Source: Gemmatimonadaceae bacterium (GTDB taxonomy: Bacteria > Gemmatimonadota > Gemmatimonadetes > Gemmatimonadales > Gemmatimonadaceae). From it: a stretch of 42,205 bases of DNA. Positions within the stretch are counted from its first letter, which is position 1. Each line of letters starts with the position of its first letter. Shown one piece after another: positions 1-42,205 of the stretch. The translations under genes and the position numbers were made by a program. The stretch is taken from the NCBI GenBank assembly GCA_024710705.1, contig JANJUF010000058.1, positions 1 to 42,205 of the forward strand. The letters are read 5' to 3'. The notes below the pieces were generated by a model. That model made no database searches. It saw only the letters and a program-made list of their open reading frames with translations, and was not told where the DNA came from.

Positions 1-669
1 GAGGCCATCACGCCGGGCGTGACGCGCACGAGTGACCTCGTGTGGTGGTGGCGCCAGCAGGTGAACGACCTCGGACTGGGCACCTGGTTCCAGCCCAGCA
101 TCAGCGTGCAGCGGCGCGGCGTGAGCGCGGCGCAGCTGGGCGAGAATCCGATCATCCAGCGCGGCGACGTGCTGCACTGCGACGTGGGCATCACGGCGTT
201 GGGGCTCAACACGGACACGCAGCACAACGCCTATGTGCTGATGCCGGGCGAGAGCGAACCGCCGGCCGGCTTGCAGCGCGCGCTGCGCAATGCGAATCGC
301 CTGCAGGACATCACGATGGAGGAGCTGCGCCCCGGGCGCAGCGGCAACGCGATCCTCGCCGCGTCGCTGGCGCGCATGCGCGCCGAGGGCCTGAACGGCA
401 CCCTGTACTCGCATCCCATCGGCATGCACGGCCACGGCGCGGGCGCGCTCATCGGCCGCTGGGACGCGCAGGAGGGCACCGGGCCGCAGGGCGAGCCGCT
501 GGTGATCCCGAACATGTGGTACTCGATCGAGCTGCAGGTGACCACGCCGGTGCCCGAGTGGGGCAATCAGCCGGTGCGGATGGCGCAGGAGGAAGACGCG
601 ATCATCGGCCCCGATGGCCGTACCCGCTGGGCCCTGCGGCGGCAGTCGAACCTTTTCCTCGTGAAGTGA
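1..669 (+). CDS. M24 family metallopeptidase (Xaa-Pro peptidase-like), 5' end outside window
   Basis: This is the C-terminal part (222 residues visible, open from base 1) of a pita-bread-fold metallopeptidase. Members of the family remove N-terminal residues or cleave X-Pro bonds using two metal ions. All five expected ligand contexts are visible in order: Asp in CDVG, Asp in NTDTQ, His in MHGHGAG, Glu in YSIELQ and Glu in AQEEDA. It ends 4 bases before the GroES-like gene, so the two may share a transcript. The protein start and any signal peptide lie upstream of the window, so cellular location and substrate cannot be judged. Confidence 0.88.
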   Translation, partial: EAITPGVTRTSDLVWWWRQQVNDLGLGTWFQPSISVQRRGVSAAQLGENPIIQRGDVLHCDVGITALGLNTDTQHNAYVLMPGESEPPAGLQRALRNANRLQDITMEELRPGRSGNAILAASLARMRAEGLNGTLYSHPIGMHGHGAGALIGRWDAQEGTGPQGEPLVIPNMWYSIELQVTTPVPEWGNQPVRMAQEEDAIIGPDGRTRWALRRQSNLFLVK

Positions 670-673
670 GTTT

Positions 674-1042
674 GTGGCTCGTATGCGCAAAGGCAAGAAA
701 GAGCTGATCGTCGTCGGGGACCGCGTCCTCATCCGGATCGAGGAGGGCGAGGAGCGCTCGAAGGTGGGGCTGTACCTGCCGGCCACGGCCGTGGACAGCC
801 AGGCGGTGCAGGGCGGGCGCATCGTCGCCACGGGCCCCGGGACGCCGCTGCCGGAAGTGACCGATCACCTGGATGAGCCCTGGCGCATCACCGGCCAGAA
901 GGAAACGCGGCACATCCCGATGCAGGCGCAGGTCGGCGACTATGCCCTGTTCTTTCGCAAGGCGGCCGTAGAAATCACGTTCGAGAACGAGCGCTACCTC
1001 GTGGTGCCTCAGGCGGCGTTGCTGGCCCTGAGCCGCGAATAG
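674..1042 (+). CDS. Divergent GroES/Cpn10-like protein
   Basis: This 122-residue protein has the Cpn10 pattern. An N-terminal GDRVLIRIEE strand is followed by KVGLYLP, which sits where the GroES mobile loop gives way to the roof. VGDYALFF and a C-terminal ENERYLVVPQAALLAL strand resemble the GroES ending. It is about 25 residues longer than typical GroES because of an insert around residues 58-85 (GTPLPEV to IPMQAQ). There is no groEL beside it, so it may be a stand-alone accessory co-chaperone rather than the main GroES. The GTG at 674 is used; an ATG three codons in (683) is equally possible. Confidence 0.72.
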   Translation: MARMRKGKKELIVVGDRVLIRIEEGEERSKVGLYLPATAVDSQAVQGGRIVATGPGTPLPEVTDHLDEPWRITGQKETRHIPMQAQVGDYALFFRKAAVEITFENERYLVVPQAALLALSRE

Positions 1043-1072
1043 GCCTCACCAGACCCATACGGAGAGACGCAG

Positions 1073-1504
1073 ATGATGTACGACGAACGGTTCATTGGTC
1101 CCATGCGCCAGGAGATTGCCCAGCTCGGCGTCGCGGAGCTGAAGTCGGCCCAGGCGGTGGACGACGCCCTCAAGGGCACCAAGGGCACCCAGCTGATGGT
1201 GGTGAACTCGATGTGCGGTTGCGCGGCGCGCAACATGCGTCCGGCGGTGGCGATTGCGCTGCAGCACAGCCTGACGCCCGACCACAAGTTCACGGTCTTC
1301 GCCGGCAACGATGCCGACGCGACGCGCCAGGCGCGCACGTACTTCACGGGCTATGCCCCGAGCTCGCCGTCCATCGCGCTGTTGAAGGACGGCAAGTTGG
1401 TGCACATGGTGGAGCGTTTCCAGATCGAGGGGCGCTCGGCCGAGGCGATCGCCGAGGAGCTCAAGCTCGCGTTCGACAGGCACTGCGCGCCGGCGACGGT
1501 GTGA
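1073..1504 (+). CDS. BrxA/BrxB family bacilliredoxin
   Basis: This is a 143-residue thioredoxin-fold protein of the YphP/YqiW (bacilliredoxin) family. In Firmicutes these proteins remove bacillithiol from oxidised protein cysteines. The characteristic Cys-Gly-Cys active site is visible at residues 48-50 in NSMCGCAARN, and the ending QIEGRSAEAIAEEL is typical of the family. The length matches the usual 140-145 residues. A good Shine-Dalgarno (GGAGAG from 1061) precedes the ATG pair at 1073/1076. The low-molecular-weight thiol used by this organism cannot be told from the window. The gene is followed by a long palindromic repeat. Confidence 0.9.
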   Translation: MMYDERFIGPMRQEIAQLGVAELKSAQAVDDALKGTKGTQLMVVNSMCGCAARNMRPAVAIALQHSLTPDHKFTVFAGNDADATRQARTYFTGYAPSSPSIALLKDGKLVHMVERFQIEGRSAEAIAEELKLAFDRHCAPATV

Positions 1505-1518
1505 ACGGCTGAGCTGCC

Positions 1519-1632
1519 TTGCCACAGAGGCACGGAGGACCTCCTCATTGATGTTGTAGCTGCTCATGCATGGGCCCGGCGGATGCTGGGCCCTTTGCTG
1601 TCTGGCTTTGTGCCTCTGTGCCTCTGTGGCAA
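1519..1632. repeat. Intergenic palindrome with 8-bp tandem arms
   Basis: The left arm at 1519-1533 (TTGCCACAGAGGCAC) is the exact reverse complement of 1618-1632. Pairing continues inward to about 1538/1613 with one G-T pair. The right arm contains GTGCCTCT twice in tandem (1610-1617 and 1618-1625). The interior holds a second, smaller hairpin with GGGCCC at 1572-1577 and 1588-1593. It fills most of the gap between the bacilliredoxin and the sigma-factor gene. I see no U-tract, so a simple intrinsic terminator is not clearly indicated. The architecture matches the GACGGAA elements described later, but the unit differs. Confidence 0.8.
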
Positions 1633-1686
1633 CGGAAGTGTGGCGGCCTTGTAAACGCGGACCCCCCTTCCGGCATCATATTCGCG

Positions 1687-2244
1687 ATGCCGATGCCCGC
1701 CCTCGTCCCTGATCCCGCTGCGTCGACCGACGACCTTCGCGCTGCCCAGCGCGGCGACGCCGAGGCGTTCGAACGGATCTACCGCTCGCAGGTAGGACGC
1801 GTGCATCTCCTCGCGCTGCGCCTGACGGGCGATCCCGTGAAGGCCGAGGCGCTCACCCAGGACGCCTTCGTGCGGGCGTGGCGGAAGCTCGGCACCTTCC
1901 GTGGCGAGAGTGCACTCGGCACTTGGCTGCATCGCCTGACCGTCAACGTCTTCCTGCTCGATGACCGCGGCGCGCGCCGCACGGCCGGGCGCGAAGTGGT
2001 GGACAACTCGCTCGAGCAGCTCGCTGGGGCGCGGCGAGCGGAGTCACTCGACCTCGACGACCGCATGGACCTGGAACGCGCCATTGCGGCGCTTCCCGAG
2101 GGCGCCCGCGTCGCCTTCGTCCTGCACGACATCCACGGCTACACCCACGAGGAGATCGCCTCGCTTTCCGGCGTGACCGCCAGCACCGTCCGCGTGCAGC
2201 TGCATCGTGCGCGCCGCCGCCTCATGGAGGTTCTCGATCGATGA
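1687..2244 (+). CDS. ECF-type RNA polymerase sigma factor
   Basis: This 185-residue sigma-70 family protein of the extracytoplasmic-function class would direct RNA polymerase to a dedicated set of promoters. Region 2 is seen as AFERIYRSQVGRV through TQDAFVRAWRKLGTFRGES. Region 4 is the C-terminal helix-turn-helix GYTHEEIASLSGVTASTVRVQLHRARRRL. The frame stays open upstream to 1570, but that stretch runs through the palindromic repeat, and 1687 gives the family's normal N-terminus. Its end overlaps the anti-sigma candidate by 4 bases (ATGA), which suggests co-translation and control by that partner. Confidence 0.92.
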   Translation: MPMPALVPDPAASTDDLRAAQRGDAEAFERIYRSQVGRVHLLALRLTGDPVKAEALTQDAFVRAWRKLGTFRGESALGTWLHRLTVNVFLLDDRGARRTAGREVVDNSLEQLAGARRAESLDLDDRMDLERAIAALPEGARVAFVLHDIHGYTHEEIASLSGVTASTVRVQLHRARRRLMEVLDR

Positions 2245-2795
2245 CTGACCCACGAATCCCCGACGACGATCCCCGCCTGCGCGAACTCCTGGCGCGGCTT
2301 CCTGATGCGCAGGAACCGGCGCGCGACCTGTGGCCGGAGATCCACGCGCGTGTGGAGGCCGAGCGCGTGCAGGAGTTGCCGGTGGCTGGGGGCGCGCGCC
2401 GCGGCAGGCGAATGATCCCGCTCCGGTTCGCAGCCGCGGCGGCGATTGTGCTCGTGGCGGGGACGGCCACGCTGACCTGGTGGTCTCGGCCCACGGGCTT
2501 TCCGGTGGTGACTGACTCGATGGCGACCGCGACCTATTCCTTCGCGTCCTACGAGCGGTCGGCCGAGGAGCTCTCGACGCTCCTGGCCCAACGCAGCGCC
2601 AAGCTCGACCCGGCGACGCGCGAGGTGCTCGAGCGCTCGCTGCGCACGATTGAAGAGGCGCTTGCCGAGGCCCGTGCCGCCCTGGCACGCGAACCGGCCA
2701 GCGCTGAGATGCGGGCGTTCGTGGAGGCCGCGTGGCGGCAGAAGCTGGACTTCCTGCGGCGCGCCAACGACGTCGCTGCCACCTGGGTGCTCTGA
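2241..2795 (+). CDS. Membrane-anchored anti-sigma factor candidate
   Basis: This 184-residue protein has a cytoplasmic N-terminus containing PARDLWPEIHARVEAE, a pattern common in proteins encoded after ECF sigma factors. One membrane segment follows at about residues 58-77 (FAAAAAIVLVAGTATLTWW). The rest is an outside, probably helical region rich in Glu, Arg and Ala (about 85-184). I do not see the zinc-binding HxxxCxxC motif of ZAS anti-sigma factors, so the anti-sigma role is inferred from position and topology. It overlaps the sigma gene by 4 bases and lies 2 bases before the DUF4097 gene. Confidence 0.7.
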   Translation: MTDPRIPDDDPRLRELLARLPDAQEPARDLWPEIHARVEAERVQELPVAGGARRGRRMIPLRFAAAAAIVLVAGTATLTWWSRPTGFPVVTDSMATATYSFASYERSAEELSTLLAQRSAKLDPATREVLERSLRTIEEALAEARAALAREPASAEMRAFVEAAWRQKLDFLRRANDVAATWVL

Positions 2796-2797
2796 CG

Positions 2798-3550
2798 ATG
2801 CGACGCCTACTGATGATCGTGCTGGCAGTGGCGCTGGTCGTCCCCGCGCTCGGCGCGCAGCGCGCCGTGGACCAGCGCTGGGCGCTCGACTCCGACGGCG
2901 CGGTGAAGATCTACAACTACGTCGGGCGCGTTCGGGTCGTGGGCTGGGACCGCGACTCGGTGGTGGTGACGGGCAGCGTCGCGCCCGGGGTCCGCATCTT
3001 CGGCGGCGGCAGTCGCGCCGCCGTGAAGCTGGGCGCCGAGGGTGGACAGCGCGGTGCGGCGGACTCGGCGGTGCTCCTCGTGCGCGTCCCCGTGGGCGCG
3101 AACGTCTGGGTGCGAGGCGCCGCCACCGATATCGAGATCGAGGGACTGGTCGGCAGCGTGGATGTCGGCACGGTCTCGGGACGTCTGACGCTCCGGGGCT
3201 CGCCGCGCTCGGCGATCGTGGAAACCATGAATGGCGCGCTGCTCGTTCGTGGCGCACCGACCGTGCTCCGCGCGAAGACCGCCACCGGGTCGCTGACGTT
3301 CGATGGCGCCGCCGCCGAGGCGGTGCTCGGTACGGTGAGCGGCCGTGTGGAAGTGCGTGCCGGTCCGCTCGGGCGCGTACGTATCGAGAGCGTCGCCGGC
3401 GACGTGGACCTCGAGGCCGCGTTGCAGACCGATGGCGACGTCACCATCGAGACGCACAGCGGGAATGTCGATGCCCGCGTGCCGAAGTCGAACATTCCCC
3501 GCGTGCACGTACGCTCCTTCCGCGGCACCGTGCGCGTGCACGAAGGCTGA
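2798..3550 (+). CDS. DUF4097-type exported beta-repeat protein
   Basis: This 250-residue protein starts with a clear signal peptide (MRRLLMIVLAVALVVPALGAQ). The rest is short beta strands of the DUF4097 / putative adhesin kind. KIYNYVGRVRVVGWDRDSV is the usual opening, followed by repeated modules such as GSVDVGTVSGRLTLRG and GTVSGRVEVRAG, consistent with a right-handed beta-solenoid. Such proteins are often encoded with ECF sigma/anti-sigma pairs, and this one is third in that order. A role as a surface sensor or structural element is inference. The ATG at 2798 is chosen because it begins the signal peptide. Confidence 0.8.
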   Translation: MRRLLMIVLAVALVVPALGAQRAVDQRWALDSDGAVKIYNYVGRVRVVGWDRDSVVVTGSVAPGVRIFGGGSRAAVKLGAEGGQRGAADSAVLLVRVPVGANVWVRGAATDIEIEGLVGSVDVGTVSGRLTLRGSPRSAIVETMNGALLVRGAPTVLRAKTATGSLTFDGAAAEAVLGTVSGRVEVRAGPLGRVRIESVAGDVDLEAALQTDGDVTIETHSGNVDARVPKSNIPRVHVRSFRGTVRVHEG

Positions 3551-3618
3551 CCCCCACACCGCTGCGCGGTCCGGTTGGCCGCGCCGATCTGCCGCCCCTC
3601 GCGGGGCCAGGAGTTCCC

Positions 3619-4104
3619 ATGTTGCGCTTCGTCCGTTCGCTTGCCGTCGCCGCCATTGCCGTCGGTGCATTCGCCGCCTTTGCCGGTCCGCCATGGATGA
3701 GCATCGAGTATCCGGCCAACCCGCACGACACGACCACCCGCGGCGCCTTCCTCGTGGTCAACACGTACCACCATGGCGATCCGGCCGCGATGGCGCTGCA
3801 GGGAAGCGCCGAGGGCGTCGTGCGTGGGGAGCGTCGCAGCATTCCGCTCCGCTTCGGCGCTACCGGGCGCCGCGGCTCCCACGCCCTCACGCGGCAGTGG
3901 CCCACCGAGGGCAAGTGGGTGCTGAGCATCCAGCTGCGCGAGGGGGACAGCGTGGGCGCCTCGGCATTGGTCGTACTCGGCGCCGATGGTACGCCGTCGA
4001 ACGTCTCCGTCCCCACAACGCGAGACGGTCCCTGGCACGTGCCCCGCGCGCACACGGCGGCGGAGCTCGCGTCGGCGCTGGCCGGTGCGGGTGAGCAGCG
4101 CTAG
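3619..4104 (+). CDS. Secreted protein of unknown function
   Basis: This 161-residue protein has a signal peptide (residues 1 to about 23, ending AAFAGPP) and a mature part I do not recognise. The mature region begins WMSIEYPANPHD and has alternating beta-strand-like segments (AFLVVNTYHH, KWVLSIQLREGD, ASALVVLGADG), which would fit a small Ig-like or carboxypeptidase-regulatory-like beta sandwich. No cysteines or catalytic motif are seen. It lies 68 bases after the DUF4097 gene on the same strand and may belong to the same sigma-factor operon. The GGAG at 3610-3613 could serve as its ribosome-binding site. Confidence 0.65.
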   Translation: MLRFVRSLAVAAIAVGAFAAFAGPPWMSIEYPANPHDTTTRGAFLVVNTYHHGDPAAMALQGSAEGVVRGERRSIPLRFGATGRRGSHALTRQWPTEGKWVLSIQLREGDSVGASALVVLGADGTPSNVSVPTTRDGPWHVPRAHTAAELASALAGAGEQR

Positions 4105-4108
4105 TTCG

Positions 4109-5404
4109 TCACGACTGACGAATCCATCGCAGCAGTTCCCGCATTGACGGGCGTTTGCCGTACATCAGGAGTCCGACGCGGTAGATGCGTGCCGAAAGCC
4201 AGATGGCCGCCGCGCAGGCGAGTGCCAAACCGAACAGGGATCCGGCGATCTCCAGCGGTGGTACCGGCGTGGCGGTCATGCGCATCGGCATGATGATGGG
4301 CGCCGAGAACGGCAGCCAGCTCATCACGAGCGCCAGTTGGCCGGTCGGGTTGGTCATCACCGGTTGCACGAAGATGATGCTGAACACCAGCAGCATCAGG
4401 ACCGGCTGCGAGGCCTGCTGGGCTTCTTCCTGCGACCCGACCATCGCGCCCACGGCCGCGAACAGCGAGGCGTAGAAGGTGTAGCCCAGGATGAAGTACA
4501 GAACCAGCGCGACGAGGACCAGCGGATCGATCGTGGGGAAGGAGATCTGCGGCATGTTCTGGATGCCCATCGCCGAGAAGACCCTCGAGCGCTGCTCCCA
4601 GAACAGCACGCCGCTGGCCACCCAGACGAGCATCTGCGTGAGCCCGACGGCGCCCACGCCGATGACCTTACCGGCGAGGAGCACGTCGGGGCTCACGCTT
4701 GAGACCACCACCTCGGCGACGCGCGTCGTCTTCTCTTCCAGCACGCCGCGCAGGATGTTCTGCCCGTACAGGATGATGCTCATGTAGAGGAGGAAGGCCA
4801 CGCCGAACCCGAACACGGTTCCGGCAAGTCCCGACCCGCCCTTGCCTTGGTCGGTGACCTTCTCGGCGTCGATGCGCACCCGCAAGCGCGTGATGGCGTC
4901 GGCGGTCGGGGCATCCAGCCCCAGCGCCTCGAGCCGCGCGCCGATGAGCGCCGTGCGCACCGCGCCTTCGAGCGCGTCCACCTGGCCCACCGAGCCGGCG
5001 TCGCGGCCGAGATAGCGGGCCCGCCCGCTGGCGACCGTCGCCGAGTCGAGGATGAGCACGCCGTTCTCCTCGCGGGACACCACCCGCGCGAGCAGCGCTT
5101 CCTCCACGTCCGCGACGCCCTCCTGCGTGACCGTGTCCACCCGCGCCATGGACGGCGCCATGCCGGCGGAGATCTGCGGCGCCGCCAGCCGCTGCGAGAC
5201 CCGTTCGCCGATGCCGAGGCCGGTCGCGTCCACGATGCGCAGGTTCGTCACGCGCGCCTCGCGCATCCCCTTCACCGAGAGGTAGCCGGGGAGCACCATG
5301 ATCATCGCGAAGAAGATCGGCCCGAACAGCGTCACGATGATGAACCACTTCGTGCGGACGCGCTCGAGATACTCGCGCTTGACCACCGTCCAGAGCTTAG
5401 CCAT
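4109..5404 (-). CDS. ABC-2 type exporter permease (NatB-like)
   Basis: This 431-residue membrane subunit of an ABC exporter starts MAKLWTVVKREYLERVRTKW, the usual NatB-type amphipathic start. It has one membrane helix at about residues 20-43, a large extracytoplasmic domain (about 45-195), then a cluster of hydrophobic helices from VFGFGVAFLLYMSIILYG to the C-terminus. It overlaps the preceding ATPase gene by 8 bases and is clearly its partner. NatAB systems export Na+ or, in relatives, antibiotics and peptides; the substrate cannot be assigned here. It converges with the secreted unknown, leaving only 4 bases between the two stops. Confidence 0.88.
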   Translation of the reverse strand: MAKLWTVVKREYLERVRTKWFIIVTLFGPIFFAMIMVLPGYLSVKGMREARVTNLRIVDATGLGIGERVSQRLAAPQISAGMAPSMARVDTVTQEGVADVEEALLARVVSREENGVLILDSATVASGRARYLGRDAGSVGQVDALEGAVRTALIGARLEALGLDAPTADAITRLRVRIDAEKVTDQGKGGSGLAGTVFGFGVAFLLYMSIILYGQNILRGVLEEKTTRVAEVVVSSVSPDVLLAGKVIGVGAVGLTQMLVWVASGVLFWEQRSRVFSAMGIQNMPQISFPTIDPLVLVALVLYFILGYTFYASLFAAVGAMVGSQEEAQQASQPVLMLLVFSIIFVQPVMTNPTGQLALVMSWLPFSAPIIMPMRMTATPVPPLEIAGSLFGLALACAAAIWLSARIYRVGLLMYGKRPSMRELLRWIRQS

Positions 5405-6362
5405 GTCCGCTCATCCCCTCTTCCACGCCGGCCGCGCCGACGCGCTGCAGGAAGATCTGGTGCAGCGACGGCTGCACCCGCTCGAATCGTTGGAGCACCG
5501 CCCCGGCCGCGATGAGACGCGTGAGCAGCACCTGGGGATCGCCGCTTGCCGTCAACTCCACCTCGAAGTACCGCGAGTGGTCATCGGCGCGGAGCACCAG
5601 CGCCCGGTCCTGCAAGACCTCCTGCACCGCAGCGGAGGCGCCCCCATCCAGCGCCACCGCCACCGTCCGGCCCGCGTTCTCCGCCTTCACCGCGGCGAGC
5701 GAACCGTCGAGCACCTTCTCGCCCCGCGCGATGATGCACACGGAGTCGCAGAGGCGCTCGGCGTTGTCCATCAGGTGCGTGGAGAAGATCACCGTCTTGC
5801 CGCGCCGCCGCAGCTCGACCACGGTGTCCTTGAGCGCCTGCGCGTTGATGGGATCGAGCCCGCTGAAGGGCTCGTCGAGGATCACGAGTTCGGGATCGTG
5901 CAGCAGGGTGCCGATGAACTGCACCTTCTGCTGCATGCCGCGCGACAGCTCGTCCACCTTGGCCTTGCCCCAATCCTTCTCGGGCGTGCGCAGCGAGAGC
6001 CGCTCGAGCCACTCGTCGATGCCGCGGTCGGCCCGCTTGCGGTCCACGCCCTTCAGCTCGGCGAGGAAGCGCAGCACGTCGCGCACGGACATCTTCTTGT
6101 AGAGGCCGCGCTCCTCGGGGAGATAGCCGAGGCGGTCGAGCACCGTCGGGTCCTTGTGCGATTGCCCGAAGACCGTGATCGAGCCCGTGTCGGGCCCGAT
6201 CACGTTGAGGACCATGCGAATGGTGGTCGTCTTGCCGGCACCGTTGGGGCCGAGCAGCCCGTACACGGTGCCGCGAGGGACGGCGAGGGAGAGCTGTTTG
6301 ACCGCGACGTGCTCGGCGTAGCGCTTGGAGACGTCACGGATCTCGAGGGCCAACTCGGTCAT
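5397..6362 (-). CDS. ABC exporter ATP-binding protein (NatA-like, DUF4162 C-terminus)
   Basis: This 321-residue nucleotide-binding subunit has Walker A GPNGAGKTT, the signature SRGMQQK (an LSGGQ variant) and Walker B LVILDEPFSGLD. A C-terminal extension of about 80 residues matches the DUF4162 pattern found in NatA-type ATPases. The ATG at 6362 gives the standard N-terminus MTELALEIRDVSKRY; the reading frame extends further upstream but into the divergent wtpA region. It forms a two-gene operon with the permease, with an 8-base overlap. The 124-base gap to the divergent lipoprotein gene should hold promoters for both directions. Confidence 0.92.
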   Translation of the reverse strand: MTELALEIRDVSKRYAEHVAVKQLSLAVPRGTVYGLLGPNGAGKTTTIRMVLNVIGPDTGSITVFGQSHKDPTVLDRLGYLPEERGLYKKMSVRDVLRFLAELKGVDRKRADRGIDEWLERLSLRTPEKDWGKAKVDELSRGMQQKVQFIGTLLHDPELVILDEPFSGLDPINAQALKDTVVELRRRGKTVIFSTHLMDNAERLCDSVCIIARGEKVLDGSLAAVKAENAGRTVAVALDGGASAAVQEVLQDRALVLRADDHSRYFEVELTASGDPQVLLTRLIAAGAVLQRFERVQPSLHQIFLQRVGAAGVEEGMSGHG

Positions 6363-6486
6363 CGGCGGTCCGGGGAAGGGTCCACGCAATATACGGACGG
6401 GGAAGGTGACGAGCGTACGGACTCTGCATCTCCGCTCCACGGCCACGCCAGTTGTGCGTGCTGTACGAACTCGCGACACTTCACGC

Positions 6487-7404
6487 GTGCGTGCCCCCGC
6501 CGCCTTCCCAATCTTCTGTGCCCTCGCGCTCCTCGGCCAGCTCGCCGCCTGCGGCCCGCGGTCGACCGAGGAGGGCCGGCTCATCGTCTTCAATGCCGGC
6601 TCGCTGGCACGCCCGCTCAAGGCTGCGCTCGATGCATTCGCCGCCCGTGAGGGCGTGATCGTCGAGCAGGAGAGCGCCGGCTCGTTGGAGTCGGCGCGCA
6701 AGCTCACCGAGCTCGGCAAGATTCCCGATCTCATCGCGCTGGCCGACGCCGAGGTGTTTCCTCGCTACCTGATGCCTGCGCAGGTGGACAGCGTAGTCCG
6801 CTTTGCGCGCAATCGGATGGTCGTGGCCTTCACCGGCCGTTCGGCACACGCTGAGGAGATCACGACGGCCAACTGGCCGGACATCCTTTCCCGTCCCGAC
6901 GTGGACGTCGGCCGCTCCGATCCCGAGTTGGACCCGAATGGGTATCGCACGCTGATGGTGTGGCAGCTCGCGGAGCGCTCGCGGGCCGAACCGGGACTTG
7001 TGGCGCGACTCGCGGCGCGAGCCCCGCCGCGGAACGTGCGCTCGAAGGAAGCCGACCTGGTGGGACTCCTGCAGGCCGGCGAGTTCGACTACATCTGGTC
7101 GTACGAATCCATGGCGAAGGCCACCGGCCTACGCTGGGTGCTGCTCGGCGACTCCGTGGATCTCTCGAATGCCGCACTCGCCGATCATTACGCGCAGGCC
7201 GAGGTCTCCGTGCGTGGTGCCACCGAGGGTTCCCAGATCATCTTCCGCGGGGAGCCCATCATCTATGCCTTCGCCGTGCCGCTTGCCGCGCCGCATCGGG
7301 CGCTGGGCCTGCGCTTCGCGGAGTTCCTGCTCTCGCCGGAGGGCCGGGCGATCCTCGAGCGGGAGGGTCTCGAGACCCTCGACCCGCCGGAGGATACGCC
7401 ATGA
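6487..7404 (+). CDS. WtpA-like tungstate/molybdate-binding lipoprotein
   Basis: This 305-residue periplasmic-binding protein belongs to an ABC oxyanion importer. The mature region has the WtpA/ModA-like hallmarks: LIVFNAGSLARPLKAAL, QESAGSLESARKLTELGK, DLIALADAEVFPR and the hinge phrase DPELDPNGYRTLMVWQLAE. In the family, Ser residues of the AGSL and AGS segments and Asp/Glu in the DP..DP region contact the oxyanion. The GTG at 6487 gives a lipoprotein signal ending GQLAAC (Cys22). An upstream ATG at 6325 would overlap the divergent ATPase gene and give no better leader. It overlaps the permease by 4 bases. Confidence 0.82.
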   Translation: MRAPAAFPIFCALALLGQLAACGPRSTEEGRLIVFNAGSLARPLKAALDAFAAREGVIVEQESAGSLESARKLTELGKIPDLIALADAEVFPRYLMPAQVDSVVRFARNRMVVAFTGRSAHAEEITTANWPDILSRPDVDVGRSDPELDPNGYRTLMVWQLAERSRAEPGLVARLAARAPPRNVRSKEADLVGLLQAGEFDYIWSYESMAKATGLRWVLLGDSVDLSNAALADHYAQAEVSVRGATEGSQIIFRGEPIIYAFAVPLAAPHRALGLRFAEFLLSPEGRAILEREGLETLDPPEDTP

Positions 7405-8219
7405 GTGTCGCGGGAGGTGCGGGCGACGGCCGGTCGCGCGGCGCGTCACACGCGGTGCTCAGCGTGATTGCGGCGCTGTTCGCGTCGCTGCTGCTTCTCT
7501 TTCTTGCGGCGCCGATCCTGCGCCTTGTCACGGAGTCGGGCGGGGAGGGAATCGCCAAGCTCGCCACGGACGGTGAGCTGCGTCGCTCGCTGATGCTCAC
7601 GGGGCTCACCGCCACCGTCGCGACGCTACTCGGGGTGCTCGGTGGGACGCCGCTCGCGTGGTTGCTGGCACGTCGTGAGTTCCCGGGGCGGGCGATGCTC
7701 TCGGCGCTGCTCGACCTGCCGTTGTTGATCCCGCACCCGGTCGCCGGCATCGCGCTCCTCCTGCTGCTAGGTCGCGAAAGCGCAGTCGGTGGCGCCGCAC
7801 TGGAACTCGGCCTGCGGATCGTCGGCACGCCGCTGGGTATCGTCGCGGCGATGCTCTTCGTGTCCGCGCCGCTATTCGTGAGCGGGGCCCGTGAGGCCTT
7901 CGCCAAGGTGGACGCGCGGTACGAAGGGGTCGCGCGGACGCTCGGCGATCGGCCGTGGCGCGCCTTCCACCGCGTGACGCTTCCATTGGCCGGGCGTGGG
8001 CTTCTGGCCAGTGCCGTCGTGATGTGGGCGCGGGCCGTGAGCGAGTTCGGTGCCATCGTGATCCTCACCTACAATCCCAAGGTAGCGAGCGTCCTCAGCT
8101 ACGACCGGTTCACCAGTTTCGGTCTCGACGAGGCGCTGCCGGTCGCGGCGGTGCTCGCGCTCCTGGCGCTGATCCCACTGACGGCGTTGCGGGCGCTGCG
8201 GCAGGAGCGCCGCCCATGA
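7401..8219 (+). CDS. Tungstate/molybdate ABC importer permease
   Basis: This 272-residue inner-membrane permease of the ModB/WtpB type has about six hydrophobic segments beginning LSVIAALFASLLLLFLAAPIL. The coupling (EAA) loop is visible as EGVARTLGDRPWRAFHRVTLPL, which docks on the ATPase. The late motif ARAVSEFGAIVILTYNP is characteristic of molybdate/sulfate/tungstate permeases. The start at 7401 overlaps the wtpA-like stop by 4 bases (ATGA), and its end overlaps the ATPase start in the same way, so the three genes are translationally linked. Confidence 0.9.
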   Translation: MSVAGGAGDGRSRGASHAVLSVIAALFASLLLLFLAAPILRLVTESGGEGIAKLATDGELRRSLMLTGLTATVATLLGVLGGTPLAWLLARREFPGRAMLSALLDLPLLIPHPVAGIALLLLLGRESAVGGAALELGLRIVGTPLGIVAAMLFVSAPLFVSGAREAFAKVDARYEGVARTLGDRPWRAFHRVTLPLAGRGLLASAVVMWARAVSEFGAIVILTYNPKVASVLSYDRFTSFGLDEALPVAAVLALLALIPLTALRALRQERRP

Positions 8220-9295
8220 TCGCGCTCGAGCAGGTGACCGCGCGCAAGGGTCGATTTGCCCTCGACGGCATCTCGTTCGCGCTGGCGCGTGGTGAGTACG
8301 GCGTGGTCATCGGACCGGCCGGCTCGGGCAAGACCACCTTGCTCGAGGTGATCGCCGGATTGCTCGCGCCCGTCTCGGGACGCGTGTCGCTCGACGGCAG
8401 CGACGCCAAGGGGCGCCCGCCGGAGGCGCGAGGCATCGGGCTGGTGTACCAGCACGCGTTTCTCTTTCCGCACCTCACCGTGCGGGAGAACGTCGCCTAC
8501 GGGGCCGCCGACGAAGCCACGATGAACGAGGCTGCCGAGCGGCTGGATGTGGTGCCGCTGTACGCGCGCGAAGTCGCGGGATTGTCCGGAGGAGAGCGCC
8601 AGCTGGTGGCGCTGGCACGCGCGTTGGCGCGTCGCCCGAAGCTGTTGTTGCTTGACGAGCCGTTCTCGGCACTCGATCCCCGCCGTCGCACGGTGGTCCG
8701 TCGCGAGGTGCGCGCGCTGCATCGGGCCTGGGGGCTCACCACGCTGCAGGTCACGCACGACTTCGCCGAGGCCGGGATGCTGGGCGATCGGGCCGTGCTG
8801 CTCGATGCCGGGCGGGTGCTGCAGTCGGGGACGCCGGCCGAGGTCTTCCGTCGCCCGGCGTCCCCGTATGTGGCGGAGTTCCTCGGCGCCGAGAATGTGT
8901 TCGCCGGAGTCGCTCGCGACTTGGGCGAGGCATCGCCCGACTGGGTGGAAGGCGAGCCGAGCGTCTATGCGCACGGACACCGCGCCTTCGCCTTCGAGGC
9001 CGAGGGACTCACGCTGTACGCGGTGGGCGACTTCGCCGCCGGGGCGGGGCACGCGGTCATTCGCGCCGAGGAGATCACGCTGTCGAGGGACCAAAGCTTC
9101 GACTCGGCGCGCAACCGGTTCGCCGGCCGCATCGTCGAGATCAGCACACTCGGCGCGCTCGCCCGTGTCACCGTCGAAGTGCGAGGCGTTTCGCTGGTGG
9201 CCGCGCTCACCACGCGCTCGGTGCATGAGCTGCGGCTGGAGCCGGGGTTGGCCGTGGTGGCTACGTTTAAGGCCATGGCGGTCCATCTGTGCTGA
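8216..9295 (+). CDS. Tungstate/molybdate ABC importer ATPase with C-terminal TOBE-like domain
   Basis: This 359-residue ATPase drives the importer. Walker A is GPAGSGKTT (residues 33-41), the Q-loop region is GLVYQHAFLFPHLTVREN, the signature is LSGGERQ, and Walker B is LLLLDEPFSALD. From about residue 230 a TOBE-like region follows (HAVIRAEEITLSRD, FAGRIVEISTLGALARVTVEV), which in ModC/WtpC proteins can bind oxyanion or regulate transport. The gene overlaps the upstream permease by 4 bases. It also overlaps the downstream glycosyltransferase by 7 bases, so transport and glycan genes are read as one unit. Confidence 0.9.
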   Translation: MIALEQVTARKGRFALDGISFALARGEYGVVIGPAGSGKTTLLEVIAGLLAPVSGRVSLDGSDAKGRPPEARGIGLVYQHAFLFPHLTVRENVAYGAADEATMNEAAERLDVVPLYAREVAGLSGGERQLVALARALARRPKLLLLDEPFSALDPRRRTVVRREVRALHRAWGLTTLQVTHDFAEAGMLGDRAVLLDAGRVLQSGTPAEVFRRPASPYVAEFLGAENVFAGVARDLGEASPDWVEGEPSVYAHGHRAFAFEAEGLTLYAVGDFAAGAGHAVIRAEEITLSRDQSFDSARNRFAGRIVEISTLGALARVTVEVRGVSLVAALTTRSVHELRLEPGLAVVATFKAMAVHLC

Positions 9296-10512
9296 GGGAT
9301 TCGGACATCGAAGTCTCCGTCGTGCTTCCCTGCCTCAACGAGGCAGAGACGGTCGCGACCTGCGTGCGCAAGGCCCTCGAAGGCATCGCCCTTGCGCACG
9401 CGGTCGGCGAGGTGATCGTGGCCGACAACGGGAGCAGCGATGGGTCGCGGGAGCTGGCGCGACAGGCCGGTGCGCGCGTGGTGGAGGCGCCGGAGCGCGG
9501 TTATGGGGCGGCGCTGATGGCGGGCATCGCCGCGGCGCGCGGGACGTATGTGATCATGGGCGACGCCGACGATTCGTATGACTTTCGCGAGATCCCGAGT
9601 TTCGTGGCGAAGTTGCGCGAGGGGTTCGAGCTTGTGCAGGGCTGTCGGCTGCCGAGTGGCGGAGGGACCATCAAGCCCGGGGCGATGCCCTTCCTGCACC
9701 GCTGGTGGGGGAACCCGATGTTCTCGGCCATGGCGCGCCAGTGGTTCCGCGCGCCGATCCACGACGTGAACTGCGGACTGCGCGGGTTCTCGCGGGCATT
9801 CCACTCGCGTCTCCGCCAGCGCTGTACGGGCATGGAGTTCGCCAACGAGATGGTCATCAAGATGTCGCTGGCGGGTGCGCGCATCGGGGAGGTGCCCATC
9901 ACGCTGCACGTGGACGGACGGACGACGCACCCGCCGCACCTGCGGACGTGGCGCGACGGGTGGCGGACGCTGCGGTTCTACCTGCTCCTGTCCCCGCGGT
10001 GGCTCTTCCTGTGGCCTGGGCTCGCCCTCATGGTGCTCGGTGTCGCCAGTTTTGCCGCCGGGTTCTTCAACGTCGCCGTCGGACCGGCCCGATTCGACGT
10101 CAGCACGATGCTGTTCGGCGTGCTGTTCCTCTCGCTCGGGTTCCAGCTCGCGCTCCTCGCCGTCTACACGAAAGTCTTCGCCATCAACGAGGACCTGTTG
10201 CCGGCAGACCCGCGACTCCTCCGCATGCTGGGTTCCCACGGGATTGAGCGCGGGCTCATCGCCGGCGCTGTGGCCGCTGGCGTCGGCAAACTCATCCTGC
10301 TGCGGGCCATCCTCGACTGGCGCGCGGTCGGATTCGGCCCACTCGAAGCGGCGGAGATCCTGCGGCTGGTGATTCCGGGGGCGCTGTTCGTCCTGCTCGG
10401 CGCACAGGCATTCTTCGGTTCATTCTTCCTCGGCATCCTCGGCATGCAGAAGCGTGTGGCGGCCGGTTCGGCGATCGTCTCGTCGGAAGGGCTCGGCCGG
10501 CACGATGACTGA
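9289..10512 (+). CDS. GT2 family glycosyltransferase with membrane tail
   Basis: This 407-residue protein resembles dolichyl-phosphate mannosyltransferase-type enzymes, which move a sugar from a nucleotide donor onto a polyprenyl or lipid carrier at the cytoplasmic face. The GT-A domain shows VVLPCLNEAETV, VADNGSSDGSRELA, and the metal/nucleotide motif MGDADDSYDF. About four hydrophobic helices follow from residue 235 (WLFLWPGLALMVLGV, STMLFGVLFLSLGFQLALL, and two near the C-terminus). It starts at GTG 9289 inside the end of the transporter ATPase gene and overlaps the next gene by 8 bases. Confidence 0.9.
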   Translation: MLRDSDIEVSVVLPCLNEAETVATCVRKALEGIALAHAVGEVIVADNGSSDGSRELARQAGARVVEAPERGYGAALMAGIAAARGTYVIMGDADDSYDFREIPSFVAKLREGFELVQGCRLPSGGGTIKPGAMPFLHRWWGNPMFSAMARQWFRAPIHDVNCGLRGFSRAFHSRLRQRCTGMEFANEMVIKMSLAGARIGEVPITLHVDGRTTHPPHLRTWRDGWRTLRFYLLLSPRWLFLWPGLALMVLGVASFAAGFFNVAVGPARFDVSTMLFGVLFLSLGFQLALLAVYTKVFAINEDLLPADPRLLRMLGSHGIERGLIAGAVAAGVGKLILLRAILDWRAVGFGPLEAAEILRLVIPGALFVLLGAQAFFGSFFLGILGMQKRVAAGSAIVSSEGLGRHDD

Positions 10513-11203
10513 GCGAGGGGAGCCGGAGTTCGACGCGTACGCCGCGGAGTATGATGCGTCGCTCGCCGAGGGACTGCGGGTCACCGGGGCCGACAAGGCA
10601 TACTATGCGCGCGAGCGGATCACGTGGCTGCGGGAGAGCGCCGCGTCCGCCGGCGTTTCGCGGGTCGATCGGGTGCTGGATTTCGGCTGCGGCGATGGCG
10701 ACGCCGCGCCGATGCTGCGTTCAGTGCTCGGCGCCCGTGAGGTCGTCGGCGTCGAGGTGTCGCCCGCGATGCTGGCGCGGGCCCGGGCACGCCATCCGTG
10801 GGCGCGGTTCGAGCTCGTGGATGCCTTGCCGACGCTGGGGGCGTTCGACGTCGCGTACTGCAACGGCGTGTTCCATCACATAGCCGTCGCCGAGCGCGCG
10901 GCGGCGGTCCGCCGCGTGCATGACGCGCTGCGGATTGGTGGGGTCTTTGGGCTCTGGGAGAACCATCCCTGGAATCCCGGGACCCGGTATGTGATGAGCC
11001 GCGTCCGCTTCGACCGAGATGCAATCATGCTCAGCCCGCCGGAGACACGGCGGCTGCTCCGTGCCAATGGCCTGCGTCCGCTCCGTACGGATCACCACTT
11101 CATCTTCCCCGGTGGGTTGGCGGTGCTCAGGCGCGTCGAACGACTGCTGTCGCGTCTTCCGATCGGCGGGCAGTACCAGGTGCTCGCGAGGAGGGAGCGG
11201 TGA
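10505..11203 (+). CDS. Class I SAM-dependent methyltransferase
   Basis: This 232-residue Rossmann-fold methyltransferase has a SAM-binding loop DRVLDFGCGDGDAAPML (motif I), then VVGVEVSPAMLARARARHP, and FDVAYCNGVFHHI (motif IV region). The length and the LRIGGVFGLWENHPWNPGTRYVMSR segment fit small-molecule or glycolipid methyltransferases of the Methyltransf_11/25 kind. It lies between two membrane glycosyltransferases with overlapping ends (8 bases before, 4 after), so a glycan or lipid-linked sugar is the most likely substrate by context. No substrate can be read from the sequence. Confidence 0.85.
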   Translation: MTERGEPEFDAYAAEYDASLAEGLRVTGADKAYYARERITWLRESAASAGVSRVDRVLDFGCGDGDAAPMLRSVLGAREVVGVEVSPAMLARARARHPWARFELVDALPTLGAFDVAYCNGVFHHIAVAERAAAVRRVHDALRIGGVFGLWENHPWNPGTRYVMSRVRFDRDAIMLSPPETRRLLRANGLRPLRTDHHFIFPGGLAVLRRVERLLSRLPIGGQYQVLARRER

Positions 11204-12750
11204 GGGTCGAGCGCGCCCTCGGGTCACGGTGGGCCCCGATTGCCGCCGGCGTGCTCACGGCGCTGCTCCTGGCGTGGTTCTGGGGCGGACTCAACGTGCC
11301 GGGCGCGATACACGACGAGCGGGCCTACCTCGTGCAGGCGCGACTGCTCGCGCACTTCAGCTGGACGGCGCCAACGCCGCCGATCCCGCTGTTCTGGGAG
11401 ATGGCGCACGTCTTCGTCGAACCGGCGCTCTTCGCCAAGTATCCGCCGGGACACGCCCCGTTGTTGGTGCCGGGGGTGTGGCTGGGACTGGAAGGGCTGG
11501 TGCCAGTCCTGTTGGCGGCGCTGTCGGCCGGGCTGATCTTCTGGCTGGCGCGGAGGCTGGCGGGGCCCTGGGTCGCCGTCCTAACCTGGGGCATCTGGAC
11601 GGCCGCACCGCAGACGCTCGTGTGGCACGCCAGCTACTTCTCCCAAGTCACGACCACGCCGCTGTGGCTCCTGGCGGTCGCCGCGCTGCTCTCGTGGCGC
11701 CAACGAGAGCGGCCCTGGCTCCTCGCGGTGATCGTCGTCTCCGTCGCGTGGATGGGCATAACGCGACCCGTCACCGGCATCGCCCTGGCCATCCCGATTG
11801 CCGTCGTGGTCCTGGGCACAGCGCTGCAGCGCCGCGCGCTCGCAGGCTGGAAGCGGAGCGCCGTGCTGGGACTCCTCGTGTGCGCGCTCGTGCCCTACTG
11901 GTCGTGGACCACGATGGGCAACCCGTCGACCATCCCCTACAGCGAGTACTCGCGGCTGTACTTCCCGTTCGACTTTCCGGGCTTCGTGCGCGACACCACG
12001 CCTCCGGCCCGCCAACTCCCCTCCGACCTGTCCGCGCTGGGAGAGAGCCTGCGGATGCTCTATGAGGACCACACACCGGACCTCGTGCCCCACGCGTTCG
12101 CCAGCCGGATGAAGTTCGCCCTGACCCATCCGCTGGGTGTGCTTTCCCCACTGCTCGTGCTTGTCCCGGTGGGCGCGGTGTTGGTCGGCGCGGGTCCCTC
12201 GCTGTTTGCGGCCGCATCGTTCGTACTGTTGATCGCCGCCTACCTCGTCATGCCGCAGCCACAGGGCTGGACGATCTATTCACTCGAGGTGTTCGCGATC
12301 ACCCCGTTCTTCGTCGCCGCTGCGCTGGTGGGCGGACTCGACCGCCTGCGGGCGTGGTTGGCGAAGCGCGGGACCGGCCCGCGACTGGTACCGACGGCTC
12401 CACTGGTTGCCGCGGTGACGCTGGCGCTCCTGTTGGTCGCGGGCACGCAACAGTGGCCAGAGAAGAAGCATCAGCATGCGCTCCGGAGCGCGCGCCAACA
12501 GTTGGCGCGCGCCCTCATTGCCGAGCTCCCCGAGGATCGCGTCGTCGTGTTCGTGCGGCGGACACGTCCGATGAGCACGCATTTCACGGTTTGGGACATC
12601 CTTGGCCCACCGGCGACGACGCCGATCTGGATCGTGCGTGACCTGGGGGATTCCCGGAACGCCGAGTTGATTGCCGCGGCCGAGGGTCGGCGTCCCTATC
12701 TGTTGGACGAACTCACGATGACCCTCAGCGAGATCCCGCACCCGCCTTGA
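11200..12750 (+). CDS. GT-C type membrane glycosyltransferase (ArnT/PMT-like)
   Basis: This 516-residue integral membrane protein has roughly eleven hydrophobic segments. Near the N-terminus, after the first membrane helix, the first outside loop contains IHDERAYLVQARLL, with the acidic pair expected of GT-C enzymes that use polyprenyl-phosphate sugars. KYPPGHAPLL then corresponds to the conserved loop of GT39/GT83-like proteins. Such enzymes act on the periplasmic side with a lipid-linked sugar, which the GT2 protein two genes upstream could provide. It starts with GTG overlapping the methyltransferase stop. Its last 26 bases overlap the end of the convergent sulfatase-like gene. Confidence 0.8.
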   Translation: MRVERALGSRWAPIAAGVLTALLLAWFWGGLNVPGAIHDERAYLVQARLLAHFSWTAPTPPIPLFWEMAHVFVEPALFAKYPPGHAPLLVPGVWLGLEGLVPVLLAALSAGLIFWLARRLAGPWVAVLTWGIWTAAPQTLVWHASYFSQVTTTPLWLLAVAALLSWRQRERPWLLAVIVVSVAWMGITRPVTGIALAIPIAVVVLGTALQRRALAGWKRSAVLGLLVCALVPYWSWTTMGNPSTIPYSEYSRLYFPFDFPGFVRDTTPPARQLPSDLSALGESLRMLYEDHTPDLVPHAFASRMKFALTHPLGVLSPLLVLVPVGAVLVGAGPSLFAAASFVLLIAAYLVMPQPQGWTIYSLEVFAITPFFVAAALVGGLDRLRAWLAKRGTGPRLVPTAPLVAAVTLALLLVAGTQQWPEKKHQHALRSARQQLARALIAELPEDRVVVFVRRTRPMSTHFTVWDILGPPATTPIWIVRDLGDSRNAELIAAAEGRRPYLLDELTMTLSEIPHPP

Positions 12751-14302
12751 GCCGGCCGGCCGTGACGTCCACCAGGTCGAACGGACGTTGATACGGCGAC
12801 CAGTACGAGCGGTCAGGCAGCCGCACCAGCGAATCGCCGAACACCGCATGGCGCAGCAGCGGAACCACGTTCACCGGCGAGATCGAGTCCCAGACCACGC
12901 CGGCCGCTCGGGGCATCCGGTACGCGGCGAAAGTGCTCATCCGCTCTTCCATCTGCCCAGGCGACATCGCGTCGCGTTCCAGCGTGACGCCGCGCAACAC
13001 GTCCACGGAGATGAACCCGTGGCCGTGGTCGCCTTGGAGGAGGATCACCGGCGGCGTGCGCGAGCGCGCGAGCAGGTCGCTGACCGTGCGGAGCAGCCGT
13101 GCATCGAGGCAGCGCACTTGTGATGCATAGGCTTGCCGCAGTACCGCCGGGTCACCGTCGAGGTCGTTGAGCGGCCACCAGGGATCACGTTGCGCACACC
13201 CGTCATCGAAGAGATAGGGCTCGTGCGGCACCAGCAGGTGCAGGAACGCTGCGATTGGACCGGCACTGTCCGGCAGCGTCGCGAGCATGCGGAGCTTCCA
13301 GTCGACCGATGCCAGGTCCTCGACTGGGTATGGGGTGGCGCTCGGTTCCTCCGGGCATCCTCCGAATCCGCAGCGCACCCACGAGACCCCGGCGAACGGC
13401 GAGTTCACGATCCAGGTCTCTGCCCACAGGCTGGCGGACGATCTGGGGGCGCGAAGCACCAGGGCCGGCGGTGCGGTGATCGCGGTCGCGTTGAAGGTGC
13501 TGGGGAAGAACACGACCCGGTAGCCGCGCTGCCGCAGCTCCTCCCACAAGGCCGCGGACTGGATCCGGGACGAGAGCGCCTCATACTCGCTGCGCGTTCC
13601 ACCTTCGCCCGGCACGGTCGGGTAACGGCCCTCGAGGAATGCCGTGAGAGCGAGTTTCGTCAGCGCATAGTTCGCCCGTGCCTCCTGCGGCACGGCGAAC
13701 CCGAGTGCGCGAAGCGAGTCCTCGAACGGCCTGTGGTCGAGTCCGTAGTTCGCCGCGAGATGATCTCCGCGCGAGTACTTGTCGAGGATGACGATGTAGA
13801 TGTCGGGACGCGTGTCGTCGCGCGTTCCGTTCCAGGCGGGATTGCCCGCATCCGCGGCGAACGTCAGCCGCGCCAGCGTCGGGAGCTGGAGGAGGAGCAG
13901 CACGGCCCCTGCGATGTTGAGTGCGCGGCGCACGCCGTCGAGCGGCCGCACGGACAGGAGGACCGTCGCCGCCAACAGGATCGCCAGCGCGGACCAGATG
14001 GCGAACGCTACGCCCCCGGTGCCGAACGCGGTCTGCGCAAAGATCGCGTAGGATCCGTACAGCAGGCTCCAAAGCGCCGTAAGGAGCGCCACCAGTCCGC
14101 GACGGGTTTGGTCCGTTGACACCACTGACGCCACTGCCCAGCCGACCGCCGCGACAACCAGTGCGGCAAGACAGGATGTGAACAGGTCACGAAGCAATCC
14201 CCATCGCGACACCGCATCGCCGCTCCGCTGCACCGCAAGCACGACCACCAGATACGTCGTGATTGACAGTGGAAAACTCGGTGGCAGGCGGCGCTGCTGC
14301 AT
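12725..14302 (-). CDS. Sulfatase-like (alkaline phosphatase superfamily) membrane protein
   Basis: This 525-residue protein has about five N-terminal membrane helices (residues 10-160) followed by a periplasmic alkaline-phosphatase-superfamily domain. That domain opens with PDIYIVILDKYSR (metal-binding Asp). It has a candidate nucleophile Thr in NYALTKLALTAFLEGRYP, and later FLHLLVPHEPYLFDD and VILLQGDHGHG, which carry the second set of metal ligands. Relatives transfer phosphoethanolamine or phosphoglycerol to lipids and glycans, or hydrolyse sulfate or phosphate esters. ATG 14302 lies 8 bases after the methyltransferase stop, so the two are co-transcribed. Confidence 0.8.
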   Translation of the reverse strand: MQQRRLPPSFPLSITTYLVVVLAVQRSGDAVSRWGLLRDLFTSCLAALVVAAVGWAVASVVSTDQTRRGLVALLTALWSLLYGSYAIFAQTAFGTGGVAFAIWSALAILLAATVLLSVRPLDGVRRALNIAGAVLLLLQLPTLARLTFAADAGNPAWNGTRDDTRPDIYIVILDKYSRGDHLAANYGLDHRPFEDSLRALGFAVPQEARANYALTKLALTAFLEGRYPTVPGEGGTRSEYEALSSRIQSAALWEELRQRGYRVVFFPSTFNATAITAPPALVLRAPRSSASLWAETWIVNSPFAGVSWVRCGFGGCPEEPSATPYPVEDLASVDWKLRMLATLPDSAGPIAAFLHLLVPHEPYLFDDGCAQRDPWWPLNDLDGDPAVLRQAYASQVRCLDARLLRTVSDLLARSRTPPVILLQGDHGHGFISVDVLRGVTLERDAMSPGQMEERMSTFAAYRMPRAAGVVWDSISPVNVVPLLRHAVFGDSLVRLPDRSYWSPYQRPFDLVDVTAGRLKAGAGSR

Positions 14303-14310
14303 TCCGTGGA

Positions 14311-15696
14311 TCAGTCCCCGAACCTGTACAGCATGCGCCCACTGCTCCCCACAGGCTTCACCTGCAGGGCATCCAGCCCGGCCTCGGCGAATGCCATCCG
14401 CAGGTCCTCTTCGGTGTACCGATCGAAAATGTCCTCGCGCGCCGTCAACAGGCGCTGCACCTGCGGATCGGACTTCGGCACCCACTCGATGATGACCTGC
14501 CGGCCAAGCTGGGCGAGATAGGACGCCACCGACGCGAGCGGCACGTTGTTGCCGATGGCGAGATGGTGCACCAGCGCCAACGCCATCACCACGTCGAAGG
14601 GCCCCCGCTGCACCAGCGAGGGCCACTCCCCGTGCGCCCAGCCCTGCGACGGGCTCGGATTCGAGAGGTCCATCCACAGGGGATGGATGCCCGTGTCCCC
14701 CTCGGCCGTCAGCCGTCGGAATCCACGCTCCACCGCCATCTCGTCGCCGTCGGCGGCCACGACATACTGGGCGCCGGCGGCCCGTGCCACGCGGCTGTAC
14801 TCGCCGGCGTTCGCGCCGAGGTCGAGCACGGTGCGCGCCCCGCTCTCGCGCACAAAGCTCCCCACCACGGAGTGCTTGGCCTCGCGGTCGGCGCGATCGT
14901 AGCCGAGCGTCTCCTCGTAGGCGCCCCACTCCGTGCCCTCAGGCTTCCATTCCAGTCCGGCGACGGCATCGAGGAGGTTCGACACCAGCCCCTCGATGCC
15001 GCGATCGGACACGGCGCGCGGTTTCGCGGCTTTGGCGCGGGCCTTGGTGGCGGCGTGCTTGGCGATGCTCCGCGCATGCAGATTGATGTGCAACAACTGC
15101 CACAGCGTGAGCTTGAGGCCGCCGGGGAGCAGCTTCGCCGCGAGGTCGAGCGGAATGCCGTCGAGATACTGGCGCAGCAGCTGGCCGAGGCGCACGTCCA
15201 CGCGCGCCTGCAAGGCCAGCGGCGCGAGAAAGTGCTGGCAGAACTGGCGGTAGGCGATCCACGGGGCGCCGGGTTCGCGCACCTCGAACGAGAGCGTGTC
15301 GATCAGCACCGGACGCACGCCGTGGAACTGGATGTTGAACGCGCTGGCGTCCTTGAGCGTCATGCCGTGCTGGAGCGCGAACTGCTGGATGCGCAGCGTC
15401 AGCACCGCCGCGGCGCGTCGCTGGCTGAAGCTCCACTCGTAGGGAAGCGAGATGAAGGGGATGCGCTCCGGGCGCAGCACGAAGGCGGCGCCTTCCTCCG
15501 CCGCGTCGCTGAGCGGCCGCTCCTCGTGCGGCACGAGGAGCCCACCGTGCACCAGCGTCTCGTACAACCCGCTCGCCTTGAGGCGCTCGTAGTGTCGGCG
15601 ATACCGCTCCTGCACCTGGCGCAGGAGGACGCCGTCGCGCGTGAAAAGAAAACCGCTCGGGTCGCGGAACGAACTGCCGATCCGCGCGTCGCTCAC
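14311..15696 (-). CDS. Large class I methyltransferase (461 aa) of a surface-modification cassette
   Basis: This protein has an N-terminal domain of about 270 residues (FRDPSGFLFTRDGVLLRQVQ, FISLPYEWSFSQRRAAAVL, HGMTLKDASAFNIQFHG) joined to a SAM-binding domain. The SAM-binding domain shows ARTVLDLGANAGEYSRVA, YVVAADGDEMAVERG and FDVVMALALVHHL. The N-terminal part faintly recalls kinase-like folds (LKDASAFNIQF resembles a catalytic-loop layout), but I would not call it a kinase. GTG 15696 overlaps the stop of the small membrane protein by 4 bases. The acceptor is unknown; the setting between two membrane proteins suggests a membrane-linked glycan or lipid. Confidence 0.78.
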   Translation of the reverse strand: MSDARIGSSFRDPSGFLFTRDGVLLRQVQERYRRHYERLKASGLYETLVHGGLLVPHEERPLSDAAEEGAAFVLRPERIPFISLPYEWSFSQRRAAAVLTLRIQQFALQHGMTLKDASAFNIQFHGVRPVLIDTLSFEVREPGAPWIAYRQFCQHFLAPLALQARVDVRLGQLLRQYLDGIPLDLAAKLLPGGLKLTLWQLLHINLHARSIAKHAATKARAKAAKPRAVSDRGIEGLVSNLLDAVAGLEWKPEGTEWGAYEETLGYDRADREAKHSVVGSFVRESGARTVLDLGANAGEYSRVARAAGAQYVVAADGDEMAVERGFRRLTAEGDTGIHPLWMDLSNPSPSQGWAHGEWPSLVQRGPFDVVMALALVHHLAIGNNVPLASVASYLAQLGRQVIIEWVPKSDPQVQRLLTAREDIFDRYTEEDLRMAFAEAGLDALQVKPVGSSGRMLYRFGD

Positions 15697-15860
15697 TGCT
15701 TGTCGCGCTTGAACAGTCGCGAGAAGTAGCCGCGGATCGCCCAGCTCACCTTCTTGATCGACAGGATCGCGCCCAGCGCGCCCGCGATGAGTGCCTGCAG
15801 GATCACTGACCCCGAAATCGGGTCCAAGTACGCGTACGTCACTTCCGGTGGCATCACCAT
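15693..15860 (-). CDS. Small YLDP-type membrane protein (55 aa)
   Basis: This short gene begins at ATG 15860 (MVMPPEVTYAYLDPISGS) or the second ATG at 15854. It encodes a Y-x-Y-L-D-P-x-S-G-S motif, one hydrophobic helix (VILQALIAGALGAILSI) and a basic tail (KKVSWAIRGYFSRLFKRDKQ). It overlaps the gamma-glutamyltransferase stop and, through GTGA, the following methyltransferase start. Both junctions are typical of real coupled genes. I recall similar small YLDPGSGS-type proteins beside methyltransferase and sulfatase-like genes in other bacteria, but no function is known to me. A scaffold or membrane anchor is speculation. Confidence 0.75.
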   Translation of the reverse strand: MVMPPEVTYAYLDPISGSVILQALIAGALGAILSIKKVSWAIRGYFSRLFKRDKQ

Positions 15861-17716
15861 GCGATTCCGTAGTCCTCACCAAAGTTGCTTGCGGCGCCCC
15901 AGAAGGTCCGGTGCACCCGATCCCACATGATCGCCGTGATCGGGCCCGAGGTGTATCGGGCGAACTCCAGCGAGTACCCCTTGCTCCGCAGCTCGTCGCG
16001 CACCCAGTCGGGGATGCGCTCGTTCAATTGCAGGCGCCCAGGCCGAGCCTCGTGCGCCCCGAAACTTGACCGCATCTGGTACGAATGGAAGCCCGGATGC
16101 TCCGCCGCCACCTGCGGCGTCTGCCCGAACTCCACCATCGCCAGGAAGAACTGGAGCAGGTCCTGGTCCTGCGTGTCGCCGCCCTGCACCGAGAAGGCCA
16201 TCCACGGCTCACCGTCCTTGAGGGCGATGGTCGGGGTGAGCGTCACACGCGGCCGCTTGCCCGGCTCTATGACATTGAACGGTCCATCCTCGGCCCGGGT
16301 CACAAAGCTCTGCATACGTTGTGACAGGCCGATGCCGGTCCGACCCGCAATCACCGCCGGGACCCACCCGCCGGACGGGGTGATGGAGACCATCCAACCA
16401 CTCTTGTCGGCGGCCTGGATGGACGTGGTCCCGCGGGTGAAGGCCTCGTCGAAGGCGGCATCGTCGCTGCGGCTTCCGCTGTCGGCGAGCATGAGCGGGC
16501 GCGGCCCGGTGGTGGACCACAGCGCCAACAGTTCGGTGAAGGGGTTGGTGCCCCCCTGGAACGGATACGGATCGCCCGGGCGCACCGCCGCGTCGTTGCG
16601 CGCGTGGTTCAGCTGCGCGTACCGCGCCCGCGCGTACTCCTTGCTCATCAGGCCCGCCACCGGCTCCTCGGGCGGGAAGGCCGGATCGCCGTAGTAAAAA
16701 TCGCGATCGGCGTAGGCGAGGTTCATCGCCTGGTACAGGGTGTGGATGTACTGGGCGCTGTTGTAGCCCATCGCCCGCAGGTCGCCGTTCTCGAGGATGT
16801 TCAGCGCCTGCAGCAGCACCGGCCCCTGCTGCCAGACGGGGAGCTTGAAGACCTGAACGCCGCGATAGGTCGTGGAGAGCGGTTCCTCGATCTTCACGCG
16901 CCAGTTGGCGAGGTCCTCCATCGTGAAGAGCCCGCCTTCCTCCTGCACCGCGCGCACGATCTCCTGCGCGATGTCACCCTTATAGAAGCGGTCGTAGGCG
17001 GCCATGATGGCATCTTTCCGCGAGCGACGCTGCCGCAAGGCGCGCGCCTCGGCCTCGATCAACTTCCGGAAGGTCGCGGCCAGGTCAGGTTGCTTGAAGA
17101 GCTCGCCGGCCACCGGGGCCTCGCGTTCCGCGCCGGGATGCGTGAGGAACACGCCGGGCGAGTAGCGCCACTCCTTGATGCGCGCGCGATTGTTGTGGAT
17201 CCCGTTCGCCAGCTGCGCTTCGATCGGATACCCCTCCTCCGCCATCTGCAGCGCCGGTGCCAACACCTGAGCCAGCGACATCGTGCCATACTCGGCGAGC
17301 ATCACCATCATGCCACCGGGGGTGCCCGGCGTGGTGGCGGCGAGCGGACCGAACTCCGGCGGATGCAGCATGTCGCGCGCGTGGAAGAACTCCGGCGTGG
17401 CGTCGGTGGGCGCCACGCCCAGGGCGTTGATGCCGATGACGCGCTTGAGGCCGGGGTGGTAGATCAGCGCCTGGGTCTCGCCGCCGCAGCCGAGGGTGTC
17501 CCACATGGTGCAGGTCGCCGCCAGCATCGCGACGGCGGCGTCCACTGCGTTGCCGCCCTGCTGGAAGATCATGGCGCCGGCGGTGGCGGCGAGGGGCTTG
17601 CCGGTGACGGCTACCCAATGCTGGCCGTGCAGGGGCGGACGCTCGGTGCGTTGCGCCGCGGCGAGTGCGGGCAGCAGCAGCGGAAGCGCGGCGAGCGAGA
17701 GGCGGGAGGGGCGCAT
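15854..17716 (-). CDS. Gamma-glutamyltransferase family protein (Ntn hydrolase)
   Basis: This 620-residue exported protein has a signal peptide (residues 1-21, ending ALAAAQ) and the full GGT fold. PLAATAGAMIFQQGGNAVDAAVA is the usual start, and GGTNPFTEL lies before the processing site. The self-cleavage and catalytic Thr should be T430 in FTRGTTSIQAAD. In canonical GGTs the sequence is TTHxxxxD, so the His after the two Thr is Ser here, which may change substrate. Family members cleave gamma-glutamyl bonds (glutathione) or act as cephalosporin acylases. It follows the exporter gene after 81 bases on the same strand. Confidence 0.88.
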   Translation of the reverse strand: MRPSRLSLAALPLLLPALAAAQRTERPPLHGQHWVAVTGKPLAATAGAMIFQQGGNAVDAAVAMLAATCTMWDTLGCGGETQALIYHPGLKRVIGINALGVAPTDATPEFFHARDMLHPPEFGPLAATTPGTPGGMMVMLAEYGTMSLAQVLAPALQMAEEGYPIEAQLANGIHNNRARIKEWRYSPGVFLTHPGAEREAPVAGELFKQPDLAATFRKLIEAEARALRQRRSRKDAIMAAYDRFYKGDIAQEIVRAVQEEGGLFTMEDLANWRVKIEEPLSTTYRGVQVFKLPVWQQGPVLLQALNILENGDLRAMGYNSAQYIHTLYQAMNLAYADRDFYYGDPAFPPEEPVAGLMSKEYARARYAQLNHARNDAAVRPGDPYPFQGGTNPFTELLALWSTTGPRPLMLADSGSRSDDAAFDEAFTRGTTSIQAADKSGWMVSITPSGGWVPAVIAGRTGIGLSQRMQSFVTRAEDGPFNVIEPGKRPRVTLTPTIALKDGEPWMAFSVQGGDTQDQDLLQFFLAMVEFGQTPQVAAEHPGFHSYQMRSSFGAHEARPGRLQLNERIPDWVRDELRSKGYSLEFARYTSGPITAIMWDRVHRTFWGAASNFGEDYGIAW

Positions 17717-17797
17717 GGTTCGTGGCGAGCGGGTGACGACTGCAGCGCGGACCCTCGTAGTGTATCGGCGCTGCCCGGGGCAGGATAGCCCCGCGCC

Positions 17798-19714
17798 TTA
17801 CAGCACGGCGCCGGGAAGCATGTCCGCCTCGGCCTGCGCGGCTTGGCGCCGCACCATGGCGGCGTATGCGCCGTCGGCGCGCATCAGCGAATCGTGCGTG
17901 CCCCGCTCGATGATCCGTCCCTCCTCGAGGAGCAGGATCAGGTCCGCCCGACGGATGGTCGAGAGCCGATGCGCGATCACGAAAGTGGTGCGATGCGCGA
18001 GCAGTTCGGCCATCGAGGCCTGGATGAGCTGCTCGCTCTCGGTGTCGAGGTTGCTCGTCGCCTCGTCGAGGATGAGGATGCGGGGGTCGGCGAGGATCGC
18101 CCGCGCGATGGCCAGCCGCTGCTGCTGCCCGCCGCTGAGCTTCACGCCGCGCTCGCCGATCGTCGTCTCGTAGCCGTTCACGAGGCGGACGATGAACTCA
18201 TGGGCATTGGCGCGACGGGCCGCGTCCTCCACCTCGGCGTCGGTGGCGGCGAGCCGACCGTAGGCGATGTTGTCGCGCACGGAGCCATCGAAGAGGAAGA
18301 CGTCCTGCTGCACGATGCCGAGGCGCGAGCGATACGAGCGCAGCGTAAAGTCGCGGAGGTCGGTGCCGTTGAGCAGGATCCCGCCGCTCGTGGGATCATG
18401 GAAGCGGGCCACGAGATCGGTCATCGTGGTCTTGCCGGCCCCGCTGCGACCGACCAGCGCCACCACGCTGCCGCCGGGCACGGTCACGTCGATGTCCCGC
18501 AGCACCGGCGTCCCGGCGCGGTACTCGAAGCCCACGTGGTCGAAGCGGATCTCGCGCACCTCGGCCGGCGCCTCCACCGCGCCGGGCCGGTCGGGCTTGT
18601 CCTCCTCCATGGCCAGCACCGAGAACACACGCTCGGTGGCGGCCATGGAGCGCTGCAACTCGGAGAACGAGTTCACCAGGTTCCACACCGGCCCCAGCAA
18701 CGTGAAGCTGTACCACTGGAAGGCCATGATGTCGCCGACAGACGCCTGGCCCTGCACGCTGAGCCAGCCGCCGAACCAGACGATCACGACGTTCACGCAG
18801 CCCACTAGCAGGCCCCACGAGGTCCACAGCACCAGCTCGCGGCGCCGGGCGAAGATCTCCTTGCGCACCACCGTGTGGCGCCCGCGCAGGAACGCCAGCA
18901 GCTCGAGCGTCTCCTGGCCGAACCCCCGCACCACGCGGATGCCCGAGAAGGTCTCCCCGACGCGGCCGTCCACCGCTTCCACGTCCTGCCGCACCGAACG
19001 GTAGATCGGCCGGATGCGCCGCGCGAACACGAAGCTCATCAGCATGGCGCCGGGAATCACCGCCAGGGCCGCCAGGGCCAGCCGCCAGTTGAGCGAGAGC
19101 AGGATGCCGATCGCGATCAACAGCCGCATCACCGAGATGGACGGCGAGACGATCGCCATCTGCAGCAGTCCGGTGGTGGTATCCACGTCGCCGGTGAGGC
19201 GTGAGAGGATGCCGCCGGTCTTCATCTCCCAGAGCTGCGGCAGCGGGAGATGCAGGAAGCGCTCGAAGAGTGCACGGCGCAGGCCGAGCATCACCCGCGC
19301 GTCCACCACGCGCTGGCGGTACTCCTTCAGCATGCCGAGCAGCTGCTCGGCGATCACCACGGTGAGGAAGAGTCCACCGGCCATGTGCAGCAGGCGAATC
19401 CGTCCGGCGCGATCGAGCGTCTCGTCGAGCAGCACGCGATCGATGATGAAGCGCATGAACAGGGGCTCGATCATGTCGAGCGCGGCCGCCGCCATGGCGA
19501 TCACGAAGAAGCCCGCGATGGCCGCGCGATGCGGCATCAGCCAACGCAGGTAGTCGCCGAGGTACTCGCGGCGGGGCCGCTTCGGCGCATCGGGCGCGCC
19601 GTCCCCCTCCTCCGGGCTGTCCACCGTGATCTTCCCCGCGAGGTAGTCGCGGAGGAACTCGCGGAAGCGCGCACGGGATGACCGGGGCTGGGCCATGGCA
19701 GTGGAAGCTACCAC
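17798..19714 (-). CDS. ABC exporter half-transporter (MsbA/MDR-like)
   Basis: This 638-residue protein fuses a six-helix transmembrane domain (about residues 50-330) to a nucleotide-binding domain. The ATPase part shows Walker A GRSGAGKTT, LRSYRSRLGIVQQDVFLF (Q-loop), LSGGQQQRLAIARAI (signature) and LILDEATSNLD (Walker B). It would work as a homodimer exporting lipids, glycolipids or drugs. No gene beside it encodes a second half. ATG 19714 or 19696 (MAQPRSSR) are both reasonable starts. The setting next to lipid/glycan-modifying genes favours a lipid or lipid-linked substrate, but that is inference. Confidence 0.9.
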   Translation of the reverse strand: MVASTAMAQPRSSRARFREFLRDYLAGKITVDSPEEGDGAPDAPKRPRREYLGDYLRWLMPHRAAIAGFFVIAMAAAALDMIEPLFMRFIIDRVLLDETLDRAGRIRLLHMAGGLFLTVVIAEQLLGMLKEYRQRVVDARVMLGLRRALFERFLHLPLPQLWEMKTGGILSRLTGDVDTTTGLLQMAIVSPSISVMRLLIAIGILLSLNWRLALAALAVIPGAMLMSFVFARRIRPIYRSVRQDVEAVDGRVGETFSGIRVVRGFGQETLELLAFLRGRHTVVRKEIFARRRELVLWTSWGLLVGCVNVVIVWFGGWLSVQGQASVGDIMAFQWYSFTLLGPVWNLVNSFSELQRSMAATERVFSVLAMEEDKPDRPGAVEAPAEVREIRFDHVGFEYRAGTPVLRDIDVTVPGGSVVALVGRSGAGKTTMTDLVARFHDPTSGGILLNGTDLRDFTLRSYRSRLGIVQQDVFLFDGSVRDNIAYGRLAATDAEVEDAARRANAHEFIVRLVNGYETTIGERGVKLSGGQQQRLAIARAILADPRILILDEATSNLDTESEQLIQASMAELLAHRTTFVIAHRLSTIRRADLILLLEEGRIIERGTHDSLMRADGAYAAMVRRQAAQAEADMLPGAVL

Positions 19715-19741
19715 CCCGAGGCCGACGCGTCCCGCGCCGCG

Positions 19742-20920
19742 CTAGCTGGGAATCGCCCGCCGCATGAAGGCGTCGAACATCGGGACGGTGAAGGCCGTGT
19801 CGCCGTGGGCGGGGCTCCAGAGCATGCCCTTGCGGATGAGCGCGGCGCGCAGGGGCGCCACGCTGGCCACCGAAACGCCAAGCACTTCGCTGATGGCGCC
19901 GGAGCGATGCGGGCCGGGCCCGAGTTCCGCCATGGCGCGCAGGTAATCCTGCTCGCGCGGCGTGAGCCGGTCGAAGCGCACGCGGAAGAAACTCTGGTCC
20001 AGCGCATCGGTGGCGTGCTGGTGCGCCGCCTCAACGTCGGCGCTCGTGATCGGCGAGCGTGCCGCGGCGTTCCAGGTGTGCTTGCCCCATTCCTGCAGGA
20101 AGTACGGATAACCCTCGGTCACGGTGACGATGCGATCGAGCGCGGCATCGGCGATGCGGACACCTTCGTGCGCGAGGGGGCCGGCGATGGCGCGTCGCGC
20201 CGCCTCCGGCCCGAGCGGGCCGACCCCGGGAAAGTCGAAGAGCCGCTCGGCGTAGGAACGCGCATCGCCGGCCAGCGCGGCCACTTGGGGTAGCCCGGCG
20301 CCAAACAGCACCAGCGGCAGATTGCGCTGCGCCACGCGATGCAGCGCGACGATGAGCGCGCGGAGGTCCTCCTCACCCAGGTACTGCACTTCGTCGATGC
20401 AGATCGCGAGGCTGGACTCGGCGGCCGCGGCCGCCTGCGCGACGGCGACGAGAAGGTCCGGAAGATCCAGCTCCAACGTGCCGCTGCTCGCAATGGGGGC
20501 GTCGCTGACCGCAACTTCGATGTCGCCGATCTTCACGCGAAAGGCGCTGGCGAAGCTCCGGAGCAGCGCCAGCGCACGCTTGGCTTGGACACGTGCGCGC
20601 TCCAACCGGCTGAGTCTCAGGAGGGTGGCCCGAAGCGCCGGCGTCAGGTAGGTCGCGAGGCGCATGCCTTCCGGGGACTCGAGCTGGATGACCTCGTAGT
20701 CCAGCGCCTCGGCCATCGTCGCGATGTGCGAGAGCAGCACGGTCTTGCCCACGCCACGGAGCCCGAGGAGCAGTTGCCCCTTCTCGGCGCGGCCGTCCCG
20801 GATTCGGCGCAGCGCAACGTCAGCCGCTCGAACGATCTGTTCGCGGCCGGCCAGCTCAGGAGGAGGTGCGCCGGCTCCGGGCGCGAAGGGATTTTTGACG
20901 GGGTCCACTGGTCGGGGCAC
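19742..20920 (-). CDS. P-loop ATPase with C-terminal winged helix (archaeal-ATPase/STAND-like)
   Basis: This 392-residue protein has Walker A GLRGVGKT at residues 53-60, Walker B SLAICIDEVQYL, a sensor-like LVLFGAGLPQVAALAG, and the lid-region phrase TEGYPYFLQEWGKHTWN typical of Orc/Cdc6- or ATPase_2-related proteins. The C-terminus is a winged helix (LTPREQDYLRAMAEL, AISEVLGVSVASVAPLRAALIRKGML). Such ATPases are common but mostly uncharacterised; roles in signalling or DNA-linked control have been proposed. It stands alone, 27 bases after the exporter start on the same strand. Its upstream region is AT-rich with a 9-bp repeat array. Confidence 0.8.
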   Translation of the reverse strand: MPRPVDPVKNPFAPGAGAPPPELAGREQIVRAADVALRRIRDGRAEKGQLLLGLRGVGKTVLLSHIATMAEALDYEVIQLESPEGMRLATYLTPALRATLLRLSRLERARVQAKRALALLRSFASAFRVKIGDIEVAVSDAPIASSGTLELDLPDLLVAVAQAAAAAESSLAICIDEVQYLGEEDLRALIVALHRVAQRNLPLVLFGAGLPQVAALAGDARSYAERLFDFPGVGPLGPEAARRAIAGPLAHEGVRIADAALDRIVTVTEGYPYFLQEWGKHTWNAAARSPITSADVEAAHQHATDALDQSFFRVRFDRLTPREQDYLRAMAELGPGPHRSGAISEVLGVSVASVAPLRAALIRKGMLWSPAHGDTAFTVPMFDAFMRRAIPS

Positions 20921-20945
20921 CTCGGTTCAACGGAGATTTCGATAA

Positions 20946-20981
20946 GTTAGTATAGTTATTAATGTTACTAATATTATCAAT
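20946..20981. repeat. Four tandem 9-bp AT-rich units (consensus GTTANTAAT)
   Basis: Bases 20946-20981 read as four consecutive 9-mers: GTTAGTATA, GTTATTAAT, GTTACTAAT, ATTATCAAT. They lie 26 bases upstream of the ATPase start (20920), in the gap between it and the divergent ECF sigma gene. The stretch 20934-20990 is markedly AT-rich against a GC-rich background. It could be an operator with repeated sites, or simply hold promoter elements for either direction. No function can be proved from sequence. Confidence 0.6.
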
Positions 20982-21086
20982 CTTAGATACAGGTCGTGCT
21001 CGGATAAATTGGCATTTCAGACATTACTGAGATTAGACGCCTGCTGCGGCATCCTGCCCCCGCTCGGACACTCATATATTCGGCCG

Positions 21087-21671
21087 ATGCCCGAATCTCC
21101 CGTAGCGGATCCCGCAGGCGAAGTGACGCGCGTCCTCGCCACCCTCCGCGCCGGCGACGACGCGGCGTACGACCAGCTCTTTCCCCTAGTCTACGGTGAG
21201 CTGCGCCGGGCCGCCGATGTCTTGCTCAACCGCGAGTTTGCGCAGAACACCTTGCAGCCCACGGCCCTGGTGCACGAGGTCTACCTCAAGCTGGTTCGCG
21301 GGGGCGCACCGGACGCCAGCAGCCGTGCGCACTTTCTGGGCATCGCGGCGCGGGCCATGCGACAGATCCTCGTGGACCACGCCCGGCGCCGGAAGGCGGC
21401 GAAGCGTGGGAAGGGAGAAGCGTTTGTCACGCTCGGCGATCACGCCGCCGAGCCGGCACAGGATGCCGACACCCTGATTGCACTCGAGGAAGCGCTGGTG
21501 GAGCTGGGTTCGCTGGATGCACGACTCGCCAAGGTCGTTGAGCTGCGGTTCTTCGGCGGGCTGACCGAGGAGCAGGTCGCCACCACGCTCGGGGTCACGT
21601 CGCGCACGGTACAGCGCGACTGGTCCAAGGCCCGCGCGTGGCTGCATGCGCGCATCTCGGAATCCGGGTAG
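21087..21671 (+). CDS. ECF sigma factor of the kinase-associated type (TIGR02999-like)
   Basis: This 194-residue sigma factor starts at ATG 21087 (MPESPVADPAGEVTRVL). Region 2 is AYDQLFPLVYGELRRAADVLL with LQPTALVHEVYLKLVRG and AHFLGIAARAMRQILVDHARRRKAAKR, wording I associate with the TIGR02999 group. Region 4 is VELRFFGGLTEEQVATTLGVTSRTVQRDWSKARAWL. These sigma factors are typically encoded next to Ser/Thr kinases rather than anti-sigma factors, and a kinase gene follows directly. Regulation by phosphorylation is therefore the natural hypothesis. No anti-sigma gene is present. Confidence 0.92.
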   Translation: MPESPVADPAGEVTRVLATLRAGDDAAYDQLFPLVYGELRRAADVLLNREFAQNTLQPTALVHEVYLKLVRGGAPDASSRAHFLGIAARAMRQILVDHARRRKAAKRGKGEAFVTLGDHAAEPAQDADTLIALEEALVELGSLDARLAKVVELRFFGGLTEEQVATTLGVTSRTVQRDWSKARAWLHARISESG

Positions 21672-21675
21672 CGAC

Positions 21676-24381
21676 GTGGAGCGACGCAGCAGCGGCGCCC
21701 ACGAGCGATGGCTCCGGCTCTCGGCCCTGTACGACGAGGCCGAGTCGGTGCCGCGCGCCGAACGCCGTCTCTGGCTGGCCGAGCGCTGCGCGGACGACGC
21801 GGCGATGCTCGACGAGCTCACGAAGATGCTCGACGCGGCCGACGTCACCGGCCCGCTCGACGCGCCGCCGCACCCGCTGCCCAGCGCCGGCGCGCCCATC
21901 ACCGAGCGGCTGGGCGCGGCGCTGGCCGGCCGCTACCGACTGATCGAGGAGATCGCGCAAGGCGGGATGGGCGCGATCTACCGTGCCCACGAGCTGAAGC
22001 ACAAGCGCGACGTCATCCTCAAGGTCCTGCGCCCCGAAGTCGGCGTCTCGTTGGGGCGCGTGCGTTTCGAAAGCGAGGTGCGCATCGCCGCCCAGCTCGC
22101 GCATCCGCACATCATCCCGCTGCTCGATTCGGGTGATGCCGGCGGTCTCCTCTACTTCGTGATGCCGCGGCTCCCGGGCGAGTCGCTCCGCGAACGCATC
22201 GATCGCCTCGGGGCGCTACCGGTGTTCGACGCGGTGAAACTGCTGCGCGACATCGCCGACGCACTGCACCATGCGCATCAGAACGGGGTGGTGCACCGCG
22301 ACCTGAAGCCCGAGAACGTGCTGTGCAGCGGCGACCACGCCTTCCTGCTGGACTTCGGCATCGCGCAATACACGAACGAAGCGGGCGTGGAGGATGATCG
22401 CCTCACGCGCGAAGGGAATGCCGTGGGAACGCCGCGTTACATGGCACCCGAACAGGCGGCGGGACGCGTGGTGGACCACCGCGCCGATCTCTATGCCTGG
22501 GGGTTGGTGGCCAGCGAGATGCTGCTCGGTCCGCGCCACAGCGGACTCGATCTCGCCACTGCCCGCACCGACCTGCCTGAGGCGCTCTCGACCTTGGTCT
22601 ACCGGTGCCTGGCACCTGACCCCGCACGCCGACCGATGAGTGCTGGCACCCTGGTGGCGGCCCTGGAGTCCATTCTCAGTGGCGAGACGCAGGGTGAACC
22701 GTCCGCCCGTCCCGTGGTCGTGCATCGCCGGCGCTGGCCCTCGATCCTCGGTGGGGCGGGGGTGGCGGCGGTGGCGTGGCTCGCCTGGCTCACCGTACGG
22801 CCGCCGCGCGTCGTGGACGAGGGGAGCGTGCCGATGCCGATTGCGGTGGCGCCCTTCCGTGACGAAGGCGGCACCGACTCCGCCAACGTGCGCGGGCGAC
22901 TCGCCGGCGCATGGATCACGCAGGGACTGCACGAGACGGGACTCTTCCAGGTGATGCCGTGGTCGGATGTCCTGCAGGCGGTGCAGGGCGAGGAGGACAG
23001 CGAGCGGGCACTCCGTTCGCGCACCAACGTCGGCACGCTCGTGACGGGTGTGTTTTACGAGACGCCGGACGCCCTCACGCTCCACGCCGAGCTCCGTGAG
23101 ACGCGACGCGGGCAGCTGCTGGCGAGCCTCGAACCCGTGAGCGTCCCGCGCGATTCGACCTCGCTGGCGATCCGGCTTGTACGCGAGCGGGTGATGGGGG
23201 CGCTGGCGGCGCACCGGGATGCCCGCTTCGCCGATGTCAGCGCCATGCTCGAGCGGCCGCCCACCTTCGAGGCGTACCGGGCCTTCGATCGCGCACTGAC
23301 GCAGTTCAACCGACAGCAGTATCGCGACGCGCTGCTCGGCTTTCGCGCCGCGTACGCCCTCGACAGCACGTTCGTGTCCTCGTTGGTGTTTGCCGGCCAA
23401 GCGGCGTGGAACACCGAGCAGTTGGTGCTGCTCGACAGCCTGCTGCGGACGCTCGAGGATCGGCGAGGCGAGCTCTCGGACTACCACGAGCAGTTGCGGC
23501 TCTTCCTGCGGGCCCAACTGGCAGGCGATGGACAGGCTGCCTACGACGCGGCGGCCCGCGCGGCGGCACTGGCCCCGGACTCCCGCGCCTCATACGACGC
23601 CGGAATCATGGCGTTGCGGCTTGGGCACGCCGACTCGGCGTTGCTGCGCTTCGAACGATTGAGTCCGGAGCGCGGCGCGATGCGCGGATGGCCGTCGTAC
23701 TGGACCAACCTTGCGCACGCGCGGCATCTCACGGGGGATCACCGCGGCGAACTGCTGGCGGCCAGGGAGATGAAGCGGCGGCATCCCACACTCCGCGTGG
23801 CCTGGGTGCTTGAGGCGCGGGCGCTGGCTGCGTTGCGCGACACCCTCGCGCTCGACTCACTTCTCCGGGCCGCGGCCCCGCTCGATCCCGAGACGTACTG
23901 GTCGCAGGGGGCGATGTTCATCGTGGCGGCCGAGGAGTTCGGCGGCCACGGCGACTCGCTGCGGGCGGTGACCTACGCACGCCAGGCGGAGCGCTGGTTG
24001 CGTGGTCGCCTCGAGAGCCGTCCCGAGGCGCCGGATCATCTGGAGTGGCTGGCGTCGGCCTTACACTCGCAGGCGCGGCACGCCGAGGAGCGGGAAGTCC
24101 TGCGGCAGCTGGTGGAACTGGTGCCGGATCGGCTGTCCTATCGCCAGCAGCTGGCGTTGGCGGCCGAGCTCGCGGGAGAGCGCGGTGTCTTGGCGCGGGT
24201 CCCGCACCCGCCTGCCCACGATCGCGCGAGCCGTCTGGTGATGGAGGCGCGGCTGGCGGGCGCGCGCGGGGACAGCGCCAGGATGCAAGCGCAACTCGAG
24301 GAGGCCCTCCGGGCAGGCTATCGCGGGTGGCCGTGGTTGCACGGGGTGGGCTGGCGGGAGCTCGGGGTGAGCACCCACTGA
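21676..24381 (+). CDS. Transmembrane Ser/Thr protein kinase with TPR-like extracellular region
   Basis: This protein of about 901 residues has an N-terminal helical segment (1-65) and then a Hanks-type kinase domain (about 87-335). The kinase shows the Gly-rich loop IAQGGMGAIYRA, Lys116 in VILKVL, catalytic VVHRDLKPENVL (Asp209), DFGIA (Asp227) and GTPRYMAPEQ. One membrane helix at about 355-375 leads to an outside region. That region has a GuaB/TolB-like beta part (IAVAPFRDEGGTDSANVRGRLAGAW) and a long TPR-like helical part. GTG 21676 avoids overlap with the sigma gene, but ATG 21646 is also open. It probably signals to the adjacent ECF sigma factor. Confidence 0.9.
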   Translation: MERRSSGAHERWLRLSALYDEAESVPRAERRLWLAERCADDAAMLDELTKMLDAADVTGPLDAPPHPLPSAGAPITERLGAALAGRYRLIEEIAQGGMGAIYRAHELKHKRDVILKVLRPEVGVSLGRVRFESEVRIAAQLAHPHIIPLLDSGDAGGLLYFVMPRLPGESLRERIDRLGALPVFDAVKLLRDIADALHHAHQNGVVHRDLKPENVLCSGDHAFLLDFGIAQYTNEAGVEDDRLTREGNAVGTPRYMAPEQAAGRVVDHRADLYAWGLVASEMLLGPRHSGLDLATARTDLPEALSTLVYRCLAPDPARRPMSAGTLVAALESILSGETQGEPSARPVVVHRRRWPSILGGAGVAAVAWLAWLTVRPPRVVDEGSVPMPIAVAPFRDEGGTDSANVRGRLAGAWITQGLHETGLFQVMPWSDVLQAVQGEEDSERALRSRTNVGTLVTGVFYETPDALTLHAELRETRRGQLLASLEPVSVPRDSTSLAIRLVRERVMGALAAHRDARFADVSAMLERPPTFEAYRAFDRALTQFNRQQYRDALLGFRAAYALDSTFVSSLVFAGQAAWNTEQLVLLDSLLRTLEDRRGELSDYHEQLRLFLRAQLAGDGQAAYDAAARAAALAPDSRASYDAGIMALRLGHADSALLRFERLSPERGAMRGWPSYWTNLAHARHLTGDHRGELLAAREMKRRHPTLRVAWVLEARALAALRDTLALDSLLRAAAPLDPETYWSQGAMFIVAAEEFGGHGDSLRAVTYARQAERWLRGRLESRPEAPDHLEWLASALHSQARHAEEREVLRQLVELVPDRLSYRQQLALAAELAGERGVLARVPHPPAHDRASRLVMEARLAGARGDSARMQAQLEEALRAGYRGWPWLHGVGWRELGVSTH

Positions 24382-24387
24382 GCTCGC

Positions 24388-25626
24388 TCACACCCCCGCA
24401 AACCGCTCCTGCGTCGCCCGCACCGCCCTCGTCAGCGCCGCCACATCCTCGAGCGTGTTGTATACCCAGAAGCTCGCCCGCGTCGTCGCCGGCAGCTTCA
24501 TCGCCCGCATCAGCGGCTGCGCACAATGATGCCCCGCACGCACGCAGACGCCCGCAGCGTCGAGCGACGTCGCCACATCGTGCGGATGCACATCGGCAAT
24601 CGAGAACGACACCACCCCTGACCGACCCTCCGCCGTCGCGGTGCCATGCACCGTCACACCCGGCAGCTCGGCCAAGGCCCGCATCGCCGCCGTGGTGAGC
24701 AACACCTCGTGCTCGCGCACCATCTCCATGCCGAGCGCATCCAGATAGTCGCAGGCCGCCGCGAGCCCCACGGCGCCCGAGACGTTCGGCGTCCCCGCCT
24801 CGAACTTGTGCGGGAGCACGTTCCACGTGGTTTCGTAGTCGTTCACCCACTCGATCATGTCGCCGCCGAACTGATAGGGCGGCATCCGCTCGAGGATGGC
24901 GCGTCGCACGATCACCGCCCCGATGCCCATCGGCCCGCCGATCTTGTGTCCGCTGAAGGCGTACACGTCCACGCCCAGCCCATCCACCGACACGGCAAGG
25001 TGCGGGACCGCCTGCGCCCCGTCGCACACGGCCAGCGCCTGGGGCGCGCCGGTACGGATGATCGAGACGATCTCGGCGACGGGATGAATCGTGCCAAGTG
25101 CGTTCGACACATGCCCGAAGGCGACGACTTTCGTGCGCGAGTCCACCAGCCGCTTCATCATCGCCAGATCCACGGAACCCGACGCATCGAGCTCGACGAT
25201 CCGGAACTCGGCGCCCGCTGCCAGTGCCAACTGCTGCCACGGCACGAAGTTCGCGTGATGCTCCATCCGCGTGACGACGATGTTGTCGCCGCGCTGCACG
25301 TTGGCGCGGCCCCACGCCGTGGCCACGAGGTTCATGCCCTCGGTGGCCCCGCGCACGAAGATCAGCGTGTCGGCATCGGCCACGCCGATGAAGCGCGCCA
25401 CCCGCACCCGCGCGTCGTGATAGGCCTCGGTCGCGGCCGCCGAGAGCGCGTAGGCGCCACGGTGCGGATTGGCGTTCACGGTGGAGTAGTAGGTCTCGAG
25501 TGCCGTGAGCACGGAGGCCGGCTTCTGCGCCGTCGCCGCCGAGTCCAGGTACACGAGCTTGGGCTGGGCCGCCAGCAACGGAAAGTCCGCGCGCTTGGCC
25601 AACGACACCGGAGAACTTGCCCTCAT
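24388..25626 (-). CDS. sufS: Cysteine desulfurase SufS
   Basis: This 412-residue PLP enzyme takes sulfur from cysteine for Fe-S cluster building, leaving alanine. The PLP-binding Lys is K228 in AFSGHKIGGPMG. The catalytic persulfide Cys is C368 in RAGHHCAQPLM. MEHHANFVPWQQ and CDGAQAVPH provide the cofactor pocket. The group-II layout (RAGHHCAQP) and the SufU upstream indicate a SufS that hands sulfur to SufU. It is the last gene of the suf operon, overlapping the Rieske gene by 4 bases (ATGA), and converges on the kinase gene with 6 bases between stops. Confidence 0.96.
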   Translation of the reverse strand: MRASSPVSLAKRADFPLLAAQPKLVYLDSAATAQKPASVLTALETYYSTVNANPHRGAYALSAAATEAYHDARVRVARFIGVADADTLIFVRGATEGMNLVATAWGRANVQRGDNIVVTRMEHHANFVPWQQLALAAGAEFRIVELDASGSVDLAMMKRLVDSRTKVVAFGHVSNALGTIHPVAEIVSIIRTGAPQALAVCDGAQAVPHLAVSVDGLGVDVYAFSGHKIGGPMGIGAVIVRRAILERMPPYQFGGDMIEWVNDYETTWNVLPHKFEAGTPNVSGAVGLAAACDYLDALGMEMVREHEVLLTTAAMRALAELPGVTVHGTATAEGRSGVVSFSIADVHPHDVATSLDAAGVCVRAGHHCAQPLMRAMKLPATTRASFWVYNTLEDVAALTRAVRATQERFAGV

Positions 25627-25973
25627 CGCGCACCTCCTGCGCTTCGCTTCACCCAGAGCGCGCCGTCGCGCTCCTCGACGTCAAACCGCACCAACGGGTC
25701 CTCAGCGGGTCCGCGCAGCACGGCCCCGGTGAGGCAGTTGAACCGCGCCCCGTGCCAACAGCACTCCAGTTCGCCATTCGGATAGAGCGTGCCTTCCGAG
25801 AGCGGGAACTCCGCGTGAGGACAGGAATCCTTCACCGCGAAGAACGTTCCCTCCTGCCGGCCCACGCAGATCTTGGTCCCGTTCGGTAATGCGGCTTGGT
25901 AGAGCTGTCCGTCGGCCACGGTTCCAGCCGACAGCCCCTCGAGTCTCACGAGGCCGTCGGTCGAGGTGCTCAC
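25623..25973 (-). CDS. Rieske-type [2Fe-2S] ferredoxin within the suf operon
   Basis: This 116-residue Rieske protein has ligands C51 and H53 (CPH) and C71 and H74 (CCWH) with a 17-residue spacing, matching the NirD/dioxygenase-ferredoxin class. It starts at GTG 25973, overlapping the SufU stop by 4 bases, and its end overlaps sufS by 4 bases. Rieske proteins encoded between sufU and sufS or among suf genes occur in several phyla. They may supply electrons for cluster assembly or report cluster status, but the role is not settled. There is no partner oxygenase or nitrite reductase nearby, which argues against those uses. Confidence 0.9.
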   Translation of the reverse strand: MSTSTDGLVRLEGLSAGTVADGQLYQAALPNGTKICVGRQEGTFFAVKDSCPHAEFPLSEGTLYPNGELECCWHGARFNCLTGAVLRGPAEDPLVRFDVEERDGALWVKRSAGGAR

Positions 25974-26452
25974 GACGCGCTCCGGGCGTCCTCTGGCCCC
26001 TCGGTGGTCACCACGGACGCACCATCGAGCGCCGCCTTCATCGCGTGCCAACTCAGCGAGGCGCACTTCACTCGCATCGGGAACTTGGACACGCCACTCA
26101 GCGCCCGCAGCGAACCCAGCTCCTTGTCCTTGGCCAACGCGGGATCCTCGCCGGTGACCAGCTTGTGCACCTTCTCGTACAGCTGCACCACGTCGCCGCG
26201 CGACTTCCCCTTGATGGCGTCGGTCATCATGGACGCCGACGCCTTGGAGATGGCGCAGCCCTGCCCCTGGAACGACACGTCGGAGACGACGTCATCGTCC
26301 ACGCGCAGCCAGACGGTAAGCTGGTCGCCGCAGTTCGGATTCCGGCCATCAGCGCTGCACGACGCGTGCTCCATCGGATGGAAGTTCCGAGGGCGCCGGT
26401 TGTGGTCCAGGATCACTTCCTGGTACAGCGCGTCGAGTGCGGCGTCAGCCAT
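25970..26452 (-). CDS. sufU: SufU-type Fe-S assembly / sulfur-transfer protein
   Basis: This 160-residue protein of the SufU/IscU fold has the three cysteines and one aspartate that bind zinc or cluster: C41 and D43 in NPNCGDQL, C66 in GQGCAISKAS, and C130 in RVKCASLSWH. The insert between the second and third Cys (LVTGEDPALAKDKELGSLRALSGV) marks SufU rather than IscU. In Bacillus, SufU accepts sulfur from SufS by zinc-ligand exchange. It lies 9 bases after sufD and overlaps the Rieske gene by 4 bases. Confidence 0.95.
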   Translation of the reverse strand: MADAALDALYQEVILDHNRRPRNFHPMEHASCSADGRNPNCGDQLTVWLRVDDDVVSDVSFQGQGCAISKASASMMTDAIKGKSRGDVVQLYEKVHKLVTGEDPALAKDKELGSLRALSGVSKFPMRVKCASLSWHAMKAALDGASVVTTEGPEDARSAS

Positions 26453-26461
26453 GGGGCCCGG

Positions 26462-27772
26462 TCAGACCAGCTGCGAGTGCGTGAAGCGCTCGAACACCTG
26501 CCGCTCCAGATCCAGCCGCAGCGCGTCGATCTCGATCGTCTCCAGCGCCTCGGCGGCGAAGGCGTAGGTGAGCAGCGCACGCGCCGACTCGGCACCGATG
26601 CCGCGGCTCTTGAGATAGAACAGCGCCATCTCGTCGATGCGGCCCACGGTGGCCCCGTGGGTGCACTTCACGTCGTCGGCGAAGATCTCGAGCTGGGGCT
26701 TGGTGTCCACCCGCGCCTGCGGCGAGAGCAGCAGCGCCTTGTTGGTCTGCTTGCCGTCGGTCTTCTGCGCCTGCGGATCCACGAAGACCTTGCCGTTGAA
26801 CACGCCGTGGCTCTGGCCGTCGAGCACGCCGCAGTACAGCTCGCGGCTGGCGCAGGATTCGGCGATGTGTTCCACGAAGGTCTGGTGGTCGGCGTGCTGC
26901 GCGCCATCGAGCACGTAGAGCCCGTTCAACCGCGCCTCGCCCCCGGTGCCGGCGAGCTTGGTGTAGACATTGGTGCGCGAGAGGGAGCCACCGGCCGCGT
27001 ACGAGAACGAGTGGTAGATGCTGTCGCGGCCCTGCACGACCTGGGTGGTGCCCACGTGGTAGGCATCGCGGCTCTCGCGCTGGACCTTGTAGTGGTCCAC
27101 GCGGGCGCCGTTGCCCACCACGACTTCGGCCACCGCATTCACCAGGTACGAGGCGCTGTCGAGGCCGACGAAGCTCTCCACGAGCATCACCTGGGCGAGC
27201 GCCTCGGCGACAATGAGCAGGCGCGGGTGGATGGCGCCGCCTTGGGCCTTCTCATCCGTGACGTGCAGGATGTGGATCGGCACGTCCACGACCTCACCCG
27301 TCGGCACGCGAAGCACCACGCCATCCTGCATGAAGGCGGTGTTCATCGCGGTGAAGGCGGCCTTGTCGAAACCTGCCAGCGAGCCGAGGTGCGTCTCCAC
27401 CCAGGCCGGCTCCTCGCGGAGCAGCTCGGACAGCGGCGCCAGCTGCACGTCGGCCGGGAGGCTCCCGTACTGCGACAGCGCGGGCTCGAGCCGGCCGTTC
27501 ACGAAGACGAGGCGATTCCACTCGGCGTCCACGAGATGGGGCTCGAGGTCGCTGAGCGTCAGCGTGGTCGCGGCCGGCTTGAGCGACTTGAAAGTCTTCT
27601 CGGCGATCGGCGTGACGGAGGTGAAGTGCCAGTCCTCGTCGCGCGTGGTCGGGAAGCCGAGGGCGTGGAAGCGCTCAAACGCCTTCTTGCGGAGGGCGGG
27701 GAGCCACGATGGTCCCTCGCCCCCGCCGTTGGCGGAGAAGGCCTCGAACTGTTCGGTGTACGGCGTGGTCAC
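26462..27772 (-). CDS. sufD: SufD, Fe-S scaffold complex subunit
   Basis: This 436-residue paralogue of SufB forms the SufBC2D scaffold. The N-terminal helical part (WLPALRKKAFERFHALGFPTTRDEDWHFT) is followed by a long beta-helix core. The C-terminal SufBD signature includes QTNKALLLSPQARVDTKPQLEIFADDVKCTHGATVGRIDEMALFYLKSRGI, seen as consecutive conserved blocks with His in CTHGATVG. It starts 1 base after the sufC stop codon on the same strand, so the two are tightly coupled. Confidence 0.95.
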   Translation of the reverse strand: MTTPYTEQFEAFSANGGGEGPSWLPALRKKAFERFHALGFPTTRDEDWHFTSVTPIAEKTFKSLKPAATTLTLSDLEPHLVDAEWNRLVFVNGRLEPALSQYGSLPADVQLAPLSELLREEPAWVETHLGSLAGFDKAAFTAMNTAFMQDGVVLRVPTGEVVDVPIHILHVTDEKAQGGAIHPRLLIVAEALAQVMLVESFVGLDSASYLVNAVAEVVVGNGARVDHYKVQRESRDAYHVGTTQVVQGRDSIYHSFSYAAGGSLSRTNVYTKLAGTGGEARLNGLYVLDGAQHADHQTFVEHIAESCASRELYCGVLDGQSHGVFNGKVFVDPQAQKTDGKQTNKALLLSPQARVDTKPQLEIFADDVKCTHGATVGRIDEMALFYLKSRGIGAESARALLTYAFAAEALETIEIDALRLDLERQVFERFTHSQLV

Positions 27773-27773
27773 G

Positions 27774-28526
<753 letters not shown>

Positions 28527-28528
28527 AT

Positions 28529-28624
28529 GACGGAAGACGGAAGACGGAAGGAACTGCAGTAGACACTACGAGCGGGACGAAGGGGAGCGCAGTTGCAGGT
28601 ACCTTGCGGCTTCCGTCTTCCGTC
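28529..28624. repeat. GACGGAA palindromic element, copy 1 (between sufB and sufC)
   Basis: The left arm is three tandem heptamers GACGGAA (28529-28549). The right arm at 28610-28624 reads CTTCCGTCTTCCGTC, the inverse complement of two units plus one base, so the stem can form in two registers. An inner pairing AACTGC (28552-28557) with GCAGTT (28589-28594) is possible. The element begins 2 bases upstream of the sufC ATG and ends 11 bases after the sufB stop, so it is transcribed inside the operon. Confidence 0.88.
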
Positions 28625-28635
28625 CCGCGGTCACA

Positions 28636-30069
28636 TCACCCAACTGAACCTTCAAGCGAAATCCCAAGCAGCTGCTGGGCTTCGAGCGCGAACTCCATCG
28701 GCAGCTCCTTGAACACTTCCTTGCAGAACCCCGCGACGATCAACGAGATGGCGTGCTCGGCGTTCAAGCCGCGCGCCTTGCAATAGAAGATCTGGTCTTC
28801 ACCGATCTTCGACGTCGAGGCTTCGTGCTCGAGGGTCGCCGTGTTGTTGGCGATCTCGATGTAGGGGAAGGTGTGCGCGCCGCAGGCGTTGCCGATGAGC
28901 ATCGAGTCGCACTGCGTGTAGTTACGCGCGCCCTCGGCCTTCGGCAGCACCTTCACCTGGCCGCGATAGGAGTTCTGCCCCTTCCCGGCGCTGATGCCCT
29001 TGGAGATGATCGTGGACTTCGTGTTGCGCCCGATGTGGATCATCTTCGTGCCGGTGTCGGCCTGCTGCATCCCGTTCACCACCGCCACCGAGTAGAACTC
29101 GCCGACGCTGTTGTCGCCCTGCAGGATGACGCTGGGATACTTCCAGGTGATCGCCGAGCCCGTCTCCACCTGCGTCCACGAGATCTTGGCGTCGGTCATC
29201 GCCTTGCCGCGCTTCGTGACGAAGTTGTAGATGCCGCCCACGCCGTTCTTGTCGCCGGCGTACCAGTTCTGAACGGTGGAGTACTTCACGCTGCTGCGGT
29301 CGAGCGCGATGATCTCCACCACCGCCGCGTGCAGCTGGTTCTCGTCGCGCTTGGGTGCGGTGCAGCCCTCGAGATAGCTCACCGACGCGCCTTCATCGGC
29401 GACGATCAGCGTGCGCTCGAACTGGCCGGTGTTGGCGGCGTTGATGCGGAAGTAGGTGCTGAGCTCGAGCGGGCACTTCACGCCCTTCGGCACATAGACG
29501 AACGAGCCGTCGGAAAACACCGCCGAGTTGAGCGCGGCGAAGAAGTTGTCGGAGTAGGGCACCACCGAGCCGAGGTACTTCTGCACCAGCTCGGGGTGGT
29601 GCTGCACGGCCTCGCCGAAGGAGCAGAAAATCACCCCGACCTTCTCGAGTTCCGTCTTCATCGTCGTGCCGACCGAGACGGAGTCGAAGATGGCGTCCAC
29701 GGCGATGCCGTTGAGGCGCTTCTGCTCGGTGAGCGAGATGCCAAGCTTCTCGTAGGTCTTGAGCAGCTCGGGATCCACGTCGGCGAGCGACTGCAGCGGC
29801 TTCACCGACTTGGGCGCGGAGTAGTAGGTCTGCGCCTGGTAGTCGATGGGCGGATAGCTGACGTTCGACCAGTGCGGCTCGGTCATGGACTGCCAGCGCC
29901 GGAAGGCCTTGAGGCGCCAGTCGAGCAGCCACTGCGGTTCGTTCTTCTTGGCCGAGATCAGGCGTACGGTGTCTTCGGTGAGACCGACCGGAATGGTGTC
30001 CGATTCAACGTCGGTCACGAACCCGTACGCGTACTCCTTATTGACCAGTGCTTCGATCGAGGACGACAT
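28636..30069 (-). CDS. sufB: SufB, Fe-S scaffold subunit
   Basis: This 477-residue core scaffold is where the Fe-S cluster is built with SufC and SufD. Conserved blocks are seen throughout: [75 protein letters not shown] and [22 protein letters not shown] near the C-terminus. It is the first gene of the operon sufB-sufC-sufD-sufU-Rieske-sufS. No Shine-Dalgarno is visible. The mRNA just before the ATG reads CUCCUCC, the opposite of a ribosome-binding site. The N-terminus matches the family, so the start is probably right. Confidence 0.96.
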
Positions 30070-30110
30070 GATTTGGAGGAGCTTGGGACGGCCTGCGGGT
30101 AATGCCTATG

Positions 30111-30139
30111 AAAATAGTCGGGTATTGCGCGACAGGCAA
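30111..30139 (-). promoter_or_regulatory. Putative sigma-70-type promoter of the suf operon
   Basis: Reading the minus strand, TTGCCT (30139-30134) and TATTTT (30116-30111) are spaced by exactly 17 bases, a good match to -35/-10 elements. Transcription would start near 30104, giving a leader of about 35 bases before the sufB ATG at 30069. I see no clear Rrf2/IscR- or Fur-type palindrome, but this is a by-eye judgement. Confidence 0.45.
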
Positions 30140-30151
30140 CGCGTTGCGGAT

Positions 30152-30246
30152 GTGAGACGGAAGACGGAAGCTGCAAGGTAACGGCGCTGCGGGACCTGTT
30201 CGCCCCCGAATCGCCTCTCCCTTGTCGCTTCCGTCTTCCGTCTCAC
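30152..30246. repeat. GACGGAA palindromic element, copy 2 (between suf operon and GGDEF gene)
   Basis: Bases 30152-30170 (GTGAGACGGAAGACGGAAG) are the exact reverse complement of 30228-30246, a perfect 19-bp stem. Each arm holds two heptamer units. The stop codon of the GGDEF gene (30243-30245) lies within the right arm. The element could end transcription from the GGDEF gene and also insulates the suf promoter, which lies 12 bases away. The loop has weaker pairing (CAAGG with CCTTG). Confidence 0.9.
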
Positions 30247-31421
30247 GTCTCCAAAAAGACCTCCACTCGGTCGCGCCCCAGCGCCTTGGCCCTGTACATC
30301 GCCTTGTCGGCGTGATCGATGGCCGTTTCGATGTCCATGCCTTCCAGGAGGGGGGCGATCCCGCCGGAGAGGGTGACGGTCACGGCCGGCCCCCCGGCGA
30401 CCTCGATGGGGGTGGCGGAGAGGGCTTTTCGGACGCGCTCGAGGGCCACCAGGGCCTGCGCCGGGGAGGTGTAGGGCAGGAGCACCACGAACTCCTCGCC
30501 GCCGAAGCGGCCCGTGATCTGCTCCTCGCGGAAGTTGTCCACAATCCGCGTCGCCGCGGCCTTCAACACCACGTCGCCGACCGCGTGGCCGTAGGTGTCG
30601 TTCACTTCCTTGAAGTGGTCGAGGTCGAGGACGGCGACGGCTATCGGCTGCTCACGGCGTCGCGAACCGGCGATCATCGGCTCAGCGTCGTCGAAGAAGG
30701 CGCGCCGGTTCTTGAGGCCGGTGAGCTCGTCCACCATCGCCAGATCCTGCATCCGCGAGAAGGCCCGCTCGAGCTGGGCCTGGCCCTCACCTGCCTGCGC
30801 GAGGGCTTGGTTGCGCTCCACCAGCACCCGCACGTTGTCCACGAACTGCCGCCAGCTCGTCTTGGTGAAGAGGATCGCCACGAGGATGAAGACGCCGAGC
30901 CCGGCCGGAAGGATCGGATGTTCCGGGTCGCCGAGGCGCACGGTCTGGACGAACAACGGCACGGTGAGCGGGATGAAGAAGAGCAGGCTCGCCACCGGGG
31001 ACGAGCTGAAGAAGGTCACCGATCCACCGGTAAGCCCAGCGACGAGCAACATCAGCAGCGCCCGTTCGTCGGCCCAGGCGACGGGGAAGAGCCCCCACAC
31101 GGCCATGCCCCAGAGGCTCCCGGCGATGACGGAGAAGATCATCGCCCGGCGTTCGTTTCCGGGGCTCACATCGTCCGGTCGCGGCAGGTGCCGGAGACGG
31201 CGCCAACTCAGGAATGCGGGCGTCCAGAGGATCACCATGGAAGCCACGAACAACACCAGGAGCGTGGGCTCCACGCGTTCCCAGAACACCACCGCGAGGA
31301 AGCTCGCGATCAGCGGATTGCCGACGAAGACGGTGGGGAGCTGCTGGACGCGGTTGACGGCCTGCGAGACGCGAATCGCCTGTCGGAGGGCCGGGGAGTC
31401 GCCGGGGATTCGAAACTGCAT
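30243..31421 (-). CDS. Membrane-bound diguanylate cyclase (GGDEF)
   Basis: This 392-residue protein has about six N-terminal hydrophobic helices (residues 25-195), a short coiled-coil-like linker, and a C-terminal GGDEF domain. VDELTGLKNRRAFFDD opens the domain, and the active site is RFGGEEFVVLLP. LSGGIA and ADKAMYRAKALGRDRV close it, so it should make cyclic-di-GMP from two GTP. The inhibitory I-site (RxxD, five residues before GGEEF) reads REEQ, so product inhibition is probably lost or altered. The membrane part resembles a sensor module without known ligand. The gene converges on the repeat next to sufB. Confidence 0.92.
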   Translation of the reverse strand: MQFRIPGDSPALRQAIRVSQAVNRVQQLPTVFVGNPLIASFLAVVFWERVEPTLLVLFVASMVILWTPAFLSWRRLRHLPRPDDVSPGNERRAMIFSVIAGSLWGMAVWGLFPVAWADERALLMLLVAGLTGGSVTFFSSSPVASLLFFIPLTVPLFVQTVRLGDPEHPILPAGLGVFILVAILFTKTSWRQFVDNVRVLVERNQALAQAGEGQAQLERAFSRMQDLAMVDELTGLKNRRAFFDDAEPMIAGSRRREQPIAVAVLDLDHFKEVNDTYGHAVGDVVLKAAATRIVDNFREEQITGRFGGEEFVVLLPYTSPAQALVALERVRKALSATPIEVAGGPAVTVTLSGGIAPLLEGMDIETAIDHADKAMYRAKALGRDRVEVFLET

Positions 31422-31519
31422 CCGCCAAGAGTATTGCGCGGAAAGCTGGACAACCAGACTCTATGGGTGCCCTAGGCGCCTCCCGTGCCCTGTGGCGCCC
31501 CCTTCCCCCGGAGGCTGGA

Positions 31520-32074
31520 ATGGAGTTCGTGCTTGAGCTGTGGAAGCCAATCCTGTTCAGTGGTCTCGCCGTCTTCGCGCTCTCGGCGGTGTCCTGGACG
31601 CTGTTGCCGTTCCACAACAAGGAGTGGAACAAGCTGTCCAACGAGGACGCGGTGGCGGCAGCCCTTCGCGCCAGCAGTCCCGCCCCAGGCCTCTACTCCC
31701 TGCCGCACGCGGCCGACGCCAAGGCGATGGGAACGCCCGAGATGCAGGCCAAGTTGGCCGGCGGACCCGTGGCCTACCTCACCGTGGCCCCCAACGGGAA
31801 TCCGGCCATGGGCCCGATGATGGCCAAGAGCGTGATCTACAACATCATCGTGTCGCTCTTCGTGGCCTACGTCGCATCGCTGACGTTGGCGCGGGACGCC
31901 GAGTACCTGGCGGTGTTCCGGGTGACGGGCACGGTGGCCTTCATGGCCTATGCGTTCGGCACGGTTCCGGACTCGATCTGGTTCGCGAAGCCGTGGAAGA
32001 GCTACAGGCTGCACGCCGCCGACGCGCTGGTGTACGGACTCGTGGTGGGCGGATTCTTTGGCTGGCTGTACTAG
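31520..32074 (+). CDS. Small membrane protein of unknown function (184 aa)
   Basis: This protein has one N-terminal membrane helix (about 8-28) and then a stretch of about 75 residues outside the membrane. That stretch includes PFHNKEWNKLSNEDAVAAALR and GLYSLPHAADAKA. Three C-terminal helices follow (IIVSLFVAYVASLTLA, VTGTVAFMAYAFGTV, DALVYGLVVGGFFGWLY). I have seen this general pattern as a conserved hypothetical in several phyla but know no function. The start at 31520 has a strong Shine-Dalgarno (GGAGG at 31510-31514). It is divergent from the GGDEF gene with 98 bases between them. Confidence 0.8.
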   Translation: MEFVLELWKPILFSGLAVFALSAVSWTLLPFHNKEWNKLSNEDAVAAALRASSPAPGLYSLPHAADAKAMGTPEMQAKLAGGPVAYLTVAPNGNPAMGPMMAKSVIYNIIVSLFVAYVASLTLARDAEYLAVFRVTGTVAFMAYAFGTVPDSIWFAKPWKSYRLHAADALVYGLVVGGFFGWLY

Positions 32075-32078
32075 GAGC

Positions 32079-32162
32079 TGAGACGGAAGACGGAAGACGG
32101 AAGGAAGGGCGATGCGGAGGCTTACAGCTACCGCATCGCCCTTCTTTCCGTCTTCCGTCTCA
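32079..32162. repeat. GACGGAA palindromic element, copy 3 (between convergent genes)
   Basis: The left arm holds three GACGGAA units (32082-32102), and the right arm at 32146-32162 (TTCCGTCTTCCGTCTCA) pairs with 32079-32095. Inside is a perfect 13-bp hairpin, AAGGGCGATGCGG at 32105-32117 with its complement at 32131-32143. The element fills the gap between the membrane-protein stop (32074) and the convergent propeller stop (32180), where a bidirectional terminator would be expected. Confidence 0.9.
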
Positions 32163-32179
32163 CGTCTTAAGTCTCTAAC

Positions 32180-33184
32180 TCACATTGCGGTTCGCGGCGT
32201 GGAAACCGCGGCTCTCCCGATCGTTCCCTGATCCGTGCCGTACCACAGCAGGCCGGTGCGCGGATCGAAGTACATGTGGCGAATCGTGTTGCTGGCCTCG
32301 CGCCCGATGAGCGTGGTGCTGAAGAACCGCTGCTGGGCCGGGTCATAGCCGTGGAGGATCGCGCCACGCGGGCCTGATTCGGTCACCCACACACGCCCCT
32401 TGTCGTCGCGGCCCATGCCGTACGGGAGCGACGCCGGGCCGCCGGGCAGGGGAATCTCGGTGACGCTCCCCGAGTTCGGGTCGAGCCGACCGAGGAAGCC
32501 GCGTGTGTAGTCCGTGTACCAGACCACATCATCGGGCGTGATGGCGATGCGGCGGCTGCGGGCGCGCTCGTGGGGGAGATCGTAGGTCGTCACCGCCATC
32601 GTCGCCGGATCCACCTTCGCGATCTTGTTGGTGCCGAAGAGATTCACGAAGGGAATGCCGCGCGAGTTGAGCTCGATGCCGTACGGGCGCGTGCGCTCGC
32701 CGGTCTTCACGAGCCGGATGGTGCCGCTACGCACGTCGAGGTGGCCGATGGCGTTCGAGTTCTGCGCCGTGAACCAGATGTTCCCCTGCGCGTCGAAGGT
32801 CAGGGTGTGCGGGTCGCGCACCGACGGGTCGGGCATCGGGTACCGCGTGATCTGGCGCGTGCGCGGGTCCAGCTTCCCGATCATCCCGTTGCGGTTGCCA
32901 GCGTAGTACACGTTGCCGTCGCGGTCGATGATGAGGTTGTGCGGGTTGGTGCCGCTGTCAATCTCGAAGCGGGTGAAGGTCCCGCCGCGGGGGTCGAGCC
33001 GCCCGATGTAGTTGCCGGCCTGGCCGACGAAGAAGACGGAACCGTCGGGGGCCACATATGGATCGCGTGGGCGACCGCCGAAGGGAACTTCCCAGTCGGC
33101 AGAGGGCACGCGCTCGCCGGTCTGGGCGGATGAGGCTGGCGCGGCCATGGCCAGCGCGGCGAATGCTAGTACGAGACGACGCAT
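32180..33184 (-). CDS. Secreted beta-propeller protein (virginiamycin B lyase-like)
   Basis: This 334-residue protein has a signal peptide (MRRLVLAFAALAMAAPASSAQ) followed by about seven NHL/Vgb-type blades. Each has phrases such as DPYVAPDGSVFFVGQAGNYIGRLDP, PHNLIIDRDGNVYYAG, PHTLTFDAQGNIWFTAQNSNAIGHLD and GRVWVTESGPRG. Vgb lyase opens streptogramin B rings with a catalytic His. Many homologues like this one are only propeller relatives, so resistance should not be assumed. It lies downstream of the Gly-rich repeat protein on the same strand, with 104 bases between that include a hairpin. Confidence 0.8.
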   Translation of the reverse strand: MRRLVLAFAALAMAAPASSAQTGERVPSADWEVPFGGRPRDPYVAPDGSVFFVGQAGNYIGRLDPRGGTFTRFEIDSGTNPHNLIIDRDGNVYYAGNRNGMIGKLDPRTRQITRYPMPDPSVRDPHTLTFDAQGNIWFTAQNSNAIGHLDVRSGTIRLVKTGERTRPYGIELNSRGIPFVNLFGTNKIAKVDPATMAVTTYDLPHERARSRRIAITPDDVVWYTDYTRGFLGRLDPNSGSVTEIPLPGGPASLPYGMGRDDKGRVWVTESGPRGAILHGYDPAQQRFFSTTLIGREASNTIRHMYFDPRTGLLWYGTDQGTIGRAAVSTPRTAM

Positions 33185-33231
33185 ACGGTCCTCACGTGGA
33201 AAGGGACGAGATATCCCCTCTAACGCCAGAA

Positions 33232-33256
33232 CCCGCCCGAGTGTTGCGGGGGCGGG
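33232..33256 (-). terminator. GC-rich hairpin after the repeat-protein gene
   Basis: CCCGCCC (33232-33238) and GGGCGGG (33250-33256) form a 7-bp GC stem with an 11-base loop, 33 bases past the stop of the Gly-rich repeat gene. On the minus strand the following bases are TTCTGGCGTT, not a real U-tract, so this is at best a weak terminator or mRNA-stability hairpin. Confidence 0.35.
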
Positions 33257-33288
33257 CTCCGGGGCTCGTTGCCGGCGCGTCGAGACGT

Positions 33289-34506
33289 CTACCTGCTGTT
33301 CCCGAAGTTGATCAGTGGCAGCACGCGGAACGGGGCCGGGTTGTCGCGCACGATGTTGACGGCCCCGAGCTGCACTCCGCGCAACCGTTCGGCGTAGTTC
33401 ACCAGCCCGATGCTGATGCCGTTCTGATACCCACGGATGGCGTTCACCGCCGAGAGGCTGGCTCCGGTCATCCGGCCGCCCACTTCCGTGCGGAACAGGG
33501 CAGGCGCAATCACCACGCCCTGCGTACTCTCTGCCCCGACGATGAGAGCCGATGCCAGGCCCTCGATGCGGGGGGCGCCCACCCCGAGCCCTGCAACACT
33601 GAGCCAGCGCAACGTGCGGCCGGAGCCGAGTCCGACGCCGGCTACCTGGATCCCGGTCATCGAACCGCCCGATCCCGCGCCGACGCCCGCGACGGTGATT
33701 CCGCTGATGGATCCCCCAGCACCGACTCCAACGCCGCCCACGCGGATGCCGCTCATGCTCCCGCCGGCGCCGACGCCGATCCCGCCAACCTGCACTCCGC
33801 GCACGGAGCCACCGGCCGCCGCGCCGATGCCACCGACGAGCGCTCCGCGGACGTCGCCGCCCGCTCCGGCCCCCAGTCCACCCACCATCAGGCCGCGGAC
33901 ACTCCCGCCGGCCCCGACGCCCAGACCACCTGCCATGACGCCTCGCGCGTTCCCGCCTGCGCCCGCGCCGAGGCCGCCGACCACGATGCCCCTCAGGCTT
34001 CCCCCCGATGCCGCGCCGAGGCCGCCGATCATCACGCCGCGCAGGTCTCCCCCCGCGCCGACGCCGAGCCCGCCGGCCGCAATTCCGCGCACGGCGCCGC
34101 CGGCGCCGACCCCGAGCCCGCCCACGAGCAGTCCGCGGGCACTCCCGCCAGCGCCCACTCCTGCTCCACCGATGCCGATGCCGCGGAACTCCGACTCCGC
34201 GCCCACGCCGAGGATCCCGACGCCGACGCCGACGATGTCCTCGGCCACGGTGATCGGGAGGCCGATCGCCGCGCCCTCCACCCGGCCGCCGATATAGCCG
34301 TCGTAGGGGGTCCAGACCGTGATGTTGGCGCCACGCACGAGCTCAAGCTCGCGGTCGCGGAAGTTGAGACGGATGCCGTCCACCCGCGGGTGATGCCCGA
34401 TTGAGATGATCCGGCGAACGGGAGCGCCGCCCTGGGCGTCGAGCGCCGGCGCGGCGACCGAGAGCAGGAGGGCGGCGACGGGAAGGGCGCGTGAGAATCG
34501 CGACAT
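33289..34506 (-). CDS. Exported protein with thirteen 16-residue glycine-rich repeats
   Basis: This 405-residue protein has a signal peptide (residues 1-25, ending ALDAQ) and a beta-rich N-terminal region (29-107). From residue 108 to 315 there are thirteen tandem repeats of exactly 16 residues, consensus R-G-hydrophobic-x-V-G-G-L-G-V-G-A-G-G-S-x; the R/S/T before G falls at 108, 124, 140 and so on to 300 with no indel. The tail (NGISIGLVNYAERLRGVQLGAVNI) resembles LA_2272-type surface repeats. A beta-solenoid or outer-surface role is likely but inferred. ATG 34506 gives the signal peptide. It follows the FAD-subunit gene after 101 bases. Confidence 0.85.
   Translation of the reverse strand: MSRFSRALPVAALLLSVAAPALDAQGGAPVRRIISIGHHPRVDGIRLNFRDRELELVRGANITVWTPYDGYIGGRVEGAAIGLPITVAEDIVGVGVGILGVGAESEFRGIGIGGAGVGAGGSARGLLVGGLGVGAGGAVRGIAAGGLGVGAGGDLRGVMIGGLGAASGGSLRGIVVGGLGAGAGGNARGVMAGGLGVGAGGSVRGLMVGGLGAGAGGDVRGALVGGIGAAAGGSVRGVQVGGIGVGAGGSMSGIRVGGVGVGAGGSISGITVAGVGAGSGGSMTGIQVAGVGLGSGRTLRWLSVAGLGVGAPRIEGLASALIVGAESTQGVVIAPALFRTEVGGRMTGASLSAVNAIRGYQNGISIGLVNYAERLRGVQLGAVNIVRDNPAPFRVLPLINFGNSR
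33562..34185 (-). repeat. Thirteen 48-bp coding repeats in the Gly-rich protein
   Basis: This is the DNA behind the 16-residue repeats: thirteen in-frame 48-bp units, with protein periodicity exact across all of them. The units differ at many third positions and at set amino-acid positions (for example RGLLVGG, RGIAAGG, RGVMIGG), so this is not a recent identical VNTR. Units 10-13 drift (SGIRVGG, SGITVAG, TGIQVAG, RWLSVAG) toward the C-terminal domain. Confidence 0.85.
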
Positions 34507-34607
34507 CGGAGATCCGGTGGAGGTGGCTCTGGTTCGGCCTACGAGGCGAGCGGACGGTCCGTTTCGGAGATGGGACAGCCGCTGGCCCCGAAGGGTTTGA
34601 GCCCCTC

Positions 34608-35564
34608 CTAGAGCGCTTGGATCGTCCGCTTCAGCGCGGCCTGCGCGAGCTGGACCTTGTAGCCGTTCGCGGCCAAGGGCTCCGCATCGTACATCGCCCG
34701 CTCCACCAGGGCGTCGATGCTGTCCTCGTCGAGGCCGCCGACGCTGACGTCCTCCTCCACCGAATCGGAGACCCGCCACGGGGCGAGCGCGACGCCGCCG
34801 AGCACGAGACGCACGCTGCCATCCGCGCGGCGCACACCGGCGCAGGAGACGAGGGCGAAGTCCCAGGCCGCGCGCTGCATCACCTTCTCCCAGTGCTGGG
34901 CGCCTCCGGCCGCGGCCGCTGGGAGGTGCACGGCGACAATGAGTTCTCCCGCCGCCAGTTGCGCTTCCTTGTGCGGGTCGTTGGCAGCGCCCGCGTAGAG
35001 CTCGGAGATGCTGACGCGTCGCGGGCCCGCTGCGGCGCTGGCGATCTCGACCTGCGCCTCGAGCGCCTCGAGGGCCACGGCGGGGTCCGACGGATGCACC
35101 GCGCGACAGGTGCCGGCCGCCACGATGCCGTGGTAGCGATGCTCCCCGTCCACGGCCGCGCACTGCGCGCCCCCGCGCTTGAAGCAGCCGACGTCGCGGC
35201 GGAAGTACCAACAGTGATGGCGCTGGGCGAGGTTGCCGGCGATGGTGCCGGCATTGCGCAGGGCGGGCGTGCCGACGCTGGCGCAGGCGGCGGCGAGCAC
35301 GGGAAAGTGCGCGCGGATCGCCGCGTGCGCCGCCAGCTCGGCGACGGTCACCGCGGCGCCGATCGTGCAGGATCCATCGGCGTGGCGCGTGATGTCGCGT
35401 GCGCCGGCGATGCCGCGTGCATCCACGACGCGGACGGGCGTGAGGATGCCCTCTTCGTGCAGCGGCACCAGGTCGGTGCCGCCGCCCACGGGAATGCTCC
35501 CCGGCTCGGCGAGTGCGGCGAGGGCCTTGTCGCGCGTGGTGGCGTGCAGGTAGGTGAAGCTCAC
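34608..35564 (-). CDS. FAD subunit of molybdenum hydroxylase with extra [4Fe-4S] cluster (PaoB/HcrB-like)
   Basis: This 318-residue medium subunit of a xanthine-oxidase-family enzyme shows the FAD motifs PVGGGTDL (25-32) and GTIAGNLAQ (106-114). Between them and PSDPAVAL lies an insert with C118, C127, C135 and C153. This matches the four-Cys pattern that binds a [4Fe-4S] cluster in E. coli PaoB (YagS) and 4-hydroxybenzoyl-CoA reductase. Its partners, the 2Fe-2S and Mo subunits, are at 38.5-41.3 kb on the same strand, so the enzyme's genes are split by about 3 kb. GTG 35564 is the start. It lies 10 bases after the ChaN-like gene. Confidence 0.9.
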   Translation of the reverse strand: MSFTYLHATTRDKALAALAEPGSIPVGGGTDLVPLHEEGILTPVRVVDARGIAGARDITRHADGSCTIGAAVTVAELAAHAAIRAHFPVLAAACASVGTPALRNAGTIAGNLAQRHHCWYFRRDVGCFKRGGAQCAAVDGEHRYHGIVAAGTCRAVHPSDPAVALEALEAQVEIASAAAGPRRVSISELYAGAANDPHKEAQLAAGELIVAVHLPAAAAGGAQHWEKVMQRAAWDFALVSCAGVRRADGSVRLVLGGVALAPWRVSDSVEEDVSVGGLDEDSIDALVERAMYDAEPLAANGYKVQLAQAALKRTIQAL

Positions 35565-35574
35565 GGGCCGAACA

Positions 35575-36582
35575 TTAGGGCTGGGGCGCGGTGGGCGCAG
35601 GGGCCAGCGTGAAGACGATGTAGTCACCGACGCGGCGACGGTCGCGCCCATCGGCGCGGTCGAGGTCCGCGACCGGCACGAAGCTGACGACGACGAGACG
35701 GGCGCGAGGCATCCGCCGCCGCACCCGCTCCACGGTGCCGAGGCGATAGTCGGAGTGGAAGGCGCCGTTGGCGTGCACGACCAGCGTGTTGTGCGCCGTC
35801 AGGGCACGGGCGATGGACTCGCCCATCGCCTCGTCCTTCACGCACTGCGCCTCGTAGGTGCGCCAGACCATCGTTTCGACCTGCTCGGGACTGAGTTGCA
35901 TGCCGTGGCCTGACATATCGCCCATCACGTCCTGAAAGCGTCGGAAGTACTCGTCCCGTGGGCACGCGTGCTCGGCGGCGACGAAGGGCCGGTCGCTCTC
36001 GGGTACCGAGTCGAGCGCGGCGAGTCCGCGACGGGCCACCACCGAGGCGAGACGCCGCGGCACGTTGCCGGCCACGACGGGCCAGCCGCGCGCCTTGGCG
36101 AACTCGAGCATCGGGCGATAGTCGGTCGGATAGTTGGGCCAGGGGCGGCTCGCGGTGAGGAAGCCGGCCTCGTCGAGTGAATCGGCGAGATAGGCGTCCA
36201 GCTGCGGCTGCACGTCGCGCTCGAACATCTCGAGGGCGAGCACGGCGCGGTCGTCACGGCGGCGCGCCACGCCCTCGAGGATTCCCGCCTGGAGGACGTG
36301 CGTGCCGGGGTCGTTGTGGAACTCGCCAAGGAAGGCGACGTCGGCGCGGGCGATGGCGCCGATCATTGTCTCGAGGTCGGTGAAGCGCTTGCGTTTGGTA
36401 TCGTAGACGCGGTGTGGCGTGTAGGTCGGTACGGCCACGCGCAGGAGTACCGGGGCGGCTGGCGCGGTCAGCGGCGGCGGGGCGACCGGAGGGCCCGTGA
36501 GCGAGTCTTGGGCACGGGCCGGTGCTGGGCTCACAGCAAGCAGGCTGAGCGCTGTTGCAATTCTAAAAGAAGAATATGACAT
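35575..36582 (-). CDS. ChaN-like exported protein
   Basis: This 335-residue protein has a signal peptide (residues 1-24, ending APARAQ) and a ChaN domain. IARADVAFLGEFHNDPGTH has the GE-H motif, and RAVLALEMFERDVQPQLDAYL, PVVAGNVPRRLASVVARRGL and LVVHANGAFHSDYRLGTVERV follow in order. ChaN proteins bind heme or are proposed iron-regulated lipoproteins; the fold resembles EreA/TIKI hydrolases with a His-Glu site. This one has a plain signal peptide rather than a lipobox. It is the first gene of a minus-strand run with the FAD subunit, repeat protein and propeller. Confidence 0.85.
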   Translation of the reverse strand: MSYSSFRIATALSLLAVSPAPARAQDSLTGPPVAPPPLTAPAAPVLLRVAVPTYTPHRVYDTKRKRFTDLETMIGAIARADVAFLGEFHNDPGTHVLQAGILEGVARRRDDRAVLALEMFERDVQPQLDAYLADSLDEAGFLTASRPWPNYPTDYRPMLEFAKARGWPVVAGNVPRRLASVVARRGLAALDSVPESDRPFVAAEHACPRDEYFRRFQDVMGDMSGHGMQLSPEQVETMVWRTYEAQCVKDEAMGESIARALTAHNTLVVHANGAFHSDYRLGTVERVRRRMPRARLVVVSFVPVADLDRADGRDRRRVGDYIVFTLAPAPTAPQP

Positions 36583-36676
36583 TAAACCTACTTAGGGTTG
36601 TGCAGTGGAGGTCTCAGTGCATGATGCCCGAGAAACACCGAGACGCGGTTAAGAAGATTTAATCAAACAATTATTC

Positions 36677-37555
36677 TTGTCATCATCACTGGCCGGACCA
36701 ACGCTGCGTCTGCTTGAAGAGGCCGCCGACGAGCTTGGCCGACTCGATTCGCTCGCCCAACTCGCGCCGCCTGCCTTCGCACACGCCGCTCGAGGAGCAC
36801 TGCTCGCCCAGCTGGAAGCTAGCCCCGACGCGCTGGTGGCGCTGACCGCGGCGGGGGTGGATCCGGTGCACGCGGCAGCGCTCGCGCCCTCGCTCAACGC
36901 CTGGGCGGCGGTCGTGGACGAAGAGGTGCGGCGTGTGCGAAGCGGCGTCCCGCTCGCAGCGAAGCGATTCTCTGGGGTGGGCGACATCCACGCACTCGAG
37001 GAGCTGGAACAGGCACTGCGCTCGAGTGGCGAGCTGCGCTCGGTGCTGCTGCGAGGGGTGGGCGCGGCGGCGGCGGTGGGCAGCGGTCCGCTCGCCGAGC
37101 TCGTGCCCGCCCTGCTGCTCTGCGCCACCGGACACTTCGACCGGCCGTGGATCCTTCCGTTTGCTGACGTTGAGCCGGCCTCGCGCGACGAGGGGCTCGT
37201 GGCGTGGCGAGAGGGCGACCTGAGCCCGTTGCGGGACGCCTTGCTGAGTGCCTGCTCCACCACTGCGCGTTCGCGGCGTCTCGCGATCCGCCGGCTGCTG
37301 CAAACGCTCCTGCTCGAGGACGAGTCACTCGGCACGCTTGGGCGCGCCGCCATCACCGCCCGCCGCGCGCTCGCCGTGCTGCGCGACTCGCTCGCCATCT
37401 CGATGCCCTCATTGGCCGAACGGTTGGAATGCTCGCGTCCGGCCGCCGGCGACGCGCTCGAGCGACTCGTCCACCTGAAGCTTGCGCGGGAAATCACCGG
37501 GCGCGATCGCGACCGCGTGTTCGTCCACGCGGCCACCTGGGACTCCGTGACCTGA
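36677..37555 (+). CDS. Winged-helix protein of unknown function with Fic-like C-terminus
   Basis: This 292-residue mostly helical protein has a C-terminal winged helix (ISMPSLAERLECSRPAAGDALERLVHLKLAREITGRDRDRVFVH) very like the end of many Fic-family proteins. The middle has HFDRPWILPFADVEPA and WREGDLSPLRDALL, reminiscent of Fic and DUF1612 proteins, but the HPFxxGNGR AMPylation motif is absent. The start is doubtful: TTG 36677 is the first usable codon after an in-frame stop at 36650, with only weak AAGAAG upstream. It is divergent from the ChaN-like gene over an AT-richer 94-base gap, and precedes the M23 peptidase. Confidence 0.6.
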   Translation: MSSSLAGPTLRLLEEAADELGRLDSLAQLAPPAFAHAARGALLAQLEASPDALVALTAAGVDPVHAAALAPSLNAWAAVVDEEVRRVRSGVPLAAKRFSGVGDIHALEELEQALRSSGELRSVLLRGVGAAAAVGSGPLAELVPALLLCATGHFDRPWILPFADVEPASRDEGLVAWREGDLSPLRDALLSACSTTARSRRLAIRRLLQTLLLEDESLGTLGRAAITARRALAVLRDSLAISMPSLAERLECSRPAAGDALERLVHLKLAREITGRDRDRVFVHAATWDSVT

Positions 37556-37646
37556 GACGCAGCGCGCGTCGGCAACGCGCGTGGGCAGCTCCGGCGAAGC
37601 GTCCGCGCCGCGTGACTTCGGATGCGCGGCACTCGTTTCCTCAGTA

Positions 37647-38201
37647 ATGCGCTCCCTTGCCCTCCTCGGTGCCGTGCTCGTGCTCGGCAGCGCCTGCGCC
37701 GGTGGTCCACCCGCCAGCGAAATTCCGCGTCCGATGACGGAGCGGGAGTACCTCCGCTCGCGGAAGATGATGGTCCCGGTGCACGGCGTGCGCCCGTCCC
37801 AACTGCAGGACACATACAACGCGAGGCGCAGCGGCGGCCGCACCCACAACGCGCTCGATGTGATGGTGCGCCGGGGCACCCCGGTGGTCTCGGCCGACGA
37901 TGGCGTGGTGCGCCGCATCTCCACCAACCCCCTCGGCGGGCGTACCGTGTACGTGGTGGACCACGCGCAGCGGTTTGTCCACTACTATGCACATCTGGAC
38001 GAGTACGCCCGTGGTCTGCGAGAGGGGCAAGCGGTCCGGCGGGGCGATCTCATCGGGACGGTGGGCACCACCGGCAACGCCCCGCGCAACGCCCCGCACC
38101 TGCACTATCAACTGCTCCGGTATGCCGACTCCCGAATGTGGTGGACCGGCGAGCCGGTGAACCCCCTCCCGTATCTCACGAGACGAGGCAAAAGGCGATG
38201 A
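37647..38201 (+). CDS. M23 (LytM-type) peptidase domain protein, exported
   Basis: This 184-residue protein has an N-terminal export signal ending VLGSACAGG, a near-lipobox with Cys17. The M23 domain carries zinc ligands H67 and D71 in RTHNALDVMV and H153 in PHLHYQLL, with HYYAHLDEY between. It should cut peptidoglycan peptide bridges in the periplasm or, if lipidated, act from the outer membrane. All key residues are present, so it is probably active rather than an EnvC/NlpD-like activator. It overlaps the YhbY gene by 4 bases (ATGA). ATG 37647 begins the signal peptide. Confidence 0.9.
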   Translation: MRSLALLGAVLVLGSACAGGPPASEIPRPMTEREYLRSRKMMVPVHGVRPSQLQDTYNARRSGGRTHNALDVMVRRGTPVVSADDGVVRRISTNPLGGRTVYVVDHAQRFVHYYAHLDEYARGLREGQAVRRGDLIGTVGTTGNAPRNAPHLHYQLLRYADSRMWWTGEPVNPLPYLTRRGKRR

Positions 38202-38509
38202 CGATGACGGGAAAGGAGCGGGCGGCCCTCCGCTCGGAGTGCAATCGGCTGAAGCCCACCGTGCACATCGGGCAGGAAGGCATCACCCCGACGCTGATTG
38301 ACGCCCTCAACGACGCGCTGCGCACACGCGAACTGGTGAAGGTCCAGCTCAACAAGTCGGTGGACGTCACAGCCAGGGAGGCCGCCGCCGACTTGGCCAA
38401 GCGGGTGCGCGCCGAGGTCATCCAAGTCATCGGCAAGACGGCGTCGCTCTACCGCAAGAACCCGCAGCTGAAGCGGAAGCCGGGGGCGATGCCTCCGTGG
38501 CGGGTCTAG
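38198..38509 (+). CDS. yhbY: YhbY/CRS1-YhbY (CRM) domain RNA-binding protein
   Basis: This 103-residue single CRM domain matches the family length. The order is LRSECNRLKPTVHIGQEGITPTLI, then ALRTRELVKVQLNKS, then AEVIQVIGKTASLYRKNP. The GxxG-type loop is partly changed (HIGQEG), but the C-terminal QVIGKTASLYR motif is standard. YhbY binds pre-50S ribosomal particles. It starts at ATG 38198 inside the M23 stop, so the two are coupled. It ends 4 bases before the convergent molybdenum-subunit stop. Confidence 0.92.
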   Translation: MTMTGKERAALRSECNRLKPTVHIGQEGITPTLIDALNDALRTRELVKVQLNKSVDVTAREAAADLAKRVRAEVIQVIGKTASLYRKNPQLKRKPGAMPPWRV

Positions 38510-38513
38510 GGCG

Positions 38514-40841
38514 TCAGCGCGCGAGCGCGGCCAGCACGCGCCAGGGCGTCATTGGCAGTTCGAGCACGTCCACGCCAAGCGCGTCCGCGACGGCGCCGGC
38601 AATCGCCGGCGCCGTCGGCACGATGGCCGGCTCGGCGATGCCGCGGGCCCCGACATGATTCGCCTTGGTATCGGCGCCATCGAGGAAGTGGCCGTCAATG
38701 CTCGGGATGTCCGCCATGGTCGGGATCTTGTAATCGTGCAGTCCGACATTGAGCGGCAGGCCCATGCGCGTGTCGAGCACGCGCTCCTCGAAGAGCGCAA
38801 AGCCCAGCCCCTGGATGATCCCGCCCTCGAGCTGCGATTCGGCCAACGTGGGATTCACGATCCGCCCGGCATCGTGCACGGCGACGATGCGCACCACGCG
38901 CACGACGCCGGTGGCAGTGTCCACCTCAACCTCGGCGAACTGCGCGCCGGTGGTGACGATGCCGGCGTCCTGCGGGTTCGGCCCACGCGACCCGTGCCCC
39001 TGGATCATCACGTTGCCGAGCTTGGCCGTGATCTCGCCGAACGACATCCCGCGTTCGCTACCGCGCACGGCGACGCGTCCCTCGAAGACCTCGAGTTGAT
39101 CGCTAGGTGCGCCGAGCAGCCCTGAGGCGGCCTCGACCAACGCACGCCGCGCATCCACGGCGGCCATGCGCACCGCCGGGGTGAGTGAGGCGACGGTCAT
39201 CGACCCCCAGGAGTTACCGGCGTAGGGCGTGGCTCCGGTGTCGCCGATGATGGCGCGGACTTGGTCGAGCCGGTGCCCGAGCGCTTCGGCGGCCACCTGC
39301 GCGAGGATGGTGCGCGTGCCGGTGCCGAGATCCTGCGAGCCGGCGAGCACATCAGCCGAGCCATCGGTGTTGATGCGCACGGTGGCGTAGCTGGGCGGAC
39401 CGCCGCCGGTAGACCAGATCTGCGCCGCCACGCCGACGCCGCGACGCAGGTGGGGCTTGCCGGGCACGACGCGTGGATCGGGGGCTGTGTGCGCGTCCTT
39501 CGAGCGCCGGCGAATGCGGTGCCAATCGCGCCACCCGAAGCGTTCCGCTCCCACGTCGTAGCACTCGGCGAGGCGGTTACCGGTGTAGGGGCGGCTCTTC
39601 TTCTGGTCGTGCGTGGCGGTGTTGCGGCGGCGGAGCTCGAGGGGATCGAGCCCCAATTCCTTGGCCAGCGCGTTCATCGCTGCCTCGAGCCCCACCGCGC
39701 CCTCGGCGTGTCCCGGCGCACGGAAGGCCGCCATGGCGGCGGTGTTCACGAAGGCGAAGGTCTCGTGCGTGCGCACGTTGGGGCAGGCGTAGAGCTCGTG
39801 GTAGATCTCGCCGGGTCCACCTTCCCAGCCGCCGATGCCGAGCTGGATCTCGCCGACCATCTCGATGGCGGTGAGCGTGCCGTCCTTCATCGCGCCGATG
39901 CGGATGCGCTGCACGCTCGACGGGCGATTGCCGGTGTCCACCTGCTCGCCGGCGCGATCCACGTAGCAGGCGACGGGGCGTTCGAGGCGTCTCGCGAAGA
40001 GGGCGGCGATGTAGGTGTGGGCGGCGGCGTAGTTCTTGGCGCCGAACCCACCGCCCATCGCTTCGCAGATCACGCGAACGTTGGTCAGGGGGACGTCCAG
40101 CGCCTTGGCGAGATTGTCGCGTACGCGGAAGATGCCCTGCGTGCTTTCCCAGACGGTGAGCCGGTCGCCGTCCCACTCGGCGACGGCGGCGTGCGGCTCG
40201 AGCGCGGAGTGCAGCGCGCAGGGCGTGCGCACCTCGCGCGTGATGGTGACGTCGGCGGCGGCGAAGCCGGCGATGACGTCGCCGCGCTCGGTGGTGCGGG
40301 GTTCCTTGAAGAGCAGGTTGTTGGAAAGTCCGGGGCGCACCGGCTGTGCGTTCGCCGCGGTGGCCTGCGCCACGGTGACGGCGTGCCGACCCTTCTCGAA
40401 CTCCACGGTGATGAGCCGTGCCGCGCGATCGGCGATTGCCTGGTTCTCCGCGCAAACGGCGGCCAGGGGCTGGCCGTGGTAGGTGATCTCGGCGTTGAAG
40501 AGCCGCGTGCGCGCGGGGACGTCGTCCACGAGCAGGATGTCGAGTACGCCGGGTATCGCGCGCGCGGCCTCTACGTTGATGCGCGTGACCTTGCCACGTG
40601 CGATCCGGGAGCGGACGATGGCGGCGTATGCCTGGTGCGGCCGACGGATGTCGGTGGTATAGCCCGGCCGGCCGGTGGCCTTGAGCGCCGCGTCCACACG
40701 AAGGGCCCGTGCCCCCACGTGCGTGAGCGCCGCGTCGGCGCCCCAAGGCTCGAGATCGAAGGCCGGCATCTCGACGACGCGCTGCTCCGTGCGGCCCTCG
40801 ACCTCGACGGTAGTGGTGACGAAGCGCGCTGGCTTGCTCAT
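38514..40841 (-). CDS. Molybdopterin-binding subunit of xanthine dehydrogenase/aldehyde oxidoreductase family
   Basis: This 775-residue large subunit holds the Mo cofactor. Seen in order are TGRPGYTTDIRRPHQAYAAIVRS (a/b hammerhead domain), CEAMGGGFGAKNYAAAH, TAAMAAFRAPGHAEGAVGLEAAMNALA, GSQDLGTGTRTILAQVAAE, and the catalytic Glu E737 in GARGIAEPAIVPTA. The family hydroxylates aldehydes, purines or aromatic heterocycles with water as oxygen source. The nearby PaoB-like FAD subunit suggests an aldehyde oxidoreductase-type enzyme, but the substrate is not fixed by sequence. It overlaps the 2Fe-2S subunit gene by 4 bases. Confidence 0.93.
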   Translation of the reverse strand: MSKPARFVTTTVEVEGRTEQRVVEMPAFDLEPWGADAALTHVGARALRVDAALKATGRPGYTTDIRRPHQAYAAIVRSRIARGKVTRINVEAARAIPGVLDILLVDDVPARTRLFNAEITYHGQPLAAVCAENQAIADRAARLITVEFEKGRHAVTVAQATAANAQPVRPGLSNNLLFKEPRTTERGDVIAGFAAADVTITREVRTPCALHSALEPHAAVAEWDGDRLTVWESTQGIFRVRDNLAKALDVPLTNVRVICEAMGGGFGAKNYAAAHTYIAALFARRLERPVACYVDRAGEQVDTGNRPSSVQRIRIGAMKDGTLTAIEMVGEIQLGIGGWEGGPGEIYHELYACPNVRTHETFAFVNTAAMAAFRAPGHAEGAVGLEAAMNALAKELGLDPLELRRRNTATHDQKKSRPYTGNRLAECYDVGAERFGWRDWHRIRRRSKDAHTAPDPRVVPGKPHLRRGVGVAAQIWSTGGGPPSYATVRINTDGSADVLAGSQDLGTGTRTILAQVAAEALGHRLDQVRAIIGDTGATPYAGNSWGSMTVASLTPAVRMAAVDARRALVEAASGLLGAPSDQLEVFEGRVAVRGSERGMSFGEITAKLGNVMIQGHGSRGPNPQDAGIVTTGAQFAEVEVDTATGVVRVVRIVAVHDAGRIVNPTLAESQLEGGIIQGLGFALFEERVLDTRMGLPLNVGLHDYKIPTMADIPSIDGHFLDGADTKANHVGARGIAEPAIVPTAPAIAGAVADALGVDVLELPMTPWRVLAALAR

Positions 40842-41305
40842 GCGCCGGTCTCGCGCAGCATGGCGGCGGCGCGTCGAACCGCGCGCAGGATCTTGGGATA
40901 GGTGCCGCAGCGACAGAGATTCCCGCTCATGGCGGCGACGATCTCGTCGTCGCTGGGGTCGTCATTGGCGGCGAGCAACGCGGCGGCGGCCATCAGTTGC
41001 CCCGGGGTGCAGAACCCGCACTGCGCGGCGTCCTCGAGGGCGAAGGCCTGCTGGAGGGGATGCGGCTCGGCCGCGCTCCCGAGGCCCTCGATGGTGCGGA
41101 CGTCGTGCCCATCGCAACCCTGGGCCAGGGTGAGGCAGGAATAGACCGAGACTCCGTCCAGCAATACGGTGCAGGCGCCGCAGGAGCCCCGATCGCAGAC
41201 GCGTTTGGTGCCGGTGAGGGCGAGCTCATCGCGCAGGAGGTCAAGGAGGGTGGCGTGCCCCTCCGGATCAGCGGCCACCGGCCGGCCATTCAAGGTGATC
41301 TGCAC
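40838..41305 (-). CDS. [2Fe-2S] subunit of the molybdenum hydroxylase
   Basis: This 155-residue small subunit has two Fe-S domains: the plant-ferredoxin type with C37, C42, C45 and C57, and the helical C-terminal type with C96, C99, C131 and C133 (QCGFCTPGQ and LCRCGTYPKI). It passes electrons from the Mo centre to FAD. It starts at GTG 41305 without any Tat signal, so the complex is probably cytoplasmic, unlike E. coli PaoABC whose PaoA is Tat-exported. It overlaps the large-subunit gene by 4 bases. Confidence 0.94.
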   Translation of the reverse strand: MQITLNGRPVAADPEGHATLLDLLRDELALTGTKRVCDRGSCGACTVLLDGVSVYSCLTLAQGCDGHDVRTIEGLGSAAEPHPLQQAFALEDAAQCGFCTPGQLMAAAALLAANDDPSDDEIVAAMSGNLCRCGTYPKILRAVRRAAAMLRETGA

Positions 41306-41436
41306 GTCAGGGATTTAGAGGACGGGGCACGAGCTGTCCAGCGAGCGCGTTATGTGGCGAGGCGGCCTGTTGGAGCGTCCCAGAGCTGTCTAGATTGCGT
41401 CGTGTACCGCCACAGCACTCCCCACTGAGGACCTCC

Positions 41437-41700
41437 ATGCCGTATGTGATCACTGAAGCCTGCATCAACACCAAGGACAAGTCCTGCGTGGACGTGTGCC
41501 CGGTGGATTGCATTTATGAAGGGCCGGACATGCTGTACATCCAGCCTGACGAGTGCATTGATTGCGGCGCCTGCGAGCCGGAGTGCCCAGTGACGGCGAT
41601 CTTCCCGGAGGAGGACGTGCCGGCGAACTTGAAGCAGTACGTGCAGATCAACCGGGATGCTTTCAATAAGGATCCGAAGCCGGGGCGGCCGACTCGGTAA
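41437..41700 (+). CDS. fdxA: 7Fe ferredoxin ([3Fe-4S][4Fe-4S]), FdxA-like
   Basis: This 87-residue ferredoxin has C9, C17, C21, C25, C40, C43, C46 and C50. By comparison with Azotobacter FdI, C9, C17 and C50 should hold the 3Fe cluster, and C21, C40, C43 and C46 the 4Fe cluster, with C25 free. The segments SCVDVCPVDCIYEGPDML and CIDCGACEPECPVTAI are standard. ATG 41437 follows GAGG at 41427-41430. Electron-transfer partners are unknown, but the molybdenum hydroxylase and SUF genes are nearby. It is followed by a perfect long palindrome. Confidence 0.94.
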   Translation: MPYVITEACINTKDKSCVDVCPVDCIYEGPDMLYIQPDECIDCGACEPECPVTAIFPEEDVPANLKQYVQINRDAFNKDPKPGRPTR

Positions 41701-41703
41701 GGA

Positions 41704-41815
41704 CTTGGGACGGAAGACGGAAGACGGAAGGTGCCAGCAACGACAACGGCGATGCGGAACTCCGCATCGCCGTTGATCTTGCCCATTCCTTCCGTCTTCC
41801 GTCTTCCGTCCCAAG
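41704..41815. repeat. GACGGAA palindromic element, copy 4 (perfect 28-bp stem)
   Basis: Bases 41704-41731 are the exact reverse complement of 41788-41815, a perfect 28-bp outer stem holding three GACGGAA heptamers per arm (left units begin at 41709). Inside is a second perfect 15-bp stem (41744-41758 with 41761-41775) around a 2-base loop, sharing the GGCGATGCGG core with copy 3. It lies between the convergent ferredoxin and methyltransferase stops, fitting a bidirectional terminator position. Confidence 0.93.
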
Positions 41816-41817
41816 CG

Positions 41818-42205
41818 CTAAAAGAATCTCTGCTTCGCCACGAACAGCCCAATAATCGCGGCAAATTGCAGAAACGTGCTAATCTCTGACTTCCACGCTT
41901 CCGCCCAGAAAAACTCTCCTGCACTACCACCTTCCGGTGGGCGCGGGAACCAGCGCGGCGTGCGGGCCTTGTAGTCCAGGTAGGTCTGGCCGAAGATGCT
42001 TTCGAGCACGCCCTCCTCGTAGCGCACGATGTAGTAGTACTCGATGGCGAAGATCAGCGTCGCCACGGGGAGGAACCAGAGCACGCCGCTGATGGTGATG
42101 ATGCCCATCCACAGCAGGAAGTTGCCGTTGTAGAGCGGGTTGCGGCTCCAGGCGAAGGGGCCGTGCGAGACGAGCTTCTGCACGTTTCGCGAGCGGCGGC
42201 GCGTC
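41818..42205 (-). CDS. Isoprenylcysteine carboxyl methyltransferase-like membrane protein, 5' end outside window
   Basis: About 128 C-terminal residues are visible, open to base 42205. The ICMT/PEMT signature is clear: QKLVSHGPFAWSRNPLYNGN, followed by membrane helices (LWMGIITISGVLWFLPVATLIFAIEYY) and YIVRYEEGVLESIFGQTYLDYKARTPRWFP, where the E and the RTPR-W-P segments match the SAM-binding tail. The end adds a further hydrophobic helix (FLQFAAIIGLFVAKQ). The upstream residues (TRRRSRN) suggest the frame continues beyond the window. Such enzymes methylate small molecules, lipids or protein carboxyls; the substrate is unknown. Confidence 0.85.
   Translation of the reverse strand, partial: TRRRSRNVQKLVSHGPFAWSRNPLYNGNFLLWMGIITISGVLWFLPVATLIFAIEYYYIVRYEEGVLESIFGQTYLDYKARTPRWFPRPPEGGSAGEFFWAEAWKSEISTFLQFAAIIGLFVAKQRFF

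Follow-up and report, generated by a model that had tools for sequence, protein, structure and literature searches.

Tandem-heptamer palindromes at gene borders of a Gemmatimonadaceae bacterium, and the different words that sister species carry at the same borders

The locus and its four palindromes

The window, that is, the whole 42,205-nucleotide stretch of DNA analyzed here, comes from a Gemmatimonadaceae genome (G000 below; 3.0 Mb, 137 contigs, 87.6% complete). It contains suf genes, a GGDEF gene and a ferredoxin gene, and at the gene borders of this region lie four palindromes whose arms are tandem copies of GACGGAA on one side and of TTCCGTC on the other (Table 1). A preliminary description of this DNA had placed such palindromes here, one inside an operon, one at the end of a gene and two between convergent stops. 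Their positions are borne out by the exact arrays and by the inverted-repeat list, in which the five longest entries for the window (I1 to I5) are the four elements, and their contexts agree with our gene calls. The inner-hairpin core said to be common to two of the elements is also real: GGCGATGCGG is present in the inner hairpin of elements 3 and 4 alike.

With up to two mismatches allowed, the tandem 14-mer matches the window 15 times against 0.30 expected, and none of 100 shuffled versions contained as many. Between positions 28400 and 42205 no Rfam family matched above its gathering score, and a search of the same part for consensus promoters returned none.

Table 1. Palindromic elements of the window and the genes used as anchors
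Feature	Coordinates	Strand	Exact (GACGGAA)n arrays	Description
Element 1	28529..28624	.	28529-28549 / 28611-28624	Palindrome (GACGGAA)3 ... (TTCCGTC)2; takes up the greater part of the space between sufB and sufC in the suf operon
sufB	28636..30069	-		Anchor of the syntenic comparison
Element 2	30156..30242	.	30156-30169 / 30229-30242	Palindrome (GACGGAA)2 ... (TTCCGTC)2; directly at the stop codon of the GGDEF gene, upstream of sufB
Element 3	32082..32159	.	32082-32102 / 32146-32159	(GACGGAA)3 ... (TTCCGTC)2 enclosing inner hairpin GGGCGATGCGG; between convergent stops
Ferredoxin gene	41437..41700	+		Best match FdxA_Actino, slightly under the curated cut-off; anchor at element 4
Element 4	41709..41810	.	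41709-41729 / 41790-41810	(GACGGAA)3 ... (TTCCGTC)3 enclosing inner hairpin ACGGCGATGCGG; ferredoxin stop on one side, a convergent gene on the other

Copies, pairing and arm structure across the genome

In the 3.0-Mb genome we counted 218 exact copies of the tandem 14-mer GACGGAAGACGGAA and not one of its reversed control. Sites were sampled from 66 stretches (288 kb) taken from lists of array starts, together with the window. This sample holds 122 arrays of at least two units, which we grouped into 90 sites; by unit counts the arrays cover 204 of the 218 genomic 14-mers, so a few arrays are missing. Array length ranges from two to seven units, with 58 arrays of two units, 50 of three and 14 of four or more. 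According to our gene calls, which come from our own codon-usage script and not from a curated annotation, 115 of the 122 arrays lie outside genes; of the seven exceptional arrays, two fall at an ORF end and five, from four sites, within an ORF body. Few further copies, or copies within coding sequence, would have counted against the dispersed family supposed in the preliminary description; these counts do not refute it.

Strict inverted pairs are found at 31 of the 90 sites, with GACGGAA first in all of them. We also looked up to 170 bp from each of the 59 strict singles for a degenerate opposite arm: 19 have one on the correct side and none on the wrong side, against a rate of 1.5% in shuffled sequence. 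Paired sites therefore total 50 of 90, all of them GACGGAA-first, and a partner was undetected at the other 40. The loops mostly differ among copies; some contain a GC-rich hairpin of their own, two cores recur, and inner 7-mers of the CGATGCGG core type are found in 15 of the 122 arms. Beyond the heptamers, flank profiles show just two widely shared features, a degenerate unit on the outer side (AGAC..GA) and a G or GG on the inner side. The earlier statement that loops differ while arms are kept is correct inside this genome and is reversed between species, where site and pairing stay and the arm sequence is replaced.

Placement and orientation relative to genes

Arm orientation was scored for 111 arrays, a set that excludes the seven arrays in called genes and four not flanked by called genes on both sides. 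Relative to the nearest gene, 85 of these arms point outward and 26 inward; among the 78 arms no more than 15 bp from an edge, 73 point outward and 5 inward. The nearest edge of the outward arms is a stop in 51 and a start in 34.

A preference for gene ends is evident in the paired elements. Between co-directional genes we considered 30 paired elements, having dropped any whose overlap with a called gene exceeds 25 bp; a stop codon lies within 25 bp in 29 of them and a start codon within 25 bp in 14. The 50 paired sites include 15 between convergent and 2 between divergent genes; these stretches contain 153 gaps of 40 bp or longer in total, 18 of them convergent and 28 divergent. Elements also flank RNA genes: they lie among tRNA genes and next to tRNA 3' ends, and at a distance of 13 bp from the tmRNA 3' end. 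The unpaired sites between co-directional genes (n = 27) include 18 that, by our own count, read TTCCGTC in the sense direction, and a start codon lies within 15 bp in 15 of these 18. The unpaired arms (40 of 90 sites), such start-proximal singles included, are explained by none of the readings discussed below, the terminator among them.

Orthologous borders in related genomes

The same borders were compared among 17 genomes of the genus, G000 counted. sufB was matched in 16 of the 17 (15 at 90% identity or more, one of these 15 being partial) and the ferredoxin gene in all 17, and the DNA of the syntenic block is 74-76% identical to the window in the aligned parts (G138, G139, G149, G146). 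At these borders the sister species hold arms made of other words, plain hairpins or short gaps. In the sufB-sufC gap the arms are spelled with GACGGAT in G138, with an 8-base word (CACAGAGG) in G139, with a GAGTTGG-type word in G149 and with words of the GGTGAGG/GGTGTGA type in G146 and G134; the gap is 37-42 bp long and armless in G145, G147, G137 and G142, and in G143 and G140 it folds no better than shuffled sequence. In the gap orthologous to element 3, stems of other sequence fold in five of the six mapped relatives, with fold z values of -10.1 (G138), -12.3 (G139), -10.1 (G149), -9.3 (G134) and -4.4 (G146); the sixth, G148, has a gap of 4 bp.

At the ferredoxin site the arms of G000, G135/G149, G138 and G139 enclose other inner hairpins, and in G143, G141 and, more weakly, G148, arm-like words surround a hairpin similar, by eye, to that of the armless relatives. 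A plain armless hairpin, often of the GGGGCGCCGGAT type, is found here in 8 of the 17 genomes (G134, G136, G137, G140, G142, G145, G146, G147) and a 4-bp gap in G144, so the arms are not essential. Long stems at the same borders in several species use GACGGAT, GAGTTGG, GGCTGAA and GGTGTGA.

The seven-base period was examined in gaps of 30 bp or longer that lie between the same pair of orthologues, 27 of them orthologous to the four elements and 46 others. A period-7 score of at least 8 was reached by 15 of the 27 and by none of the 46 (Fisher p 1e-8, indicative only, since the entries come from related species and are phylogenetically non-independent), and a stem score of at least 10 by 19 of the 27 and 1 of the 46; 12 of the element-orthologous gaps are without period 7. 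A scan of 191 gaps of the syntenic block, the window included, identified 23 periodic gaps against 0.1 per run in shuffles; 14 of them have period 7 and any other period occurs at most once. Without the window's own gaps, period 7 accounts for 11 of 19 periodic gaps. Bulk intergenic DNA shows a modest effect: of 15 lags, lag 7 comes out on top in only 4 of 13 species.

Word dialects across species

Word counts differ sharply between the genomes of the genus. Tandem pairs of GACGGAA number 218 in G000, 25 in G138, 4 in G135, 3 in G149 and 1 in G139, and are absent from the other 12. Tandem GACGGAT is found 163 times in G138 and 15 times in G135, all on two contigs, with none in the other 15; GAGTTGGRAGTTGG occurs 15 times in G149, 5 times in G135 and nowhere in the rest of the 17. 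Tandem GGCTGAA is present 1 to 14 times in seven genus genomes, small ones included, and absent from ten, G000 among them. The dominant word is not exclusive, as several words coexist in single genomes. At the family level, at least one GACGGAA 14-mer is found in 22 of 179 genomes, some with counts no higher than the reversed control, and G124, of another genus, has 47.

The other words are arranged in the same way. In G138, where 23 sites from 20 stretches and the syntenic block were sampled from the 163 known matches, 19 of the 23 GACGGAT sites are paired and none has a wrong-side partner. GGCTGAA is paired at 15 of 25 sites (30 loci), also with no wrong-side partner, and 4 of these 15 lie between divergent genes. 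In G149, 12 of 16 sites are paired, and the looser threshold applied to this genome also gave three wrong-side partners. Stop anchoring of paired elements between co-directional genes is seen in 10 of 11 cases in G138, 5 of 7 in G149 and 4 of 4 for GGCTGAA.

A search of a public genome collection, which may omit the window's own and very near genomes, for inverted pairs with a spacer of 10-40 bases returned two stretches, one from a Litorilinea MAG and one from a Saprospiraceae MAG. By eye, both are intergenic palindromes, each with its own spelling.

Comparison with known repeat systems

The STRR repeats of heterocystous cyanobacteria are dispersed tandem heptamers, and REP/REPIN elements, with their RAYT transposase, are many-copy intergenic palindromes. 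Unlike the latter, the elements described here have no fixed palindrome core, and no Y1 transposase is found in the 17 genus genomes. STRR repeats have been used as a fingerprint, according to the available excerpt of PMC5088731.

The closest likeness is to the heptameric intergenic repeats GGGAATC of Xanthomonas and GGGGA(C/T)T of Nostoc/Anabaena (Rehm et al. 2015, PMC4692102). As given in the available excerpts of that paper, the Xanthomonas repeat is 89-93% intergenic, forms convergent inverted pairs (70 in one genome, 75 in another), reads outward at both gene ends, is under-represented in gaps between divergent genes and has 83% of its positions common to two Xanthomonas; inverted pairs are few in Nostoc. 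The same excerpts emphasize quadruplexes and leave the function of the heptamer repeats open. The GACGGAA elements share with these repeats a dispersed intergenic tandem unit of seven bases, an outward purine- or G-rich strand near the ORF edge, and inverted pairs. They differ in that the word has no GGG, arrays are mostly of two or three units with no preference for four, pairs often enclose inner hairpins, and words vary between species at the same borders.

Two other systems are similar in part. The DNA uptake sequence (DUS) of Neisseriaceae is a species-specific short word that forms inverted pairs at terminators and is common inside genes too (PMC3630211, in excerpt), whereas here the arrays are tandem and coding DNA is not enriched. 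In the Nostoc tRNA-Leu intron, a single hairpin has arms of degenerate heptamers that pair with each other and vary in copy number (PMC3488679, in excerpt); that is a single intron locus, and the present elements are at dispersed gene borders. Judging from the excerpted texts, the heptameric SARP binding sites (PMC8780764) and a catalogue of stem-loop families (PMC2267715) concern different things. The exact 19-mer had no match in the literature searched, and the matches for gemmatimonad intergenic palindromes were unrelated by title. A phage origin was also considered and rejected: the three viral contigs with the 22-mer carry a direct array, with no inverted partner array within the stretch examined.

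Interpretation

From the sequence comparisons, the elements are probably stem-loops that lie at the borders of transcripts, most often at the 3' end, for which we infer a function at the RNA level: they would act in both directions, as terminators or as 3'-end or intercistronic stabilizers, and their heptad arms would be prone to slippage. A bidirectional RNA stem-loop fits the data because of the position at transcript ends, RNA genes included, the pairing maintained despite replaced sequence, and the symmetric purine-first polarity. With the purine-rich word pointing outward from the gene, a transcript arriving from either side would meet the purine arm and then the pyrimidine arm. The outer stems, being tandem heptamers, may arise and change through slippage, and the arms would be retained because both still pair. 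In G000 some 90 sites carry one word, and in other species of the genus the word at a given border differs with site and pairing unchanged; some process would have to make one word common across a genome.

The bidirectional terminators considered in the preliminary description are partly upheld. In favor are the position, at stops, in convergent gaps and at tRNA and tmRNA 3' ends, and the folding kept in relatives under changed sequence, and by position and folding the elements are stable hairpins at the 3' end of transcription units, as an intrinsic terminator is. Against this, a simple consensus T-tract scan of positions 28400-42205, restricted to loops of 3-8, gave 3 terminators against 5.7 in shuffles and none at the four elements; T-runs do follow the inner stem at some other elements, for example, at site 17. 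The location of element 1 within an operon and the pairs between divergent genes (2 of 50 in G000, 4 of 15 for GGCTGAA) also speak against termination. Given the T-tract scan, 3'-end stabilization and factor-assisted termination are as plausible as a canonical intrinsic terminator. It is conceivable, and we suggest it only tentatively, that palindromes dispersed over the gene borders undergo concerted evolution of their arms, with many borders in species of the genus rewritten in a new heptamer that keeps site, pairing and outward purine polarity. This would need a genome-wide copying or recognition process, and no description of a process of that kind was found in the literature searched.

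The features just described also bear on other origins of the arms. That period 7 leads, that unit number varies from two to seven, and that 8 of 17 genomes have a plain armless hairpin at the ferredoxin site would all be expected of neutral heptad microsatellites, in which polymerase slippage and hairpin-templated copying would enlarge existing palindromic terminators and the arms themselves would be functionless; the idea that slippage suits heptamers is cited in the available part of PMC4692102. Such a process alone leaves one word at about 90 unrelated sites unexplained, as well as the outward orientation and the stop anchoring in 29 of 30 elements, and we regard it as unlikely. In the same view a change of 7 bp would harm a gene and the repeats would survive between genes, in line with the 115 of 122 arrays that lie outside called genes. 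A common word could instead be read by a putative trans-acting factor, such as an uptake receptor or a nucleoid or termination protein, the species dialect drifting with the factor. The sharp species differences in the counts of GACGGAT and GACGGAA tandem pairs are in line with this, and the Neisseriaceae DUS offers a precedent for inverted pairs at terminators and for dialects (PMC3630211, in excerpt). However, several words stand side by side in one genome, and 297 kb of coding DNA near the elements hold 34 single GACGGAA, whereas its 140 permutations average 39.2 and 70 of them are as numerous. This lack of enrichment led us to reject a DNA uptake sequence, and a factor of any of these kinds is quite improbable.

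Spread by a transposase, with different families of miniature mobile or REP-type elements settling the same borders in each species, would account for dispersed copies at gene borders and for the CGATGCGG-core inner 7-mers in 15 of 122 arms. The REP-like label of the preliminary description agrees with the intergenic placement at gene ends. Against it stands the absence of the REP transposase family PF01797 from all 17 genus genomes, the window's own being 87.6% complete, in a search whose E. coli control was positive. The proposal of a non-autonomous mobile element is not supported: little sequence is common past the heptamers, one degenerate outer unit and the inner G or GG, the loops mostly differ, several species are occupied at the same borders, and at the ferredoxin site three relatives have arms around a hairpin that by eye is like that of armless relatives. 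A MITE with common sequence and defined ends was likewise rejected, information content being near background outside the heptamers and the adjoining unit. The little shared sequence and the lack of a REP transposase argue against mobile or REP elements, which we consider very unlikely. G-quadruplexes were proposed for the Xanthomonas repeats, whose period and placement rule match those of the present elements (PMC4692102, available excerpts), and the tandem GAGTTGG of G149 includes GGG. In GACGGAA, GACGGAT and GGCTGAA no G tract is longer than GG, and four or more units are present in just 14 of the 122 GACGGAA arrays; with no GGG and mostly two or three units, a quadruplex is extremely unlikely for the GACGGAA arms.

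Significance

Heptamer repeats with the same placement are already known from Xanthomonas and Nostoc, as the available excerpts of PMC4692102 describe; the new part is the replacement of words at fixed borders within one genus. The same placement with words that are mostly not quadruplex-forming, and that differ between sister species, suggests that pairing and position matter and not a particular sequence. For the transcript-border stem-loops that we favor, it is apparently the fold, more than the letters that spell it, that counts, and one border written in several spellings is a natural experiment. If one word is indeed copied genome-wide and replaced as species diverge, this would be an unusual case of concerted evolution in bacteria, and if the arms do evolve in concert, word dialects may be general to this class of repeats, those of Xanthomonas and Nostoc included.

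Genomic surroundings of the GACGGAA arrays

A GACGGAA palindrome lies at a distance of 13 bp from the 3' end of the tmRNA gene at one of the array loci (see table). Right of position 1994 of another locus, L093, a four-unit array gives way to a different tandem text, made of GGTTCTTGATTCCT repeats. Some arrays at the loci L103, L132 and L118 lie about 150 bp or less from contig ends, and the repeats may therefore have broken the assembly.

Features located in the window and around the heptamer arrays
Feature	Location	Description
Inverted repeat	window 1519-1632	arms TTGCCACAGAGGCACGGAGG / CCTCTGTGCCTCTGTGGCAA; unlike the GACGGAA elements
tmRNA gene	L111:2020-2378	tag ANNNFALAA
Palindrome, Litorilinea MAG	L153:3712-3766	GACGGAA-containing arms; between genes, by eye
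Palindrome, Saprospiraceae MAG	L154:1454-1523	GACGGAA-containing arms; between genes, by eye

The inverted repeat at window 1519-1632 is resembled by a CACAGAGG word, from which the sufB-sufC palindrome of G139, a genome of the same genus, is built and which also forms part of one convergent gap in the congeneric G138. In the Litorilinea and Saprospiraceae palindromes, the words adjacent to GACGGAA are particular to each.

Occurrence on individual contigs

In G135, also of this genus, all 15 matches to two tandem GACGGAT units are confined to two contigs, C172 and C243, and all four GACGGAA matches fall on C172. These may be foreign contigs or the product of transfer from a species like G138, in which GACGGAT is the dominant word.

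The window's own bin contains two similar loci on separate contigs (L101 and L150), assigned by reading to a putative ychF, whose aligned pieces are 74-86% identical and which both carry a heptamer array immediately upstream of the start codon. Possibly the bin mixes two species that share the word, the smaller of these contigs belonging to the second.
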